Source: Anaerolineales bacterium | GTDB taxonomy: Bacteria; Chloroflexota; Anaerolineae; Anaerolineales; UBA4823 | Length of the DNA: 64,000 nucleotides | Direction: 5' to 3' | Assembly: GCA_025057645.1 (NCBI GenBank) | Contig: JANXBJ010000006.1 | Coordinates: 72,142 to 136,141 of the forward strand | Shown here: in pieces, positions 1 to 64,000 of the stretch | Position numbering within the stretch: the first letter of the stretch is position 1 | How the letters are laid out: each line of letters begins with the position of its first letter | Notes under the pieces: model-generated | Databases searched by the model: none | What the model saw: the letters and a program-made list of their open reading frames with translations, nothing else | What the model was told of the DNA's origin: nothing | Made by a program: the position numbers and the translations under genes

Positions 1-5
1 GCGAG

Positions 6-1460
6 GTGCTGCGCTACTGGGGAAGCTTCTCGCTTTGGATTCTGCTATTCCTACTCTCCACCTCCGCCTTCTTTTTCCTAGCCGCTTTCCATCTTCTCCC
101 TAACCTCCCGCTGGAGCAACTCCTTGAACTATGGAAAAGGCTTTGGCTCTACCTCTTCGGCCGGCACGGCTCAGTGGTGTTCGTGCGCAACGGCAAGATT
201 CTCGGCGGGGTGGGCGAGCAGAGCAAAAAGGGAGCAGGTCTGCTAGTCGTTGGGCCCCAAAGTGCTGTAATTGTTGAACAGAAAGACGGTCGAGTCACGC
301 ATACTAAAGTGTTTTTGGAGGGCATCGTTTTCCTTAAACCCGGGCAGAAGATTTGCGGCAGTCTCGATCTCCGCCCTCAACGCCGCTCTATTTCAGACCT
401 TCACGCCTACACCAAGGACGGAGTCGAAATCATCACAAATCTTTCTACAGTCTTTACTCTCGGAGAGTCGCCCGAGGTTCTGCTTGTCACTTATCACCAA
501 GACCCATCCCAAGATCAACTCAATGCCGACTCCTTACGGGTGATCCAACTCTCCGAACTCCCGCCCTCGCCCTCAAGCCTTCACCCGCTGCGCCACGTGG
601 TTTCGTCTCTCTCCGATGAAATTGATCACGACGATCGAGAAGAAATCCATCGCTTTGTGCAAAACTTCCACCGAGAAAGACCCGAGAATCTCTTCCCTAC
701 TGCGCAGGAAGAAGAAAAGAGGAGTAAAACCTCCGTAAACCCCGAGCAAATCCTAGCAGCTTTTTACGGCATTCCTGCTTCCCAACCGTCGCAAGGCGCA
801 ATGGACTGGACTGACTTCCCTCTCCAAATTGTCATCGATCTCTTTCGCGAGTTTCTCGCCTCAATTTCTTTCGAATCTATCTACTCTCCCCATCGCCGCC
901 CTACGCGTTCCCTAACCGAACTCAAATCCCAATTTTCAAAGCGTGCTCGCAATCAAGGTGCCCTTTGCTTCCAGTTCGTTCAGCGGAAAGACAATCTTCC
1001 TATTCGTGTCGGAGATGAGTGGCGAGTTTCTGAATTAATTTTCTATCCCGTCCAAAAGCTAACCACGCCAAAATTCCTACGCTCAAAGGGGATCAAGATC
1101 CTCAATGCAACATTCGGCGAACTCAGACCCGCCGATCAGGGCTTCGAAGCGCAACTTTTTGATCGGTGGCTTCGGGGTTACCGACTGCAGTTTCCAGACC
1201 AGGAAAGTACTGAGACTCAATCCGGCAGTGAAGGAAGGGAGCATATTGCCCAATTTCAAAAGCAATTGGCAGAAGCCTTAGAGCTGGCTTCGACCTCGAG
1301 TCATACTGCCCTCAGCCGATTTTTCACCCTGATCGAAGCCGAAATCGCAAATCCTTGGACCCAAAAATGGCTAGGCGAAAAGACTACAGACAAGCTTGAA
1401 CAATTGCGCAAAAAACTGCTTGAAACCAAGACGTCCCTACCCTCTAAAGAGCACCCATGA
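6..1460 (+). CDS. SPFH/band-7-like membrane protein (first of a pair)
   Basis: This 484-residue protein begins with a GTG five bases from the window edge, so the true start may lie upstream. Residues about 8-28 form a hydrophobic membrane segment. A soluble region follows; residues about 80-155 (starting VVGPQSAVIVEQ and containing FLKPGQKI, LDLRPQRRSI and TKDGVEI) fit the pattern of SPFH/band-7 domains. The rest, about 160-484, is polar and charged, ending in a Lys/Glu-rich helix. The stop overlaps the next gene by four bases (ATGA), so the two are translationally coupled, and the next protein has the same layout. SPFH proteins usually form oligomeric membrane scaffolds. The family assignment rests on the pattern alone, and a specific role cannot be given. 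Confidence 0.6.
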   Translation: MLRYWGSFSLWILLFLLSTSAFFFLAAFHLLPNLPLEQLLELWKRLWLYLFGRHGSVVFVRNGKILGGVGEQSKKGAGLLVVGPQSAVIVEQKDGRVTHTKVFLEGIVFLKPGQKICGSLDLRPQRRSISDLHAYTKDGVEIITNLSTVFTLGESPEVLLVTYHQDPSQDQLNADSLRVIQLSELPPSPSSLHPLRHVVSSLSDEIDHDDREEIHRFVQNFHRERPENLFPTAQEEEKRSKTSVNPEQILAAFYGIPASQPSQGAMDWTDFPLQIVIDLFREFLASISFESIYSPHRRPTRSLTELKSQFSKRARNQGALCFQFVQRKDNLPIRVGDEWRVSELIFYPVQKLTTPKFLRSKGIKILNATFGELRPADQGFEAQLFDRWLRGYRLQFPDQESTETQSGSEGREHIAQFQKQLAEALELASTSSHTALSRFFTLIEAEIANPWTQKWLGEKTTDKLEQLRKKLLETKTSLPSKEHP

Positions 1461-2743
1461 GACGGCTTTACGGTCCTCTATCCCCGCTCTGCCTTTTCCT
1501 TTCCAGCTTTCTCCGCGGACAACATGCCTGGGGACGGCTGCGGTTGTTCGGTCTACTCGTGCTCGGGATAGGGCTGGGTATGCTCTGGGGAGCTGCGTTA
1601 GAAAGCCGATCCCTCTATGCTACTGCTGAAAGGCTTAGGGGAAATACGCCTCTGCTCGGGGAACTTCCCACTCCTTTGCTTATCCTCCTGCTCGTCCCTT
1701 CGCAATGGAGATCTTTGCGATTCTTATTCGTGCCATTCTTGGCCTTCGGGCTTGCCTTTCTCCTCAGCGCTCGATACCTCCAAGACATTTACCATCTGCC
1801 GAGCTTTAGATCGGCCTTGCACTATCTCTTGGCCTGTCTTTTTGGAATTAGCTATCCGACCCTGAAAGTTGATCCCTCCGAAAGAGGGGACACCGAGTCC
1901 ACGCAGTCCTCCTACTTATTAGAAATTGGAGGGCCGGGTCACCTCCAGGTTCCTTCCGGATACGCAGTCGCAGTCAGCTCCCTCCGAGCTACCCCAAAGA
2001 TTTACTTAGAAGGGAAACACTTCCTCCTTCCAGGGGAGAGATTAGAAGAGATCGCCGATCTACGCGATCAGACGGATAGCATTGACGCCATCAGTACACT
2101 CTGCTACGAAGGCATTGCTATCCGAATTTCTGACGTGCATTTTGGCTATCGGCTGTGGCAAACGCCGCCGCCGGAACACGCCTTCACCTTTGGCAACGGC
2201 TTCAAGACCGCCTCCCTCTCTTTACAGCCCCTGCGTAGCCTGTTTCAAAGCCGGGTTGTGACCGAACAAGGGCTGACCGAGTGGCGGACGATGGTTAGGG
2301 GGATGATCCGCTCCGTCATCAGCGACTTTATCTACCGACATTCGGTCATTGAACTCCTTAGGCCTCCCGCAAACTACAATCCATACGCCGATCTCAAGCG
2401 AACCTTCCACTCACGCGCTTTCCGTGCCCGGCTGCGCAAAATGGGAACGGAACTGCTCTGGATCAACGTGGGCTTATTTGACTTGGACAAAGAGCCGCAT
2501 AAAAAGCTGCTCAAGCTATGGCAACACCGAGACACTCCCATATCTCCTCCTGCGGCAAGCGCCCCTCAGCCCGAGGATATGCCACAGGCCACTGAAAGCG
2601 GGCGCGCACGGGCTAAATTCACCGAAGAGATCCTAGAAACTCTAGAGTCCTCCCTTACTCCAGAAGAGGCAGTCGACAGACTACGATCGTTCCTGATGCT
2701 CTTCACTACCCCTCCCTCTACTCTTCAGTCCAATACCGATTGA
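1457..2743 (+). CDS. SPFH/band-7-like membrane protein (second of a pair)
   Basis: This 428-residue protein has several hydrophobic segments in its first 130 residues (about 27-50, 66-80, 86-110 and 120-135). An SPFH-like stretch follows (LEIGGPGHLQVPSGYAV, then GKHFLLPGERLEEIADLRDQ and YEGIAIRI), and the C-terminus is helical and basic. The pattern parallels the preceding protein (GPQSAVIVEQ, FLKPGQK, LDLRPQ), which suggests an old duplication or a heteromeric pair, as known for other SPFH proteins. Its ATG overlaps the TGA of the upstream gene. There is no clear terminator behind it; 195 bases separate it from the octanoyltransferase gene, which has its own -10 box. Function unknown. Confidence 0.6.
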   Translation: MRRLYGPLSPLCLFLSSFLRGQHAWGRLRLFGLLVLGIGLGMLWGAALESRSLYATAERLRGNTPLLGELPTPLLILLLVPSQWRSLRFLFVPFLAFGLAFLLSARYLQDIYHLPSFRSALHYLLACLFGISYPTLKVDPSERGDTESTQSSYLLEIGGPGHLQVPSGYAVAVSSLRATPKIYLEGKHFLLPGERLEEIADLRDQTDSIDAISTLCYEGIAIRISDVHFGYRLWQTPPPEHAFTFGNGFKTASLSLQPLRSLFQSRVVTEQGLTEWRTMVRGMIRSVISDFIYRHSVIELLRPPANYNPYADLKRTFHSRAFRARLRKMGTELLWINVGLFDLDKEPHKKLLKLWQHRDTPISPPAASAPQPEDMPQATESGRARAKFTEEILETLESSLTPEEAVDRLRSFLMLFTTPPSTLQSNTD

Positions 2744-2897
2744 CGAGAACATTCACCGAATCGTCTCTATAGCTTCTAATACTTCGGCAGCTCTACCCAC
2801 TGCAGAGACCGCCAACGCTCCTGCTCCGTTCGCGCGCCACAATCTACTTCTCTCATCCAAATTCAAAAAAGCCCAGCTTTGCCAAAGCACCGCAGAG

Positions 2898-2903
2898 TAT
2901 AAT
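2898..2903 (+). promoter_or_regulatory. Probable -10 box of the octanoyltransferase gene
   Basis: A perfect TATAAT lies 35 bases before the ATG at 2939, and an AAAAAGG Shine-Dalgarno sequence directly precedes that start. The -35 region is weak: TTGCCA occurs but only 13 bases upstream. Confidence 0.5.
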
Positions 2904-2938
2904 TAGAGACTCGACCACCGAATTGAGGCAAAAAGGAT

Positions 2939-3793
2939 ATGCAAACCACTTGGCGACTAGTGATTACTTCCCCGGCGCGTGGGGCGTGGAACATGGCGGT
3001 AGACGAGGCCATCCTAGAGGCCATTGGCAGGGAGCTAGTGCCACCGACATTGCGACTCTATAGCTGGGAGCCCCCTTGTCTGTCTTTGGGCTATGCGCAG
3101 CCGATTGGCGATGTCGACCTCGTTGCCCTGCTCGCCAACGGTTGGGACTTGGTTCGGCGTCCCACCGGGGGGCGGGCAATTCTCCACACTGATGAATTAA
3201 CGTACTCAGTCATCGGCCCTCACCATGAGCCACGCTTACAAGGGGGAGTCCTAGAAAGCTATCAACGGCTTTCTCAAGCTTTGCTCAAGGCTCTCGAGCT
3301 CCTCAATATTCCAGCACAAGTCCAACCTCTCGCCTCCTCTTCTGCCTCGAGTTTTCCTTCTCTGTCTGCTGCTTCTGTATCCAACGAGCTCAACCATCCC
3401 GTCTGCTTCGAGATCCCTTCAAACTACGAGCTCCTAGCCCAAGGCAGAAAAATCATCGGGAGCGCTCAAGCCAGGCGAAAAGAAGGGGTCTTACAGCACG
3501 GCTCTTTCCCCCTCTGCGGTGATCTCACTCGCATCTTGCAAGTCCTCAATTTTCCCGATGAAAACGCCCGCCTCGCAGCAAGAGAACGCCTGAAAGCTCA
3601 CGCCGCGACCGCAGAACAAGTATTAGGCGAAGCGATTAGTTGGCAGCAAGCTGCCGATGCAATGATTCAAGGCTTTGAGCTAGCCCTTGATCTGCGTTTT
3701 GTCAAGGCAGATTTAACTGGCTTTGAGATTGCCCGCGCCGAAGAACTATACCACGAAAAGTACACCAGCCTGGGCTGGAACCACCGTCTCTAA
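2939..3793 (+). CDS. lipM: Octanoyltransferase LipM / lipoate-protein ligase A family
   Basis: The 284-residue protein belongs to the BPL/LplA/LipB cofactor-transferase family. RRPTGGRA (73-80) and the following ILHTDELTYS form the lipoyl-binding core. Cys156 in CFEIPSNYEL is at the place of the catalytic cysteine of LipM-type octanoyltransferases, and Lys171 in GRKIIGSAQ is the conserved lysine. This combination points to transfer of octanoyl from acyl-carrier protein to a lipoyl domain (GcvH or E2) rather than ATP-dependent ligation, although a ligase cannot be excluded. The segment 131-152 is a Ser/Ala-rich insertion of low complexity. The stop codon overlaps the stop of the convergent DUF4230 gene. 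A lipoylation enzyme fits an organism with glycine-cleavage or 2-oxoacid dehydrogenase systems; none of those is in this window. Confidence 0.85.
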   Translation: MQTTWRLVITSPARGAWNMAVDEAILEAIGRELVPPTLRLYSWEPPCLSLGYAQPIGDVDLVALLANGWDLVRRPTGGRAILHTDELTYSVIGPHHEPRLQGGVLESYQRLSQALLKALELLNIPAQVQPLASSSASSFPSLSAASVSNELNHPVCFEIPSNYELLAQGRKIIGSAQARRKEGVLQHGSFPLCGDLTRILQVLNFPDENARLAARERLKAHAATAEQVLGEAISWQQAADAMIQGFELALDLRFVKADLTGFEIARAEELYHEKYTSLGWNHRL

Positions 3794-4479
3794 TCCCGAG
3801 GCTGTTCTTCAAAAACCACATCGCGATAGCCTAGCTGTAAAAACAAGCGCAGCAAATAAGCTTGGGCATTACGATTTGCTTGTTCTAGAATACCGTCCTC
3901 TAGAGCAGCCTTGCGAATTTCCTCTTCGGCCGCTTGACGAGCTTCGGTTTCAAGGTGAATGTTCCCTCGGGTCAACAGGCCGGTCTCCCGATCATAGACG
4001 TAGGACTTGGAATTGTCCAGGGTAGCAACGAAAATTTCTGCCTCCGGCAAACGGACGTAGAGCACCCCGTTTTCTAAACGCAAGTCCCTGGGACTTAGCT
4101 TCTCCAAATCCACCCCAGCGATAACCACCCCATGGGCGATTAGAAGCAGACGGTCACCGAAGAGAAAGCCAAACGTCCCTTGACCGCTTTCTGCGGTGAT
4201 CACTTTTTCGACCGAATATTGGATGGTCTCAAGGCGCGCCAAGGAACGAATAGAGTGAACAATGGTCACCGGATCGGGGAGAATAGTCGGAGTCGGGCTT
4301 AGGGCCTGCGCAACTTGGGTACTAAGGTTTTGAGTCAGTTCCGAGAGAGGCCTGACAGCAGATTGAGCTTGTCTTATCCCCTCCTCCACGGCATTGACCA
4401 TCAAGAAGCCGATCAACAAAAAGGCTCCAATCAGGAGCACCCCCAAGACGTACAGAGGAAGATTATTGCTTTTTCCCAT
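3790..4479 (-). CDS. DUF4230 membrane-anchored protein
   Basis: The protein has 229 residues from the chosen ATG. It has one N-terminal membrane segment (about 7-30, rich in Leu, Ile, Gly and Phe) and an extracytoplasmic domain matching DUF4230: an IQYSVEKVI strand, GDRLLLIAHG, VVIAGVDLEKL, LPEAEIF, then a helical tail with EARQAAEEEIRKAALEDGIL. The longer reading frame starts at 4515, but its first 12 codons contain a TATAAT box seven bases before the ATG at 4479, so I place the start there and infer a leaderless mRNA. The 3' end overlaps lipM convergently. The biochemical function of the family is not known. Confidence 0.8.
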   Translation of the reverse strand: MGKSNNLPLYVLGVLLIGAFLLIGFLMVNAVEEGIRQAQSAVRPLSELTQNLSTQVAQALSPTPTILPDPVTIVHSIRSLARLETIQYSVEKVITAESGQGTFGFLFGDRLLLIAHGVVIAGVDLEKLSPRDLRLENGVLYVRLPEAEIFVATLDNSKSYVYDRETGLLTRGNIHLETEARQAAEEEIRKAALEDGILEQANRNAQAYLLRLFLQLGYRDVVFEEQPRD

Positions 4480-4486
4480 AGATTTT

Positions 4487-4492
4487 ATTATA
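4487..4492 (-). promoter_or_regulatory. -10 box implying a leaderless DUF4230 transcript
   Basis: TATAAT on the minus strand lies seven bases before the ATG at 4479, with no room for a Shine-Dalgarno site. No good -35 is seen at the normal distance. Confidence 0.5.
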
Positions 4493-4538
4493 CTAGCTTC
4501 CACTCTCCAATTCACTTCTCGCTGACGAGTTCCATCCC

Positions 4539-4823
4539 ATGAGCGTCGGACTTCTAACCCTCCACCTCCAAATTCCGGGATGCCGCTCTCTCAAAGAAAA
4601 ACGCAGCCGTCTAAAACCCCTGATTGCCCGCCTGCGCAAAGAATTCAACGTTTCGGTAGCCGAAATGGACTTCCAAGATACATGGCAAGACTGCCTACTC
4701 ATGATTGCCACCGTGGGCAATCATCAAGACCACACCCAGCGTTCCCTTCGAGCTGTAACCGATTGGATCGAGCAATGTTGGCCGGACGTAACGATCGTCA
4801 ACGATAGCTATGAATTTCTCTGA
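4539..4823 (+). CDS. DUF503 / YlxP-like small protein
   Basis: The 94-residue protein matches the DUF503 family throughout: N-terminal GLLTLHLQIPGCRSLKEKRSRLKPLIARLRKEFNVSVAE, then QDTWQDCLLMIATV. The length is typical (about 90-95). Family members are often found beside translation and ribosome-maturation genes; B. subtilis YlxP is in the rbfA/infB region. Here it is followed by an SDR gene, with a one-base TGATG overlap. No obvious Shine-Dalgarno site precedes the ATG. The divergent DUF4230 gene begins 59 bases away. Confidence 0.85.
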   Translation: MSVGLLTLHLQIPGCRSLKEKRSRLKPLIARLRKEFNVSVAEMDFQDTWQDCLLMIATVGNHQDHTQRSLRAVTDWIEQCWPDVTIVNDSYEFL

Positions 4824-5626
4824 TGGAGGAAGACGTGGACCTCAAACTAAAGGGATTGCGCGCTTTGATCACTGGGGCTAGTCGCGGACTAGGCTTCGCC
4901 ACGGCCTTGAGACTCGCCGCCGAGGGGGTCAACCTAGCCATCAATAGCCGCAGCACAGAAAACCTGCAACACGCTGCCGAAAAAATTGAGCACGAAACCG
5001 GTTCCAGGCCCGTCATCGTTCCCGGCGATGTCGCCCAAAGAGAAGAGGCTGAACGAGTGGTCCACCGGGCGATCGATGCGCTGGGAGGCTTAGACCTCCT
5101 GGCGACCAACGCCGGTGGCCCTCCCCCGGGCAAGTTCGAGGAGCTAGATGATATTTCTTGGCAACAGGCTTTCGAGCTCTGTCTCATGATGCACGTTCGT
5201 CTCATTCGCGCCGCCCTGCCGGCCTTGCGCCGGTCCAAGGCTGCCTCGGTGGTCACCTTTACCTCGTATTCGGCAAAGCAACCTATTCCTAACTTGATCC
5301 TATCCAACACCTTGAGAGCCGGCGTTTTAGGCTTGACCAAAAGCCTTTCCCAAGAATACGGCCCGGAAGGTATCCGCTTTAATTCCGTGTTGCCCGCCTG
5401 GATCGAGACCGAACGCGTCCTAGCACTGATGGAACATCGCGCCCGAATTAACCAATCCAGCGTTGAAGAAGAAATACACAAACAGGCCCAGCAAAGTGTA
5501 TTCGGACGGATGGGCACCGCCGAAGAACTGGCTAGTGCAGTAGTGTTCCTCCTCTCCCCCGTTTCCTCCTATATCACCGGTGTCATGCTCACCGTCGATG
5601 GCGGAATGTATAAAGCGCTCTTCTAA
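4823..5626 (+). CDS. SDR-family oxidoreductase with atypical active site
   Basis: The 267-residue protein has the Rossmann motif TGASRGLG near residue 17 and NAGG near residue 95, so it binds NAD(P). The usual catalytic YxxxK is missing: after the serine region (TFTSYSAKQ) the chain reads NLILSNTLRAGVLGLTKSL. This LSN...RAG variant is known from a beta-ketoacyl-reductase-like SDR subgroup whose members lack the standard tetrad, so activity cannot be assumed. The ATG overlaps the DUF503 stop (TGATG). A GTG at 4835, preceded by GGAGGAAG, is an equally good start and would remove four residues. The gene converges with the acyltransferase gene. Confidence 0.8.
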   Translation: MEEDVDLKLKGLRALITGASRGLGFATALRLAAEGVNLAINSRSTENLQHAAEKIEHETGSRPVIVPGDVAQREEAERVVHRAIDALGGLDLLATNAGGPPPGKFEELDDISWQQAFELCLMMHVRLIRAALPALRRSKAASVVTFTSYSAKQPIPNLILSNTLRAGVLGLTKSLSQEYGPEGIRFNSVLPAWIETERVLALMEHRARINQSSVEEEIHKQAQQSVFGRMGTAEELASAVVFLLSPVSSYITGVMLTVDGGMYKALF

Positions 5627-5682
5627 ATTCCAAAGCCAACCCAGCCTTACACCCTGATCGATCCCGAAGCGCAGGGGAGAGC

Positions 5683-6621
5683 TTAGCTACACTCAGGGGG
5701 AGCGAAAACCGAAAGAATTTCTCCACCAGCCGGCAGTAGTGTAAAGCGATCGCGACTCAGGCTAACATGCTCCTCGAGGAGCTGCTGAGCCATAGCGACA
5801 ATTTTTTGCAACCCTCCGGTCGCGTCCTCTTCTAGCACTTGCCTTCCCTCAACAGGCGCGCCAAAAGAGAGATAGGGCACCCAGCGCTTTTTTTGCTCAC
5901 GCCAAAGCTGCTCGGCTATCTGCAGGTACTCAGCAATCACCAAGCGTTGTCGTAAAGATCTGCCCAGGCGAGTCAACGGATGACGAAAATATTTTTCGAA
6001 GAGGATATGGCTGCAGATCACCGTCTGCACCATAGTTTGCGGAACGCGGCGCAAGAAGAGAACCAAGCTTTCCGACCATTGCTCAAGATACCCTCGCGCC
6101 TCGGATAAGAAAGAAGGTTCCGGGTCTACACCCCCGCTGGGAAAGATAAGCAAGGTGCCGCCTGATTGGAGATGACGAATTGCCTCCAGAGCCGCCCATG
6201 CCCGCCCACTCCCTTGGCGCGGGACAAAGATCAGGTAGCGCTGCAGAGAAGGGAGCTTGCGCAGGAAATTCAGACCCGAAGCGAGAATGCGTAAGTCGTC
6301 GCGCGGTAAGCAAGCAGGGATCAACAAAGCATCAATGGCGCCGGGATGGTTCGCCGCAATGAGCAGAGCACCTCGGCGGGGGATGCTCTCCAAACCGCGC
6401 ACATATAACCCGCGCACAAATCTGGGCAACACCCAACGAGCAGCGGTTGCAAAGCCCTCGGTCGCAACTAGGGCATCGAACTGCAGGGCGATCTCAATAA
6501 ACTGGTCGAGCGGTTTTCGCATCACCCGCTCCACCAAACCCTTTAGCCAAGGTTGGCTATCGATGCCCAATAGGTGGTAAAATTCCTCGAGTATTGCTCG
6601 GCGCAGTTCCGGGTAGCTCAT
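5683..6621 (-). CDS. PlsC-like 1-acyl-glycerol-phosphate acyltransferase family protein
   Basis: The 312-residue protein has the acyltransferase block NHPGAID (NHxxxxD, motif I, about residues 100-106), followed by FVPRQGSGRAW and the glycine-rich IFPSGG block. Both are typical of membrane-associated glycerolipid acyltransferases. It probably adds an acyl chain to a lipid precursor; the exact acceptor is not visible. A start at 6639 is open, but its codons overlap a TATACT box located eight bases before the ATG at 6621, so the shorter form is preferred and the transcript would be leaderless. It is convergent with the SDR gene (56-base gap without a clear terminator) and divergent from yjbQ. 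Confidence 0.75.
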   Translation of the reverse strand: MSYPELRRAILEEFYHLLGIDSQPWLKGLVERVMRKPLDQFIEIALQFDALVATEGFATAARWVLPRFVRGLYVRGLESIPRRGALLIAANHPGAIDALLIPACLPRDDLRILASGLNFLRKLPSLQRYLIFVPRQGSGRAWAALEAIRHLQSGGTLLIFPSGGVDPEPSFLSEARGYLEQWSESLVLFLRRVPQTMVQTVICSHILFEKYFRHPLTRLGRSLRQRLVIAEYLQIAEQLWREQKKRWVPYLSFGAPVEGRQVLEEDATGGLQKIVAMAQQLLEEHVSLSRDRFTLLPAGGEILSVFAPPECS

Positions 6622-6629
6622 GTTAACAA

Positions 6630-6635
6630 AGTATA
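6630..6635 (-). promoter_or_regulatory. -10 box implying a leaderless acyltransferase transcript
   Basis: TATACT on the minus strand lies eight bases before the ATG at 6621. There is no Shine-Dalgarno site in between, and the -35 region is unclear. Confidence 0.45.
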
Positions 6636-6716
6636 ACATTAATTCCCTATGCTCTTCGTGGATTTCGCAGTTGAGACCCCCAAAAATCTCCTATCGATAA
6701 GAAAGGAAAACAGCCT

Positions 6717-7136
6717 ATGAAGTCCTATCGCAAGGAGTTATGGTTTAACGTTCCCACCCGGCGTGCCTTTATCAACATCACCCCACAAGTAGAAGAGGCC
6801 GTGCGCGAAAGCGGCATCCGCGAGGGGCTGGTTCTGGTCAACGCAATGCACATCACCGCCTCGGTATTTATCAACGATGACGAAGCCGGCCTCCATCAGG
6901 ATTACGAACGTTGGTTGGAGCAGCTTGCGCCCCATGAACCCACGAGCCAGTACTTGCACAACCGCACCGGCGAGGATAACGCCGATGCGCACCTCAAGCG
7001 ACAAATCATGGGTCGGGAAGTGGTTGTAGCTATCACAAACGGGCGCTTAGACTTCGGCCCGTGGGAGCAAATCTTCTACGGCGAATTTGACGGAAGGCGA
7101 AGGAAACGGGTTTTGATCAAAATTATTGGTGAATAA
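6717..7136 (+). CDS. yjbQ: YjbQ / UPF0047 family protein
   Basis: The 139-residue protein matches the YjbQ/UPF0047 family over its whole length: [15 protein letters not shown] at the N-terminus, [17 protein letters not shown] with the conserved histidine, [17 protein letters not shown], and [16 protein letters not shown] near the C-terminus. Members are annotated as secondary thiamine-phosphate synthases because the E. coli and archaeal proteins show weak activity of this kind; the real role is uncertain. The AAGGAAAA sequence nine bases before the ATG is a fair ribosome-binding site. A nested hairpin lies behind the stop codon, before the convergent aminotransferase gene. Confidence 0.88.
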
Positions 7137-7157
7137 AGAACTTCCTCACACTAAACA

Positions 7158-7206
7158 CCCTCACCCCAGCCCCTTTTGCCGTGCAAAAGAGGAAATGGGG
7201 TGAGGG
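7158..7206. terminator. Nested hairpin between convergent genes
   Basis: Outer arms CCCTCACCCC (7158-7167) and GGGGTGAGGG (7197-7206) are perfectly complementary. Inside them CTTTTGC (7173-7179) pairs with GCAAAAG (7183-7189) around a three-base loop. It lies between the ends of yjbQ and the aminotransferase gene and could stop transcription from both sides, but neither flank has a long T run. The pyrimidine/purine arms also resemble dispersed REP-like elements. Confidence 0.5.
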
Positions 7207-7234
7207 AAAAGACGGGGAGCAGAATCTAGCGAAG

Positions 7235-8341
7235 TTACTGAGCGTAAAACTCGTGGGCTAGCCGTACCAGCTTTTCATTCTCCTCGTGGGTGCCAATTGT
7301 TACTCGCCACCACCCATTACGGCCGAAGATATCCTCCTGCCCACGCAGAATAATCCCATTCTGTTCGGCATACTTGATCATATCTTTTCCGGGCTTTCCG
7401 GTATCGGTGCCGTCAAAGAGCATATAGTTTCCGTAGGAGTCGTAAACGACCAAGCCCGGGATATCTGCCAAGGCTTGCTTGTAAAATTCGATCTCACGAC
7501 GGTTAAACTCCACACGCTCGCGTAATGCCTCGCGATCCTCCAAAGCGGCCAAGGCTGCCCACATCGCAATCGTGCTGACATTCCAAGGGATCAAAGTCGC
7601 TGCGATCTGCATGATCACATCTCGATCACCCAGTGCATACCCAAAGCGCAAGCCGGCCAGACCATAGGCCTTAGAAAGGGTGCGGGAGATAATCACATTC
7701 TTGTAGTCCTTGACCAGCTTGACCATTGAACGTTCGAGATTGATGCCCGAATATTCAATGTAAGCTTCATCGATTACAAAGGGAATGCCGGTCTCGGCGA
7801 TACGGAGAATGTCTTTCTCATCCATGAAATTCCCCGTAGGATTGTTCGGATGCGCCACCACAATCACTTTGGTCTTCGGGGTAATAGCGTTCAGGATGGC
7901 GTCAGCGTCAAACAAAATCTGCTTATCCTTGTAAACCATCGAGGTAGAGACCAACTTCCCCCCAACAACAGTGCAGCGCAGCTTATAAATACCGAAGCAG
8001 GGTGTTTGCTGAATAATTTCCTCGCCCGGGGCGACAAAAGCGCGAAAGATCATATCAAAGATTTCCGAAGAGCCATTGCCGAGCAAGACATTCTCAGGCC
8101 CGGGCAAGCCATTGAGCTCAGCGATCTTGCTCCGCACAATTAACCCCTGATCCATGTAGCGGTTCGCCACGCGCGCATACTTCTCAATCGTCTTGATCAC
8201 ACTTTCGGGAGGAGGGAGCGGGTTCTCATTGGACATCATGCGTGCCATGTTCGGATTGCGCCAGGCAAGCTCGATGTGCGGGGAAATATACATGGGTACA
8301 CCCTTGATCCAAGGGACAAAGTAATCTTCAACTGGGGACAT
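7235..8341 (-). CDS. HisC-like class I/II PLP aminotransferase
   Basis: The 368-residue protein has the histidinol-phosphate-aminotransferase layout: SNENPLPPP near residue 37, NGSSEIFD (90-97), HPNNPTGN (164-171), DEAYIEY with Asp191 binding the PLP ring nitrogen, and Lys224 in SRTLSKAYGLAGLRFGY, which forms the Schiff base. The ORF extends to 8404, but the ATG at 8341 has AAAGGAGTG before it and a TATAAT box at 8378-8383, so the shorter form is chosen. HisC relatives also include threonine-phosphate decarboxylases and other amine-handling enzymes. The context (kinase, permease, transketolase, transaldolase, no his genes) suggests a role outside histidine synthesis. The substrate is unknown. 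Confidence 0.85.
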   Translation of the reverse strand: MSPVEDYFVPWIKGVPMYISPHIELAWRNPNMARMMSNENPLPPPESVIKTIEKYARVANRYMDQGLIVRSKIAELNGLPGPENVLLGNGSSEIFDMIFRAFVAPGEEIIQQTPCFGIYKLRCTVVGGKLVSTSMVYKDKQILFDADAILNAITPKTKVIVVAHPNNPTGNFMDEKDILRIAETGIPFVIDEAYIEYSGINLERSMVKLVKDYKNVIISRTLSKAYGLAGLRFGYALGDRDVIMQIAATLIPWNVSTIAMWAALAALEDREALRERVEFNRREIEFYKQALADIPGLVVYDSYGNYMLFDGTDTGKPGKDMIKYAEQNGIILRGQEDIFGRNGWWRVTIGTHEENEKLVRLAHEFYAQ

Positions 8342-8377
8342 AGACACTCCTTTCTCGCGAGAATTCTCAACTAAGAA

Positions 8378-8383
8378 ATTATA
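8378..8383 (-). promoter_or_regulatory. -10 box before the HisC-like gene
   Basis: A perfect TATAAT on the minus strand lies 36 bases before the ATG at 8341. It suggests that this last gene of the group can also be transcribed on its own. No clear -35 is visible. Confidence 0.45.
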
Positions 8384-8454
8384 CCGGGAACGGAAGAGTA
8401 GCACGACTCAGACCAGCTGCCCTCCCTCTTCCGCAGCCCCTGCGACCCGAAAAA

Positions 8455-9381
8455 CTACTTGGCCGCCACGTCTTTCAACCATTGCTCATAACGATAGTCC
8501 GTAATATCCTCACGGAAGCGTCCAAACCATAGATTGGCGTAGCCTTGGAAGTCTTCGTCCAGCTTAGAAATGCTCGTTTGGGTGGTACCCCACATTGCCT
8601 CGTGGATTTCGGACATACACCACATTAACTTAGTGCGCGCAAAGTTCTTGGGGGTGACTTCACCGAAATACTCCTGCAGCAAGCAACGCACTTGGTCATC
8701 ATTAAAGCGATGATGGTGGCAGAAGTTCCCCAGATCGAAGAAGATATCTCCCATCCCTGCGTACTCCCAGTCTAAGATCTTTAGCTCGCCTTTACCGCCT
8801 GGGACATCTTCATCGAGGAAGTTTAAGTTCAAGAGATCATTATGGCATGGGGTGGGGATATAGGGATCTTTAAGCAAGGCCTCTTCCACCTCACGCATCT
8901 TCTGCATGATCCAGTCGAAGTCGAACGGGAACTTACTGCCATGCTCTTTCGAGACCTTGGTTAACCATTCCACGCGTCGAAAGACGTTGAACTCACCATT
9001 GACCGGAGGAGCATTGCGATGATAAAGGCGCAATTTTCGCGCTACCCGCCGAATGTTAAACTCTTTATCCATCTCTTCCGGCGGGATGTGCTTCCCTTGA
9101 ATAAACCGCGTGACTAGGTAGCCTTCTGGCTCGATAAAGTAGAGCACCTCAGGGGCAATCCCTAACAGACCAGCGGCCTTGTTCGACGCATATTCGACAT
9201 CGCGGCGGATACCCAGCAGATCGGTGTTTTCACCAGTAATCCGCAGCATGTAAGATTTCCCATCCGCATCAATCCGGTAATTATTGTTGGTAATCCCACC
9301 CTTTAAGATCGTAACCTTGATCTCCTTTGCATCTCTCAGAAAAGGAACACGCTGAATAGCCTCTTCTACTGTGAGTGCCAT
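8455..9381 (-). CDS. Choline/ethanolamine-kinase-like phosphotransferase (APH fold)
   Basis: The 308-residue protein has the kinase features of the APH/choline kinase group: a GGITNNNYRI glycine-rich loop (28-37), Lys/Arg-containing strand SYMLRI (43-48), the Brenner motif CHNDLLNLNF (179-188) with the catalytic Asp, and LDWEYAGMGD (203-212) for metal binding. The overall pattern is closest to LicA-type choline kinases; thiamine or other small-alcohol kinases are possible. The start at 9381 follows GGAGGAAG; an upstream TTG start would overlap that site. The gene lies 70 bases behind the permease gene, with a strong hairpin between them, which may reduce downstream expression. A permease-kinase pair suggests uptake followed by phosphorylation. 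Confidence 0.75.
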   Translation of the reverse strand: MALTVEEAIQRVPFLRDAKEIKVTILKGGITNNNYRIDADGKSYMLRITGENTDLLGIRRDVEYASNKAAGLLGIAPEVLYFIEPEGYLVTRFIQGKHIPPEEMDKEFNIRRVARKLRLYHRNAPPVNGEFNVFRRVEWLTKVSKEHGSKFPFDFDWIMQKMREVEEALLKDPYIPTPCHNDLLNLNFLDEDVPGGKGELKILDWEYAGMGDIFFDLGNFCHHHRFNDDQVRCLLQEYFGEVTPKNFARTKLMWCMSEIHEAMWGTTQTSISKLDEDFQGYANLWFGRFREDITDYRYEQWLKDVAAK

Positions 9382-9407
9382 TGCTTCCTCCAAGTCAGAA
9401 GGGATTC

Positions 9408-9434
9408 GGGGAGCAAGCCGCTCGCTTGCTCCCC
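9408..9434. other. Intercistronic hairpin between permease and kinase genes
   Basis: Arms GGGGAGCAAGC (9408-9418) and GCTTGCTCCCC (9424-9434) are perfectly complementary around a five-base loop. On the transcribed minus strand no T run follows, so it is more likely an RNA stabiliser or processing signal than an intrinsic terminator. Confidence 0.6.
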
Positions 9435-9450
9435 CAATTTGAACTAACCC

Positions 9451-11127
9451 TTAATCATCCCCGCGCGCAATAATCCGCTCCAATTCCTCTTCGATGCGGC
9501 GTAGTTCTTCTTCGGAGGCTTTCTTCGGGCCTTCAAACCAGTGCTTCGGACCGAGCTGCCAGTAAATCACCATAAACACGCCTAGGGCCACCATTGTCCA
9601 CAACGTCAACTCGTTGGGCGGCAGCACGAAGAGGAGGGTAATAAACCCGATCCAAATGATAGCAATTAAGTTGATGATCGGGCCCCACTTGCCTAAATAC
9701 CAGGGTGCTATCTCTCGGGTTGTATACTCACCTTCTTGCCTACGCTTATTGCGCCAGTTCAGATAAATCGGAATGCCGTAAGCGAGGTAAAGCGAAATCG
9801 TGCTGATCGAGGTCACGACGTAGTACGCCGCAGAATAGACCGTCAGCAAGAAGGCAATCACACAAGTGACTACGATGGAGTTGATGGGAGTGCGGTACTT
9901 GGGGTGAATCTGCTTGATGAACCCCGAGCCGGGCATTCCATCATCCCGTGCAAAAGCAAACCACATGCGGCTCATGCTGGTAATCGAGGATAACCCACAC
10001 AGCCACATACCACCCGCTACGATGATGGCAATCAGATCGGCGAAGAACTTACTGAGGTTTGAGTAGGCAATGTAGAGGACTGGGTAGTCATCGGTGGCCG
10101 TGGCGGCAATGTCCGGGATCGCATAGGTCAACGCTAACAAAATAACGTAACCGACGACCGCAGAGACCGCCACAGAGAGGAACACACCCCAGGCGCTGTT
10201 CAACCGTGCCATCACCGTCTCTTCGGCAACATGAGCCGAGGCATCGTAACCGGTAAAGGTCCATTGCGCCTGCAGGAAGGCAAGCACAAAGACCAGAGCA
10301 AAGGGTGCGGCGCGGTATAGATTTTCCAGCCCGGGAATCAAGCTAAACAACGGCGAAGGCAAGACCAAATTCCCAACCACCAGCGCCGGACGCACTGTCC
10401 CATCCGGGAATTCTGCCGAGGAGGCATCCAAGGGATTGACCGTGGTGACAGCGGTGAAGCCGAAGGAGAAGGGCTGATGGGTTTTACCAAAGAAGAACAG
10501 CAAGATAGCAATGATCGCCACGCCGCCGATGTGCCAATAGACGCTGAAATCGTTGAGCAGGGCGGTAAGTCGAATGCCGAAGGCGTTGATCAAGATCTGG
10601 GGGATCATGATAATGACCATTACGAACAGGTAGAACCCCCAAGAGTTAGCGGTGCCGAAAAGAGGCACAGGCGCATCTGATGGAATACCGAGCATTCGCA
10701 CCACCATGCCCACGATGTAGATCGAGGCGGCGATGTCGATTCCCGCAGTGATCGTAATTTGCCCGAGCATATTTAACCAAGCGGTCACCCACGCCCACCG
10801 CTTGCCGCCCAAGCGGTGGGCCCAATAATAGAGGCCGCCTGCGGTGGGATAAGCCGAGGCCAATTCCGCCATCGAGGCCGCAACCGTGAGCGTGAAGAGC
10901 GCAACCACTGGCCAACCCACGGTGTTGATGATCGGGCCGGCGAAGCGTAAGCCATATCCATAGAGGATCATGGCGCCGGTCAGAATGGAAATAATCGAAA
11001 ATGAAATAGCAAAGTTCGAGAATCCCCCCATTTCACGGAACAGTTGTTGAGCATAGCCCAAGCGGTGCAGGTCCTTAACGTCTTCCTTTATGATTTCTTC
11101 ACGGGATTTGCCTTTATACTCAGCCAT
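9451..11127 (-). CDS. APC-superfamily amino acid/amine permease
   Basis: The 558-residue protein is an integral membrane carrier with about 12 hydrophobic segments. The cytoplasmic N-terminus with LHRLGYAQQLFREMGGFSNFAISFSIISILTG is typical of the amino acid/choline transporter branch of the APC superfamily (the group of yeast HNM1 and UGA4), as is ASAYPTAGGLYYWAHRLGGKRWAW in the segment 3 region. The C-terminus is charged (Glu/Arg-rich). The start at 11127 follows TGAGGAGA; a longer frame reaches 11169. The likely substrate is an amino acid, polyamine or quaternary amine; the adjacent kinase makes an amino alcohol attractive, but this is inference. Confidence 0.82.
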   Translation of the reverse strand: MAEYKGKSREEIIKEDVKDLHRLGYAQQLFREMGGFSNFAISFSIISILTGAMILYGYGLRFAGPIINTVGWPVVALFTLTVAASMAELASAYPTAGGLYYWAHRLGGKRWAWVTAWLNMLGQITITAGIDIAASIYIVGMVVRMLGIPSDAPVPLFGTANSWGFYLFVMVIIMIPQILINAFGIRLTALLNDFSVYWHIGGVAIIAILLFFFGKTHQPFSFGFTAVTTVNPLDASSAEFPDGTVRPALVVGNLVLPSPLFSLIPGLENLYRAAPFALVFVLAFLQAQWTFTGYDASAHVAEETVMARLNSAWGVFLSVAVSAVVGYVILLALTYAIPDIAATATDDYPVLYIAYSNLSKFFADLIAIIVAGGMWLCGLSSITSMSRMWFAFARDDGMPGSGFIKQIHPKYRTPINSIVVTCVIAFLLTVYSAAYYVVTSISTISLYLAYGIPIYLNWRNKRRQEGEYTTREIAPWYLGKWGPIINLIAIIWIGFITLLFVLPPNELTLWTMVALGVFMVIYWQLGPKHWFEGPKKASEEELRRIEEELERIIARGDD

Positions 11128-11368
11128 CGCAGGTCTCCTCACAAGTGGAATAGTTTGGATAATTGACATACCCGAGGCGAAGACTTAGTTCAACTCACTC
11201 CTTCTCCACAACCACCTCCTTTCCAAAAAAATGTGTTTCCTAAGCTCCCACCTCAGAACACCACCGGCTTGGGACGAAGCAACGGAGAAAGCTCTAACCT
11301 GCCCCGCCGGATCATTGCCCGAGCGCCATTCGCTTTGATTGTTAAGGTGCTTAGTCCCTTCTCCCCGA

Positions 11369-13348
11369 CTAAAGCAAGTGCTTTACCTCGTTGACAATTC
11401 GCTCGACCGTGAAACCCAACTGAGCGAACACAACCTTCTCCGGGGCAGAGGCGCCAAAGCGCTCCAAACTGACGACGCTCGCCCTCGGAGGAAGATATTT
11501 GTGCCACCCCAAACTTACCCCCGCTTCAATCGCCACTGTCGGCACTTCTCCCGGCAAGACAGAGCGTCGGTATTCCTCCGGTTGCTGATCGAACAGTTCA
11601 AAACTCGGCATAGATACTACCCGAGCTCCAATCCCCTCCTGACTCAATTGCTCGCGCGCCTTTAGAGCTAGGCTTACTTCTGAGCCTGTCGCCAAAAGAA
11701 CGACCTGCGGCCTTCCATTTTCTGCCTCTGCTAAAACATAGGCCCCACGCTCGAGTCCTTTGCCATCTTTAGTGATCACAGGCACGTTCTGCCGGGTCAG
11801 CAGCAGGGCGGTCGGTCCGTCCTTGCGTTGCAAAGCAACCTTCCAAGCGACCACCGTCTCGTTAGCATCCGCCGGCCGGATGACCACCAAGTTCGGCACA
11901 GCCCGTAGAGCCATGATATGCTCGACCGGCTGGTGGGTTGGTCCGTCCTCCCCCAAACCGATGCTATCGTGAGTGAAAACATAAATGACGGGCAACCTCA
12001 TAAGGGCAGCCAAGCGCAGGGCAGGGCGCATGTAATCCGAAAACACCAAGAACGTACCCCCATAGGGGCGAAAACCATGGAGGGCCAAACCATTGAGGAT
12101 CGCTCCCATCCCATGCTCTCGCACCCCAAAGTGGATATAGGAACCACCGTACTCGTTTCGCCTGATAACCCTAGCCTCTTTGGGCTTTGTGTTATTGCTG
12201 GGCGTCAGGTCAGCCGATCCACCGACCAAGCTTTCCAGTCGAGGGGCAATTGCCTCTAGGACCCTGCCGGAGGCCACCCTTGTCGCTAGGGGTTTATCGG
12301 CCGGGAACTGAGGAAGCGCCTCTTCCCATCCCTCTGGAAGCTCTCCTTTCATGATGCGTTGGAGTTGTTGGGCCTCGGCTGGATACTGCGCCTGATAACG
12401 TTCCCATAGTGCGTTCCATTCCTCCTGTGCCTTTTTGCCACGCCCCCTAACCTCTTCTATGTAGGGCTGAATTTCACCCGGTATGTAGAAGGCAGGCTCG
12501 AGTGGCCAACGATAGGCTTTCTTGGTCTTGATGACATTCTCCTCACCTAACGGCGCCCCATGCACGCTGGCATCGTCCTGTTTTGGGCTCTTATATCCGA
12601 TGTGAGTGCGACACGCAATAAGCGACGGCCGCTCGCTCTCGGCTAGAGCTGCCCTCAGCGCCTTGTCGATAGAGGCAAAGTTATGGCCGTTGGCGCGCTG
12701 GGTATGCCAACCGTATCCTTTGAAGCGAGTCAGCACGTTGTCGCTAAAGGCCAGCTCCGTAGGGCCATCAATAGTGACGTGATTATCATCGTAAAACACA
12801 ATAAGCTTGCCCAAGCCTAAGTGACCAGCTAGGGAAGCCGCCTCGTGGGACACTCCCTCCATCAGATCCCCATCAGAGGCTAGCACAAAGGTATAGTGGT
12901 CGATGATAGGAAAATCAGGTTTGTTGAAGCGAGCAGCTAAAATCCGTTCGGCAAGCGCAATTCCAACGGCAGTAGAAATTCCCTGCCCTAAAGGGCCAGT
13001 GGTCATCTCTACCCCGCGTTCCGGGTCGTACTCCGGGTGACCGGGTGTAACGCTCCCCCACTGACGAAAGCGTTGCAATTCCTCCAACGGCATCGGGTAG
13101 CCAAAGACATGTAGGAGAGAGTAGAGGAGCATCGAGCCATGACCTGCCGAAAGGATGAAGCGATCGCGATTGAACCATTGAGGGTCCGCAGGATTATGCT
13201 TGAGGTAATGTCCCCAGAGCACCGTGGCGATATCTGCTGCGCCTAGGGGCAACCCCGGATGCCCGGAATTCGCTTTTTGCACCCCGTCGATCGAGAGCAT
13301 CCGCAGTGTAGTCGCAATTAACCGGTCAAGCTTGGTGTAGTCACTCAT
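11369..13348 (-). CDS. tkt: Transketolase
   Basis: The 659-residue protein has full family length and order. The N-terminal thiamine-diphosphate domain has [28 protein letters not shown], and the diphosphate/Mg motif [22 protein letters not shown] near residues 155-176. The central pyrimidine domain has [13 protein letters not shown] and [20 protein letters not shown], and a C-terminal domain follows. It transfers two-carbon ketol units in the non-oxidative pentose phosphate pathway. It lies 84 bases behind the transaldolase gene on the same strand, and the two could act together. The 241 bases downstream, before the permease start, hold no gene; a possible TTGAAC/TATGTC promoter pair is there, but it is weak. 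Confidence 0.95.
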
Positions 13349-13432
13349 TGTCCCTGCCCAAAAGAATGGTCGATATTCAATTTTTATCCCCCCTCCCCGG
13401 AGGGAGAGGGGACGACGAAGAAAACAGGTAGA

Positions 13433-14641
13433 CTAAGCCGGCACTTTATTGCCAAGCACAATCTTCATCCGCTCACCGACGTATTCCTCCAAACCAATTG
13501 AAGCCTTAGCAAAGGCTTCTGCAGTGGCCACTGTTGCTGGATGGTCGTTAAACTCGGTGATTTCCAAACCGTTCGGATCCATCGCTTGGATCGCATAGGG
13601 GATCTTCGTCAGTTTGTTCATCACCTCGGCAGGAATTTCCTCACCGATGCGGTTCGAGAATTGCAAGTCATTGCACTTTTGCCAGAGAGGCTCAAGTACG
13701 TATGGTGGCATCGTATAAACAATTTCCCCTCCGGCTAACATCTCGATATCCCAGAAGCGATGACGTCCAGCCACCACTGGGCCATCGCGCATTGAGCAGG
13801 CCAACAATTTACTGGCATATCCGCCTTCCGTGAGCAGGCGATAAGCTTTGCGGAAGACGTGGATTCCGAACCAGTGCTTGTCCTGCCACGTAAGCTTGAT
13901 GCCTCGCCGGGCGGCCTGCACCTCTAGTTCCGGATTCTCGGTCAATCGTCCGATCATCATGGTGATCACGGCTCGCCACTTGCTCAGGTCCACCCCGTTC
14001 TTCTTGGCGATCTCGAGTCCTTCCATAGCCGCATTCGCCACCGCCATAATCTGGGGCAGCATAAAACAAGTGGTGACATTAGTCGGAATGCCCATCGAAG
14101 TCAACACCTTGACTACTTCCACGCCTTGGGTGGTCGCCGGCACTTTGATCATCAGATTGGGGGCGATGGCACGAATTTCCTGAGCATCGGCGATCATTCG
14201 CTCGGTATCAAAGTTAATGCGCGGATCAAGCTGACCAGAGATATAGCCAAAGCGCCCGTTCGACGCCTCCCACATCGGCATCAACATCTCCGCCCCTTTG
14301 CGGATGACTTCTTTGTAGGTCATCCAAAAAAGTTCGTGTTGGGTCTTGTCTTTGTTTTCAGAAATCAGATTGTCAATCCATTCGTTCCAATACTCGGGAT
14401 CGTTCTTTACGGCCGTCAGAGATAGAGGAGGATTGGTGGTGCAACCGCGGATCACGCTGCTTGGGGGATCGTCGACGTTGAAGAACCGCGTGAGTTCTTC
14501 CTCCATTGTCTTTTTGCGCTCTGGCGGAGCCCAATCGATCATCTTTTGTTTCCAGGACTCATAGACCAAAGGCGAAGAGTCCCACCAAATCTCCATCTCG
14601 GGATTTGTGGCCACCAATCGCTCGACAACACTTGGCTTCAT
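13433..14641 (-). CDS. Transaldolase-family enzyme
   Basis: The 402-residue protein shows the transaldolase barrel signatures: Asp21 in WWDSSP at the first strand, CTTNPPL (67-73), and Lys166 in LMIKVPAT, which forms the Schiff base. It is longer than the E. coli TalB form (317 residues) and has a divergent C-terminal part with several extra helices. It therefore belongs to an atypical subgroup, and its substrate could differ from sedoheptulose 7-phosphate. AGGAGG seven bases before the ATG is an excellent ribosome-binding site. Position: between the gntR regulator and tkt, all on the minus strand. Confidence 0.85.
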   Translation of the reverse strand: MKPSVVERLVATNPEMEIWWDSSPLVYESWKQKMIDWAPPERKKTMEEELTRFFNVDDPPSSVIRGCTTNPPLSLTAVKNDPEYWNEWIDNLISENKDKTQHELFWMTYKEVIRKGAEMLMPMWEASNGRFGYISGQLDPRINFDTERMIADAQEIRAIAPNLMIKVPATTQGVEVVKVLTSMGIPTNVTTCFMLPQIMAVANAAMEGLEIAKKNGVDLSKWRAVITMMIGRLTENPELEVQAARRGIKLTWQDKHWFGIHVFRKAYRLLTEGGYASKLLACSMRDGPVVAGRHRFWDIEMLAGGEIVYTMPPYVLEPLWQKCNDLQFSNRIGEEIPAEVMNKLTKIPYAIQAMDPNGLEITEFNDHPATVATAEAFAKASIGLEEYVGERMKIVLGNKVPA

Positions 14642-14747
14642 GGGAAAACCTCCTATCCGTTTGCAAATGAACTTAAGATGGTTGAACGTGCATGTGACTC
14701 AGGCATCACCAGAGAGGTGCGATCTCTGCTTATTGCCGAACTTTGGG

Positions 14748-15476
14748 TCATCGCTCCATGGCCACGGTTAGGGAGTACATATCGCCACGGTTATAGCAAT
14801 AGGTAAACTCAACCGGCGTTCCATCTGTGGAAAAAACGGTCCGCTCTTTATAGAGAATGGGATATCCGGGTTTGACCCCAAGCAGTTTGGCAATCTCACC
14901 AGCGGCGGGCTTCGCCTCCAGCTTTTGAAGAGCGCGCTTTACCTGAAAACCATACTTCTCCATCACATCCCAAAGGTGCACGTTTTCCAACTCCTCGTGG
15001 ATAATTCCGGCGAATAGCCGATGAGGCAGATAAGAATCGTGCACCGTAACCGGAGTATGATTGACGTAACGCAACGTGCGAATGCAGATTACGCTCCCAC
15101 CCGGTTCGAGCCGCAGGTGCTTGGCCACCTTCTCCGGCGCAGCCAAAATCTCGATTTTCAAGACAACCGAAGAGGCTTCGATGCCCTGTTCTCGAGCGCT
15201 TTCAAAGAAATTGGTCAGGCGAGTATGATCTCGATCAAAGTGAGGATAGGAAACGAAGGTTCCGACCCCCCGCTTGCGGTGAAGTAAACCCTCTTTGATC
15301 AGGTCCAATATCCCTTGCCGAACCGTCATGCGGCTGACGCGATACTGTTCTGCCAATTCCTCTTCGGAAGGGATCTTCTGCCCTGGCTGGAGTCTTCCTT
15401 GAAGGATATCGCTCCGAATTCCCTCACGAATCTTTACGTATAAGGGAACGCCTTCGGTGGTCAGAATGCTACTCAC
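14748..15476 (-). CDS. GntR-family regulator (HutC type, UTRA domain)
   Basis: The 242-residue protein has an N-terminal GntR winged helix (residues about 8-78: LYVKIREGIRSDILQGRLQPGQKIPSEEELAEQ, then VSRMTVRQGILDLIKEGLLHRKRGVGTFV) and a C-terminal UTRA effector domain (about 95-238). Translation starts with GTG. The gene has a consensus promoter with a 22-bp near-palindrome at the transcription start, so it probably represses itself. It is the first gene of the group transaldolase-transketolase-permease-kinase-aminotransferase and is the natural candidate to control it, with a metabolite of that pathway as effector. Confidence 0.9.
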   Translation of the reverse strand: MSSILTTEGVPLYVKIREGIRSDILQGRLQPGQKIPSEEELAEQYRVSRMTVRQGILDLIKEGLLHRKRGVGTFVSYPHFDRDHTRLTNFFESAREQGIEASSVVLKIEILAAPEKVAKHLRLEPGGSVICIRTLRYVNHTPVTVHDSYLPHRLFAGIIHEELENVHLWDVMEKYGFQVKRALQKLEAKPAAGEIAKLLGVKPGYPILYKERTVFSTDGTPVEFTYCYNRGDMYSLTVAMER

Positions 15477-15489
15477 TAGCAGCCCGCTC

Positions 15490-15511
15490 TCTAGATGTAT
15501 AGACGTCTAGA
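15490..15511. promoter_or_regulatory. Near-palindromic operator at the gntR promoter
   Basis: A 22-bp sequence with outer half-sites TCTAGA (15490-15495) and TCTAGA (15506-15511) and inner TGTATAGACG is symmetric at 18 of 22 positions. It starts at the last base of the -10 box and covers the expected transcription start, as expected for an autorepressor site of a HutC-type GntR protein. I saw no second copy in the neighbouring promoters. Confidence 0.65.
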
Positions 15512-15539
15512 TTTTACAGCAAAACTTAGGGCTTGTCAA
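15511..15539 (-). promoter_or_regulatory. Sigma-70-type promoter of gntR
   Basis: On the minus strand TTGACA (15534-15539), a 17-base spacer and TAAAAT (15511-15516) form a near-consensus promoter about 35 bases before the GTG start. Confidence 0.75.
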
Positions 15540-15611
15540 GTTAAAACCTGCGCAGCCTCACATGCGCAAGCAAGCAGATGGGAAAGAGGGAAATGCAAGG
15601 CGTTCTCCCCA

Positions 15612-16532
15612 TCACTTGATTCGGCTCAGCAAACCCGGTTTTCTCTTGACAATCAGGGTTGGGCAAGGACAGTAATGTAGAAGCTTGCGGGGCAGCGAGC
15701 CCAATTCCCACTCCTCACCTTTGCTCAATCCTTGGGCACCGAGGACGGCAAGGTCGATCTCCGCTCTGGATATATAGTCTCGAATTTGTTCATATGGGTC
15801 ACCATAGAGCAAAACGGCTCGAGTTGGCAACCCATGCTTCTGGAGAATTGATGTCGCTTTGTGCAAAATTTCGTCTGCATCTCGGAGGGAAATCTCTCTA
15901 GCCTTCCCATTTCCACCCGGCCAAAGAGATTGAAAGGCCCTTCGTTTAAGAATGGGGTGTATCGATAGGGGAGGGAGGACATGGACGACGTAGATCTCGG
16001 CTTCATCGGGTAGCGGGAACTGACCCAGGTACTTTGCAGCCCACTCTGCTTGGGTAGATCCATCGGTAAAAAAGCCGATCTTCCGCAAGCCCCGGTAGGG
16101 GTGTCGATAGATCAAGATCGGCAGTCGGATCCGCTCAACGACCCTCTCAGCCACACCTCCCAATAGAATCCCAAAAGCATGGTTCAACCCGGTAGCGCCC
16201 ATCACAACCAAATGGGGCGAAAGTTCTTCCGCTACTTGAAGAATAACCTCTGCCGGGGAGCCCCCCTTGAGTATTGTATGGGCACAAATTTCCGCTTGCT
16301 CAAGACGACTGCGAGTTTGGTCTAGACAGGCCTCGCGCAAGGCCAAACTACCTGCTTCCCGCTGACTTACTACCGAGAGTGCAGTGACTGTACAGTGGTA
16401 AAGAGGGAGATCGACAAGCAAGTCAACCGCTGCCAGCACATCCGGTGAGCCATCATCAGCGAGCAAGATACTAAAATACCCGCGGTAAGAGTTGAGTAAC
16501 GCCCGCCGAGTCGGCTGGAAATAGCGATTCAT
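15612..16532 (-). CDS. Universal stress protein, tandem UspA domains
   Basis: The 306-residue protein has two UspA-like domains. The first (about 18-147) ends with VVMGATGLNHAFGILLGGVAERVVERIRLPILIYR, close to the G-x2-G-x9-G-S/T nucleotide motif. The second (about 150-300) has GFFTDGSTQAEWA and LAVLGAQGLSKGEEWELGSLPRKLLHYCPCPTLIVK. Both may bind ATP. The gene is monocistronic, with its own promoter and a leader of about 180 bases that folds into an attenuator-like structure. It lies between the gntR promoter and the etf terminator. The stimulus cannot be read from the sequence. Confidence 0.85.
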   Translation of the reverse strand: MNRYFQPTRRALLNSYRGYFSILLADDGSPDVLAAVDLLVDLPLYHCTVTALSVVSQREAGSLALREACLDQTRSRLEQAEICAHTILKGGSPAEVILQVAEELSPHLVVMGATGLNHAFGILLGGVAERVVERIRLPILIYRHPYRGLRKIGFFTDGSTQAEWAAKYLGQFPLPDEAEIYVVHVLPPLSIHPILKRRAFQSLWPGGNGKAREISLRDADEILHKATSILQKHGLPTRAVLLYGDPYEQIRDYISRAEIDLAVLGAQGLSKGEEWELGSLPRKLLHYCPCPTLIVKRKPGLLSRIK

Positions 16533-16583
16533 CTTACAACGCTCCTTCTCTTCGCCAACTTCCCATCAGCAACTAAACTACCT

Positions 16584-16707
16584 CCAAAAAATCAAACGCC
16601 AGGCTTACTTTCTGCCTATGGTCCGTTTGTTCTAACGGATAAGAGGCAGCAAGCCAGGCGCACAAGGGTTGCTCAATTGTCGCTGCCAGGACCCTATAGG
16701 CCTGGCA
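16584..16707 (-). promoter_or_regulatory. Structured 5' leader of the usp gene, attenuator-like
   Basis: The transcript from the promoter at 16723-16751 first forms a hairpin with arms TGCCAGG/CCTGGCA (16701-16707 with 16684-16690). A long three-tier hairpin follows: 16651-16660 with 16597-16606 (one mismatch), 16644-16649 with 16612-16617, and 16634-16639 with 16622-16627. Then comes a U-rich run (TTTGATTTTTT, 16586-16596), so this hairpin looks like an intrinsic terminator inside the leader. GCCAGGC of the first hairpin (16700-16706) is exactly complementary to GCCTGGC in the terminator stem (16653-16659), which allows two exclusive folds. I recognise no known riboswitch class. Confidence 0.65.
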
Positions 16708-16722
16708 TAGAGGTCTATCTTT

Positions 16723-16751
16723 ACTATAACACATTGTTCATAGGTTTTCAA
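16723..16751 (-). promoter_or_regulatory. Sigma-70-type promoter of the usp gene
   Basis: On the minus strand TTGAAA (16746-16751), a 17-base spacer and TATAGT (16723-16728). It lies about 190 bases before the ATG at 16532, so the transcript has a long leader. Confidence 0.75.
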
Positions 16752-16804
16752 TAGCATTCCCGTTTCTCAACTCTGTTCTTAGTTGCATGCTACTAACCTA
16801 CTCC

Positions 16805-16847
16805 GAAAAAAAAAGCCTGTGAGAGCTGCTTTGTCTCTCACAGGCTT
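16805..16847 (-). terminator. Intrinsic terminator of the etf operon
   Basis: Thirteen-base perfect arms (16835-16847 and 16813-16825) flank a nine-base loop and are followed on the minus strand by a run of nine or more T. It lies 17 bases behind the etfA stop and closes the operon that begins at 23043. Confidence 0.93.
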
Positions 16848-16863
16848 ATCCATCCCATAACTT

Positions 16864-17850
16864 TCACTTGCCTAGACGCCTTTTGAACTCTTCGGTCAGG
16901 GCTGGCACGATCTCGAAAAGGTCGCCAACCACGCCATATTTGGCAAGATTAAAGATGGGTGCATCTTTATCCTTATTAATTGCCACAATAACCTTAGAGG
17001 TTCGCATCCCGGCCTGATGCTGGACAGCCCCTGAAATTCCGCAAGCAATATACAGGTCTGGCGAAACCACTTTGCCCGTCTGTCCCACTTGATGGGAGTA
17101 GGGAATCCAACCAGCATCTACCGCCGCTCGACTGGCGCCAACAGCCCCGCCGAGCACTTTCGCCAAGGCACGTAAGGGCTCGAAGCCTTCCGGCCCGTTG
17201 ACGCCGCGCCCGCCAGAGACGATGATTGCCGCACCGTCTAGAGAAACCTCACCTTCTTCGACCACATAATCTAACACCTTCGTTGGCACCTGGTCCTCAG
17301 TCAGCACGGGAGCCACCCGGGTCAATGTGCCACTCTTCCCGACGCCACCCTGAGGTGCGGGGAAAGCTCGAACTCGCACCGTAATCAAAAGTGGCTCGCC
17401 CTTCTTAGCCATTTCATTGCACAAGAGTTTGCCGGCATACACAGGACGAGTAACAATCACCGAACCGTCCCGTACGTCCAGCCCCGTTGCATCGACGATC
17501 ACGCCACATTCCAGGTCGATCGAAGCATAGGCGAAGAGATCTCTCACGCGTGTGCTGGCCGTCCCAATCACAACCTTTGGTCGAGCCTCGGCGAGAACCT
17601 TAGCAAACACCGCTGCGTAAGGCTCAACCCGAAAGTCCAGCAGGCTGGGATCGTCACAAAGGACAACCTCCTCAACACCGTACTCAAAAGCCTGTTGGGC
17701 AATCCCCTCTACACCGTTGCCGACGACAAGAGCGGTGATTCCGCCCCCGAGTTTCTCCGCTAAGCTCTTCGCCGCAGTTACCGCTTCCCAGGCCGAGGGA
17801 GTGGCTTGGCCCTTGAACTGATCAACGTAGACCCAAACCGGATTTGCCAT
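16864..17850 (-). CDS. etfA: Electron transfer flavoprotein alpha subunit
   Basis: The 328-residue protein has the N-terminal ETF domain and the C-terminal FAD-binding domain with IIVSGGRGVNGPEGFEPLRALAKVLGGAVGASRAAVDAGW and PDLYIACGISGAVQHQAGM...VIVAINKDKDAPIF. With EtfB it accepts electrons from a flavin dehydrogenase and passes them to the quinone pool or another acceptor. The ATG at 17850 has GGGAGG seven bases upstream; a GTG two codons earlier would be too close to that site. It is the last gene of the operon, 12 bases behind etfB. No ETF:quinone oxidoreductase gene is in the window. Confidence 0.95.
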   Translation of the reverse strand: MANPVWVYVDQFKGQATPSAWEAVTAAKSLAEKLGGGITALVVGNGVEGIAQQAFEYGVEEVVLCDDPSLLDFRVEPYAAVFAKVLAEARPKVVIGTASTRVRDLFAYASIDLECGVIVDATGLDVRDGSVIVTRPVYAGKLLCNEMAKKGEPLLITVRVRAFPAPQGGVGKSGTLTRVAPVLTEDQVPTKVLDYVVEEGEVSLDGAAIIVSGGRGVNGPEGFEPLRALAKVLGGAVGASRAAVDAGWIPYSHQVGQTGKVVSPDLYIACGISGAVQHQAGMRTSKVIVAINKDKDAPIFNLAKYGVVGDLFEIVPALTEEFKRRLGK

Positions 17851-17862
17851 TTCCACACCTCC

Positions 17863-18657
17863 CTAAATCACCTTTTCTGCGATCAGTTTATCCGCTAATT
17901 TAGCTGCGATCTCTTGCGGAGTGCTCCCCTCGATCCACTCCACTTTGGTTTCCTTAACCGGCATCATGTAAATCTCGGGCCATGCTACAAAGGCGCCAGC
18001 AGCTCCAACCCGACCGGGGTCAACGCCCAAATCATTAACCCCCCAAGTTGGGATCGTGGCCTTGGAAGCTTTGCGGATCCCCATGAAGGAAGGATAACGC
18101 GGCTCATTAATCCCCTTAATGACACTGACAACCGCAGGCAGCCTTGCGGTGCACACTTGGCGACCTTCCTCCAAGAGACGCTCTACTCTAATGGTCCTAG
18201 CTGCAGGGTCAAGGTCCTGAATTTTGATCACTTGCGTCAAGACCGTCCATCCCAAGTGACGCCCGAGCATTGCCGGAGTCAATCCGGTATCGCCATCAAT
18301 AGCCTGCTTGCCTAGGAGAACAAGATCGACCTCTCCAAGCTTCTGAATTGCCTTGGCAAGAGTCAACGCCGTAGCCGGAGCATCCGAACCCTTGAGCACC
18401 GGGTCTGTGATTAGGTAGGCTTCGTCACAGCCTACTGCCAGGCAAGTCTTGAGCGCTTCAATGGCGCTTTCCGGTCCCATTGTGATAGCAACTGCTCTGC
18501 CGCCGTGCTTTTCCTTGAGCAGAAGAGCTTCCTCGTAGGCATACTCATCCCAGGGATTGACGATAAGTGGCGAGTCGCCCCAAGTCACATGGGAGTCGAC
18601 CACCTGCAACTTAGCGGCCGTATCCGGCACTTGTTTGACACAAACGACGATATTCAA
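17863..18657 (-). CDS. etfB: Electron transfer flavoprotein beta subunit
   Basis: The 264-residue protein matches EtfB across its length: VVCVKQVPDTA at the N-terminus, VNPWDEYAYEEALLLKEKHGG, DLVLLGKQAIDGDTGLTPAMLGRHLGW (the adenine-nucleotide-binding region), and a C-terminal arm. It starts with TTG after a strong AGGAGG; no in-frame ATG is close to it. Upstream 92 bases separate it from the flavoprotein gene, with a small CTCTCT/AGAGAG hairpin at 18681-18697. The order beta-alpha and the common promoter and terminator indicate that this ETF serves the dehydrogenase encoded upstream. Confidence 0.95.
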   Translation of the reverse strand: MNIVVCVKQVPDTAAKLQVVDSHVTWGDSPLIVNPWDEYAYEEALLLKEKHGGRAVAITMGPESAIEALKTCLAVGCDEAYLITDPVLKGSDAPATALTLAKAIQKLGEVDLVLLGKQAIDGDTGLTPAMLGRHLGWTVLTQVIKIQDLDPAARTIRVERLLEEGRQVCTARLPAVVSVIKGINEPRYPSFMGIRKASKATIPTWGVNDLGVDPGRVGAAGAFVAWPEIYMMPVKETKVEWIEGSTPQEIAAKLADKLIAEKVI

Positions 18658-18749
18658 TTTTCACCTCCTCTTCCCAAAGACTCTCTCGCAAAGAGAGGGG
18701 CAAGAGGGTTCACGTGGATATCTTGCTCCCTCCCTACCCCACGATCGGA

Positions 18750-21188
18750 CTAGCAGCGAATCCGCTCTCCTTTAGGATCCCATAACGGCTCCCTGACCAC
18801 TTCGGCCCCGACAATTTCTCCGAAGGACTCAATGGTAAGGCGGGTGCCGATCTTGGCATGCTCTATCGGTAGATAAGCGTAAGCGATACTCTTCTTCACC
18901 GAGTAGCCATAGCCTCCGGAAGAGACCCAACCGATGATTTCCTCTTTTCCTTCGAGGCGAATGGGCTCCTTTCCCAAGGCGATCGTCCGATCGTCATCTA
19001 AAACGATACAACAGAGTTTACGTTTGAGGCCTTCCGCTTTTTGCTTAAGCAACGCTTCGCGCCCGAGGAAATCCCCCTTATCCAGCTTCACAGCGAAGCC
19101 CAGGCCGGCCTCAAAGGGAGTGTAGTCGGGGGTCGTCTCACTGGCCCAATAGCGATACCCCTTTTCCAGACGCAGAGAGTCGATCGCCTTATACCCCGCA
19201 GGAACCAGGCCGAAAGGACGTCCGGCTTCCCAGAGCACATCCCATAGCCGCTGACCGTACTCCATTGGGCAGTAGAACTCCCAACCCAGTTCGCCAACAT
19301 AAGTAACCCGCATGGCTCGGCAAGGTACATCGCCAACGCAAATCTTCTTAGTGGTCATATAGGGAAAGCCTTCGTTGGAGACATCGTCTGTGGTCACCTT
19401 CTGAAGGATTTCGCGGGCTTTCGGCCCCCACATGCCGATGCATGCATAAGCTGAGGTGATATCCTCGATGATCACCGAGCCATCTTCGGGCATATGCATC
19501 CGCATCCAAGAAAGATCGTGCTCACCAAAGGCGGTCCCGGTAATAATCCAGAACCGGTCTTCGGCGATGCGGGTAACGGTGAAGTCACATTCGATACCGC
19601 CTCGCTTGTTGAGCATTTGGGTATAGATTATAGTGCCCACGGGGCGATTAATGTCATTTGCGCACAAATACTGTAGGAAATCCAGCGCACCCGGCCCGCG
19701 CACCTCGAACTTATTAAATGAGGTCTCATCGAATAAACCGGCGATTTCGCGCGTTTTGAGATGTTCATAGCCAATAGCGCGCGACCAATTATGGTGTGCC
19801 CACCCCTTCGGCTCATGCCCATGGCGGGCCAAAGCTTCGTGGGGCTTAAACCAGTTCGGGCGTTCCCACCCAGTTTTCTCCCCAAACACAGCCCCCAGAT
19901 CGCGCAAGCGGTAGTAGGTAGGCGATAAACGCAACGGCCGCCCGCTCATCCGCTCTTCCCCCGGGTAGTGAATATCGTAATACTGGGTATAGGTCTCAAC
20001 GGTGCGGGCAACGGTATAACTCATGCTGGCATAATTTGAACCAAAGCGGCGCACATCTAAACGCCAGACATCATACTCCGGCTGTCCATCGATGATCCAC
20101 TCCGCCATAACCTTACCGATTCCTCCTGCACCCGCCAAGCCATGAGCGCAGAAGGCGCACGCCACCCAAAATCCCTTGACCGAAGTAGGACCGAGGAGAA
20201 ACTCCCCGTCGGGCGTAAATCCCTCTGGGCCGTTGTAATACATTTTGATCTCCGCTGTCTCCAACGCAGGAACGCGCTTGATGGCATTTTCCATTAGGGG
20301 AGTGAACCGGTCCATATCAAAGGGCAATAATTGGTACTTAAAGTCTCTGGGAATGCCATTGACCCCAAACGGCATCGGATCCCGTTCGTAACCACCGACC
20401 ACTAAGCCGCCGGTTTCACGACGCCAATAGACGAGCAAGTCTGGGTCGCGCAGGGTAGGCATGTTCTGCTCCACGCCGGGAATGGGTTTAGTCACAAGAT
20501 AGAGATGGGCCATTGGCACAACGGGCAGGAAGAGCCCCACCATCCTCCCGATCTCACCCCCCCACTGTCCGGCAGCGTTAACTACAATCTCAGTCTTGAT
20601 TGAGCCTTTATTGGTCACCACCTCATCAACCCGCCCGTTCTTGAGCTTAATCGCCTCGACGTTGGTGTTCTGGAAAATTCGTGCGCCGCGCATTTTTGCT
20701 CCGGCAGCCAAGGCCTGGGTTAGGCCGGTAGGATCAATGATGCCATCGGTGGGGGTGTAGGCAGCTCCTAAAACCCCATCAGTGTTCAACAGGGGAAACA
20801 TCCTTTTCGCTTCTTGGGGGCTGATCAATTCCATTTCCATCCCGAAGGAGCGCGCCATCCCTACTAGGCGTTTTAGATCCTCCATGCGTTCCGGAGAAGA
20901 AGCCAGACGGATACCACCCACCTCGTGCCACTCCGGATCCACACCTGTTTCATCTTTGAGACGACGGTAGAGATCGGTGCTGTAAAACATCATGCGGGTC
21001 AGGTTGGCATCCGAACGCAATTGCCCAACCAAGCCGGCCGAGTGCCAGGTGGAACCAGAGGTCAGCTCATGGCGCTCCAAAATCACCACATCCTTCCACC
21101 CCATTTTGGTGAGATGATAAGCAATACTACATCCCCCAACACCTCCACCAATAATCACTACATGAGCGTGAGAGGGTAATTCGGTCAT
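18750..21188 (-). CDS. Dimethylglycine/sarcosine-dehydrogenase-like flavoprotein with GcvT domain
   Basis: The 812-residue protein is a two-part enzyme. Residues about 7-380 form a DAO-type FAD domain with GGGVGGCSIAYHL (14-26), a Glu at the end of strand 2 (VVILERH) and His49 in STWHSAGLVGQ, the histidine that carries covalent FAD in dimethylglycine dehydrogenase relatives. Residues about 430-812 are a GcvT-like folate domain (REIAGLFDETSFNKFEVRGPGALDFLQYL, then CDFTVTRIAEDRFWIITG and GELGWEFYCPMEYG), which can pass the released one-carbon unit to tetrahydrofolate. Substrate: probably dimethylglycine, sarcosine or a related N-methyl amine. The start at 21188 follows AAAGGAGAG. The neighbouring etfBA genes supply the electron acceptor. 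Confidence 0.88.
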   Translation of the reverse strand: MTELPSHAHVVIIGGGVGGCSIAYHLTKMGWKDVVILERHELTSGSTWHSAGLVGQLRSDANLTRMMFYSTDLYRRLKDETGVDPEWHEVGGIRLASSPERMEDLKRLVGMARSFGMEMELISPQEAKRMFPLLNTDGVLGAAYTPTDGIIDPTGLTQALAAGAKMRGARIFQNTNVEAIKLKNGRVDEVVTNKGSIKTEIVVNAAGQWGGEIGRMVGLFLPVVPMAHLYLVTKPIPGVEQNMPTLRDPDLLVYWRRETGGLVVGGYERDPMPFGVNGIPRDFKYQLLPFDMDRFTPLMENAIKRVPALETAEIKMYYNGPEGFTPDGEFLLGPTSVKGFWVACAFCAHGLAGAGGIGKVMAEWIIDGQPEYDVWRLDVRRFGSNYASMSYTVARTVETYTQYYDIHYPGEERMSGRPLRLSPTYYRLRDLGAVFGEKTGWERPNWFKPHEALARHGHEPKGWAHHNWSRAIGYEHLKTREIAGLFDETSFNKFEVRGPGALDFLQYLCANDINRPVGTIIYTQMLNKRGGIECDFTVTRIAEDRFWIITGTAFGEHDLSWMRMHMPEDGSVIIEDITSAYACIGMWGPKAREILQKVTTDDVSNEGFPYMTTKKICVGDVPCRAMRVTYVGELGWEFYCPMEYGQRLWDVLWEAGRPFGLVPAGYKAIDSLRLEKGYRYWASETTPDYTPFEAGLGFAVKLDKGDFLGREALLKQKAEGLKRKLCCIVLDDDRTIALGKEPIRLEGKEEIIGWVSSGGYGYSVKKSIAYAYLPIEHAKIGTRLTIESFGEIVGAEVVREPLWDPKGERIRC

Positions 21189-21253
21189 TGGACTCTCCTT
21201 TTTGCGTTCAAAATAAGAGACCAGCACCTACTGAGCTGGCCTCATACTCACCC

Positions 21254-22072
21254 TCACTTTTGCCACACCGATTCGGGATGCGCCATCAGGGCTACAATAT
21301 CGAATGAGGAGATCACCCCAAGAGGCATCGAGTCGGGGTCCTCTGGATCTACCACCACTAAACGATGATGGTGGTTTTCAATCATCATATCGGCAGCCTC
21401 TTGTAGGGTCGCATCAATTGTGATCGTCAGAGCTGGATGCATCACTTCGCTAACCACTTTTTTGGAGCAATCTTCTTCTAGGCAATACGGCAACAAGTCT
21501 AAACCGCTTACGACACCCAATGGGGTACCTTTGGCATCCACCACTACCACCGAACGCCAGCCGGTGCTAGTCATCGCCCTTGCGGCCGAAGCGATGGGTG
21601 TTTTATCGCGACAGACCAAATAGGCGTCTGACATCACATCTCCGACTTGGCCGCGCCCCAGCGGTGCGGATAGAGCGATGTGGGCAACGATGTCAGAAAC
21701 GGAGATCACACCAACCGGCTTACCCTGATCGGTCACCAACAGGCGACGGATGTCCTCCTTGACCATCCGCTCGGCTGCCTCTTTAATCGAGGCGTTGGCA
21801 TCGATACTCGCCACAGGGGAGGACATCAAGTCCCCGGCTGTTAGACTGCGCATCACTTCCAAACTCTGCGGATCTTGTGAAAGCCACTCTCCGGCTAAGA
21901 GGTCAAAGTCGGTGATCACCCCTACGATCCGCCCATCGCGGTCAGTTACCATTAGGGAGTGAACCCTATGTTGGTCCAGCATGACAGCGACCTGGCCAAT
22001 ACGAGTGTCCTTGCGACAGGTTAGGACACCCGGCCGCATGAAATCCTTCACCTTCGCATCCTTTGCTTCCAT
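21254..22072 (-). CDS. Four-CBS-domain protein
   Basis: The 272-residue protein consists of four CBS motifs in two Bateman modules: about 8-64 (VKDFMRPGVLTCRKDTRIGQVA...GVITDFDLL), 72-130 (TAGDLMSSPVASIDANASIKEA...GVISVSDIV), 140-197 (VGDVMSDAYLVCRDKTPIASA...GVVSGLDLL) and 205-264 (VSEVMHPALTITIDATLQEA...GVISSFDIV). No other domain is attached. CBS pairs bind adenine nucleotides, so the protein is probably a sensor that acts on a partner. It is the second gene of the operon, between the nucleotidyltransferase-fold protein and the flavoprotein. An AAGGAGAA site precedes the ATG. Confidence 0.9.
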   Translation of the reverse strand: MEAKDAKVKDFMRPGVLTCRKDTRIGQVAVMLDQHRVHSLMVTDRDGRIVGVITDFDLLAGEWLSQDPQSLEVMRSLTAGDLMSSPVASIDANASIKEAAERMVKEDIRRLLVTDQGKPVGVISVSDIVAHIALSAPLGRGQVGDVMSDAYLVCRDKTPIASAARAMTSTGWRSVVVVDAKGTPLGVVSGLDLLPYCLEEDCSKKVVSEVMHPALTITIDATLQEAADMMIENHHHRLVVVDPEDPDSMPLGVISSFDIVALMAHPESVWQK

Positions 22073-22105
22073 CGCACTTTTCTCCTTAGGTCATTGCCCA
22101 TAATC

Positions 22106-22897
22106 TCAGTGAACTTCGTCTACGTCTTTATACCACTTGACTCGATCGCCAACCCTTGCCCGTAAACGCCAGGCGAGAGATTTCGGTTCGGCTTCTAGGC
22201 GAGCTAAGATCTCGTCCACCTGTTGACGGATGTGCTCTTTTTGCTGATCGGATAATTGAGGATAGGTGAAAGCTAACTTCTTCACCTTTTCCAAATTCAT
22301 AGTAGTTGTCCGCCACAACCCCCAATCCTTGGCACATAGCGCAGCAACGCGCTCAACGTTGATCACCTCTCGGTCGTGGTCACCCAAGGGATGTTCCAGC
22401 AAGAGCATAATCGTATCAATGACGTCTTTCTCGTTGATCTTAACAATCTGCATCTTCTCGAGAAGCATTTCCGCCAAGGGTATGGTCGGCGAGTCCACCT
22501 CTAGCCGACCCGTCCAGTAAATCGTGTGACAAAAATCCAGCTTGTCGTAGAAAACGTCAACGTGCAGTCCATTCTTTGGATTATTAAAGATTGCCCGATC
22601 TCCCTCGCTGACAATAAAGATCTCTTTTTCTTCCTCGTAGCCCAGGCCAGCCATTAGAATAGCCACCTCTTTTGCCTGCGCACGGTAGCCAGCGAAGTCG
22701 ATGTCAGTATACGCTCGTCCCATTGCAGCTTGCAAGTACCCGTAGGTGGGACAATGCATTTGAAAAGCGAGAGAACCGATGACCCTCAGAAGCAGCCCCC
22801 CCTTCTGACTGGCATCCAGGATGCGCTTTAGTTCTTCTTCAAATTTCTTGCGTTCGGCTTCATCCTGTTTGCCCATACCAATTGGACTGGTTGACAT
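22106..22897 (-). CDS. Nucleotidyltransferase-fold protein
   Basis: The 263-residue protein has the signature of the polymerase-beta-like nucleotidyltransferase fold: RVIGSLAFQMHCP (GS at 41-42), the metal-binding pair Asp65 and Asp67 in YTDIDFAGYR, and Asp114 in LHVDVFYDKL. The C-terminal half is helical and basic. Such proteins can nucleotidylate small molecules or proteins; related groups include antitoxin-type and aminoglycoside enzymes, but no resistance subfamily is recognisable. The ATG at 22897 has AGGAG six bases upstream. It is the first gene of the operon leading to the CBS protein, flavoprotein and ETF, which is an unusual partner for methyl-amine oxidation. Confidence 0.65.
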   Translation of the reverse strand: MSTSPIGMGKQDEAERKKFEEELKRILDASQKGGLLLRVIGSLAFQMHCPTYGYLQAAMGRAYTDIDFAGYRAQAKEVAILMAGLGYEEEKEIFIVSEGDRAIFNNPKNGLHVDVFYDKLDFCHTIYWTGRLEVDSPTIPLAEMLLEKMQIVKINEKDVIDTIMLLLEHPLGDHDREVINVERVAALCAKDWGLWRTTTMNLEKVKKLAFTYPQLSDQQKEHIRQQVDEILARLEAEPKSLAWRLRARVGDRVKWYKDVDEVH

Positions 22898-23014
22898 ACC
22901 CAACTCCTGGACTCGGAATTTTCTGGGAAGAGCGAAGGAGGGCGGGGATGGAAACAGGCCCGAACGCCTTACCTAGGCAGTCCTGTTCAATCCATTACCC
23001 TTTTTCTTGGAGTC

Positions 23015-23043
23015 ATTATACCAAAGATTTCAAAAACTTGCAA
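23015..23043 (-). promoter_or_regulatory. Promoter of the nucleotidyltransferase-CBS-flavoprotein-etfBA operon
   Basis: On the minus strand TTGCAA (23038-23043), a 17-base spacer and a perfect TATAAT (23015-23020). It lies in the gap behind herA and about 115 bases before the first start codon of the operon. Confidence 0.8.
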
Positions 23044-23061
23044 ATTTCTTCAAAAAGCGTC

Positions 23062-24789
23062 TTATCCTTCATTCTCGAACCCCAACTCACGGATAGCCTG
23101 CTTTGCTCCGCTGAGCTCGAAATCCCCTCTGCGCAGTTCCTGCCAAAAGCGCTCATCATACTTGCGTGAGCGCAGGGGAATCGGCATGGGCACACCCCAA
23201 CCCAACAACAAAACTTCTTCCCTAGGTTGCAAATGGGTCAACATCCCTCGTAGGGTCTCGCGGCCGGCTAAACCCGCCAGAACGGCACGGATGTCATCTT
23301 CATCCCCTAACCATCCGGAGATGCGGGTGCCCAATTGAGACATCACCTCATCATAAATCTGCGAGGGACGCTGATCTACGATGAGCAGCGTTACGTAGTA
23401 TTTGCGCATTTCACGTGCGATCGTGCTAAAGGTGGTTTGACCGGCAAGCTCACGGTTGAGCAGTTTGTGCGCCTCTTCCAGAACAATCACCAAAGGCCGC
23501 GGCTCTCCTGTCCCGGTTGTTCGATAGCGATCGGTGCGCTTTTCCCAGACTTCACGGATGCGCCGAGTGAGCAAGTTCGAGACAAATAGGTAATCCACGT
23601 CCTGCTCGTATTTCCCAAAGGAGAGCACAACGTGCTGTCCTTGTTCCAACATCCGAACAAGCTCCCCAACACTGTCCGTGGCAGGTTGCTCCACGATATA
23701 ATCCCGATGAAAAAGCATGCTTAATTTGGAGTGTAATCCCTCAGCAGCCAGTGGGTGAACTCCGGTGCGGTTCGCCCAAGCAGCCACGCTATCCGGGGCC
23801 GGCACCCGCTTCCCCTCCTCGGTCTCAACCACCGCCCCGTTACGCATTGCTCGGAAGGCACGAAACCACTCCTCAACACCGAAAGAACTCACCAGAGCTT
23901 CAAGGGTCGTGGGAGTGGTCTCGCGCAAATTCAGTACGCCGCTAAGCAACTCGATATCCACCGGACGAATATCCTTCATAGCAATCTCGAGGTGGAAATC
24001 TGGGGCTCGACCTCGGATCGTACTTGCCCTCCCCAGCCCTGCCACGCGCACACGCGCCGGAAAAGCGTCCCTCAACCCTCTAACCCTCAATCCACTGTCC
24101 GAAGCAACGTCATCGAACCCATACTCATTGTGCATATCAAAGACAAGAACCGAGGCGCGATTGCGACGAATTAGCCCGGCTAGCAGCAGCCGGGTCAGGA
24201 AGGACTTTCCCGTCCCGGTTGCTCCGAAAACCCCAGCAGACCGTTGCACAAAGCGATCTAAGTTCAGGCAAACCGGATGATTTCCCTCTCTGGTGTAGCC
24301 AACCACAAAATTCATTTCCTCTTGGGGATCGCCAAAGATTTCAGCGATGTCCCCTGCATCGGCCAGGTAAACATCCGCATGGTGGTTTGGAACCGTCTTG
24401 ACGGGAAGAATCCCGGGTTCGGGTCGCAACCCGCTTTCGATCTCGGTGCGCCAATTTCGATAGGCCTCACTGCCCGGGTCTGGACCGCGCTCCACCATCA
24501 ACACGGGCAAAATCTCAATATTGGTGAATAATGTCTGCCCAAGCAGGGACTGGGCAATCTCGGGGGGAAAACGAGCTCCGGTTGGTTCATCGGCAAAGCG
24601 GGGATCGGTTGCTCCGAGCTGGAGATCGGTCACCAAACCATAAAAGACCCAGTTTCCGCTGTAAACAGTCACAAAGCTTCCCTCTTGGACCTGGGCTGCG
24701 GGCACACTCAAGCGAGCCCGTAGGTTCTCACGCAGCCCGCCACCAACAATGTAACCTATCTTTTCTTTCCGTTCGCTTTGGGTAGACAT
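23062..24789 (-). CDS. herA: HerA-like DNA translocase ATPase
   Basis: The 575-residue protein has an N-terminal HAS-barrel (about 8-105), then the FtsK/HerA-type ATPase core: Walker A GATGTGKS (189-196), Asp-rich VFDMHNEYGFDD behind it, and Walker B region LVIVLEEAHKLL, followed by TISTIAREMRKYYVTLLIVDQRPSQI-type sensor sequences. It forms hexamers that work with the NurA nuclease in DNA end resection in archaea and some bacteria. Here nurA is two genes upstream on the same strand, and a small HAS-like protein is encoded between. The TTAGCTC-free start is ATG with GAGAGAGGG upstream. The etf operon promoter follows its stop. Confidence 0.9.
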   Translation of the reverse strand: MSTQSERKEKIGYIVGGGLRENLRARLSVPAAQVQEGSFVTVYSGNWVFYGLVTDLQLGATDPRFADEPTGARFPPEIAQSLLGQTLFTNIEILPVLMVERGPDPGSEAYRNWRTEIESGLRPEPGILPVKTVPNHHADVYLADAGDIAEIFGDPQEEMNFVVGYTREGNHPVCLNLDRFVQRSAGVFGATGTGKSFLTRLLLAGLIRRNRASVLVFDMHNEYGFDDVASDSGLRVRGLRDAFPARVRVAGLGRASTIRGRAPDFHLEIAMKDIRPVDIELLSGVLNLRETTPTTLEALVSSFGVEEWFRAFRAMRNGAVVETEEGKRVPAPDSVAAWANRTGVHPLAAEGLHSKLSMLFHRDYIVEQPATDSVGELVRMLEQGQHVVLSFGKYEQDVDYLFVSNLLTRRIREVWEKRTDRYRTTGTGEPRPLVIVLEEAHKLLNRELAGQTTFSTIAREMRKYYVTLLIVDQRPSQIYDEVMSQLGTRISGWLGDEDDIRAVLAGLAGRETLRGMLTHLQPREEVLLLGWGVPMPIPLRSRKYDERFWQELRRGDFELSGAKQAIRELGFENEG

Positions 24790-24814
24790 GTTTTCCCTCT
24801 CTCAGCTCGACTAT

Positions 24815-25441
24815 TCACGGGAAGGACTTTTCCTGTCCGAAGAGTCGTGCATCAGCCAAGCAACGCAAAACCCGAATCAAGGTTGGATAATCATCACGAA
24901 GCCAGGTAATCAATTCTTGGATCACCCATTGAGACCAATCAGCTCGCCCAACCTTTCGGTGAGCCATCTGAGCCAGTTGAAGATGAGCTGCCAGCACCTC
25001 AAATGCCAATGGAGAATTGTCTCGCAAAAGATGGCGCAGGTAACCAAGCTGCCCACTAGCAGTGAATTCAACCGTCTCAGCCGGCGAGCACAAAACCAAG
25101 CGATCTAGTCCTAGCGGAGGTTGGGGAGGTAGGAGGTGGAAGATTCTACCCTCCAAACGATAGCCAACGGATAGAACCCGGATTTCGAGGGGCACATTGC
25201 GATTTAGGCGATGGTCGTGGACAATAGCCTCGTCTAGGGGTTCCACAGTCGCTAGTTGACGCACGAGTCCATCATCCGCGATCGAAATCTCCGTGATCAC
25301 TCCATAGACCGCATAATGGTTTTCCAATTCCACGCGCGCCAACGCGCCTAGCTTTGGGAGAGCAACCTGCGATACATGACAGCCGACCAGAAATTGACTG
25401 TTGTTTGCGCTTAGCAGACGACCGATGCGAATTTCGTCCAT
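24815..25441 (-). CDS. HAS-barrel-like small protein between nurA and herA
   Basis: The 208-residue protein starts like the N-terminus of HerA proteins: IGRLLSANNSQFLVGCHVS, then LGALARVELENHYAVYGVITEISIADDG and a strand-rich stretch up to about residue 125, which fits a HAS-barrel. The C-terminal 80 residues are helical (FEVLAAHLQLAQMAHRKVG...LRVLRCLADARLFGQ). It has no ATPase motif. It begins 10 bases behind the nurA stop and ends 25 bases before herA, so the three form an operon. A role as an adaptor or regulator of the NurA-HerA complex is inferred from context. No clear Shine-Dalgarno site; coupling to nurA is likely. Confidence 0.65.
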   Translation of the reverse strand: MDEIRIGRLLSANNSQFLVGCHVSQVALPKLGALARVELENHYAVYGVITEISIADDGLVRQLATVEPLDEAIVHDHRLNRNVPLEIRVLSVGYRLEGRIFHLLPPQPPLGLDRLVLCSPAETVEFTASGQLGYLRHLLRDNSPLAFEVLAAHLQLAQMAHRKVGRADWSQWVIQELITWLRDDYPTLIRVLRCLADARLFGQEKSFP

Positions 25442-25451
25442 TTCTAAGTGA

Positions 25452-26630
25452 CTATCTAGGACGTTCCTTTGCCCGCAAGGACAGGTTTTTCAAAGCTTGT
25501 TTTGGAGAAGGTCGTCCGAGGCGATGACCGCGGCGTTGCAACTCCACCGATAGAGCGCGCACAATGGCCTCCCGGTCTTCGGGATGGATAACCGCCACCT
25601 CATGGGCGCGATGCAGGAGATATGGGTAGGGATAGGCACCACTCTGGCGACACTGGGAGAGGACTACAGCGTGAAGTTGATCTACTAAATGTGGCTCCGC
25701 TGCCAACCATCGGGGAATCTCCACTCGTGCCAAACTAGGCGCAAATTCGCTCCCTACCTGTAAGTAGAAAAAGCACACTTCACAGCCCGGTGGCAGATAT
25801 TCGGCCAGGGGAGACTGCAAGCCAAAAATTGCCGATCGCTCCCCGGGACGGAGGAAACTCAGGAAGAGGTCAGCATCCAGAATGCCTTTGAAAGGTCGAA
25901 AATGGCGCAATTCATCCTGATCTTGCGGAGTCGCTATGGCAAATTCCAACAAGCGAACTACATAGGCCGACTCGGGGCGATCAACGTAGCCACCCAACAG
26001 AATCCTCCGCTCATGAAACGTCCTAAGAACATCAAGGTACTCCTCTAGGAGACGCCTCCATTCCCGTTTCCCCTCCTCTGAGAAGCGGTAGTCCGGCCAA
26101 AGCTCCAGAGGCCCATCCGCGAGAGCAAGAACTGGAGGGTCTAGCGTGAGGCTGATCTCCGAAAGCATTTTCCTCTCTAGGACGTCTCTGCGAAAGTTGA
26201 AAAGGGATTCACTAAAGTCCTCGGCTTCTGCATACCAAAATTCACTGCGTGAATGTTCTCTGGGAAGCAAAGAAGAGAATTGGGGGAGAGTGACTCCTCC
26301 CACGTGAATTAGGCCGAAGTAGAGCTCAGCATGGCGGTCGGGTAAGAGTTGAGAACCGTCGGCAGCTGCCAAATTTACTACTGCTCCGGACTCAGACGAG
26401 GAGTAGCGAGTGTTTAGCGAAGCGTCGAGGGGCTTTGCATAGCGTAAGCTCCAACCCTCTTGCCTCACCGCCTGTTCGACTTTGTCCCTAAGAAACTCTA
26501 ACTCCGAGCCGACGCGTTCCAAAACCTCTAGTGCCCTCTGCCTTCGCTCGCTGCGCTCGAGAGCAGAATTCGCAACCTGATCGGCGAGTCTCCGAATCTG
26601 GGGATAGAGTTGACGGTAGTTGATAGTCAC
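25452..26630 (-). CDS. nurA: NurA-domain nuclease
   Basis: The 392-residue protein contains the NurA signature VVNLAAADGSQLLPDRHAELYFGLIHVG (about 84-111), whose DGS aspartate binds the metal. Further motifs are LALADGPLEL, KGILDADLFLSFLRPGERS and the C-terminal YPYLLHRAHEVAVIHPEDRE. NurA proteins are RNase-H-like 5'-3' nucleases acting with HerA on DNA ends. Translation starts with GTG behind a GAAGAAGAG-type purine run. It is the first gene of the nurA-HAS-herA operon and is divergent from the GNAT gene (138-base gap). Confidence 0.85.
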   Translation of the reverse strand: MTINYRQLYPQIRRLADQVANSALERSERRQRALEVLERVGSELEFLRDKVEQAVRQEGWSLRYAKPLDASLNTRYSSSESGAVVNLAAADGSQLLPDRHAELYFGLIHVGGVTLPQFSSLLPREHSRSEFWYAEAEDFSESLFNFRRDVLERKMLSEISLTLDPPVLALADGPLELWPDYRFSEEGKREWRRLLEEYLDVLRTFHERRILLGGYVDRPESAYVVRLLEFAIATPQDQDELRHFRPFKGILDADLFLSFLRPGERSAIFGLQSPLAEYLPPGCEVCFFYLQVGSEFAPSLARVEIPRWLAAEPHLVDQLHAVVLSQCRQSGAYPYPYLLHRAHEVAVIHPEDREAIVRALSVELQRRGHRLGRPSPKQALKNLSLRAKERPR

Positions 26631-26768
26631 TCTCTGCTCTTCTTCAACTTTACAAGCGTTTTTCAGCCCTTTGAAAAGTATCGCCTGACCGAGGTCAACT
26701 CTTCATGTTTGCGGTAGAATTAGAGCACGGACAATTTTATCACGAGGGCGAGATGATTTTTCTCCCTC

Positions 26769-27791
26769 ATGGTTTGCTATTCTGTTTTGGGGGTGCCAAT
26801 TAAACCCATGGTAAAGCAATCCTACCCACCGGCGATCCGGCCGCTCGATCCTTCTAAAGACCTATGGAAGATCGCCGATCTGATTGAACTGTGCTTCGCC
26901 GAGACCCTTGATCAAAGCAGCCGAGAGTACATCCGCCAGCTGAGACAAGTCGCAAAAGACCCTCACTACTTCTGGATCGGGAGCAGCGAAAATCACCTCT
27001 ACGCCCCTCGGGAGGGCTTTGTATGGGAAGAGGAAGGAAAAATTGTCGGCAACCTGTCCCTCTTTCGTTTCTGCACTCGTATGGGTATTGAATATCTCAT
27101 CGCAAACGTAGCTGTGCATCCCGAATTTCGTCGCCGAGGCATCGCAAAACTGCTCACCCAGCGTGCCTTAGATCATATTCGCCGGCGGGGCGGGTGCCGG
27201 GCGTGGTTGAACGTGCGCGAGGATAATCAACCGGCCTACTTGCTCTATTGCAAGCTCGAGTTCGTAGAGCAGCTTAGACGCACTCATTGGCAATTCTCAC
27301 CCGACTCCTCTCCAATGCGGCTCAAGTCTCCTTCTCCCCTCCTCACCGGACAGTTGCAGATAAAGCGCCGCTCTCCTTTGGATTGGGAGCTTCACAAGCG
27401 CTGGCTTCTCTCCACTTACCCACCGGATTATCACTGGCATCTCGACTTTCAACTCTCCTGCTTTAAGCCAGGCTTTCTCACTTGGCTGCGCAATTTCCTT
27501 AACAGCACATCCTACCAACATTACTCCATCCTACTTAACCAAAACTTGATCGGCGTTGCCACCCTTCAGTCCACTTACAAGGACTACTACCTCTGGATGG
27601 CTTGCGACCCTCGATGGGAAGAGGAAGCCTTTGAAGGTTTCCTAAATACTTTCCTAGGACAACGAGGCCTCAAGCGGAAAATTCTCCTCGATTATCCCGC
27701 TTCACGAGCTGTGCAGCCACTGCGCGCTTTCGGCTTTACGCCAACCCAAACCCTGATCTGGATGCAGCGCATCCTTAGCTCTTGCTCCTGA
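26769..27791 (+). CDS. GNAT-family N-acetyltransferase
   Basis: The 340-residue protein has a GNAT domain at about 22-180: IRPLDPSKDLWKIADLIELCF, EEGKIVGNLSLFRF, and motif A ANVAVHPEFRRRGIAKLLTQRALDHIRRRG, which binds acetyl-CoA, then NQPAYLLYCKLEFVE. The C-terminal half (about 190-335) reads like a second, degenerate GNAT-like domain without a clear CoA loop. The start is uncertain: the ATG at 26808 (MVKQSYPPAIRPL) is also possible and has a GGGGGTG upstream. The acceptor substrate is not known. The EamA transporter follows after 24 bases in the same direction. Confidence 0.8.
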   Translation: MVCYSVLGVPIKPMVKQSYPPAIRPLDPSKDLWKIADLIELCFAETLDQSSREYIRQLRQVAKDPHYFWIGSSENHLYAPREGFVWEEEGKIVGNLSLFRFCTRMGIEYLIANVAVHPEFRRRGIAKLLTQRALDHIRRRGGCRAWLNVREDNQPAYLLYCKLEFVEQLRRTHWQFSPDSSPMRLKSPSPLLTGQLQIKRRSPLDWELHKRWLLSTYPPDYHWHLDFQLSCFKPGFLTWLRNFLNSTSYQHYSILLNQNLIGVATLQSTYKDYYLWMACDPRWEEEAFEGFLNTFLGQRGLKRKILLDYPASRAVQPLRAFGFTPTQTLIWMQRILSSCS

Positions 27792-27815
27792 CTCCCCATA
27801 TCGGGCCTTTGGTTG

Positions 27816-28700
27816 ATGTCCCTGTTCGTTCTCTTCATCGTTCTCCTTTCGACCCTTATGCATGCTGGTTGGAATTTGCTCGCCCACTACGACCGGAACG
27901 AAGGGGCATTCTATCAGCGCATGTTGCTCTTCATTGTGCTGGCCGGGTTCCTTCCCACGGTTCTGAGCGAATTTCAAGCCCAATCCCTGCCTTCTCTGGC
28001 TTGGCTGTGCGTCCTCGGCTCCGGCTTTTGTGCTGGACTATATCTCTTCTTTCTGGCAAAATCCTTTGAGGCGGCTGACTTTTCCGTAGTCTATCCGGTA
28101 GCGCGCTCCTTGCCGGTCATTTTTATTGGGATCACCGACACTATGCGTGGTCGCTCCTTGAGCCTATGGGGATGGGTGGGGATTGGACTGGTAAGTTTGG
28201 GATGCTTCCTCGTTCCTCAACGCTCGTTCCGATCTTTTTCCATTCGGTCCTACCTAACGCCAACCTCGGTATGGATGTTTATGACTGCTCTTAGCACGGT
28301 TGGATACACCTACCTAGACAAGCTTGCTGCCGAGGTGGTCAAACAAAGCCCGGCTACCGCCGCTCGCTACGGCTATCTCTATTTCGCTCTCTCCTATATT
28401 CCCTACACAATCTTTCTACGTTACCTCAATCCGCAGGGGCCGAAAGGGTCGGGAAATCGAGTACGGTGGCGCCCTGCTATCATAGCAGCGATCTTGAGCT
28501 TCGGCGCCTACTGGCTGATCCTATGGGCATACCAACTCACCCCATATACCAGTTACATTGTTGCTTTTCGCCAGTTCAGCATCGTTATCGGTAGTACAGT
28601 TGCGCTCACTTACTACAAAGAAAGCGGCCTAGTTGTGCGCCTTAGCGGTGCGCTGCTGATCACTATAGGCTTGATCCTGATTGCACTCTTAGGGAGATAA
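27816..28700 (+). CDS. EamA/DMT-superfamily transporter
   Basis: The 294-residue protein has ten hydrophobic segments in two EamA repeats (about 1-135 and 148-293), with the typical DFSVVYPVARSLPVIFIGI at the end of the first repeat and YTSYIVAFRQFSIVIGSTVAL at the end of the second. Members export or import amino acids, sugars or nucleotides; the substrate is not visible. Start: ATG at 27816; a TTG one codon earlier is open but less likely. It is close to the GNAT gene and probably co-transcribed. Confidence 0.85.
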   Translation: MSLFVLFIVLLSTLMHAGWNLLAHYDRNEGAFYQRMLLFIVLAGFLPTVLSEFQAQSLPSLAWLCVLGSGFCAGLYLFFLAKSFEAADFSVVYPVARSLPVIFIGITDTMRGRSLSLWGWVGIGLVSLGCFLVPQRSFRSFSIRSYLTPTSVWMFMTALSTVGYTYLDKLAAEVVKQSPATAARYGYLYFALSYIPYTIFLRYLNPQGPKGSGNRVRWRPAIIAAILSFGAYWLILWAYQLTPYTSYIVAFRQFSIVIGSTVALTYYKESGLVVRLSGALLITIGLILIALLGR

Positions 28701-28795
28701 AGGTCTGGGCTCGAAACCGCAGAGGTCTTATTGGCGGACACCGCACGCCCTGTTCGGCTTTCCCCAGCGAGCAGAAACGGTTCGATTCGGCTCGA

Positions 28796-29452
28796 CTACC
28801 CCATTTTCACTACAATGTCCGAAAGGATGTTCGCTGCTTCGTCTCCACGATCGGCGGCGTTCGAAAGATGCCGATAGGTCTCGCGGTACTTAAGCATCTC
28901 CACGATGTGTTCAGCATCTTTTGGTTGATGGAACAGGTCGGCCAGCGCCTCTCGATAAAGACGTTCCACCTGGTTCTCCAACTGTTTGGCACGCACGGCG
29001 TGGCTCATCGTGACACTACTGTGATCAGAGAGCCTCTGAACGCCCAAATGGATTTCGGAAGCCATTTTAGCCAGGCGCTGGCCGATTTCTAACATGTAGC
29101 GGTTTGGAACCACATCGAGAATTTCCATCTCAACGGTGGTAGTATAGGCATAATCTATCATATCGTCGATCGCACGCGAGAGTGCATGAATGTCTTCCCG
29201 GTCAAAGGGGGTGACGAAGGTGCGGTTAAGCTCGTCAATAAGGATACGACGGATCTCATCAGCGGCTTCCTCAAGCTTACTGACCACTTCTGCATTTTGT
29301 TCATTGGGGTTCTTGAAGTATTCGACCAAGGCGCGCAGCCCTTCCTCTGTCAGGGAAGCCTGTTGAATCAAAAGCTCCACGAAGCGATCGGGTCTTTGCT
29401 TTAGCAAATTTTTCAACGAGAGTTTTTTCCACAACGGGGTGCTTTTTTTCAT
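28796..29452 (-). CDS. DUF47/PhoU-like partner of the phosphate transporter
   Basis: The 218-residue all-helical protein matches the DUF47 family: VELLIQQASLTEEGLRALVEYF, VSKLEEAADEIRRILIDELNRTFVTPFDREDIHALSRAIDDMIDYAYTT and LENQVERLYREALADLF. The ExxxD metal-binding motifs (EEAADE, DDMIDY) are present. DUF47 proteins are PhoU relatives that are usually encoded with PiT transporters and modulate phosphate uptake. The ATG at 29452 has AGGAGG eight bases upstream; the GTG at 29461 would overlap that site. It follows pit after 22 bases, in one operon. Confidence 0.9.
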   Translation of the reverse strand: MKKSTPLWKKLSLKNLLKQRPDRFVELLIQQASLTEEGLRALVEYFKNPNEQNAEVVSKLEEAADEIRRILIDELNRTFVTPFDREDIHALSRAIDDMIDYAYTTTVEMEILDVVPNRYMLEIGQRLAKMASEIHLGVQRLSDHSSVTMSHAVRAKQLENQVERLYREALADLFHQPKDAEHIVEMLKYRETYRHLSNAADRGDEAANILSDIVVKMG

Positions 29453-29474
29453 ATCTGCCACCTCCTGCGCTTTT

Positions 29475-30458
29475 TCACAAAACCTGACTTAACAAAGCGT
29501 AAAGGAGAGCCCCGAGCAAGCCCGAAAAGGGGATGGTAAGTATCCAAGCAATGAGGATTTGCCAAGCAACTCCCCAGCGCACCTTCTGGATTCTTTCTGC
29601 CGATCCAGCTCCTACAATAGAGGAACTGATCACCTGGGTAGTGCTTACGGGTGCACCTAACAGAGCAGCTCCGAGAATCACCACAGCACTCGCTACCTGA
29701 GAAGAAAAGGCGTGGACAGGGCGCACGCGGTAGAACTTGCCGCCCATAGTGCGAATTAGACGCCAGCCGCCGAAAGCCGTCCCCAAAGCAATGGCTAAAG
29801 CACACGCTTCGATCACCCAGCCCGGCACCTCAAAGCTGGGGATCACCCCAAATGCAACTAGGCCGAGGGTCAAAATCCCCATCGTCTTTTGCGCGTCGTT
29901 CGTCCCATGGCTCATGCCTAAGGCGATTGCGGTGAGCCATTGCGCGCGCTTGAAGAAAACGTTGATCGAGGGGGAAGCTGCTTTTCCAACCTGCAAGGTG
30001 AAACGCATAAAGAGCCAACTAATTACCAAACCAATCAGGGGAGAGATAAACAGACCGATCAAGACCTTCTCCATGCCCTTCGCCTCAATCACTTCTATTC
30101 CATATCCCATGACCGCAGCTCCAACAAAACCGCCGATCAGAGCATGCGAGGAACTTGAGGGAATGCCGAACCACCAGGTGAGAAGGTTCCAGAGAATCGC
30201 GGCCAGCAAAGCTGCCATAGCTACAGGCACGGTAACCGCGCGGCCTTCAAGTACCTCGTTCCCAATAGTTGTGGCAACAGCAACGCCAAACAGAAACGGA
30301 CCGGCCAAATTCGAGAGTGAGGCAATCGCCAAGGCCCAAGTCGGTTTCATTGCCCGAGAAGCAATTGCTGTAGCCACTACATTGGCGCTGTCGTGAAAGC
30401 CGTTGAGAAAGTCGAATGTCAGAGCGATAACGATAAAAAGAACCAACAGTGGATCCAC
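29475..30458 (-). CDS. pit: PiT-family inorganic phosphate transporter
   Basis: The 327-residue membrane protein begins VDPLLVLFIVIALTFDFLNGFHDSANVVATAIASRAMKP, the PiT signature, and has the second copy MSHGTNDAQKTMGILTLGL near residue 180. About ten hydrophobic segments are visible. It imports phosphate, driven by a cation gradient. The open frame reaches 30503, but its first codons contain the -10 box (TATAAT at 30492-30497). The GTG at 30458, preceded by AAGAGG at eight bases, gives the usual family N-terminus, so I choose it. Confidence 0.92.
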   Translation of the reverse strand: MDPLLVLFIVIALTFDFLNGFHDSANVVATAIASRAMKPTWALAIASLSNLAGPFLFGVAVATTIGNEVLEGRAVTVPVAMAALLAAILWNLLTWWFGIPSSSSHALIGGFVGAAVMGYGIEVIEAKGMEKVLIGLFISPLIGLVISWLFMRFTLQVGKAASPSINVFFKRAQWLTAIALGMSHGTNDAQKTMGILTLGLVAFGVIPSFEVPGWVIEACALAIALGTAFGGWRLIRTMGGKFYRVRPVHAFSSQVASAVVILGAALLGAPVSTTQVISSSIVGAGSAERIQKVRWGVAWQILIAWILTIPFSGLLGALLYALLSQVL

Positions 30459-30491
30459 GCCGAACACCTCTTTTGAGATTGGTGGGGTTAG

Positions 30492-30521
30492 ATTATACAA
30501 CATTTTTATTAATCATGTTAA
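30492..30521 (-). promoter_or_regulatory. Promoter of pit with upstream TTAAY repeats
   Basis: On the minus strand TTAACA (30516-30521), an 18-base spacer and TATAAT (30492-30497). The AT-rich stretch around and upstream of the -35 has TTAAT/TTAAC repeated at steps of 9-10 bases and another TTAACA further upstream. Such repeats resemble response-regulator sites of the PhoP type, but this is only a resemblance. Confidence 0.6.
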
Positions 30522-30762
30522 TCGCAATTAATTCAATTGCCGATAATTTTAATTTTTGTTAACTTATCCGATGGCTTTCGATTCCCCATGCACAACCTCA
30601 AATCCCCCAGCAGCCTCCTCAGGACTGAGCGGGCACCTGCTCAGCCCTATAGAGTCCCCAAAGCAAAATCAACCCAAACTGAAACTCTCCTCAAAGTAGG
30701 GTGTTAACCTAAGAGTGAAGAGGTTTGCATTCATCATTTTTACCTACTGAGGAGAGCTTCCG

Positions 30763-31614
30763 ATGCCCAAGGTTGCTATTGTGACCGATAGTACAGCCTA
30801 TATTCCCGAGAACTTCCTTCGAGAATACCAAATTTCTGTAGCTCCCCAAGTCCTAATTTGGGGCGATCAAACCTTCGAGGATGGAGTTGATATCCTACCC
30901 GAAGAGTTTTACCGGCGGCTGAAGACCGACTCGGTCATGCCCACCACTTCCCAGGTGACGATTCCCAATTTCCAAAAGATCTTCAAGAACCTTCTCGAGC
31001 AAGGAAAGGAAGTTCTCGCTATCCTGATCTCCGCCAAGCTTTCTGGGACGATCGACTCAGCCATCCAAGCCAAAGCGACGTTTCCGTCCGACGCTCCAAT
31101 CGAAATTGTAGATTCGTACAGCACCGCCATGGCAATGGGTTTACAGGTCCTAACCGTTGCTCGGGCCGCTCAGAACGGCGCAAGCCTCGCCGAATGCAAG
31201 CGCATGGCCGAAGAGGCAAGAGAGCGTACCGGGGTCGTGTTCGCTGTAGACACCTTAGAATTCCTCCACCGCGGGGGTCGCATTGGAGGCGCCAGCCGCT
31301 TTCTGGGCACTGCCTTGAACATCAAGCCCCTCTTGGAAGTTCGCGGTGGGCGAGTGGAACCACTAGAGCGCGTACGCACACGCAAGAAATCTCTGGCGAG
31401 GTTGGTCGAGATTATCGAGGAGCGCACAAAAGGCAAGTCCCCTCTACGGCTGTCGGTCATCCATGCCAATGCCGAGGAGGAAGCCCGAGAGTTGCTAGAG
31501 GAGGTAACCCAACGGCTCCAACCAGCGGAAGCGATTCTCTCTACAGTGAGTCCCGTAATCGGAACTCATGTGGGCCCAGGAACTGTTGGCATCGCTTATC
31601 TGACCGAAATGTAG
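30763..31614 (+). CDS. DegV-family fatty-acid-binding protein
   Basis: The 283-residue protein matches DegV: VAIVTDSTAYIPENFL at the N-terminus, MPTTSQVTIPNF with the TSQ of the lipid carboxylate site, ISAKLSGTIDSAI, and VIGTHVGPGTVGIAYL at the C-terminus. FLHRGGRIGGASRFLGTALNIKPLLEVRGG is also characteristic. DegV/FakB proteins carry fatty acids to a FakA kinase; no fakA is in the window. GAGGAG ten bases before the ATG is a good ribosome-binding site. The gene stands alone between the pit promoter and a 600-base gene-poor stretch. Confidence 0.93.
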   Translation: MPKVAIVTDSTAYIPENFLREYQISVAPQVLIWGDQTFEDGVDILPEEFYRRLKTDSVMPTTSQVTIPNFQKIFKNLLEQGKEVLAILISAKLSGTIDSAIQAKATFPSDAPIEIVDSYSTAMAMGLQVLTVARAAQNGASLAECKRMAEEARERTGVVFAVDTLEFLHRGGRIGGASRFLGTALNIKPLLEVRGGRVEPLERVRTRKKSLARLVEIIEERTKGKSPLRLSVIHANAEEEARELLEEVTQRLQPAEAILSTVSPVIGTHVGPGTVGIAYLTEM

Positions 31615-32216
31615 GGCGAGTCTTCTGCTCGCTCACCTGCGGGAGGACGATTCGAGGGCATAAAGCCCAACCCTAATTCCTGATGGTTACTGTGCCCTCC
31701 CAATCCCAAGTAGGCTCTTCAGCCTGACAGTTCACTGAGTCTGCTAAGCACACTACGGATGTGTATGCAAAAGTTGTCGGATGTCAGAGCGATGCATTCT
31801 TGACCGAGGACTTGCCGATGACCGTTAGCCATGCAGTGCGCCGTTTGGCAGCGCAGGTAGCGCCATCTACCGGCTGGATGCCGGCCATCTGAGGCGAGAA
31901 CTCCAGTTGGCCTGCAGCCACCCTTGATCCTATCGCCTGTCTGTTGGGCCCTAACCGCAAAAAGGTTATAACTCGTCTGCTCGGCAAGGCTCAGAGAAGT
32001 GGACTACGTTTTTTGCAGTGTCTTTGCGACGTTCCGCCAAAGCGTGATGGGCCTAAAGTTTTCCCCAGAGGGCCTAGCCGGCATCCCCGAGTCGGACCCG
32101 GCAGCAGACGTTGCCCGAAAGGGCTGCATAAGCGGGATCTTCTGGTATCATAATCCTCTATATTTCTATAGTCTCTATATTTCACACCGAGGGTCCTTTA
32201 GCCTTTTCACGGTCGA
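31615..32216. other. Gene-poor stretch of about 600 bases behind degV
   Basis: I recognise no protein or RNA family here. A cluster of short hairpins lies at about 31855-31890: GGTAG/CTACC and CCGGC/GCCGG directly behind each other. One frame of the plus strand (31743-31892, then again 31893-32156 after a TGA) reads without other stops but matches nothing I know. The 16S, RNase P, tmRNA and SRP hallmark sequences are absent. It could be an unrecognised structured RNA or a decayed gene. Confidence 0.3.
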
Positions 32217-33017
32217 ATGAGCACCACTTTTTTAAACAAAACCGCCCTCATCACCGGCGCGTCCAGCGGAATTGGCGAAGCTTTGGCCCTTCAACTTGCC
32301 CAGAGAGGCTGTGACGTAGCTCTGATTGCCCGCACCCAAGCTCGCTTAGAGCAAGTAGCCAGCCAAATCAAAGGTTTTGGGAGAAAGGCACTGGTACTTC
32401 CTACAGATCTCACTGACGCTCAAGCTACCCGATCCGCCGTCCATACTGTTCTGGACACCTGGGGCCGAATTGACTTCCTCTTTTCGAACGCCGGACAGTA
32501 TTACCGTTCACCCATTGCTAAGCTGGCCACTGAACTTCTGCGCCAATCCATGGAAATCAACTTTTACAGCCACGTGGAGTTGGTCCTGTCAGCCCTGCCA
32601 GCAATGTTAGCGCGCAGAAGCGGGCACATTGTCCTGATCTCCACAATGGATGCCAAAAAAGGCATTCCCCCAGACACCCCTTACGTGGCTGCCAAATGTG
32701 CCCTATCTGGCTTCGGTGACCTCCTACGCCAAGAACTCTACAGGAGCGGGGTTGAGGTTACGATTGCCTTTCCCGGCAGAGTGGATACTCCGATGATTGC
32801 GCATTTGAGTGTGCCATGGATTTCAGCTAAGATTTCCGCCGAGCGTTGTGCCAAAGCAATCCTTAGAGGAGTCGAAAGGAGAAAAGCCGAGATTATTCTT
32901 CCCCCTCAAGCACTTTTGCTTTATTATTTCCAAGTCTTCGCCCCTCGAGTGGCGGATTTTGCGGTCCGTTTCTTCCACCTAGAGGGGTGGGAACATTCCG
33001 GGAGAGGTGGTTTATGA
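32217..33017 (+). CDS. SDR-family oxidoreductase (classical)
   Basis: The 266-residue protein is a classical short-chain dehydrogenase: TGASSGIG (14-21), NAG near residue 91, the catalytic Ser in VLISTMDAKKG and YVAAK near residue 158, followed by PGRVDTPM. It resembles the DltE/YqjQ-like branch used for many small substrates; NADP preference is suggested by ARTQARLE behind strand 2. The last codon overlaps the next gene (ATGA at 33014-33017), so both proteins are made together. No clear Shine-Dalgarno site precedes the ATG. The substrate is unknown. Confidence 0.87.
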   Translation: MSTTFLNKTALITGASSGIGEALALQLAQRGCDVALIARTQARLEQVASQIKGFGRKALVLPTDLTDAQATRSAVHTVLDTWGRIDFLFSNAGQYYRSPIAKLATELLRQSMEINFYSHVELVLSALPAMLARRSGHIVLISTMDAKKGIPPDTPYVAAKCALSGFGDLLRQELYRSGVEVTIAFPGRVDTPMIAHLSVPWISAKISAERCAKAILRGVERRKAEIILPPQALLLYYFQVFAPRVADFAVRFFHLEGWEHSGRGGL

Positions 33018-34501
33018 GCATCAACGTTTCTCTGTTAGCGATCCAAAAGCCAATCCACTCATGGTTGCGTCCCGTACGCGTTGCTTGTGTGGACGGGGAT
33101 GCGACTCCCCTTCTCAAACGTTTCAACGAAGAGCTCTTGAAGAGGTTCTCTGCACACGGACATATTGTCCAGCCATCGCCCAACGCCGAGACAGATATCC
33201 TGATTACCAGTGCCCCCTTTGGCGAGCCTTTGGACTGGCGTCGCGCTTATTTATTTATAGCCAGGCGAAAGTTTGACCTTCCCCGTTTGCCCACCTTATT
33301 CACTGCCCTCCAAACCACTCCACAGCGCCTCCAACAACTCCTTGAGCGTTTCAAAGCAGCTCTAGCGAAGCCCAAGCCCGATCCAAAAGACTTTGAATTT
33401 CCGGGCTTGGCGCCCACGGCGTATCGAACCCTTTACGAACAAGGCAAGCGCGGAGGCCCAATTCTTTCCTTGATCCGAATGATCCAAGCCCAAGCCAAGT
33501 GCATCCGCATCCTATTGCTGGTTGGCGAGGAAGAGCCTGTTGAAGCTTACACGTTCGATTTGGTCGGCGCCCATCCCCGCACAAGTGCCTTTCCCCGCGA
33601 GGCTTTCTACGAGGACATTATGCTACGGATGATCACCGCCGCTTGCACCCAGGAGATCACCCACCACCAGGTCATTGGCGAAGTCATCCCTGCTACAGTA
33701 TGGCAGAGCCTATCCACGCCCGCTGCAATGCGTCGAGCCGGTTGTGAATTGGGCAAACGCCACTTTTTCACCGAGATGGTGCGAATTGCTGATCTGGTTA
33801 ATGTGCCTGCAATTGCCGAATCGGTTGCAAGCCAGTATAGCGAAGGGTGTTTCGCTACCTGGGAGCCCGCCCTTCACGCCCTGATTGCCACGATCACAGG
33901 CAGTGCCCGTCCGGTCGATAAAGACAACCTGAGCGATGACGAATTAGCGGTGATCGTTGGGGTGCGCCCCGATGGCCAAGGCGCACTCGTGCGCCACGTC
34001 GAGGGCAAACGCAACGATCCCCCCTCCTCCGAGGCTGTCGAGTTAGTGCTCATGGATCAAAATCTACCGCGTATTACGCTCGGCGAAGAATGGGGATTTC
34101 GATCGCCCGTAGAGGTACCGGTGACACGTTCCAAACTACACGGCCACCGCAGCGTTCGTTCCTACAACCCCCATTACGTCGAACATGTCCATCTCGATCC
34201 TGCGTATTACGCTTACCCGGTCTCCTGCTCAACCGAAGCCCAAGCCGAGGCAATCTGTCGAGCGTTTTCCAAGTCCGAAGCGCTGCGCAACCCACAAGAC
34301 CCACGCCAAGTCGTCTTTACCATTATGCCCGGACACGGGGTGGTGATCGTTGAAAAGTGGGTAAGAGGCAAAGAGCCTTTCCAAGTGATTTGGGAATACA
34401 TGGATCAAGGTCTTTTGGAAATCGATCCACTTATTCCACAGGGAAAGTTTGAGTTCGAGAGGACGGTTTCGGGTCGCGCGGTCATTCGAGTGGTGGAGTG
34501 A
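33014..34501 (+). CDS. Unrecognised 495-residue protein coupled to the SDR
   Basis: I do not recognise this protein. It has no signal peptide and no membrane segment. Features: an N-terminal alpha/beta part with ACVDGDATPLLKRFNEELLKRFSAHGH and ETDILITSAPFGEPLDWRRAYLFIARRKF, which looks like a nucleotide-type fold without a known loop; a helical middle with several Arg/Lys; and a C-terminal part containing KLHGHRSVRSYNPHYVEHVHLDPAYYAYPVSCSTEAQAEAICRAFSKSEAL, rich in His, Tyr and Arg, which could be a binding or catalytic site. GHGVVIVEKWV follows. The ATG at 33014 overlaps the SDR stop by four bases; an upstream start at 32987 would overlap more. Coupling suggests a role in the same reaction sequence as the SDR. 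Confidence 0.75.
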   Translation: MSINVSLLAIQKPIHSWLRPVRVACVDGDATPLLKRFNEELLKRFSAHGHIVQPSPNAETDILITSAPFGEPLDWRRAYLFIARRKFDLPRLPTLFTALQTTPQRLQQLLERFKAALAKPKPDPKDFEFPGLAPTAYRTLYEQGKRGGPILSLIRMIQAQAKCIRILLLVGEEEPVEAYTFDLVGAHPRTSAFPREAFYEDIMLRMITAACTQEITHHQVIGEVIPATVWQSLSTPAAMRRAGCELGKRHFFTEMVRIADLVNVPAIAESVASQYSEGCFATWEPALHALIATITGSARPVDKDNLSDDELAVIVGVRPDGQGALVRHVEGKRNDPPSSEAVELVLMDQNLPRITLGEEWGFRSPVEVPVTRSKLHGHRSVRSYNPHYVEHVHLDPAYYAYPVSCSTEAQAEAICRAFSKSEALRNPQDPRQVVFTIMPGHGVVIVEKWVRGKEPFQVIWEYMDQGLLEIDPLIPQGKFEFERTVSGRAVIRVVE

Positions 34502-34572
34502 GCTAAGGAAACCCAACCGGCCCGCTTGGGCTTGTGGCCCGGCCGGCAGAATCCCGATTGCAATTTACCTGT

Positions 34573-35184
34573 CTACTTGAGCGGGTCTGGGGAAGCTAAC
34601 AGACCCTCCAAGAGCAAATCCATTGCCCCTTGGGGAATACGCCCCCATTCTATCCCCTCTTGCTTCAAAGCCACTTGTAAAACCAACCCCACTCCAAGCG
34701 AGACCAACGTCACAGCGGCCAGATTCGCATCCACCGGCTTCAAGCTGCCCTGCCGAATCCCCTCTTCGATCCATTCGGCGAAGATCGAATGGAAGCGTTG
34801 ATAGGGGCCAAAAGAAGCATTCCAAGCAGTCAGGTCTTTAGTTGCCTGATACCAAAACTCTAGATATAGCGGCGCTCGCCCGGCAGCCTGTTCAAACACA
34901 TGGCAGAGCACCTCTGCTATACGTTCAAAACGCTTTGGCACCCAATCAACCTCATCGCGAATTGTCTCGAAGCTGGCTTCTAAATCTTGGATCCAATTTT
35001 CCAGTAGAGCCAAAAACAAGGCCTGCTTGCTGGGGAAATGGTGATAAAATGCGCCTTTGCTCACTCCAGCAGCAGCACAGATCTGATCCACACTTGCCGC
35101 CTCATAGCCAAAGCGGATGAATTGGTCGACAGCGGCTGCGAGAATGCGCGCTCGGGTTTCAAGACTGCGTAACTGAGTCGACAT
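34573..35184 (-). CDS. TetR/AcrR-family regulator
   Basis: The 203-residue protein has the TetR N-terminal helix-turn-helix (about 8-55: ETRARILAAAVDQFIRFGYEAASVDQICAAAGVSKGAFYHHFPSKQALFLALLENW) and a helical ligand-binding C-terminal domain. GGAGGAGGAAG precedes the ATG, and a TATAAT box lies at 35205-35210. The gene is divergent from mscS with only 85 bases between starts, and the two promoters overlap, so it may control itself and mscS-patatin. The ligand is unknown. Confidence 0.9.
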   Translation of the reverse strand: MSTQLRSLETRARILAAAVDQFIRFGYEAASVDQICAAAGVSKGAFYHHFPSKQALFLALLENWIQDLEASFETIRDEVDWVPKRFERIAEVLCHVFEQAAGRAPLYLEFWYQATKDLTAWNASFGPYQRFHSIFAEWIEEGIRQGSLKPVDANLAAVTLVSLGVGLVLQVALKQEGIEWGRIPQGAMDLLLEGLLASPDPLK

Positions 35185-35204
35185 CTTCCTCCTCCTCAGG
35201 TCGG

Positions 35205-35210
35205 ATTATA
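35205..35210 (-). promoter_or_regulatory. -10 box of the tetR gene
   Basis: A perfect TATAAT on the minus strand, 21 bases before the ATG. Its -35 region overlaps that of the divergent mscS promoter. Confidence 0.55.
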
Positions 35211-35244
35211 AAGCCAGATCGCTCCGAGTGCTCTCTCCATCGGC

Positions 35245-35250
35245 TATAAT
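35245..35250 (+). promoter_or_regulatory. -10 box of the mscS gene
   Basis: A perfect TATAAT, 20 bases before the ATG at 35270. It excludes the upstream GTG at 35228, which would put the box inside the coding region. Confidence 0.55.
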
Positions 35251-35269
35251 CGAAGATGGAGAAAAGCCA

Positions 35270-36079
35270 ATGTTGCAGACGCTTAACTTCCTCTGGAGCC
35301 AATTCCTGAGTGTGCTACCCGAGCTCATTTTTGCTCTAGTCATTCTATTGGGAAGTATCTACCTTGCCAAATTCGCCAACCGCATTCTAGAAGAAGCCCT
35401 AAGGCGCCGCAAAGCAGGCGTCGAAATCACAGCCTTGCTGACCATGGCCACCCGTTGGACGATTGTCACCTTAGGGATCCTTACTGCCTTGCAACGCTTT
35501 TTTGATGTCACCGCTTTTCTCGCCGGCTTAGGGATCATCGGCTTCAGTGTCGGATTCGCCCTGCAAGATATTCTCAAGAACTTTGCCGCCGGTGTGATCT
35601 TACTGCTTCAACAACCCTTTAAGGTGGGCGATTCGATCGAGATTGGCAATTACAGCGGCGTGGTGCAAACGATTAACGTCCGCACCACTGAGCTACGCAC
35701 CTTTGACGGACGTTTGGTCATCATACCCAACGCCGATCTGTTGGCCAACATCATCGTCAACCTGACCCGTGCCGATAAGCGTCGTATCGACCTAAGCATT
35801 AGCGTGGACTACAACAGCAACCTTCAACAGGTTCACGAAGCTTTGTTGAACGCTATCCGAGTTGTGCCCGGTTATCTGCCCGATCCGGCTCCTCTTGTTG
35901 TATCTGAGACCTTTGGGGAGTCGGCGATCAACCTGAAAGCCTATTTCTGGATCGATCTCGAAGCCACTAATCTCTTCAACGCCCGAGATGCAGCGTTGAA
36001 AAGTATCAAGGAAGAATTCGAAAGCCGGGGAATTAGAATCCCCAATCCCATAACAACCGTTATTCTACATACAGCCTGA
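35270..36079 (+). CDS. MscS-family mechanosensitive channel
   Basis: The 269-residue protein has three membrane segments (about 8-32, 55-75 and 80-110). The pore-lining third contains GLGIIGFSVGFALQDILKNFAAGVILLLQQPFKVGDSIEIG, the MscS hallmark. The beta domain has GVVQTINVRTTELRTFDGRLVIIPNADLLANIIVNLTR, and an alpha/beta C-terminal domain follows. It releases small solutes upon hypo-osmotic shock. The start at 35270 (MLQTLNFLW) has GGAGAAAAG upstream. The patatin gene begins 18 bases behind the stop and is probably co-transcribed. Confidence 0.93.
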   Translation: MLQTLNFLWSQFLSVLPELIFALVILLGSIYLAKFANRILEEALRRRKAGVEITALLTMATRWTIVTLGILTALQRFFDVTAFLAGLGIIGFSVGFALQDILKNFAAGVILLLQQPFKVGDSIEIGNYSGVVQTINVRTTELRTFDGRLVIIPNADLLANIIVNLTRADKRRIDLSISVDYNSNLQQVHEALLNAIRVVPGYLPDPAPLVVSETFGESAINLKAYFWIDLEATNLFNARDAALKSIKEEFESRGIRIPNPITTVILHTA

Positions 36080-36097
36080 CTGCCGTCCTAAGAGAAC

Positions 36098-37018
36098 ATG
36101 CTCAACCTACCCAGAAAGCTTTCTCTCAAACGCCCTCTAGCCATCGCCTTGGGAGGAGGTGGAGCTCGGGGGGCCTTGCAAGTGGGTGCTTTGCGGGCAT
36201 TGGTAGAACATGGGGTTCAACCTGACATTCTTGTCGGCACTTCAATTGGAGCAGTCAACGCCACTTATCTTGCCATCCATGGCCTCACCCTAGAAAGCCT
36301 AAAAGGCCTAGAGCAGGCCTGGCACAAAGCCGCCCAAGCCAATCTATTGCCCGCCAATTATCTCTGGCTCACTTTGCGATTCCTGCTAGGGGGAGTCGGA
36401 TGGCGCAGCGACCATCGCCTGCGCGAGTTCTTTATCATGCATGGCTTGAGCCCCAAATTAACCTTTGCCGAGCTTTGTCATGTGCGCCTGATCTTGGTGG
36501 CAACCGATTTGGACTCGGGGAAGATGGTTCTCTACGGAGAAGACCTCAGTCAATCGGTCCTTGAAGGCTTACTGGCCTCGACGGCTCTTCCTCCTTGGGT
36601 GTATCCCCTCGATCAAGGCACGCGCTCCCTCATTGACGGTGGGGTGGTCAGCACACTGCCTATTGAACCCTCCTTACGTCAAGGTGCGAAGGAAATTATC
36701 GCTCTCGACTTGATGGATCCCCGTGTCACCTTCACTGTTGCAGTCCCCTCGTTCGGTCCCTTCATCGTCAAACTCATTAACACCGTGGAACAACGTCAAC
36801 TGGAACTGGAGATGGCTCTGGCAGCCGCACACCGAGTTCCTGTCTGGCACATTCAGCTTCGAGGAGAAGGTCCTGTGCCAATGTGGGACTTTAGCCACAC
36901 GGCTGCGTTGATCGAGCACGGCTATCAAATCACCCAAGCCGAGATTCGGAAACGGCTAGCAAAACCATCTCCTGAATGGCTCAATCGGCTGAGAAAGCTG
37001 CTTGTGCCAAACCCTTGA
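36098..37018 (+). CDS. Patatin-like phospholipase
   Basis: The 306-residue protein has the patatin oxyanion motif GGGGARGALQVG (20-30), the nucleophile Ser49 in GTSIGAVNA and the catalytic Asp in LIDGGVVSTLPIEP near residue 180, as a Ser-Asp dyad. It has no signal peptide, so it is probably a cytoplasmic or peripheral membrane lipase resembling RssA/YchK. It acts on phospholipid acyl esters in other bacteria. It is the second gene behind mscS, which suggests a membrane-stress context. The C-terminal part is helical and basic. Confidence 0.9.
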   Translation: MLNLPRKLSLKRPLAIALGGGGARGALQVGALRALVEHGVQPDILVGTSIGAVNATYLAIHGLTLESLKGLEQAWHKAAQANLLPANYLWLTLRFLLGGVGWRSDHRLREFFIMHGLSPKLTFAELCHVRLILVATDLDSGKMVLYGEDLSQSVLEGLLASTALPPWVYPLDQGTRSLIDGGVVSTLPIEPSLRQGAKEIIALDLMDPRVTFTVAVPSFGPFIVKLINTVEQRQLELEMALAAAHRVPVWHIQLRGEGPVPMWDFSHTAALIEHGYQITQAEIRKRLAKPSPEWLNRLRKLLVPNP

Positions 37019-37327
37019 TCAAAAATCTAACATCCTCCGCTAACGACATATGGATTAAAGAGACGCCGGTTAGACTACTCCTTTAGTCTGCTCGATCGAC
37101 TATCGTAGTGCAGTCCTAGCCTTAGCCTTCGGGCAGATCAAGTGTCGGAAGCGGCCTATTTCGCCAAAACAGTCTCGGCGCGGCACTCTCATGCGCGAAT
37201 TGCGCAGCAGAGCAAGGGAGGATAGGAGTATAATAACCATCATCAGCGACGTCATCCAACGACTTTCATCACTACACCGGAGAGCCAGGCCCGGCACAAG
37301 ATAAACTGTAAGAGTCGCAATTCAGGC
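37019..37327. other. Intergenic region before sufC
   Basis: No gene is seen. It holds a small AGACTA/TAGTCT hairpin at about 37071-37088 and, at 37229-37234, a TATAAT box that probably starts the suf transcript with a leader of about 85 bases. The -35 is unclear. No known Fe-S regulator site was recognised. Confidence 0.4.
37229..37234 (+). promoter_or_regulatory. -10 box of the suf operon
   Basis: A perfect TATAAT, 94 bases before the sufC ATG, in an otherwise GC-rich context. The -35 is not evident. Confidence 0.45.
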
Positions 37328-38161
37328 ATGAGCGAACCAATCCTTAGGATCGAAAACCTCAGTTTGATCCGAGAAGGGCGTCCGATTCTCTCCAATGTCA
37401 ATCTGGAAATCTACCCCGGTCAAGTCCATGCTCTACTCGGGTTAAATGGTTCGGGAAAGTCCTCTCTGGCCTACGCCATCATGGGTTGCGAAGGCTACAT
37501 TCCCGATGAGGGTCGGATTCTATTTGAAGGGAGAGATATTACTCACCTCTCGATTACCGAACGCGCCCGCTTGGGCATCACTCTGGCCTGGCAGGAGCCG
37601 GCTCGCTTCGAAGGCATACCGGTAGGAAAGTATGTCGGCTTAGGCGTTAATCCCCCCAATCGTGAACGGGTGATTCAAGCTCTAGAAGCGGTTGCCCTGC
37701 CGGCAAAGGTTTATGGCTACCGTTCGGCGGATAAAACCCTTTCCGGAGGCGAACGGAAACGCGTCGAACTGGCTGCGGTTTACGCCATGCGGCCACGCTT
37801 AGCGATCCTGGACGAACCCGATTCGGGGATCGACATTCTCTCCCTCGGCGAAATTGCCACTCTGATTCGGCGGATGGCTATCGAAGGGGTGGCCGTCTTC
37901 CTAATCACCCACCGAGACGAACTAGTCGAGAGCGCAGATCTCGTCTCATTAATGTGCGCTGGGACGATCCTATTCAGTGGTAAACCGCTGGAAGCGCGCC
38001 GCTATTTCCTCAGCCGCTGCATCCCCCACTTGGAGGCCCTTGGCTCTCAGCCCTGGGATCTCTCAAAACCCGAAGTGCGAGAAGCCCTCGCTAGCAACGG
38101 GTTATTACAACTCATGGCTCAGCCCGGTGAACGTGAAGATGGAAAGGAGCAAGCTGCATGA
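37328..38161 (+). CDS. sufC: SufC-type ABC ATPase for Fe-S cluster assembly
   Basis: The 277-residue ATPase has Walker A GLNGSGKSS (about 39-47), a Q-loop region WQEPARFEGIPVGKYV typical of SufC, the signature LSGGERKRVE and Walker B LAILDEPDSGIDI. Unlike transporter ATPases it has the SufC-specific DSGID after Walker B. It has about 30 residues more than E. coli SufC at the C-terminus. With the SufB-like protein it forms the scaffold ATPase for building [Fe-S] clusters. No sufS, sufU or sufE is next to it, so this is a minimal SufC-SufB arrangement. Its stop overlaps the sufB start by four bases. Confidence 0.92.
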   Translation: MSEPILRIENLSLIREGRPILSNVNLEIYPGQVHALLGLNGSGKSSLAYAIMGCEGYIPDEGRILFEGRDITHLSITERARLGITLAWQEPARFEGIPVGKYVGLGVNPPNRERVIQALEAVALPAKVYGYRSADKTLSGGERKRVELAAVYAMRPRLAILDEPDSGIDILSLGEIATLIRRMAIEGVAVFLITHRDELVESADLVSLMCAGTILFSGKPLEARRYFLSRCIPHLEALGSQPWDLSKPEVREALASNGLLQLMAQPGEREDGKEQAA

Positions 38162-39144
38162 GTGCTGTCGTTAAACTAAAACACGCCTCGGAGGACCGTC
38201 CCGGCTGGGTAAGCGAAATGGCAGCCCTGCTGGAGGCTTATCGGCAAGCTGGGGGTGAACCGGCAGCCTTGCAATTGCCCCAAGTAGCCACCCTCGTGGT
38301 CAGTTCCAACACCGTCTTGATGTCCCACGAAGTCCCGGGCATTCATTTTGACGCCGAACCCCTCGAAAATGGTGTTAAAGCCACTATTCGAGTTGAACCC
38401 AACGCCAAGATCGAACACCCTGTTCACCTTTGCTTCGGCGTGATTCCCGCCGAAGGAGTCCAAAAAATCCTTGCGAACTACGAGATCGGTCATGGAGCAG
38501 AAGTACGATTCCTTGCCCATTGTTCCTTCCCCAACGCAGTCCGGGTTCAGCACCTAATGGAAGGTACGATCTACGTTGGTAAGAATGCAAGCCTCACCTA
38601 CACTGAGGAGCATTTTCATGGCCAAATGGGCGGGGTCGAAGTGTTACCCCGGGTCAAGGTCAGCGTTGACGAAGGAGGACGCTTCACCACCACTTTTGTC
38701 CTCACCCGCGGCCGGATCGGCAAAATGGTTTTTGACTACGAAGTGGAAGCGGGCAAGTGCGCCGTAGTTGAAATGACCACCAAGGCTTACGGTCATGGAG
38801 ATGACGAAATAGTGGTAAAGGAAGTCGTTCACCTAAACGGAGAAAAAGCGCGCGGCCTAACCCGCACGCGGGTTGCAGTGCGCGACCGTGCTCGCAGTCA
38901 GGTCTTCACCACCATGGAAGGCAACGCCCCGGGCGCGCGAGGTCACATGGATTGCACCGAAATTGTACGCGATCAAGCAGTGGCCCAGAACACTCCTCTG
39001 GTCATCGTACGCAATGATCAAGCCCAAGTCACCCATGAAGCCGCCATCGGCAGCGTTAACCGCAAGGAACTCGAGGCATTGCTGGCACGCGGGCTAGACG
39101 AAGATGAAGCCGTTGACTTGATTATCCGCGGCATGATTCGCTAA
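38158..39144 (+). CDS. sufB: SufB/SufD-type Fe-S scaffold protein
   Basis: The 328-residue protein is shorter than E. coli SufB (495) and is mostly the beta-helix core. The C-terminal part has GARGHMDCTEIVRDQA, with the cysteine at the place of the SufB ligand, and VTHEAAIGSVNRKELEALLARGLDEDEAVDLIIRGMI, the family's C-terminal helix motif with its Glu. An N-terminal SufB extension is missing. These features fit the short, ancestral-type scaffold that pairs with a single SufC in deep-branching bacteria and archaea, where one protein may do the work of both SufB and SufD. It is the second gene of the operon. Confidence 0.88.
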   Translation: MSAVVKLKHASEDRPGWVSEMAALLEAYRQAGGEPAALQLPQVATLVVSSNTVLMSHEVPGIHFDAEPLENGVKATIRVEPNAKIEHPVHLCFGVIPAEGVQKILANYEIGHGAEVRFLAHCSFPNAVRVQHLMEGTIYVGKNASLTYTEEHFHGQMGGVEVLPRVKVSVDEGGRFTTTFVLTRGRIGKMVFDYEVEAGKCAVVEMTTKAYGHGDDEIVVKEVVHLNGEKARGLTRTRVAVRDRARSQVFTTMEGNAPGARGHMDCTEIVRDQAVAQNTPLVIVRNDQAQVTHEAAIGSVNRKELEALLARGLDEDEAVDLIIRGMIR

Positions 39145-39196
39145 GAGGCAAAAGCAAAATTATGAGGTCTTACGGAAAAGACAAGGATGGAAGCCG

Positions 39197-39598
39197 ATGA
39201 ATAACTCAAGCGAACCCTTTGGAGCCGGTTCAAAAGACATAACAGATGTTTTCCAAGCCGGACGCGCTTTAGGCGAAGCTTTAGCACAAACGCCAGTTTA
39301 CCAAGAATTCCTAAGCGCTCTGAGAGCCATTAACCATGATCCTCAGATTCAACAAATTGCGGCCCAGATGCGCAATCACCAGAGAGCCCTTCAGCTGGGC
39401 GGGGACGGGGGCAATCATCAAGCCGAGCTAGCCCGCTTGCAAGCCGAACTGGACTCCCTCCCAATCGTCCAACACTATCGCAAAACCGAGTTAGAGACCC
39501 TCTCCCTTTTCCGTGCAGTGGATGCGCTGATCAGCCAGGCAATGGGCTTCCCCTTTGCTCGGAATGCTCACCGCAGAAGCTGCGGTTGTGGTAGCTAA
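39197..39598 (+). CDS. YlbF/YmcA-family protein with C-terminal CxC tail
   Basis: The 133-residue helical protein matches the YlbF/YmcA (DUF964) family: DVFQAGRALGEALAQTPVYQEFLSALRAINHDPQIQQIAAQMRNHQ, then LARLQAELDSLPIVQHYRKTE. It has a Gly-rich loop in the middle. Its tail ends RRSCGCGS, which gives two cysteines in a CxC. In B. subtilis the RicA (YmcA), RicF (YlbF) and RicT proteins form a complex that carries [4Fe-4S] clusters and affects RNase Y. A GGATGGAAG site precedes the ATG. It lies 52 bases behind sufB and 11 bases before the next YlbF-type gene. Confidence 0.8.
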   Translation: MNNSSEPFGAGSKDITDVFQAGRALGEALAQTPVYQEFLSALRAINHDPQIQQIAAQMRNHQRALQLGGDGGNHQAELARLQAELDSLPIVQHYRKTELETLSLFRAVDALISQAMGFPFARNAHRRSCGCGS

Positions 39599-39609
39599 GG
39601 AGGCATTCC

Positions 39610-39990
39610 ATGGAGCTCCCCTCTGAAATCAAAGCTGCTGCCCTTGAGCTTGTCAAAGCGATGAAACAAGACTCCACCATTCGTCTCTATCTCTCTGCCA
39701 AGGAAGCCGTAGAGAACGATCCAGAAGCCAGCGCCTTGGAAAGCCGCCTGCTCGAGCTATACGAAGACCTGATCCAACGTCAGAGTCGGGGTGAAGAGCT
39801 AAGTGAGGAACACATCCGAGCCTTCAATGCCTTACGGTATCAAGTCCGCTTTCATCCCCTGATTGCTCGGCGCGAAAATGCCTTGGCGCAAATCAAACCT
39901 TACCTCGCTCAAATAGCGGAAGAAATCAGTGACTCCCTCGGCATCGATTACACCATCCTTGCTGATGCCCAGTGCCGCGGATGCTCTTGA
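39610..39990 (+). CDS. YlbF/YmcA-family protein with C-terminal CxxC tail
   Basis: The 126-residue helical protein is also of the YlbF/YmcA type: AAALELVKAMKQDSTIRLYLSAKEAVENDPEASALESRLLELYEDL, then FNALRYQVRFHPLIARRENALAQIKPYLAQIAEEISDSLGIDY. It ends ADAQCRGCS, a CxxC tail. With the previous gene it makes a pair that could share an Fe-S cluster through the C-terminal cysteines, in analogy to RicA/RicF. An AAGGAGG site lies eight bases before the ATG. No ricT (yaaT) is in the window. The trx-VKOR gene follows 183 bases later and may be a separate unit. Confidence 0.8.
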   Translation: MELPSEIKAAALELVKAMKQDSTIRLYLSAKEAVENDPEASALESRLLELYEDLIQRQSRGEELSEEHIRAFNALRYQVRFHPLIARRENALAQIKPYLAQIAEEISDSLGIDYTILADAQCRGCS

Positions 39991-40173
39991 CGATCCACAC
40001 GAGGGGGGTCGTATGATGAAGAGAGCCGCTGCTCCGCAAGATGCAACCAATATCAGTCAACACTTCGGTTGCACTCCCTCCTATATGGCTATGGCGGTCG
40101 AATTCCGAGGTAAAAGCGTGCCCAGAATACACGGCCGATCAGCCAGAGACAATTCCCTAAGGATGGATTGCCG

Positions 40174-41376
40174 ATGAAATTCCAGAACGGATCCCTGCCG
40201 ATCTTTGTCATCCTTCTCTCTGGGCTCTTCATAGGCCATACTTTTCGGCCTCCAAGCGTTCTGGCTCAAAGCAAACCCACGCCGACCGATCGCTATTGCC
40301 ATCTTTGCGATCAGGTGGCCACCCAAGCCGTTGTGCGGGTGCTCCTCTTTTGGATGGAGGGCTGCCCACACTGTCACGAAGTCATCGATCATGTTCTTCC
40401 ACCCCTCCGCCAACAATACGGGCGGCAGTTGGAAATTCGGATGATCGAGATTTCCTCGATAGAGGACGTCAATCGTCTCTACGAGATCGGGGAAGGGTAC
40501 GGGCTAAAACCAGAGCAAATCGGTGTGCCCTTCCTGATCATTGGGGAGCATGTGCTCATTGGTTCGCAGCAAATTCCCGCCGAGCTCCCTGCCTTAGTCG
40601 AACGCTATCTCAAGCTTGGCGGTGTGGACTACCCGCAGATCCCTCACCTGGCGAATTTCTCTCCTTCTTCTAAGTCACCTGCGTCCGAACTAGCGAGCAT
40701 CCAACCTACACCCCAACCCCCAACTGGCGAGCCTTCCCCTCTTGCTGTAGTCCAAGCCCAAATGCACGAGCCTGATCAACCAACGCCTTCGGCTCCAAAA
40801 TCCTCGGGATTTACCTTAGCCATCGTCATTCTGATCGGGATGGTCCTTGTCCTAGCCTATGGAATCGGTGCTCTGGTATTGAACAGAGCTATTCCTGTTT
40901 CGGAGCGGTTCAATCATTATGCCTTTCCACTCCTTTCCCTCGTCGGCTTAGGTGTCGCCCTATATTTATCCTACGTTGAGACTCAAGAAGTGGCCGCAAT
41001 TTGTGGGCCGATCGGCGACTGCAACGCAGTGCAGCAAAGCCCCTATGCCAAATTGTTCGGCGTTTTGCCGGTGGGGGTGCTCGGCGCGTTCGGCTACGCT
41101 GCCATCCTATCTATCTGGTTTTGGGGTCGCCTACGCAAAGATTGGTTCGCCCGAAAGGCGAACCTGGCAGTGTTTGTGATGACCCTTTTTGGATTGCTTT
41201 TTTCCATTTACCTCACCTACCTAGAACCGTTTGTGATCAAAGCAGTATGTGCTTGGTGCCTGACCTCAGCGGTAGTTATGACTCTTCTCTACTTCCTGAG
41301 TATCTCTCCTTTGGTCGAGCAATGGCGTTCTGAATTAGAGGTCGAGAACTTAGCGTTCGAAGTAGAAGAAGGCTAG
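40174..41376 (+). CDS. Thioredoxin-like and VKOR fusion protein
   Basis: The 400-residue protein starts with a signal or membrane segment (about 8-30). An extracytoplasmic thioredoxin-like domain (about 40-155) follows with CPHC at 64-67 in WMEGCPHCHEV, a cis-Pro region GVPFLIIG and an extra CHLC (42-45). A Pro-rich linker (165-205) leads to a VKOR domain with about five membrane segments (215-385), with the loop cysteines AICGPIGDC and the quinone-site CAWC. The protein can oxidise cysteines of secreted proteins and pass the electrons to quinone. The start at 40174 follows AAGGATGG. A second VKOR gene lies downstream. Confidence 0.92.
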   Translation: MKFQNGSLPIFVILLSGLFIGHTFRPPSVLAQSKPTPTDRYCHLCDQVATQAVVRVLLFWMEGCPHCHEVIDHVLPPLRQQYGRQLEIRMIEISSIEDVNRLYEIGEGYGLKPEQIGVPFLIIGEHVLIGSQQIPAELPALVERYLKLGGVDYPQIPHLANFSPSSKSPASELASIQPTPQPPTGEPSPLAVVQAQMHEPDQPTPSAPKSSGFTLAIVILIGMVLVLAYGIGALVLNRAIPVSERFNHYAFPLLSLVGLGVALYLSYVETQEVAAICGPIGDCNAVQQSPYAKLFGVLPVGVLGAFGYAAILSIWFWGRLRKDWFARKANLAVFVMTLFGLLFSIYLTYLEPFVIKAVCAWCLTSAVVMTLLYFLSISPLVEQWRSELEVENLAFEVEEG

Positions 41377-41504
41377 AAGGATGCTCACCGAAGACTTTAT
41401 GAAGCGTTACTCCTCTTTGCAATCTAGGCGCGAAGTTACTATGTGTGCCCAGACATGCTCGAAAGCGGATTCTCTAGAAGTGCTTACCGCCCTTGGTGGT
41501 CTCT

Positions 41505-42080
41505 ATGCAATCAACGGAAACCCTCTCTGAGTTATGGCCCGGTTGGCTCGTGCTTGGGTTCGTAGTCCTTGCCCTCCTCTACGGGCTTGCCGCTCTGTTT
41601 AGCAACCGCACTTTTGTGATCCCTCTAAAGCGGTTGAACCTTCTCTTCTCTCTCGTTTGTGCAATCGGCCTCGGAGTGGCAGCTTACATTGCCTACGTAC
41701 AACTCTTTCGAGTGCAAGCAATCTGCGGCCCTCTAGAGGAGTGCAACACGGTGCTACAAAGCCGTTATGCCAAGTTGCTGGGATTCGTCCCCAACAGCGT
41801 GATCGGGCTCATCAGCTATCTAGCTTTAGTTTTTTTGTGGGTTTGGCACGCACGGAGAAAGGGAGACTGGTTAGCCCGGCACTCTCCCCTCTTGATCCTT
41901 GCAATTACTCTGCTCGGCACTCTGCTTTCCGTTTATCTCACTATCTTACAAGTGCTCACGCTCAGGGCGTTGTGCATATGGTGTCTGAGCTCCGCAGTGC
42001 TCATCACGATGCTCTTTTTGCTCAGTGTCTCCCTCTCCCAATCCAACTATGCACCTATCCTAAACCCGGACAACCTATAA
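41505..42080 (+). CDS. VKOR-family quinone reductase, second copy
   Basis: The 191-residue protein has five hydrophobic segments and the VKOR cysteines: AICGPLEEC in the periplasmic loop and CIWC at the quinone site, followed by SSAVLITMLF. It has no thioredoxin domain and presumably acts with a separate redox partner. It resembles the VKOR half of the upstream fusion (ICGPxxxCNxVxQSxYAKLxG in both), so a duplication is likely. The start at 41505 is chosen because no Shine-Dalgarno site supports the TTG at 41493; none is strong for either. No redox partner gene is next to it except the fusion. Confidence 0.88.
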   Translation: MQSTETLSELWPGWLVLGFVVLALLYGLAALFSNRTFVIPLKRLNLLFSLVCAIGLGVAAYIAYVQLFRVQAICGPLEECNTVLQSRYAKLLGFVPNSVIGLISYLALVFLWVWHARRKGDWLARHSPLLILAITLLGTLLSVYLTILQVLTLRALCIWCLSSAVLITMLFLLSVSLSQSNYAPILNPDNL

Positions 42081-42402
42081 AATCCTGGATAAAAAACCGA
42101 ATAGATCTCTATAGAATAGGGGTTCAGGAGGAACTTTTCTGCTAGGACAACTCAGCGAGAGAACCTAAACACGCAGGCCTAAGGGAGCACCTATTCGCCC
42201 CTCGGAGGAGGCCATCGAGGGCGAAGCGAGCATAAGGGCTTGTTTGTACCTCCTAATTCGGCATCTTGCAATCCCCTCCGTCAGAGGTTTAACTCTGGGC
42301 GCAAAAAAGCCAAAGCCTTTGCAGCTCTGCTCACCGCTCCCTTGCAAATTTTTCTCACTCCTCCTACTTGACGCACTTCTGCGCCGGAGCTACAATCTAG
42401 CC
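42081..42402. other. Intergenic region between the second VKOR and the NYN gene
   Basis: No gene is seen. It contains one hairpin with arms TTCGCCC and GGGCGAA at about 42196-42227. The NYN gene promoter is at its end (42368-42396). Confidence 0.4.
42368..42396 (+). promoter_or_regulatory. Promoter implying a leaderless NYN transcript
   Basis: TTGACG (42368-42373), a 17-base spacer and TACAAT (42391-42396), followed after six bases by the ATG at 42403. The expected transcription start is at or within a base or two of the start codon, so there is no 5' leader. Confidence 0.75.
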
Positions 42403-42885
42403 ATGCCGCTGATCGTTGACGGTCATAACTTGATCGGTCAGATGCCAGAACTCAGCCTAGCCGACGTTGACGACGAGCAACGATTGATTGAGATTCTGTG
42501 CGAGTTTTGCCGTCGGGCAGGGCATACGGCCGAAGTCTATTTCGACAACGCTCTCCCCGGTGCACCTCGGGCAAGAAAGCATGGAAGGCTGACAGCTTAC
42601 TACACGCGCACCGGCAAGAGCGCCGATCAAGCCATTTTTGAGCGGTTGAGTCGCTTGGGCAGAGAAGCTCATAATTGGACTGTCATCAGCTCTGACCGCC
42701 AAGTGCAAACAGTGGCCAGAGCGCATCACGCTCGAGTTCTCTCTTCGAGCGAGTTTGCCCGTCAACTCCGAGCGACGCTTCGTCAAGAGGAAAGGTCTAC
42801 GACAGAATGGAGAGAAGCGCCGGAGATCACCGCAGATGAAATCAAAGAATGGTTGCGATTGTTTAGGGAAAACCGTCCAGAATAA
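42403..42885 (+). CDS. NYN-domain (YacP-like) putative ribonuclease
   Basis: The 160-residue protein is a NYN domain of the YacP/Rae1 type: MPLIVDGHNLIGQMPEL with the metal-binding Asp and the typical HN, EVYFDNALPGAP, KSADQAIFERLSRLGREAHNWTVISSDRQVQTVARAHHARVLSSSEFA with further acidic residues. Such proteins are PIN-like RNases; B. subtilis Rae1 cleaves mRNA in the ribosome A-site. The open frame reaches 42244, but the start at 42403 gives the family N-terminus and matches the promoter, which would be leaderless. The candidate small RNA follows 60 bases behind it. Confidence 0.85.
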   Translation: MPLIVDGHNLIGQMPELSLADVDDEQRLIEILCEFCRRAGHTAEVYFDNALPGAPRARKHGRLTAYYTRTGKSADQAIFERLSRLGREAHNWTVISSDRQVQTVARAHHARVLSSSEFARQLRATLRQEERSTTEWREAPEITADEIKEWLRLFRENRPE

Positions 42886-42920
42886 ATTCCCACAAATCGG
42901 GTAATTCTAATCTAATTTTA

Positions 42921-42951
42921 ATGCAAATTCGACAAATTTAGTGTATATTAT
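42921..42951 (+). promoter_or_regulatory. Candidate promoter of the C-rich-loop small RNA
   Basis: In an AT-rich stretch TGCAAA (42922-42927), an 18-base spacer and TATTAT (42946-42951), or ATGCAA with 17 bases to TATATT (42944-42949). The -10 is good, the -35 moderate. Confidence 0.5.
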
Positions 42952-42956
42952 CAAAG

Positions 42957-43096
42957 CAAGACACCTGCCCTCCCTTTTACTGGTATTTCAGGTGTCCTTC
43001 GCCGGGCGCAACTTCAGTGTGTCCCCCCCACGCTGAAGCTCCCGGTGGACCTCCTTAGATCATCGAGCGTGCCCCCCCCACGCTCGATGACTTTTT
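42957..43096 (+). ncRNA. Candidate small RNA with three C-rich-loop hairpins
   Basis: About 140 bases between a promoter-like sequence and a terminator, with no protein frame. Hairpin 1: GACACCTG (42960-42967) with CAGGTGTC (42989-42996), loop starting CCCTCCC. Hairpin 2: CTTCAGTGTG (43012-43021) with CACGCTGAAG (43029-43038), loop TCCCCCC. A single-stranded linker contains CCTCCTT (43050-43056). Hairpin 3: a 12-base perfect stem (43060-43071 with 43079-43090), loop of seven C, followed by TTTTT (43092-43096), which makes it an intrinsic terminator. Each loop and the linker could pair with Shine-Dalgarno sequences, as known for C-rich motifs of some Gram-positive regulatory RNAs. The family is not known to me. 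Confidence 0.65.
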
Positions 43097-43097
43097 A

Positions 43098-44180
43098 CTA
43101 CTTCCTTGCGGGAATTAAACTCCCCATAAGGATCAGTGCACTTCCAAGGACAAATAACCCAATAATCAGCAACGGGAAAAAGTCGATCCTCTTCGAGGAA
43201 GCACTCGAGGGGGGCAGCTGCGTGAACAAAGCCTCAGGTTTTTGATCTGGCAGCGCCGGTAGAGCAGTCGGGCTTCGCAACACCTCGATCGGCACGCTCG
43301 AGGTGAGCGTCGGCCGATCCGGTGGGGTCATAAGAGTAGCTGTTGGGGTTGGCGAGGCTGTGGGTTCAGGGGTCGGTGTGGCTTCTGCCTTTCGAATCAG
43401 GATTTTATCCCCCGGGTAAATCAAGGAATTCTCGGTCAAGCCGTTCAAGGATAAGAGGTCTGCCAGGGGCACCTTATATACTGCGGCAATGTTCCACAAT
43501 GCTTGGCCTGGCTGTACAACGTGGACAACGCTTCCATCCGGGTTCGGGGTGGAAGTCACAATCGGAACAACAGGGATCGCTGTCGGAGCCTTGGTTGCCC
43601 CGCCAACGGGAGGGGAAATCGAGTTGCCACCGGGAGAGCCGGCAACATAGCCCACCAATAAAGTGTAAAAGACGGTGTCGCCGTTTTGAGCAATCCCCGC
43701 ACCGGCATCCGTGGCATTAGGGTTGATCATGGTTTGAAGGTGAATGCCATCTCCCATCCACCAATTAACTGCCTGGCTCGGTGAGGCATTGTTGCCACCG
43801 TAGATATTCTCGCTCACGTAAACTTTTGCCCCACCGCCATAACCTGCTGCAACAGCTCGTTGGAGCGGCGTAGAACCACCTTTGCCGCTGTGGGTTACCG
43901 TGCCAATCGAAGCCTGATATTCGCTATGGGCTTGTGCTGCAGCCATTAACGCGCTATTCGCCTGAAGAGCAGGCAAACCGTATGAGGAGCGCACTTGGTT
44001 TACTAGAGCAACAATTTGATATCCGTCTCCTTGGTTCCTCGGGTGATCTAATGCCGAAGGCTTGCCTCCCACACCGGTCAAGAAGAGGGGAGCAACCAAA
44101 AGAACTCCCCATTGTCGCCTTAGGATGGAACATAACCCGAGGCCCTTCCTCATTATGGGTATCCTATTGAAGCAACCCAT
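43098..44180 (-). CDS. Secreted CAP-domain and LysM protein with C-terminal anchor
   Basis: The 360-residue protein has an N-terminal signal sequence, a CAP/SCP domain (about 52-180: IVALVNQVRSSYGLPALQANSALMAAAQAHSEYQA, VSENIYGG, VNWWMGDGIHLQTMINPNATDAGAGIA), a LysM domain (about 218-264: HVVQPGQALWNIAAVYKVPLADLLSLNGL...IYPGDKILI), a Pro/Thr-rich linker and a C-terminal membrane segment with a basic end. It is probably held at the cell surface and attached to peptidoglycan by LysM. Bacterial CAP proteins are of unclear function. Start: ATG at 44180 with GAGAGAG upstream; 44153 (MRKGLGL) is the alternative. The 3' end meets the small RNA end. Confidence 0.88.
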   Translation of the reverse strand: MGCFNRIPIMRKGLGLCSILRRQWGVLLVAPLFLTGVGGKPSALDHPRNQGDGYQIVALVNQVRSSYGLPALQANSALMAAAQAHSEYQASIGTVTHSGKGGSTPLQRAVAAGYGGGAKVYVSENIYGGNNASPSQAVNWWMGDGIHLQTMINPNATDAGAGIAQNGDTVFYTLLVGYVAGSPGGNSISPPVGGATKAPTAIPVVPIVTSTPNPDGSVVHVVQPGQALWNIAAVYKVPLADLLSLNGLTENSLIYPGDKILIRKAEATPTPEPTASPTPTATLMTPPDRPTLTSSVPIEVLRSPTALPALPDQKPEALFTQLPPSSASSKRIDFFPLLIIGLFVLGSALILMGSLIPARK

Positions 44181-44343
44181 AGATCTCTCTCGTCCCAGCT
44201 CGCAGATATGGATGCTTATGATCCGTGCCTAAGAGAACAAGCCCGTAATCTAGAAAGGTCCGCCAACAAAAAGGCTACTTTAGGCTCTCGAAAACCCATC
44301 TTTTCCCCTAGCCCGACTGAAAGGCAATCCAAGGCCATCCCGC

Positions 44344-46224
44344 TTATTCAAGATTCTTTAGAAAGGCCTCTAGCACCTCGGGGTCTGTGCCGGGTCCATA
44401 TTCGTACACCGCCCGCCAAGGCAAGTAGTGAGTGAAAAAGCGGTCTTGGAAATAAATCTGCCCTCCTTTGTAAACCGTACGGGAGACGGTAATGTCTGCC
44501 CCTTCAGCAGCCCAATCCACCTGGCGGATTTCATTCGGAGCTAGCTCTGGATTCTCTTGCAAGAGCGGCTGCGGCGGTTCGACCACGTATTGGGGGCCGC
44601 TGGTTTGCCATTCCACCACTCGCCCATCTGAGGTAGAATAAAACTTCCAAGTGAGCGTGCGGGCCGGCGCATTGACGTAGGTTTCCATAAGCAACCAATA
44701 AGGGGTGTCATTTTTGAACTTGAAGTCCACTACTGGCGCAAAGACCGTGGCATCCAAACCAGCCAGATTGGGGTCAAGCGCCCCAGAGCGAGTCTGCTCA
44801 TAGTAGCTGACCCGATAGGCATGGGGATGACGTTCAACAATCGGATAGCCGCCGAAGAAGGCTGTGCGAAACAATGTCGTGCTGACCTGGCAGACACCGC
44901 CACCGACACCTTTGATTGTACGTCCTCCGAAGATAATCAGGGCCTCAGTGTAGCCATTATCTAAGCTGACATCGCCCAGCTTATCCACCATTGAAAAAAT
45001 TTCACCAGGCGCGACCAGAACCCCATGAAACCGAGCAGCAGCCGTTTGGATATTTTGAATGCGCTCTGCACTCGACCCATAGAAATACGAAGTGTAGCTG
45101 GCGACTAATTCGCGGATGCCCAATTCCTCTGCCGTAACCGAGTCTCCAATTGTCGGAGGCTGGGTATCGACAACCAATTCGATCTCATGCTCCCCCTGCA
45201 GCAGCCTCTGTTCCACCACTCGGATAGACTGCTCAATATTCAGAGTGCGGCCGATAACGGCCGGTTGGATTACCTCTAATTGGCGCGTTTCGTCATTGAA
45301 AATGAAGCGTGCATTTTCGGGAGGACGATTGATCTCGGCAGCGATTTCCTCTAATTCCGCTCGCAATCGTTCCTCCTGAAGGCCGATGCGTACGAAGGCA
45401 CTGGCTGCACCTTGAACCCGCTCTATGGCAACCATGCGAGCCAGCTCCTGTGGCTCATAGAGCCATTGCGATCCCTCTTCCGCACTAGGGGACAGTTTCA
45501 GCACCAGCGGAGCACTCAAAATCCGTTGTAACGTCTCGGCTTGTGCAGATAAATCCAAGATTGCGGGTGCTTGTTCCTTAACCCTCACCTCGACGATCCC
45601 ATCCGTAAGGGTCGAAAGCTGATCGCGCAGCGCCAAGAGCGTGCCTTCGAAATCCAGACTTCGCCCCACGCTGCCCGGCACAGCTTCCACCTCCAAATTG
45701 CGGATGCTTAGGGAGGCCTCGGTCACCGGCACCTCGATTTCTTCGGCAATCTTTTGCAAGACCCCCTGTGCTTGGCGCTCATCATAAGTCATACGTGGAG
45801 ATAACTGGACACCAGATAGCCAAATTTTCAGCGGGGCAAAGATCCGACTCAGAACAGGTCCCTCGCGCCCAAAACGGTATGCAGCAACGGCCGACTGTTG
45901 TGCATTTAGGGAGAAGCCGAGTTCAACAGGGTGAAAAGACCAAATCCGGCCTCGATCTCTCAGAACAATTCTGCCGGTTTGGGGGTAAAGGACCATCTGT
46001 TCAAGTGTTTGAGCCGCTTGCTCAACCGTCATCCCCGAGAGATCAACCCCCGCAACCTGAACCTTCGGGTAAATGCGCCCCGTATAGAGGAGCGCAATCA
46101 GAAGACTTCCAACCAATAAAGACACCAAGAACAGCCCCACCCCACCAATCAGAGCAATAAGCCCTTGTAGGAGATAGGCTTCCCAAAGAAAAGTTGCTGC
46201 CTTGGCGTTTGCTGTGCTTCTCAT
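44344..46224 (-). CDS. VanW-family protein with peptidoglycan-binding-type domains
   Basis: The 626-residue protein has one N-terminal membrane segment (about 18-48), then repeated YoaR-like domains (about 55-380; VQVAGVDLSGMTVEQAAQTLEQM is the start of such a unit) and a VanW domain (about 395-540) with FHGVLVAPGEIFSMVDKLGDVSLDNGYTEALIIFGGRTIKGVGGGVCQVSTTLFRTAFFGGYPIVERHPHAYRV. The protein is cell-surface and probably acts on the wall; the VanW role is unknown even though it was first seen in vancomycin-resistance clusters, and there are no other van genes here. TATAAT lies eight bases before the ATG, so the mRNA seems leaderless. Confidence 0.88.
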   Translation of the reverse strand: MRSTANAKAATFLWEAYLLQGLIALIGGVGLFLVSLLVGSLLIALLYTGRIYPKVQVAGVDLSGMTVEQAAQTLEQMVLYPQTGRIVLRDRGRIWSFHPVELGFSLNAQQSAVAAYRFGREGPVLSRIFAPLKIWLSGVQLSPRMTYDERQAQGVLQKIAEEIEVPVTEASLSIRNLEVEAVPGSVGRSLDFEGTLLALRDQLSTLTDGIVEVRVKEQAPAILDLSAQAETLQRILSAPLVLKLSPSAEEGSQWLYEPQELARMVAIERVQGAASAFVRIGLQEERLRAELEEIAAEINRPPENARFIFNDETRQLEVIQPAVIGRTLNIEQSIRVVEQRLLQGEHEIELVVDTQPPTIGDSVTAEELGIRELVASYTSYFYGSSAERIQNIQTAAARFHGVLVAPGEIFSMVDKLGDVSLDNGYTEALIIFGGRTIKGVGGGVCQVSTTLFRTAFFGGYPIVERHPHAYRVSYYEQTRSGALDPNLAGLDATVFAPVVDFKFKNDTPYWLLMETYVNAPARTLTWKFYSTSDGRVVEWQTSGPQYVVEPPQPLLQENPELAPNEIRQVDWAAEGADITVSRTVYKGGQIYFQDRFFTHYLPWRAVYEYGPGTDPEVLEAFLKNLE

Positions 46225-46232
46225 CTTCTCAG

Positions 46233-46238
46233 ATTATA
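46233..46238 (-). promoter_or_regulatory. -10 box implying a leaderless vanW-type transcript
   Basis: A perfect TATAAT on the minus strand, eight bases before the ATG at 46224. The GAGAAG between could be a weak Shine-Dalgarno site but is too close to the start. The -35 is unclear. Confidence 0.45.
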
Positions 46239-46457
46239 TCGTAACTGATGCGCGGAAGATACTTTGCGCTCAGAAGCGGGTAGACTTTCCCAGATTCTTC
46301 GGTGAGCAAGCCTATCCTAAAGACGACCGCAGTCCTAGAGAACAAAACAGATGAATTCGCTTAAGAATTTCAAAGGCTTAGAAATCAAGAGGGCTTGTCC
46401 GAGAGAAATCCAAAAAGCTCCTAATGTCTTTGCAGGAAAAACCTAAGTTTTTGCAAT

Positions 46458-46637
46458 ATTTATACAATTGGTCCGGTGATCGGATTGGAACTCTTGGCCA
46501 ATCGAATCTGGCACGGTAAGGGAGTCCTCGGGCCGGAAGCCTTCGATCCCGATCCATTCATCGAACGAATGCCTGCTTATGATTTCCCATATCGGATTAT
46601 CGAACTCGAAGAAGAGAAGGTGAAGCCGTTGTTCTGA
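46458..46637 (+). pseudogene. C-terminal remnant of a saccharopine-dehydrogenase-like protein
   Basis: An open stretch without a usable start reads YTIGPVIGLELLANRIW, then HGKGVLGPEAFDPDPFIERM, and ends KVKPLF with TGA at 46635-46637. This resembles the C-terminal end of saccharopine dehydrogenase/reductase-like proteins, where a TG..PA-type helix is followed by GV..PE...DPDPF. Upstream in the same frame there is a TAA at 46422, and the rest of the protein is missing. I take it as a remnant of a deleted gene. The surrounding 46225-46821 holds no other gene. Confidence 0.5.
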
Positions 46638-46821
46638 AGCTGGGCAGGTCCGAGCACGCCCAATTAAGCTTCAACTTCAAAAGGCGAGCTTATAATTCTG
46701 AAGGAGGCTCCAATCGGTTATCTGCCGAGCCATTCACTTCGAGACTACCTCTTACCCACTGCTCCAGAGCAGCGGGAGTGAATCAATCCGTTTACGATTT
46801 CATCAGAGGAAGGGAGAGGCA

Positions 46822-48177
46822 ATGTATGCTATTCCCAACTGGCAACAAGCCACCCAAGAGACGGTCGATCACCTCTCTCGATTGATCCGTGCCGAAAGCG
46901 TAAACCCACCGGGCAATGAGTTACCTGCGATCCTAGCGATCAAAGAAATCCTCGAACAAGAAGGCTTACGCTCCTCGGACGATTTTGTGATCCTCGAGTC
47001 GGCGCCACAGAGGGTCAATTTGGTCGCCCGTTTACGCGGGGACGGGTCTGAGCGCCCCCTTCTCCTCTCAGGCCATGTAGACGTCGTGCCCGTTGAACGA
47101 GATAAATGGAGCCGCGATCCTTTTGGCGGCGAAGTGGTTAACGGCGAAGTCTGGGGGCGAGGTGCAATGGACATGAAGGGCTTTCTCTCAATGTACTTGC
47201 AAGTCTTCCTGCAGGTGCGGCGAATGCAGTTGCCCTTGAAAAGAGACTTGATCCTCGCTGCCATTGCCGATGAAGAGGCCGGTTTTGAACACGGTTCGAT
47301 CTTTCTGGTCCGCAACCATCGCGATCTTATCGACGCCGAATATGGACTAACCGAAGGGGGCGCCTTCACCGTGCCTATGGGCAAACTGCGCATCTACCCG
47401 ATTCAGGTCGCCGAAAAAGGGGTCTCGTGGTTGAAAATGACAGCCAAAGGCAAGCCCGGGCATGGGTCTCTGCCCCATGCGGAAAACGCAGTCTTCTTGC
47501 TCGCCCGAGCCCTTGAGAGAATCCGACGTGTCGGGCACTTACCCGTACACATCACCCCCACCTATCTGGCCATGGTTTCCAAAGCCGCTCGCCAGACTAA
47601 GTTCCCTCTTCCCCTTTTGCTTCGGGGGCTATCCCTGCCTTGGGTGGTAAAGCTTCTCCTTAGAGTCTTGAGAGGCCAACCGAAAACTCTGCTGATGGCC
47701 CTGACCACCAATACCTGTACTCCAACCGTACTCAAAGCGGGTGGCAAAACCAATGTTATCCCCGCAGAGGCCTTTGCCCACCTCGACTGTCGCCGTCTTC
47801 CCGGGCAGTCCCCCGCAGACCTAACGAAAGAAATTCTGGCAGTCACCGGCGAGGGTATTGAACTTGAACCGATAGCCACCTCGCCCGGGGCAGCCTTTCC
47901 CACCGATTCGCCGCTCTATCGGCTGCTTGAACAGGAAACCCACCGGCTCGACCCTGAGGGAATTGTGATCCCCATGATGATGCCCGGCGCAACCGATGCC
48001 TGCGTTTATCGTGAGGCCGGCATTACGATGTATGGGTTTACTCCCGGTCGTGTGCCGGAAGGCTTCCCATTATTGTCTCTGGCTCATGGACACGATGAAC
48101 GCTTACCGATCTCGTTTATCGAAAGCGGCTTGCCTATCCTATGGGAAGTGGTGCGAAAATTCTGCTCGGGTGCTTGA
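46822..48177 (+). CDS. M20-family peptidase/deacylase (ArgE/DapE type)
   Basis: The 451-residue protein has the M20 metal-site pattern: LLSGHVDVVPVERDKWSRDPFGGEV (first His and Asp), WGRGAMDMKGFLSMYL (bridging Asp), AIADEEAGF (catalytic Glu-Glu), the dimer-domain GKPGHGSLPHAENAV, and the C-terminal PGATDACVYREAG and LAHGHDERLPI (last His). It removes an acyl or amino-acid group from an amide such as N-acetyl-ornithine or succinyl-diaminopimelate; no such pathway genes are adjacent, so the substrate is open. The last 39 bases overlap the convergent VWA gene. GAAGGGAGAGG precedes the ATG. Confidence 0.92.
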   Translation: MYAIPNWQQATQETVDHLSRLIRAESVNPPGNELPAILAIKEILEQEGLRSSDDFVILESAPQRVNLVARLRGDGSERPLLLSGHVDVVPVERDKWSRDPFGGEVVNGEVWGRGAMDMKGFLSMYLQVFLQVRRMQLPLKRDLILAAIADEEAGFEHGSIFLVRNHRDLIDAEYGLTEGGAFTVPMGKLRIYPIQVAEKGVSWLKMTAKGKPGHGSLPHAENAVFLLARALERIRRVGHLPVHITPTYLAMVSKAARQTKFPLPLLLRGLSLPWVVKLLLRVLRGQPKTLLMALTTNTCTPTVLKAGGKTNVIPAEAFAHLDCRRLPGQSPADLTKEILAVTGEGIELEPIATSPGAAFPTDSPLYRLLEQETHRLDPEGIVIPMMMPGATDACVYREAGITMYGFTPGRVPEGFPLLSLAHGHDERLPISFIESGLPILWEVVRKFCSGA

Positions 48178-49560
48178 GCGGGCTTGAGGGAGAAGGATGG
48201 CATCGATCGCCTCGATCAACTGGGCGAGGTTGGCAGCAGGTAAGACTTTGCGACAATAGGGGAAATATTCCAACATATCCGAGTCCCCGCTTCCCCACAT
48301 CCAGGGCGGCTCTGGGTTCAGCCAATAGAGAGAACGGGCGCGATGGCTGAAACGCTCCAGTAAGTCTGCGCGCGACGGGTTGTAGTTATTCCGTCCATCT
48401 CCAACAATAATCAGTGTTGTCCGCCGATCCAGCGTGTAGAGAAAGTGCCGTTCGAATTCTCCCAACACTTGGCCTAAGTCTGTGTTGTAGTAACCCGGCG
48501 GCAGCTTCCAGAGAACCTGCTCGATTGCCTGCTGAACGGGCTGACATTCAAAGTCCGGAGAAATGTATTCGAGATGATCAATATAGGCAAAAGCATGGGT
48601 GTGGGTGATTTGATCCTGAATGGAATAGAGCAAGCTAAGCATCAATTCGGAACAGAAGCGCATTGAAGTACTAACATCGCACAGAATGACGATCTTGGGC
48701 TTTTGAGTCCGATTGCGGAAACATAACTCCATCGGCACATTGCCGCTCTTTAGGGAAGCCCGCAGAGTCGCTTTGGCATCCAGTTTGCCGTTGCGCTCGC
48801 GGCGCAGACGAAGAGCCAGCCGGGTGCGCAGGGCTGCAGCGAGGCGGCGCGTCTCTTTGCGCAAGATTTCCATCTCGCGCGGACTTAGATGCTGCAGAGG
48901 GCGATGCAGCAAGTCGCTTGGAGAGGAGCGGGGACGCGGCCGGACGCTCTCCATTCGGCGCCGTTCGCCGACATGGGCACGCAGTTGCTCCTCTAAGGCC
49001 TGTAAGTTCTGTTGAATGCCTTGGCGCAACTGCTCGATCTTTTGACGCGTCAGCCCCAGTTCTTCTAAGGCCTGAAGCAATTCCTCTAGGGCTTCACGCA
49101 CTTCTTCAAACTGCAAAGCTTGGAGATAGCGCTGCAGCAATCTGTCTGTGTTGCGGTCAAGAGGCGAGGGGTGAGCGTTTATCCACTGGTCTAATTCGGC
49201 CAATTCTTCGGGGCTCAAGGGCTCGCCGCGCAGGATTTTTTCCATCCGCCGACGCAGCTCTTGAGCGAACTGACGCAGGACCTCGGCAATTTTTGTCGCT
49301 TCTTCCTCGGATAGGCCCGAAAACAGATTTTGCATCCCGGGGGGGAGCTCGGCCTGAAAGAAGAGATCAAACAACTGTTCAAAGATGGGGATGTCTCGCC
49401 GCTCCTTGATTAGCGTTGTCCGTAAACTTTGGCGAAAACGATTGCGGTCTTGAACCCCCACCTTAAGCATCGCTTGGAAGGCATCGGCGCTCTCGGCTAG
49501 GCTGACACGTACCCCGCTAGCCCGAAGCGCAGCGATAAACTGCAGTGTACGTTCCTCCAT
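48139..49560 (-). CDS. CoxE-like VWA-domain protein
   Basis: The 473-residue protein has a helical N-terminal part rich in Glu, Gln and Leu (about 20-240, with likely coiled-coil stretches such as LEELLQALEELGLTRQKIEQLRQGIQQ) and a C-terminal VWA domain with the MIDAS motif DVSTSM in PKIVILCDVSTSMRFCSELM. This is the CoxE/VWA type that works with MoxR ATPases as a metal-insertion or complex-assembly chaperone pair. The ATG at 49560 has GAGGGAG upstream. The moxR gene precedes it by 33 bases, so the two form an operon. The client protein is not identifiable; no CO-dehydrogenase or methanol-dehydrogenase genes are near. Confidence 0.88.
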   Translation of the reverse strand: MEERTLQFIAALRASGVRVSLAESADAFQAMLKVGVQDRNRFRQSLRTTLIKERRDIPIFEQLFDLFFQAELPPGMQNLFSGLSEEEATKIAEVLRQFAQELRRRMEKILRGEPLSPEELAELDQWINAHPSPLDRNTDRLLQRYLQALQFEEVREALEELLQALEELGLTRQKIEQLRQGIQQNLQALEEQLRAHVGERRRMESVRPRPRSSPSDLLHRPLQHLSPREMEILRKETRRLAAALRTRLALRLRRERNGKLDAKATLRASLKSGNVPMELCFRNRTQKPKIVILCDVSTSMRFCSELMLSLLYSIQDQITHTHAFAYIDHLEYISPDFECQPVQQAIEQVLWKLPPGYYNTDLGQVLGEFERHFLYTLDRRTTLIIVGDGRNNYNPSRADLLERFSHRARSLYWLNPEPPWMWGSGDSDMLEYFPYCRKVLPAANLAQLIEAIDAILLPQARSSTRAEFSHHFP

Positions 49561-49593
49561 GTCACTCCCTCTATTCTCAAGTCGCACGAGTCC

Positions 49594-50553
49594 TTAGTTC
49601 TGCCAACGGGTCGGTGAGGGAGAGCGGGGGAGCTTACCCTCTCCGTGATCCTCGCTTTTCAGCATGCGCCGCACCCGCTCTAGGTCTGCCTCGTGTTTCA
49701 GCAGCACACTAAGCGTGTTCTGCAGGGTGCGTTCATCCAAAGAACGGGCATTGAGGGCAACGAGCGCCTTCGCCCAGTCCAAAGTTTCACTAATCGAGGG
49801 CGATTTTCTCAAGTCCATGCGCCGCAACCGCTGCACCAGCTCAACGGCCTGACGAGCCAGCTTTTGGGACAAGGCCGGCGCCTTTAGCCGCACGACAGCC
49901 AACTCTTGTTCCAATGTCGGGTAGTCGATAAAAAGATACAAACACCGTCGCTTGAGCGCTTCACTCAGATCGCGTGTGTTGTTGCTGGTGAGAATCACAA
50001 GAGGTTGATGCACTGCCTTGATCGTGCCGATTTCCGGAATGCTCACCTGAAAATCGCTGAGAATCTCGAGCAGAAAGGCCTCAAACTCAGCATCGGCGCG
50101 GTCGATTTCATCAATTAATAAAACCGTAGGGGTCTCCGAGATAATTGACTTAAGCAACGGTCGGGCAAGCAGGAAACGCATCGAGAAAAAGACATCCTCT
50201 TCCTCGGCAATACGATCGGCAGCTTCGCGCAAGGACTCCGCCTCAGCCAAGAGGTCTTGCAACTTATCGCGCAATAACTGAGTGTAGAGCATCTGCTTGG
50301 CATATTCCCACTCATAAAGGGCTTTGGTCTCGTCCAAGCCCTCATAGCATTGTAAACGGATCAATGGATACCCGCTGGCAGCCGCCAGCGCCTTGGCCAA
50401 CTCCGTTTTGCCGACGCCAGCGGGGCCCTCGACCAGCACCGGCTTCCCCAGAGCACAGCTTAGGAAAAGCACCGTGGCAATCTCATCACTGGCAATATAC
50501 TGCTGAGCCTGCAGCGCGGCTTGCAACGATCGGGGCGAAGCGAAAATGTCCAT
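49594..50553 (-). CDS. MoxR-type AAA ATPase
   Basis: The 319-residue ATPase has Walker A EGPAGVGKTELAKALA (about 40-55), RLQCYEGLDETKALYEWEY (a typical MoxR motif), Walker B VLLIDEIDRAD and sensor 1 LTSNNTRDLSEALKRRC with the arginine finger. An insertion with Glu and Arg (about 95-130) lies between. It is paired with a VWA protein, as MoxR proteins usually are, and both probably remodel or activate a client enzyme. AAAGGTGG precedes the ATG. The region upstream (50554-50676) contains a possible TATATT -10 box. Confidence 0.92.
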   Translation of the reverse strand: MDIFASPRSLQAALQAQQYIASDEIATVLFLSCALGKPVLVEGPAGVGKTELAKALAAASGYPLIRLQCYEGLDETKALYEWEYAKQMLYTQLLRDKLQDLLAEAESLREAADRIAEEEDVFFSMRFLLARPLLKSIISETPTVLLIDEIDRADAEFEAFLLEILSDFQVSIPEIGTIKAVHQPLVILTSNNTRDLSEALKRRCLYLFIDYPTLEQELAVVRLKAPALSQKLARQAVELVQRLRRMDLRKSPSISETLDWAKALVALNARSLDERTLQNTLSVLLKHEADLERVRRMLKSEDHGEGKLPRSPSPTRWQN

Positions 50554-50676
50554 GATAGACCACCTTTCTGGTCTCGGAATATATCATAAATCAGAGCAGA
50601 AATGTTTAATTATACGTTAATAACCGATGAATTTCCGCCTCGGGCAGACAGGCGAGCACAAGCCGGGCCGAATTCC

Positions 50677-51771
50677 TTAGCGTCTCGACGTGATCAACGG
50701 CAGATACACTTTCAGGGGCAGATCTAGGCTGACTAACCCCCATCCAAGGTCTCGGAGGATACCAAGGGTAACCGAGCCGGGATGATGCACCGAAGCCCCG
50801 GCGGAAATGGCATAAACCATCAGGCGATGAGGGGTGTCTTTGAAAGTGTCATAATCTAAGTGAGCATAACTGGAGCCCGGTTGCCATATACGAGGGGCAT
50901 ATATCTTGACCGGGTTGCCGCCATTCGCTGCTCTTGCACTGCTGCCGTTGAAATACAGATTGTTGCTGGTCAATTCGGTGCCTAGGAGAGCAGAAGGATT
51001 GGGGAATACAGCAGTGTTGAGCAATGGTATTCTACCGCCGTTCTGTATAAACCGATCGTAAGAATCAGGGTAACCGTAGTATCCCCAGCAGCCGTGATTT
51101 TCTCCGCCGCAGTCCGGTCCATACCACATCGTCCCTAAAAACCCCAGTCCATGGGCAAGCTCGTGCAGAACGACTGTGGCAAAGTCATAATTTTGCTGCG
51201 GGGTGTTGCCATCAATGCCGAAATACCATGGAATCCCAGAGTTAAGAGCTACATATATGTCCGAGCGGTTTGGACTTAGGTCGCTCCCGTACAGTGCATT
51301 GGCCAACGCAACCGGGTACCAAGTATTGATCTGAGGTGCATTTCGAAAGTTCGCCTGCAGGTCGTTCGTTCCCCCAAAGCCGAGCACCCACGGCTCAAGA
51401 TTGGTTGCCCAACAAGCATCGACTACAATCGGCACCGGCGAACTAAGAAGGCTGCCCCAAATCCTTGCGGCGTAGTCAAAGGCGAGTTTGGCCTGCTCCG
51501 GCCAAGAGGCACACCGGGTGCCATAGTAAAGGCCGGCCGCAAGATAATTGACCGTAAAGGTGGCAGCCGCTCCTTGAAGCTCCAGCAGGCCTTCAGGAGG
51601 TGCGATGCGCACCGGCCGGAAAGCGGGGTCCGCCACCACTTCGATCCAGTTTGTGTTCGGGACCGTTACCCCCTCAGGAGACGAAAATTGAGCCTGAACC
51701 GCTGCTGGCGCAACTCGCAGCGCCACGACAGCCAGAACAATGAACCAGCAAAGAAACCGGAAACCTCTCAT
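50677..51771 (-). CDS. Secreted zinc metalloprotease with HELAHGLGF motif
   Basis: The 364-residue protein has a signal peptide (about 1-28, AxA-type end near VQAQ), a region with many Trp and Tyr, and the zinc site HELAHGLGF (His203, Glu204, His207). The third metal ligand may be a later histidine. The C-terminus reads LPLKVYLPLITSRR; this YLPL(I/V) tail is common in secreted proteins of Chloroflexota and is probably a sorting or anchoring signal. Start at 51771 after GGAGAGAG; a longer frame starts at 51801 but its ATG overlaps a TAAAAT box. It is probably a metzincin-like peptidase. No inhibitor or partner gene is seen. Confidence 0.85.
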   Translation of the reverse strand: MRGFRFLCWFIVLAVVALRVAPAAVQAQFSSPEGVTVPNTNWIEVVADPAFRPVRIAPPEGLLELQGAAATFTVNYLAAGLYYGTRCASWPEQAKLAFDYAARIWGSLLSSPVPIVVDACWATNLEPWVLGFGGTNDLQANFRNAPQINTWYPVALANALYGSDLSPNRSDIYVALNSGIPWYFGIDGNTPQQNYDFATVVLHELAHGLGFLGTMWYGPDCGGENHGCWGYYGYPDSYDRFIQNGGRIPLLNTAVFPNPSALLGTELTSNNLYFNGSSARAANGGNPVKIYAPRIWQPGSSYAHLDYDTFKDTPHRLMVYAISAGASVHHPGSVTLGILRDLGWGLVSLDLPLKVYLPLITSRR

Positions 51772-52115
51772 GGTCTCTCTCCGGACTAGGTTGTTCTCCA
51801 TTTTAGCATGGCCTGTGCTTCACCCATCCCAACATTAGTGTAAGGTTATCGATCGCTAACAATTGCAACGAGTCCGCGCAAGCCGGATCGAAAGCGAGCA
51901 CTTAGGGCGCTTTTCGACGTCACCTGAGGAACAGGCTTCCTAAAGTTAAGCCCTTGCTTCAAACCCGGCTGCAAATTAGGAAGCCCCAAGGTATAATCCC
52001 TATCGAGTTGTCTCCTCCTAGGTTGTAGCCTTTATGAGCGAACACCATCCAGCAGTCCAAACCATCCGGGAACCACCGACGCTGCCAAACACGTTTTAAG
52101 CAACAAGGAGACTCT
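51772..52115. other. Intergenic region before the macroglobulin gene
   Basis: It contains the TATAAT box at 51992-51997 with CTGCAA 17 bases upstream, a candidate promoter for the large downstream gene. A 21-codon frame from 52034 ends just before it; I see no sign that it is a real gene except a possible leader peptide, for which there is no Shine-Dalgarno site. AAGGAG precedes the ATG at 52116. Confidence 0.4.
51992..51997 (+). promoter_or_regulatory. -10 box of the macroglobulin gene
   Basis: A perfect TATAAT with CTGCAA at 17 bases upstream. It gives a leader of about 115 bases. Confidence 0.5.
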
Positions 52116-55100
52116 ATGGAAGTCCATCGGCATTTTCAGCGCTTTTTGTCAAAGGGGTGGATCGGGAGCGTCATTTTATGCCTTGTTGCACTCGCTTGCT
52201 CTCTCCCACGCTTCACGCCGACTGTCGCCCCTTCCTCTCCCGAACCCACCGAGATCCCACTTCCAACCCCAACGCCCCGACCTTTGCCTCCAAGGTTGGT
52301 CGAAACCTCCCCTCTACGAGGCGAGAAGCTCGCCCTCGATGGGGCGATCAAACTGTATTTCAACCAGGCCATGGACACAGCCTCGGTCGAAGCCGCTCTA
52401 TCGAGTCACCCTAAAGTCCCTGCCAAACTGGAGTGGGAGAACGCCGCCACCCTGATCTATCGCCCTTTGCAGCAGCTTGCCCCGCAAACCACGTTGCGAC
52501 TAGCGATCGATCAAACGGCAAAGGCCCAAAACGGACTTCCCCTATCCGAAGCCATTAGTCTTGAATATGAGACCGCACCCTTTTTACGCCTTGCTCAGCG
52601 TATCCCGGAAAACAATGCCCAAGGGGTGCGCGCAGATACCGCTGTGGTTGCGGCTTTTAATCAACCCGTAGTCCCTCTGGGCGACGCAGCGGCGGGACCG
52701 CCGGCTTTCACTATTCTCTCAGAAGAGGGAGAGCCGGTTGAAGGAAGCGGCGAATGGGTTAACACCAGCACCTATCTCTTCCGTGCCCGGCCTGCCTTCC
52801 CAGGTGGCAAAACCTACCGTGTGCAGTTCAATCCGAACTTGAAAAGCCTAAGTGGCGCTCCCCTGCAACCCCCCGAGGAAGAGTGGACGTTTTCCGTGGC
52901 CCCTCCCCGGGTGATCGAAATTTTTCCCAGAGATGGAGAGAACAAGGTCCTCCTAGACAGCAAAATTATCTTGACCTTCGATCAACCGATGGACACCTCG
53001 AGTGTCGAAGCCGCTTTTTCGCTGCGGGATGGAGAAGGCAAAGCAGTTGACGGCCGCTTTGAATGGAATGCAGATGCGACTCAGCTCACCTTTACCCCTC
53101 TTGCCTTGCTCCAACGCAATCATCCCTACACCACGCTGCTCGGCAGCGACGCACAAGCTCTCGGCGGCACAGCTCTCCGTCAAGAAGTCCGAGCCGAATG
53201 GCGCACTTTACCTCCTTTCGACCTGCTTTATACCAATCCACCCCACGAGGGCGAAAAGCCTCCTCATGAGGCGGTATGGTTTTACTTTAGCAGCCCATTG
53301 GAAGAGAGAAACCTCGAAGAGCACTTCCGGGTCTCGCCGGCAGTGAGCAATCTTTCGGTCTGGTGGGACGATCAGGCATGGGCTGCTGCGGTTACGGGGG
53401 ACTTTGATCCCAGCCGGAGCTACACGATTGAAGTTGCCCCAGAGCTCTCCGATCTTTATGGTCAAAAGCTCGGGCGCTCCGTCCGCATCTCTTTTCGCAC
53501 AGCACCCTTACCCCCTAACCTGAGCCTGACGGCGCCCAACAGTGTGCTACTGCTCACCAGCGACGAGACCAGCGTGCCTGCCCAGGCGGTGAATCTGCCC
53601 CGGGTCCAGATCGGCAGCGGTAGCCTCTCTTTGGAGGAATTCATTCGCCTACAGAATCCGCTCAACTACTCCTACTTCCGCGAATTCCGCGCTGCCGACC
53701 ACCAATCTTGGGAACAGATTTTTGAATTGGCTACCAATCAAGCCCAACCCATTGCCTTCTCCATCCAACCCAACGGACAGCCGCGCTCGCCGGGCTTATA
53801 CTACCTCGACCTCGAGATGCCCCAAGAAAGAGGCTCTCACCGTTACTTGCTTGTGGTCAGTGACATCCATCTGACTTTCAAACTGTCCCCTCAAGAGGCT
53901 CTGGTATGGGCGGTGGAGAGTCGCAACCTAACCCCTCTGGCCAACGCTCCGATTGCCATTCTTGATGAGAGTGGAGCGATTCTGGCCCAGGGGCAGACCG
54001 ATAGCCAAGGCATCTTTCGCAAAGCCATTCCTGCAGTGGAGGACCCCTGGAAAAATTTCTATGCTGTGGCTTACCAACCGGGCCACCCCCAATTCGGCAT
54101 GGCAATGCTAAATTGGAATAGTGGGGTGGAAAGCTGGAGTTTCGGGATCCCCTTCCAATTCTCACCGCCCTCCCTCAAGCTATACCTTTATACTGATCGT
54201 CCGATTTACCGCCCGGGCCAAACCGTCTATCTTCGCGCAGTACTCCGCCAAGCGTTCAACGCCCAGTATACCCTTCCCGAGGTAGCAACGCTGCCCTTGC
54301 GGGTGCTCGATCCGCTGGGACGAGAATTGGCATACCTCTTATTGCCGCTCTCCGAATTCGGCTGCGCCAGCGGGGAGTTCACCCTCTCCCCCGATGCACC
54401 CCCCGGTACGTATTCGATCGAGTCACCTCTAGCGGAGTACCAAAGCGTATTTTTCGGGGTAGCCGCCTATCGAAAACCGCAGATCGAGCTTACCCTAGCT
54501 GCGGAGCGTGACCACCTCCAAGCCGGCGAGAATCTCACTGTGCGCCTCTCTGCACGCTATTTCTTTGACGCCCCTGCACCCAATCTGCCGATCCGCTGGG
54601 CACTCTATTGGCAGGAAGCTTCCGAGCCTCTCGAGGGATATTCCACCGGCGAGGCCGAGAAGTTCTGGTCCAGCGGTTTCACTTCCGACCCCATGTTCGC
54701 CCAAATGGCTCTGCTGACCAACTTGCTCACCGAAGGCGAAGCTCGGACCGATGCTGACGGCTTTTTGGAGCTTTCCATCCCTACCGAGAAGACCTCCCGG
54801 CCACGGCAGTATGTCCTCGAGGTGACCGCTACCGATGAAAGCGGCCTGCCCGTGAGCGGCCGAACTACAGTCTTGGCCCACCCTTCCCCCCTGATTATCG
54901 GCATCAGACCCCAGACCCAGCTTGGAAAAGTGAATCAACCGCTCGAGGCCGAGGTCTTGGTCACCGATTGGAACGGACAGCCCCTAGGCAGGAAGACCCT
55001 CTATGCCGAGTTCGCCACGCTTCGTTGGGTGCGCGATGAGACCCGCCTCGATCCCTTCGGGATGCCGCTCTACCTTCCACAAACCGAAAGGATCAGCAGC

Positions 55101-58025
55101 GCCGACCTGGTGACTGCCGAGAACGGCCTGGCTCGCCTCTCCTTCACCCCTCAAAAACCCGGCAACTATCTGTTGTCCGTTTCGGGGGAAGGGGCACGTA
55201 GCAGCGTGATCCTATGGGTTAGCGGGAGCGGCGAGTTCGCCTTTCCGGAGTTGCCCAACCAGCGTATTTCTTTGGCTACCGATCGGGAGAACTACGCTGC
55301 AGGGGAAACGGCAAGGGTCTTTGTTCCCAATCCTTTTTCGACCCCTGCGAGAGCTTTGATCTCGCTCGAACGCGGCACTACCATGAGTCACGAGGTTCGA
55401 TCTATCCCAGTGGGAGGAGAGGAGATTGAGTATCGCCTCTCGGCAGAAGATGTGCCCAACGTTTACCTGAGCGTGACTCTGCTCGGCAAACTGGAAAACG
55501 GCCGACCGGATTTCCGCCAAGGGTATGCCAAGTTGCGGGTTTCCCCGAGCCAACAAACGCTGCAGGTCAGCGCTACGGTCCAACCCCAACGAGCAGCTCC
55601 GGGTGAGGAGGTCACGCTGGATATTCAAGTGCAAGATGCTCTGGGCAAAGCGGCGCAAGGTGAATTTTCCGTTGCGGTGGTCGACAAAGCCATCTACGCC
55701 CTTGCCGAGCCCAACGCTCCTTCCATTCTCGAGGCCTTTTACGGCGAGCACCCCCTAGGAGTGCGCACCGGTCTGGCTCTGGCCGTGGCTGCTTGGCGGT
55801 CGGTCGAAATGCCTAGTGGGGTGGGCGGAGGCGGACAAGGAGAAACAGCTCTCAACGTGGTGCGTCAACGCTTTGCCGACACGGCCCTCTGGATCGGTGA
55901 CGTGGTCACCGACTCGGAGGGCAAGGCGGAGATCAAGCTGCGCCTGCCGGATAACGTAACGACGTGGAAGATCCTGGTGCGCGGCGTGGATAAGGCCACG
56001 CGGGTGGGAGAGAGCGAGATCGAACTGGTGGCGACCAAACCTCTGCTAATCCAGCCCGTGACCCCGCGAGTTTGGGTTGCGGGCGACCACTTGCGTCTCG
56101 CTGCCGTGTTACACAACTACACTTCCCAACCTCGCGAAGTGCAGGTTACGCTTCAAAGCGCCTCTTTTCAGTTAGATGAAGGACAAGCTGCAACTCAAAC
56201 CGTATTCCTTTCACCCAACGGACGCCAACGCGTGGAGTGGTGGGGCAAAGTCGCAACCCAAGGCTCGATGGAAATTCTTTTCTCCGCCCAAGCCGGCGAG
56301 CTGAGCGATCAAGTCCGCATCGGTGGCTCGGAGACCGCTATCCAGCAAGTAAGTGCCAAGCAAAGCTTCAGCACTGCAGGCATCCTAGAGATCGCCGGGC
56401 AGCGAGAGGAGGTGCTCAGCCTGCCGCAATCGGTCGCACCTCAAGGAGGCTTCCTGAGAGTGGAACTGACCTCCTCTTTGGCGAGCATGGTCCTCGAAGG
56501 GGTCAAGACCTTTGCGCTTTTTGAGAATGAGACCACAGAGTATGTGCTCTCGAAAGTCCTGCTCAACCTTGCGGCCTACCGCCTCTTGAAAGAAGGCAAC
56601 GCCGAGACGCCCTTCGACCTCGATGAACTTCGCCGAGCCACCCAAGCGGGGATTCAGCGCTTGGTTGCCCGCCAGCGCTTTGACGGCAGTTGGAGCTGGT
56701 GGGGTCAGGATCAGGGTGAACCGCTGATCACGGCATACGTCCTGTTCGGCCTAAGTCAAGCCCAGGCAGAGGGCTTTACCCTGCCCAAGGACACTCTCGA
56801 CAGGGCCGTTCAGTATCTGATCTCCGGCGTTATCCGGCCGGCCCAAACTGCCAATGGGGCAATGCTAGACCGTTTGGCCTTTATTCACTTCGCCCTTGCT
56901 CAGGCAGGGGCTGCCGACTCGGCGGCTCTTGACGAACTGTTTGAACGCCACGCCCAGCTCAACCCTTGGGCACAGGCGTTGCTGGCCTGGGCGTTAGAAA
57001 CCGTGCAACCTGGGAGCGAACAAGCCCAAACCCTGCGCGCCGACCTCGAAGGCCAAGCATTGCGCAGTTCCAGCGGGGCATGCTGGCAGGAGAAAAGCGA
57101 GAGCTGGCGCATGGCTTCCTACCAGGTCACCGTGACTGCAATGGTTCTTTATGCCCTCGCCAGTTATGATGCCTCGACCCCGCTGGTGGCAGATGCCGTT
57201 CGCTATCTGATTTCCACACAGCACCCCTCAGGGGGGTGGGGGTCGAGTTTCGGCACGGCGTGGGCCTATCTCGCCTTATCCGAGGTCCTCACCGACCTGC
57301 GCGAAACCCAGAGCGACTTCGCTTTCAGCGCTTTGGTTAACGGCATGCCCCTGATCGACGGCTCTGCTCAACAATATCGCACGAGCACAGCGGTTGGGGA
57401 AATCCCCCTGGAGCGGTTGCAGCGTCATCTGCCCAACACGTTAGAAATCCAACGCCAGGCTGGCCAAGGTCGCCTTTATTACCGAGCGATCTTACAAGCC
57501 TTCGTGCCTATTGCAAGCTCACAGCCGGTTCAGCGCGGTTTTTCTATCTCCCGCGCATACCGCATCCTAGGACAGGACTGCGGCACAAGAAGTTGCCCAA
57601 CCGTGAACACTGCCAAGGCAGGAACGCGCATCGAGGTGCGCGTGACCCTGACGGTCGAGAAAGACGCCTACTACGTGGTAGTTCAGGATTACATCCCCGC
57701 AGGGAGTGAGATCCTCGACACACGATTGTCGACCACGCAGTTCGGTCTAGGTGAGTCCGAGCTGTCCATGCCTGAGTCAGAAGCCGATCCCACCCGCCCT
57801 CTCGAAAAGGGTTGGCAGTGGCAGTACTTCAGCCAACCGCTGGTTTATGACGACTACATTGTCTGGTCGGCGGAATATCTGCCCGCCGGCACCTACGAGC
57901 TGCGCTATCTAATCACCCTGCTCCAACCTGGGGAATATCATCTGCGTCCGGCTCAGGCATGGGAGCTTTATTTCCCGGAGGTGCAAGGCAGCAGCGCTGG
58001 CGGGATGTTCACCATTCTGCCGTAA
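52116..58025 (+). CDS. Alpha-2-macroglobulin-like lipoprotein without thioester
   Basis: The 1969-residue protein begins with a signal peptide ending in a lipobox-like ALAC (Cys28), then a Pro/Thr-rich linker. Residues about 60-470 hold Big_5-like Ig repeats with LYFNQAMD, AAFNQPV and LTFDQPMD. Macroglobulin domains follow: LYTDRPIYRPGQTVYLRAVLRQ near 690, and near 1247 the A2M core FADTALWIGDVVTDSEGKAEIKLRLPDNVTTWKI. In the TED region (about 1440-1740) the place of the CxEQ thioester reads FALFENETTEYVLSK (near 1465), so the covalent trap is absent, as in E. coli YfaS-type proteins. It is probably a surface protease trap or envelope guard acting by conformation. The gene stands alone with its own promoter. 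Confidence 0.9.
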   Translation: MEVHRHFQRFLSKGWIGSVILCLVALACSLPRFTPTVAPSSPEPTEIPLPTPTPRPLPPRLVETSPLRGEKLALDGAIKLYFNQAMDTASVEAALSSHPKVPAKLEWENAATLIYRPLQQLAPQTTLRLAIDQTAKAQNGLPLSEAISLEYETAPFLRLAQRIPENNAQGVRADTAVVAAFNQPVVPLGDAAAGPPAFTILSEEGEPVEGSGEWVNTSTYLFRARPAFPGGKTYRVQFNPNLKSLSGAPLQPPEEEWTFSVAPPRVIEIFPRDGENKVLLDSKIILTFDQPMDTSSVEAAFSLRDGEGKAVDGRFEWNADATQLTFTPLALLQRNHPYTTLLGSDAQALGGTALRQEVRAEWRTLPPFDLLYTNPPHEGEKPPHEAVWFYFSSPLEERNLEEHFRVSPAVSNLSVWWDDQAWAAAVTGDFDPSRSYTIEVAPELSDLYGQKLGRSVRISFRTAPLPPNLSLTAPNSVLLLTSDETSVPAQAVNLPRVQIGSGSLSLEEFIRLQNPLNYSYFREFRAADHQSWEQIFELATNQAQPIAFSIQPNGQPRSPGLYYLDLEMPQERGSHRYLLVVSDIHLTFKLSPQEALVWAVESRNLTPLANAPIAILDESGAILAQGQTDSQGIFRKAIPAVEDPWKNFYAVAYQPGHPQFGMAMLNWNSGVESWSFGIPFQFSPPSLKLYLYTDRPIYRPGQTVYLRAVLRQAFNAQYTLPEVATLPLRVLDPLGRELAYLLLPLSEFGCASGEFTLSPDAPPGTYSIESPLAEYQSVFFGVAAYRKPQIELTLAAERDHLQAGENLTVRLSARYFFDAPAPNLPIRWALYWQEASEPLEGYSTGEAEKFWSSGFTSDPMFAQMALLTNLLTEGEARTDADGFLELSIPTEKTSRPRQYVLEVTATDESGLPVSGRTTVLAHPSPLIIGIRPQTQLGKVNQPLEAEVLVTDWNGQPLGRKTLYAEFATLRWVRDETRLDPFGMPLYLPQTERISSADLVTAENGLARLSFTPQKPGNYLLSVSGEGARSSVILWVSGSGEFAFPELPNQRISLATDRENYAAGETARVFVPNPFSTPARALISLERGTTMSHEVRSIPVGGEEIEYRLSAEDVPNVYLSVTLLGKLENGRPDFRQGYAKLRVSPSQQTLQVSATVQPQRAAPGEEVTLDIQVQDALGKAAQGEFSVAVVDKAIYALAEPNAPSILEAFYGEHPLGVRTGLALAVAAWRSVEMPSGVGGGGQGETALNVVRQRFADTALWIGDVVTDSEGKAEIKLRLPDNVTTWKILVRGVDKATRVGESEIELVATKPLLIQPVTPRVWVAGDHLRLAAVLHNYTSQPREVQVTLQSASFQLDEGQAATQTVFLSPNGRQRVEWWGKVATQGSMEILFSAQAGELSDQVRIGGSETAIQQVSAKQSFSTAGILEIAGQREEVLSLPQSVAPQGGFLRVELTSSLASMVLEGVKTFALFENETTEYVLSKVLLNLAAYRLLKEGNAETPFDLDELRRATQAGIQRLVARQRFDGSWSWWGQDQGEPLITAYVLFGLSQAQAEGFTLPKDTLDRAVQYLISGVIRPAQTANGAMLDRLAFIHFALAQAGAADSAALDELFERHAQLNPWAQALLAWALETVQPGSEQAQTLRADLEGQALRSSSGACWQEKSESWRMASYQVTVTAMVLYALASYDASTPLVADAVRYLISTQHPSGGWGSSFGTAWAYLALSEVLTDLRETQSDFAFSALVNGMPLIDGSAQQYRTSTAVGEIPLERLQRHLPNTLEIQRQAGQGRLYYRAILQAFVPIASSQPVQRGFSISRAYRILGQDCGTRSCPTVNTAKAGTRIEVRVTLTVEKDAYYVVVQDYIPAGSEILDTRLSTTQFGLGESELSMPESEADPTRPLEKGWQWQYFSQPLVYDDYIVWSAEYLPAGTYELRYLITLLQPGEYHLRPAQAWELYFPEVQGSSAGGMFTILP

Positions 58026-58106
58026 AGAATTCCCGATAGAAAACCGGAGAAGTGGCTTGCGCTGAATTCCTCTTGCGCAGAAACCTCCGCTAAAGAAAAG
58101 CTCTTT

Positions 58107-58112
58107 TATAAT
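58107..58112 (+). promoter_or_regulatory. -10 box of the pheA gene
   Basis: A perfect TATAAT, 63 bases before the ATG; a second TATACT follows at 58117-58122. The -35 is unclear. Confidence 0.45.
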
Positions 58113-58169
58113 ACTCTATACTCTTACACAGCCAAGGAAGTTACAACTCATTATAAGGAGAGTCCTCCA

Positions 58170-58997
58170 ATGAAAGTTGCCTATCAAGGTGCCCCGGGCG
58201 CCTACTCAGAAGCAGCCATCTTCGAGGTCTTCGGTGACCAGGCCCAACCTATCCCTTGCGAGACCTTTGAAGAAGTCTTCCAAAAAGTCGAGATAGGAGA
58301 AGCCGATTGCGGCATGTTACCCATCGAAAACTCAGTCACCGGCAGCTTGCATCGCAATTACGATCTGCTGCTCGAACACCAACTGGCCATCGTCGGGGAA
58401 TACCCTCTGCGCGTGCGCCATTGCCTGATCGGCCTGCCTGACGCAGAGCTGAAAGACATCCGCAAAGTGATCAGCCATCCCCAAGGCATTGCTCAGTGTG
58501 AGAAATATCTGCGCGCCCTTGGGGTGCACACCGAAGCGGTCTACGATACCGCTGGCAGCGTCAAGATGGTCAAAGAGAGCGGCGACCCCAGCCTGGCGGC
58601 GATTGCCTCCAACTGGGCAGCCCAAATTTATGGCATGAAAATCCTCCAAGAAGGCATCGAGGACAACCCGGCAAACTACACCCGTTTCCTAGTCCTAGCC
58701 AGAGAGCCCGTCCAGCCTGAAGGCGAAGCCAAGACCTCAATTGTGTTCACCCTGCGCAACATTCCCGGAGCACTCTTCAAGGCGCTGAGCGTCTTCGCCC
58801 TGCGCGATATCGACCTAACTAAGATCGAATCGCGGCCCCTAGTCGGCAAACCCTGGGAATACTTGTTTTACATCGACTTTCGCGGCTCGATCACCGAGCA
58901 AAGGGTTGTGAACGCTCTGGAGAATCTAAGGGAATATGCGCTGAGTCTACGCATCCTCGGCTCTTATCCCCGTTTGGGGAACGAAAAGTCGCCCTAA
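58170..58997 (+). CDS. pheA: Prephenate dehydratase with ACT domain
   Basis: The 275-residue protein has the dehydratase domain (1-180) with VAYQGAPGAYSEAA, GMLPIENSVTGSLHRNYDLL, IASNWAAQIYGMKILQEGIEDNPANYTRFLVLA including the catalytic TRF. The C-terminal ACT domain (about 188-270: SIVFTLRNIPGALFKALSVFALRDIDLTKIESRPL) binds phenylalanine for feedback inhibition. It converts prephenate to phenylpyruvate. No chorismate mutase domain is fused. The AAGGAGAG site lies 11 bases before the ATG. The gene stands alone; no other aromatic synthesis gene is near. Confidence 0.95.
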   Translation: MKVAYQGAPGAYSEAAIFEVFGDQAQPIPCETFEEVFQKVEIGEADCGMLPIENSVTGSLHRNYDLLLEHQLAIVGEYPLRVRHCLIGLPDAELKDIRKVISHPQGIAQCEKYLRALGVHTEAVYDTAGSVKMVKESGDPSLAAIASNWAAQIYGMKILQEGIEDNPANYTRFLVLAREPVQPEGEAKTSIVFTLRNIPGALFKALSVFALRDIDLTKIESRPLVGKPWEYLFYIDFRGSITEQRVVNALENLREYALSLRILGSYPRLGNEKSP

Positions 58998-59182
58998 ACC
59001 GAGAATGCAGAGCAACGGACGGATTGGCTCTCGAGAAGACTCTCATGCACGAGAAGTTCTTTGCACGGCTTGCCGCTCTAATCCATTCAGCGGGGCTAAG
59101 GACCTTTGTTCACAGTGAGGATGTCGCTGCCAACCCGACTCCTCGGGGTCAAAGACCTTGAGAACAGCCAAGGAAGCGCCAA

Positions 59183-59218
59183 AACCCCCGGGCGCGGGGT
59201 ACCCCGCGCGCCGGGGTT
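59183..59218. terminator. Strong hairpin between pheA and the fasciclin gene
   Basis: Arms of 17 bases (59183-59199 and 59202-59218), GC-rich, with two mismatches and a two-base central turn. On the minus strand it is followed by TTTTGG. It probably ends both convergent transcripts. Confidence 0.65.
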
Positions 59219-59253
59219 CTTTAGGAGGAGGAGAAGGAGGAGAGAGGATTGGA

Positions 59254-60612
59254 CTATTCGGGCAGCAAAACCGCGTCGATGACGTGAATAACCCCGTTCT
59301 TGGCGACGATGTCGGTAATCACCACTTGGGACTGGTTGACGAACACCTTGCCGTTTTCAACCTTGATGGAGAGCGGTTTGCCTAAAACGGTATCTGCGCT
59401 TGTCAGTTTAGCCACCTCTTCGGACTTCACCGCACCGGCTACCACATGGTAGAGCAGAATGTCCTTGAGTTTGGGAATGTCCTTGAGCAGGGCCTCTACG
59501 GTTCCAGCAGGCAGCTTGGCAAAGGCTTCATCAGTGGGGGCAAAGACGGTGAAGGGACCTTCGCCTTTCAGTGTCTCGACCAGATCGGCTGCCTCAAGGG
59601 CTGTGGCCAGGGTAGTGAAGCGCCCGTCATTGATCGCCACATCTACGATGGTCTTTCCGGGAAGGATCACGGTATCGATAACATGGATCACCCCGTTTGC
59701 GGCCTCAATGTCGGTAAGGACGATCTGCGCTTCGTTGATGTAGGCCTTGCCATCTTGCACCTTGATGCGCACCGACTCACCTTGAGCGGTCGTCAGGTAA
59801 TCGGCCGCAGTGACATCGGCAGCCATGAGCTTGCCCGGCACGACATGGTAGAGCAAAATAGCAGATAGCTGAGGGATGTCCTTGAGCAGAGCATCAACCG
59901 TGCCGGCAGGCAACTTGGCAAACGCCTCGTCGGTGGGTGCAAAGACCGTGAAAGGCCCTTCCCCATTCAGCGTGTCCACCAAGCCGGCGGCCTCGACAGC
60001 AGCCAGTAAGGTTGTGAAGCGTCCGTCCTTCTTGGCGACATCAACGATCGTGGCCTTCTGAGGCGGCAGCAGGACGGTATCGATGACATGGATGACACCG
60101 TTCGAAGCCTCGATATCGGCCAGGATGACTTGGCTGTCATTAATCATCAACTTATCCATGTCTACCTTGATGGTTACCTTATCGCCGTTGAGCATCTCGG
60201 CCTCGGAGAGCATCTTAGCTTGGTCGGACATCACCTTCCCGGCAATGACGTGATAGAGAAGCACATTCTTGAGCTGCTCGGGGTCGGCTAGCAGCGCCTC
60301 AAGGGTGCCGGCGGGCAACTTGGCGAACGCCTCATCGGTAGGAGCAAAAACGGTGAACGGCCCCTCGCCAGACAGGGTCTCGGCCAAGCCAGCGGCTTGC
60401 ACCGCTTGCACCAAGGTGCTAAAGCGACCATCGGCAACGGCAATATCCACGATGGTCTTTGGGGCTTCCGTTGGAGTTGGCTCGGGGGTCGGCGTGGGCT
60501 CAGGTTGGGGAGTGGCTGTTGGTTGCGGCGTTGGCGTAGCCGCTGGAGCACAAGCGGTCACCAATATGCTGAGAACAGTTAGGAAAGTGAGAATACGGGC
60601 GATTCCTTTCAT
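59254..60612 (-). CDS. Lipoprotein with three fasciclin (FAS1) domains
   Basis: The 452-residue protein has a signal peptide with lipobox VTAC (Cys21), a linker of Pro-Thr/Pro-Glu repeats (25-50) and three FAS1 domains at about 53-183, 188-318 and 322-452. Each has DGRFxTL near its start, [20 protein letters not shown] as H1-type motif, LLYHVVxGK and [13 protein letters not shown] at the end. The domains are very similar to one another, which indicates recent internal duplication. FAS1 proteins mediate adhesion or bind small hydrophobic ligands at the cell surface. The AAAAGGAG site precedes the ATG, and a near-consensus promoter lies at 60663-60690. Confidence 0.95.
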
Positions 60613-61014
60613 CTTTGATCTCCTTTTCTATTTTATGTCTAGTTTTTGTCAACCTATTGCAAATTATACATAGATTGTCCCTTTTGTCAAGGTTTTGCAA
60701 CGATTAATTTTCGGAATTGTCCAAATATTAACCTTTGTGAAAGTCGAAAAAGAGGAAGTCTTCCTTCTCTCGGCAGGGACGCCTGCCTTTCCAAGACCCA
60801 AGGGAGAATCCGGCCTTGACAGGCTCAACCCGCCGACCCTAGGTGGGCAGCAAGACCTCAGCTCCGTTCTGGAGTCCACAAGCCCCGCCGATCGGCGGAC
60901 AACTTGTCCCCTTTTTATGATACGATAGGGTTGCGCTAAGGAGGCTGTGTGCCCAAACTGCACTCCGCCCGAGCAGGCTTCGCCCTTGAGCGATCCGACC
61001 CCTGACCCTCCTTT
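60613..61014. other. Intergenic region between the fasciclin and rsmF genes
   Basis: It holds the fasciclin promoter, a GGCAGG/CCTGCC hairpin near 60772-60787 and a perfect 14-bp palindrome CCGCCGATCGGCGG at 60885-60898, which may be a regulator site or part of the rsmF promoter region. No gene is seen. Confidence 0.4.
60663..60690 (-). promoter_or_regulatory. Promoter of the fasciclin gene
   Basis: On the minus strand a consensus TTGACA (60685-60690), a 16-base spacer and a perfect TATAAT (60663-60668), about 50 bases before the ATG. Confidence 0.8.
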
Positions 61015-62433
61015 ATGAGCACAGTCCCTATTCCGCCACGCTTTCTGGAACGCATGCAGAGCTGGTTGGGAGAGGAATTCCCGGCCTTCCTCTCTGCGCT
61101 TCACCAACCCCCTCAAGGTGGCTTGCGCGTCAACCCGCTGAAAATCTCGGTCGCCGACTTTCTGAAAATCGCCCCCTTCGAACTGCAACCTATCCCTTGG
61201 TGTCCGGAGGGCTTTTTGGTCAGCAGCGAGGGGCGTCCCGGCAAGCATCCTTATCACGCTGCGGGTCTGTATTACCTTCAAGAGCCATCGGCGATGGCGG
61301 TGGTCGAGTTATTGGATCCCCAGCCCGGCGAGCGCATTCTCGACTTGGCCGCTGCGCCGGGCGGCAAAGCCACTCATATCGCCGGCCGTCTCCAGGGACA
61401 AGGGTTGCTGGTGGCCAACGATCTGCACCCGCAAAGAGTTTGGGATTTGGTCAAAAACCTCGAACGTTGGGGAGCGAAGAATGTGTTGGTGACCAGCGAA
61501 CCGCTGTACCGTCTCGCCGAGCAGTGGGGTGCCTTCTTTGACCGTGTCCTGTTCGATGCGCCCTGCTCCGGCGAGGGCATGTTTCGGCGCAGCCTCGAAG
61601 CGCGCCTAGACTGGTCACTGGAGATCGTGCGCGCCTGTGCCGTGCGCCAGAGCGGCCTCTTGCCCCAAGCAGCACGCCTGGTTCGCCCCGGCGGTCGCCT
61701 CGTCTATTCCACCTGTACCTTCGCCCCCGAGGAAAACGAGGGCGTTATCGCCCGCTTCCTTCAAGGGCACGCCGAGTTTGAGCTTCTCGAGGTCCAAACC
61801 CGCGCCCCCTTCGACCGCGCTCACCCCGAATGGCTGGGCCTCGAAACCCCGCTTGCAGGTTGGCCGGGTGTTTACCGCCTGTTTCCGCATCACGGCTTCC
61901 CCGAAGGGCATTTCATCGCCGTCATGCGCCGGCGCAGCGGCGGAGAGTGGCGGGAAGTCTCCCCTTTTCCTATTCGTCTGCTTGCGCCCTCAGAACGGCG
62001 CAAGGTGCAACAATGGCTCAGCTCTTTCTCCTCAACACCGATCGATCCCCTGCGCTTGACCCTGCTCGGCCACCGCCTCTATTTTCTCCCCCCGGCGGCG
62101 ATCGACACCGGCCGCCTGCGCGTTCTGCGCCCCGGCTGGTTCTTGGGGGAACTTAAGAAGAACCGCTTTGAGCCTTCTCATGCCTTCCTACTGGCCCTCA
62201 GAGCCGAGGAGTTGCCCCTCAAGCTCGATCTTCCGGCCGAACATCCGGCAATCACCAAATATCTCACCGGCGAGGTGCTCCCTGAGACGCTATTCACAGA
62301 GTACGAGCGCGCCATTTTCGCTCACCAAGGTTGGCTGGCCATTTGCGTAGACGGCCATCCCTTGGGTTGGGGCAGAGTGGTTGAGAGACATATCAAAAAC
62401 CTCTTTCCTAAAGCGCACCGTCTTCTGCCCTGA
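61015..62433 (+). CDS. RsmF/RsmB-type rRNA cytosine-C5 methyltransferase
   Basis: The 472-residue protein is a NOL1/NOP2/Sun-family enzyme. The Rossmann core has ILDLAAAPGGKATHIA (AdoMet loop near residue 110), DAPCSGEGMFRR (181-192, Cys184) and the catalytic cysteine Cys234 in YSTCTFAPEENEGV. The C-terminal part (about 320-470) is a PUA-like RNA-binding domain as in RsmF/YebU. It makes m5C in rRNA. The ATG follows ACCCTCCTTT without a Shine-Dalgarno site. It converges with the helicase gene over a 230-base gap. Confidence 0.9.
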   Translation: MSTVPIPPRFLERMQSWLGEEFPAFLSALHQPPQGGLRVNPLKISVADFLKIAPFELQPIPWCPEGFLVSSEGRPGKHPYHAAGLYYLQEPSAMAVVELLDPQPGERILDLAAAPGGKATHIAGRLQGQGLLVANDLHPQRVWDLVKNLERWGAKNVLVTSEPLYRLAEQWGAFFDRVLFDAPCSGEGMFRRSLEARLDWSLEIVRACAVRQSGLLPQAARLVRPGGRLVYSTCTFAPEENEGVIARFLQGHAEFELLEVQTRAPFDRAHPEWLGLETPLAGWPGVYRLFPHHGFPEGHFIAVMRRRSGGEWREVSPFPIRLLAPSERRKVQQWLSSFSSTPIDPLRLTLLGHRLYFLPPAAIDTGRLRVLRPGWFLGELKKNRFEPSHAFLLALRAEELPLKLDLPAEHPAITKYLTGEVLPETLFTEYERAIFAHQGWLAICVDGHPLGWGRVVERHIKNLFPKAHRLLP

Positions 62434-62666
62434 GCTTCTCTCCCGCATTTTAGCTCCTTCGCACGCCTTGGCCGGCTGCGTTCTCGCAGCAAAGCGCCCA
62501 GGAGCACACACTAACATCCTTCCTCAAAAAGCAGGACAAAAATCACTGTTCGGCCTCAAGCTCTCCCTATATACTCGTGCCCGAATTGCCTTGCGAACGC
62601 ATCAAGCCGCATCGCTGCCCTCCTCGCAAGGCTTCTTTTTTTCGCACCACACCGATAAGCTCGTGC

Positions 62667-64000
62667 TCAGCTAAATAGGACCTCTAAGTCCTCAGGCGTC
62701 AACGACTTGAAGATCGTCCCCTCGGCTCGGATGAGCTGATCGACCAACTGGCGCTTTTTCTCTTGGAGGAGCAAAATCTTCTCTTCGACCGTGTGACGCA
62801 CGATGATGCGGTAAATGAACACCGGCTTCTCCTGTCCGATACGGTGTGTGCGGTCGGCTGCCTGACGTTCAACGGCCGGATTCCACCACGGGTCAAGGTG
62901 AATGACGTAATCCGCAGCGGTTAGATTCAGCCCTACCCCTCCGGCCTTCAGGCTAATCAGGAAGAACGGCAGGTCGGGGTCCTTCTGAAAGGCATCCACC
63001 TGGCTCTGACGCTGATAGGTCTGTCCGTCTAAGTAGGCATACCGCCACGAACGGAGGTCCAATTCTCGGCGCAGAAGCTGAAGCGCCTCTACAAACTGGG
63101 AAAAAATCAGCGCTTTATGCCCCTCCTGTTGAAGCGTTTCCAAGGTCTCCAACAACCAGGTGAACTTCGGCGCCTCGCCCCGGTAGCCCGGATCGACCAA
63201 CGCAGGATGAATGCTGATCTGGCGCAGGCGCAGCAGGCCTTCGAGGACTTTCATGCGTTGCTCAAAGCTTTCCAGCGCCTCCGGTGAGCCCAGCAATAAG
63301 TTGCGATAGTAGTCCCGTGTCTTTCGATAAAGCTCCTCTTGCTCCTCGACCATCTGGGTATAGACCATGCGTTCTTGGCGCGGAGGCAGCTCGGGAGCGA
63401 CTTGAGCTTTGGTGCGCCGCAAGATGAAGGGATAGACCAGCCGGCGCAAAAGCTCGGCCGTCTTCGTATCGCCCTCGCCTTCGATGGGATTGGCGAACTC
63501 GCGCCGAAAGGTCTCTAGGCTCCCCAACAACCCCGGTTGCAGAAAGGCAAATTGCGACCAAAGCTCAAAAGCGTTGTTCTCTACGGGCGTGCCCGTCATC
63601 ACCAGACGGCGGCGACCGTTGAGCAGGCGCACCGCCTTAGAAATCTGAGCTAAGGGGTTTTTCACCGCTTGCGATTCATCCAGGATCACCAGGTCAAAGT
63701 CGTAGCGGCGCAGCTTCTCGACATCCCGCAGCACAACGCCATAGGTGGTGAGCACGACATCCACCCCGTCAAAGGCCTCGAGGTCTCTGGGGCGCGCCGC
63801 CCCGCTGTATTCCAGAAAGCGCAGCTCGGGGGTAAAGCGCTCGGCCTCCCTTTGCCAATTAGCCACCAAGGATTTCGGCACCACCAAGAGGTGCGCAGCC
63901 ACGGGTTCACGCCGCTCTTTCAGGGACTGCAAAAAGGCCAAGACCTGCACGGTTTTTCCCAGCCCCATGTCATCCGCCAGACATCCTCCCAAGCGGTAAC
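62667..64000 (-). CDS. SNF2-type helicase, N-terminus beyond the window
   Basis: The 444 codons inside the window are the C-terminal part; the gene runs off the right end (frame open to 63998, reading YRLGGCLADDMGLGKT). Motif I is DDMGLGKT, motif II DESQ in LVILDESQAVKNP, then TGTPVEN, and in the second RecA lobe FSQF, GGVGLNLTAADYVIHLDPWWNPAVERQAADRTHRIGQEKPVFIYRII. The QADRxxRxGQ and the LLQEKK end mark the SNF2/HepA-like group. It probably moves along DNA or removes proteins from it. The rest of the protein, perhaps with a SWIM domain, cannot be seen. Confidence 0.93.
   Translation of the reverse strand, partial: YRLGGCLADDMGLGKTVQVLAFLQSLKERREPVAAHLLVVPKSLVANWQREAERFTPELRFLEYSGAARPRDLEAFDGVDVVLTTYGVVLRDVEKLRRYDFDLVILDESQAVKNPLAQISKAVRLLNGRRRLVMTGTPVENNAFELWSQFAFLQPGLLGSLETFRREFANPIEGEGDTKTAELLRRLVYPFILRRTKAQVAPELPPRQERMVYTQMVEEQEELYRKTRDYYRNLLLGSPEALESFEQRMKVLEGLLRLRQISIHPALVDPGYRGEAPKFTWLLETLETLQQEGHKALIFSQFVEALQLLRRELDLRSWRYAYLDGQTYQRQSQVDAFQKDPDLPFFLISLKAGGVGLNLTAADYVIHLDPWWNPAVERQAADRTHRIGQEKPVFIYRIIVRHTVEEKILLLQEKKRQLVDQLIRAEGTIFKSLTPEDLEVLFS

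Follow-up and report, generated by a model that had tools for sequence, protein, structure and literature searches.

Organization of the locus

The window, i.e., the whole 64,000-nt stretch of the Anaerolineales contig that was analyzed, encodes on its + strand a 160-aa endoribonuclease of the NYN_YacP family (42403..42885; Pfam PF05991, 73.7 bits), followed by a gap that extends to the stop of a convergently oriented CAP/LysM gene on the − strand (from 43098). The initial annotation had placed a small-RNA gene in a gap devoid of protein frames, with an NYN ribonuclease on one side and a CAP protein on the other, and the positions of the two stops bear out this arrangement, as no protein gene fits between 42885 and 43098. 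The putative small RNA gene (42960..43096, + strand) is about 137 nt in length and single-copy in its own genome; we infer its 5′ start to be the G at 42960 and its 3′ end to be the end of the U tract. Folding of a 143-nt stretch yields −64.1 kcal/mol against a mean of −32.7 kcal/mol (sd 3.4) for dinucleotide-shuffled counterparts (z = −9.2), with 0 of the 200 shuffles being as good.

The fold contains the three successive hairpins that had been proposed (42960-42996, 42999-43048, and 43060-43090), all of them, like the elements between them, on the + strand. Hairpin 1 (42960..42996) is formed by the fully paired (8/8) arms GACACCTG and CAGGTGTC (42960-42967/42989-42996), which enclose a 21-nt loop, CCCTCCCTTTTACTGGTATTT (42968..42988). 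The anti-Shine-Dalgarno (SD)-like CCCTCCC that had been noted in this loop is indeed present but accounts for only its first 7 nt, the rest being TTTTACTGGTATTT with a near-invariant TTAYTGGTA. Hairpin 2 (42999..43048) comprises an outer stem (42999-43006/43041-43048) and an inner stem of 10 nt with one G-U pair (43012-43021/43029-43038), which is capped by the loop TCCCCCC (43022..43028). It is followed by a single-stranded linker, ACCTCCTTAG (43049..43058), with the character of an anti-SD sequence. Hairpin 3, with 12/12 pairs between its arms (43060-43071/43079-43090) and a loop of seven C residues (CCCCCCC, 43072-43078), is succeeded by TTTTT (43092-43096), confirming the U-tract terminator recognized earlier, and the two together constitute an intrinsic terminator (43060..43096). 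The sequences and coordinates of the three C-rich loop elements and of the CCTCCTT in the linker are also as they were first described.

Covariation, constant elements, and phyletic distribution

The RNA would have been called into question if the stems of its relatives had lacked compensatory changes; instead, all 39 base pairs (39/39) in an alignment of 92 sequences show at least one such change. The fraction of paired cells is 93.9%, versus 76.5% in shuffled alignments and 32-42% when the partners are slid by 1-3 columns, and 566 cells are changed on both sides, versus 143 in shuffles. Fitting to the model biases the alignment toward the structure, yet the difference is very large and the changes can be made out on simple inspection. 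By element, pairs changed on both sides amount to 8/8 in hairpin 1 (with 96% of the cells paired), 17/17 in hairpin 2, and 14/14 in the terminator hairpin (helices 4 and 5). For instance, GACACC/GGTGTC of stem 1 is replaced in relatives by GATATC/GATATC or GGTACC/GGTATC. The proposal of a small RNA gene is thus supported by three conserved hairpins with compensatory change in their stems.

The most constant of the loop elements is the TTANYGGTA of loop 1 (82/92), and the CCCTCC-like motif of the same loop is found in 66/92. A run of six or more C residues occupies loop 2 in 74/92, and CCTCC is present in 73 of the 86 members that have the linker, making C-rich unpaired sequence a conserved property of the family. 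A C6 or longer run in loop 3 is seen in only 41/88, and the third C loop is, judging by the alignment, not conserved. Some members from family f12 are missing the linker and the third hairpin altogether, and in many from family f14 the C-rich segment of loop 1 is gone but UUAYUGGUA remains. As no other column of the alignment covaries with UUAYUGGUA, a pseudoknot or kissing partner for this element was rejected.

A DNA search of 60 relatives recovered clear homologs not only from most genomes of the same family but also from another family within the order. A covariance model, built after two rounds of hand-guided alignment, detects the RNA in 118 of 301 Anaerolineales genomes, almost always with exactly one match in each. 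A second model, built from 92 members, was run on two samples, 396 genomes of the class and 400 of the phylum, each of which contained some members of the order; outside the order it gave no match better than E ~2e-5. The marginal matches there, which are without an NYN gene, were rejected as homologs, and we see no convincing homolog of the RNA elsewhere in the sampled class or phylum. A pattern scan for hairpin 1 across 84,980 named species genomes returned 77 stretches, all with titles naming Anaerolineales, Anaerolineae, or Chloroflexi/Chloroflexota; a scan of viral contigs gave no match. One genome first counted as NYN-positive and RNA-negative (L242, family f5) has a diverged copy of the RNA directly after the NYN gene (49.9 bits). 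Hairpins with C6 loops are also found directly after the NYN gene in L245 (family f11) and L246 (family f4; 22.9 bits), possibly representing copies of this RNA that have diverged strongly.

A distinctive upstream promoter element

Upstream of the RNA lies a predicted promoter box (42906..42933, + strand) of 11-bp-spaced repeats, namely TCTAAT (42906-42911), TTTAATG (42917-42923), and a weaker third repeat, TTNGAC (42928-42933), which keeps the 11-bp period. A −10 element, TATATT (42944..42949, + strand), comes 20 nt after the box, with the RNA starting 8-10 nt further. The promoter-like sequence noted at the outset therefore holds as regards its TATATT −10 element and conserved spacing, but it has no sigma-70 −35 element, and a consensus sigma-70 scan called no promoter at the locus. 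Because this simple scan finds none there, the promoter was assessed by comparison. TCTAAT-N5-TTTAATG matches at least 10 of the 13 fixed positions in 88/92 loci, with ~5.5 expected from shuffles, and the spacing between the box and a TATATT-like −10 is exactly 20 nt in most loci; it is the conservation of box and spacing that argues for a promoter. The exact box (TCTAAT-N5-TTTAATG-N20-TATATT) is almost unique to the RNA gene in each genome: a matrix scan of 1.26 Mb of its own genome scores the RNA promoter at 70 bits and the next match at 14.5. On comparative sequence grounds, then, 42960-43096 constitutes a conserved RNA gene equipped with a predicted promoter and terminator of its own.

Spacing with an 11-bp period is typical of OmpR/PhoB- or SARP-type activators, and a regulator acting via the box at the −35 region probably sets the expression of the RNA. 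Membership of a PhoB/OmpR (phosphate) regulon was rejected, given the near-uniqueness of the box and its absence from the region upstream of the pst operon; a second pst-like cluster has two weak boxes in its vicinity, but neither precedes a pst gene.

Conserved linkage to a NYN_YacP ribonuclease gene

The NYN_YacP (Rae1-type) gene is found directly upstream of the RNA and on the same strand in 88/92 loci, mostly with 50-110 nt between its stop and the RNA, and was not found nearby in 4/92. On the downstream side, 83 proteins group into 35 clusters and are encoded in either orientation, with the gene on the opposite strand in ~45% of the loci. No feature of the locus is better conserved than the NYN neighbor; the CAP neighbor is incidental. 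The NYN gene is present in 19 of the 31 genomes without a match to the RNA, in some of which it is directly followed by another gene; it is older than the RNA and independent of it, and its occurrence without the RNA excludes an obligate toxin-antitoxin-like pairing of the two.

The NYN_YacP proteins of Anaerolineales (42403-42885 in the window) end in a conserved tail resembling EVDEWLxLF, which is possibly a short protein-docking motif. Upstream of the NYN gene, the window codes for two adjacent VKOR-like membrane proteins (40168-42080), the second with a Pfam VKOR domain. One relative (L063) has a SAM riboswitch (RF00162, 81 bits; 2823-2971) near its RNA locus.

Comparison with known C-rich small RNAs

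No Rfam family attains a gathering-level score within the window or at the RNA in 20 homologous loci. The best match is to ar14 (RF02344), at 26.7 bits against a gathering threshold of 58.8, and 6C (RF01066) scores 16.8 bits against 47. The ar14 sRNAs, such as NfeR1 of Sinorhizobium meliloti, have three hairpins, each exposing CCUCCUCCC, together with anti-SD motifs, stems of variable sequence, a terminator, and a conserved upstream promoter motif (PMC10746234). This is also the plan of the Anaerolineales RNA, with its three hairpins, C-rich anti-SD motifs, variable stems, terminator, and conserved promoter motif; a three-hairpin anti-SD architecture is therefore not new in kind, contrary to the earlier impression that an RNA with three C-rich loops was without known parallel. 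However, in place of CCUCCUCCC in each hairpin, the Anaerolineales RNA displays CCCUCCC, UCCCCCC, and CCCCCCC loops, and it is further distinguished by the optional nature of its third C loop, the CCUCC linker, the invariant UUAYUGGUA of hairpin 1, the synteny with NYN, and its occurrence in a different phylum (Chloroflexota, as against the alphaproteobacterial ar14).

The actinobacterial 6C RNAs similarly have hairpins with C-runs in their loops, and those of B11, the 6C RNA of mycobacteria, pair with G-tracts in ribosome-binding sites (PMC10470900); however, 6C has two hairpins and is without a conserved 5′ hairpin of the Anaerolineales kind. By analogy, we infer that the Anaerolineales RNA works like ar14/NfeR1 or 6C/B11, while by score it is a member of neither. 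The novelty lies in the family as such, the taxon it occurs in, its UUAYUGGUA module and promoter box, and its synteny with NYN; the library searched contained no paper dealing with regulatory RNAs in Anaerolineales.

Predicted function and alternative explanations

Pairing was evaluated on 378 predicted genes of the same genome with naive start calls. At ≤−9 kcal/mol, loop 1 would pair with 48% of the regions upstream of start codons versus 29% of positions inside genes, and the linker with 22% versus 7%, a preference that any anti-SD sequence would show. The corresponding values for the C6-7 loops are 12% versus 14% and 11% versus 15%. The original proposition that all four elements could pair with GGAGG-type sites is thus too strong: anti-SD behavior is seen for loop 1 and the linker, but the C6-7 loops have no preference for ordinary gene starts. 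Going by what is reported for B11 (PMC10470900), the C-runs would favor only mRNAs with G-runs. GGGGGG, GGGGGA, AGGGAGG, or GGGAGGG occurs near the start of 36 of 1049 predicted genes, a count indistinguishable from ordinary SD variation, and hence we claim no conserved target.

We favor, with a probability of roughly 0.65, the reading that this is a stand-alone gene for a C-rich, anti-SD, trans-acting small regulatory RNA, to which the predicted promoter and terminator of its own, the independence from the downstream gene, and the analogy with characterized C-rich sRNAs all point. The RNA would start near 42960 and accumulate as a stable structured transcript, whose CCUCCUU linker and loop 1 CCCUCCC could pair with SD regions and thereby block initiation or promote decay. 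Loop 2, with its C6-7 run (and loop 3 in those members where it is C-rich), would select the smaller number of mRNAs that carry G-runs close to the start codon. The other half of loop 1, UUAYUGGUA, is neither C-rich nor anti-SD, and probably serves to bind a protein or as a sequence-specific seed. Given this element, and the loss of CCCTCC in some members, the RNA may act mainly by something other than base pairing to SD sites.

Alternatively, the RNA might bind or sequester a specific protein via UUAYUGGUA, perhaps NYN or another RNA-binding protein, with the C-rich loops being secondary. The high constancy of UUANYGGUA (82/92), its survival where CCCTCC is lost, the lack of an intramolecular covarying partner for UUAYUGGUA, the free but compensated variation of stem 1 around a loop that does not vary, and the NYN synteny (88/92) are all in line with such a role; yet strong conservation extends to the CCTCC linker and to the C-run in loop 2, several genomes of the order have NYN without the RNA, and a few RNAs are found apart from NYN, making this explanation doubtful. 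A functional link between the RNA and NYN, e.g., in the decay of blocked mRNAs, is possible, as their synteny suggests. Rae1 of Bacillus, a homolog of YacP, is described as a ribosome-dependent endoribonuclease (Leroy 2017, as cited in PMC11780869), and this, along with an order-wide synteny that preserves strand and mostly a 50-110 nt distance while the downstream gene changes, would agree with a module in which the RNA serves the NYN ribonuclease as a guide, inhibitor, or processing substrate, for example as an SD-bound sRNA that marks mRNAs for ribosome-linked cleavage, or as an RNA antagonist of the nuclease. We regard such a module as a tentative possibility, since 19/31 genomes without a match to the RNA have NYN, several of them with another gene immediately after it, since a promoter of its own precedes the RNA, and since no NYN was found nearby in 4/92 loci. 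A composite scheme, in which the order-wide RNA would block or mark SD regions and NYN/YacP or a protein bound to the UUAYUGGUA loop would remove the blocked mRNAs, appears improbable.

Two further explanations deny the RNA a role in trans. Its position directly after NYN, with the terminator right beside the convergent CAP stop, might be that of a mere 3′-UTR or of a bidirectional terminator region shared by NYN and the gene downstream; but between NYN and the RNA there is a conserved promoter whose spacing is fixed, the structure and loops are conserved far beyond the needs of a terminator, and the RNA is retained whatever the downstream gene and, occasionally, at a distance from NYN, all of which renders this highly improbable. 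A structured RNA with a terminator at its end also recalls a cis-acting riboswitch or attenuator, but regulation of the downstream gene is argued against by the 35 unrelated clusters to which these genes belong and by their presence in both orientations (on the opposite strand in ~45% of the loci), leaving this option with a practically negligible chance. The family as such is strongly supported, with clear modules, order-wide presence, its own promoter element, and a conserved ribonuclease neighbor. It raises two testable questions: did C-rich anti-SD sRNAs originate independently in Chloroflexota, Actinomycetota, and Alphaproteobacteria, and does a nuclease of the NYN/YacP type act together with an sRNA?

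Further C-rich RNAs

Three loci from family f34 of the same class (L198: 1568-1695; L200: 1454-1588; L199: 1584-1761) have a CCCUCC/CCCUCCC linker before a C-rich-loop terminator, with no NYN nearby, and are possibly distant or convergent C-rich sRNAs. Resemblance to the Anaerolineales RNA in L198 and L200, as well as in L201 from family f59, lies in a CCCUCC or CUCCUCC linker before a terminator with a C7 loop, and L198 and L200 additionally expose CCCUCCUU in a 5′ hairpin. However, these three RNAs differ from it in having marginal model scores (26-34 bits), no UUAYUGGUA, and no NYN neighbor that could be found, and are either distant relatives or convergent. L201 (1563-1924) contains two near-identical units of ~205 nt in tandem, each ending in CUCUCCUCCUUAG and a terminator hairpin with a C7 loop; these units have no match in Rfam and look like a duplicated C-rich sRNA gene.
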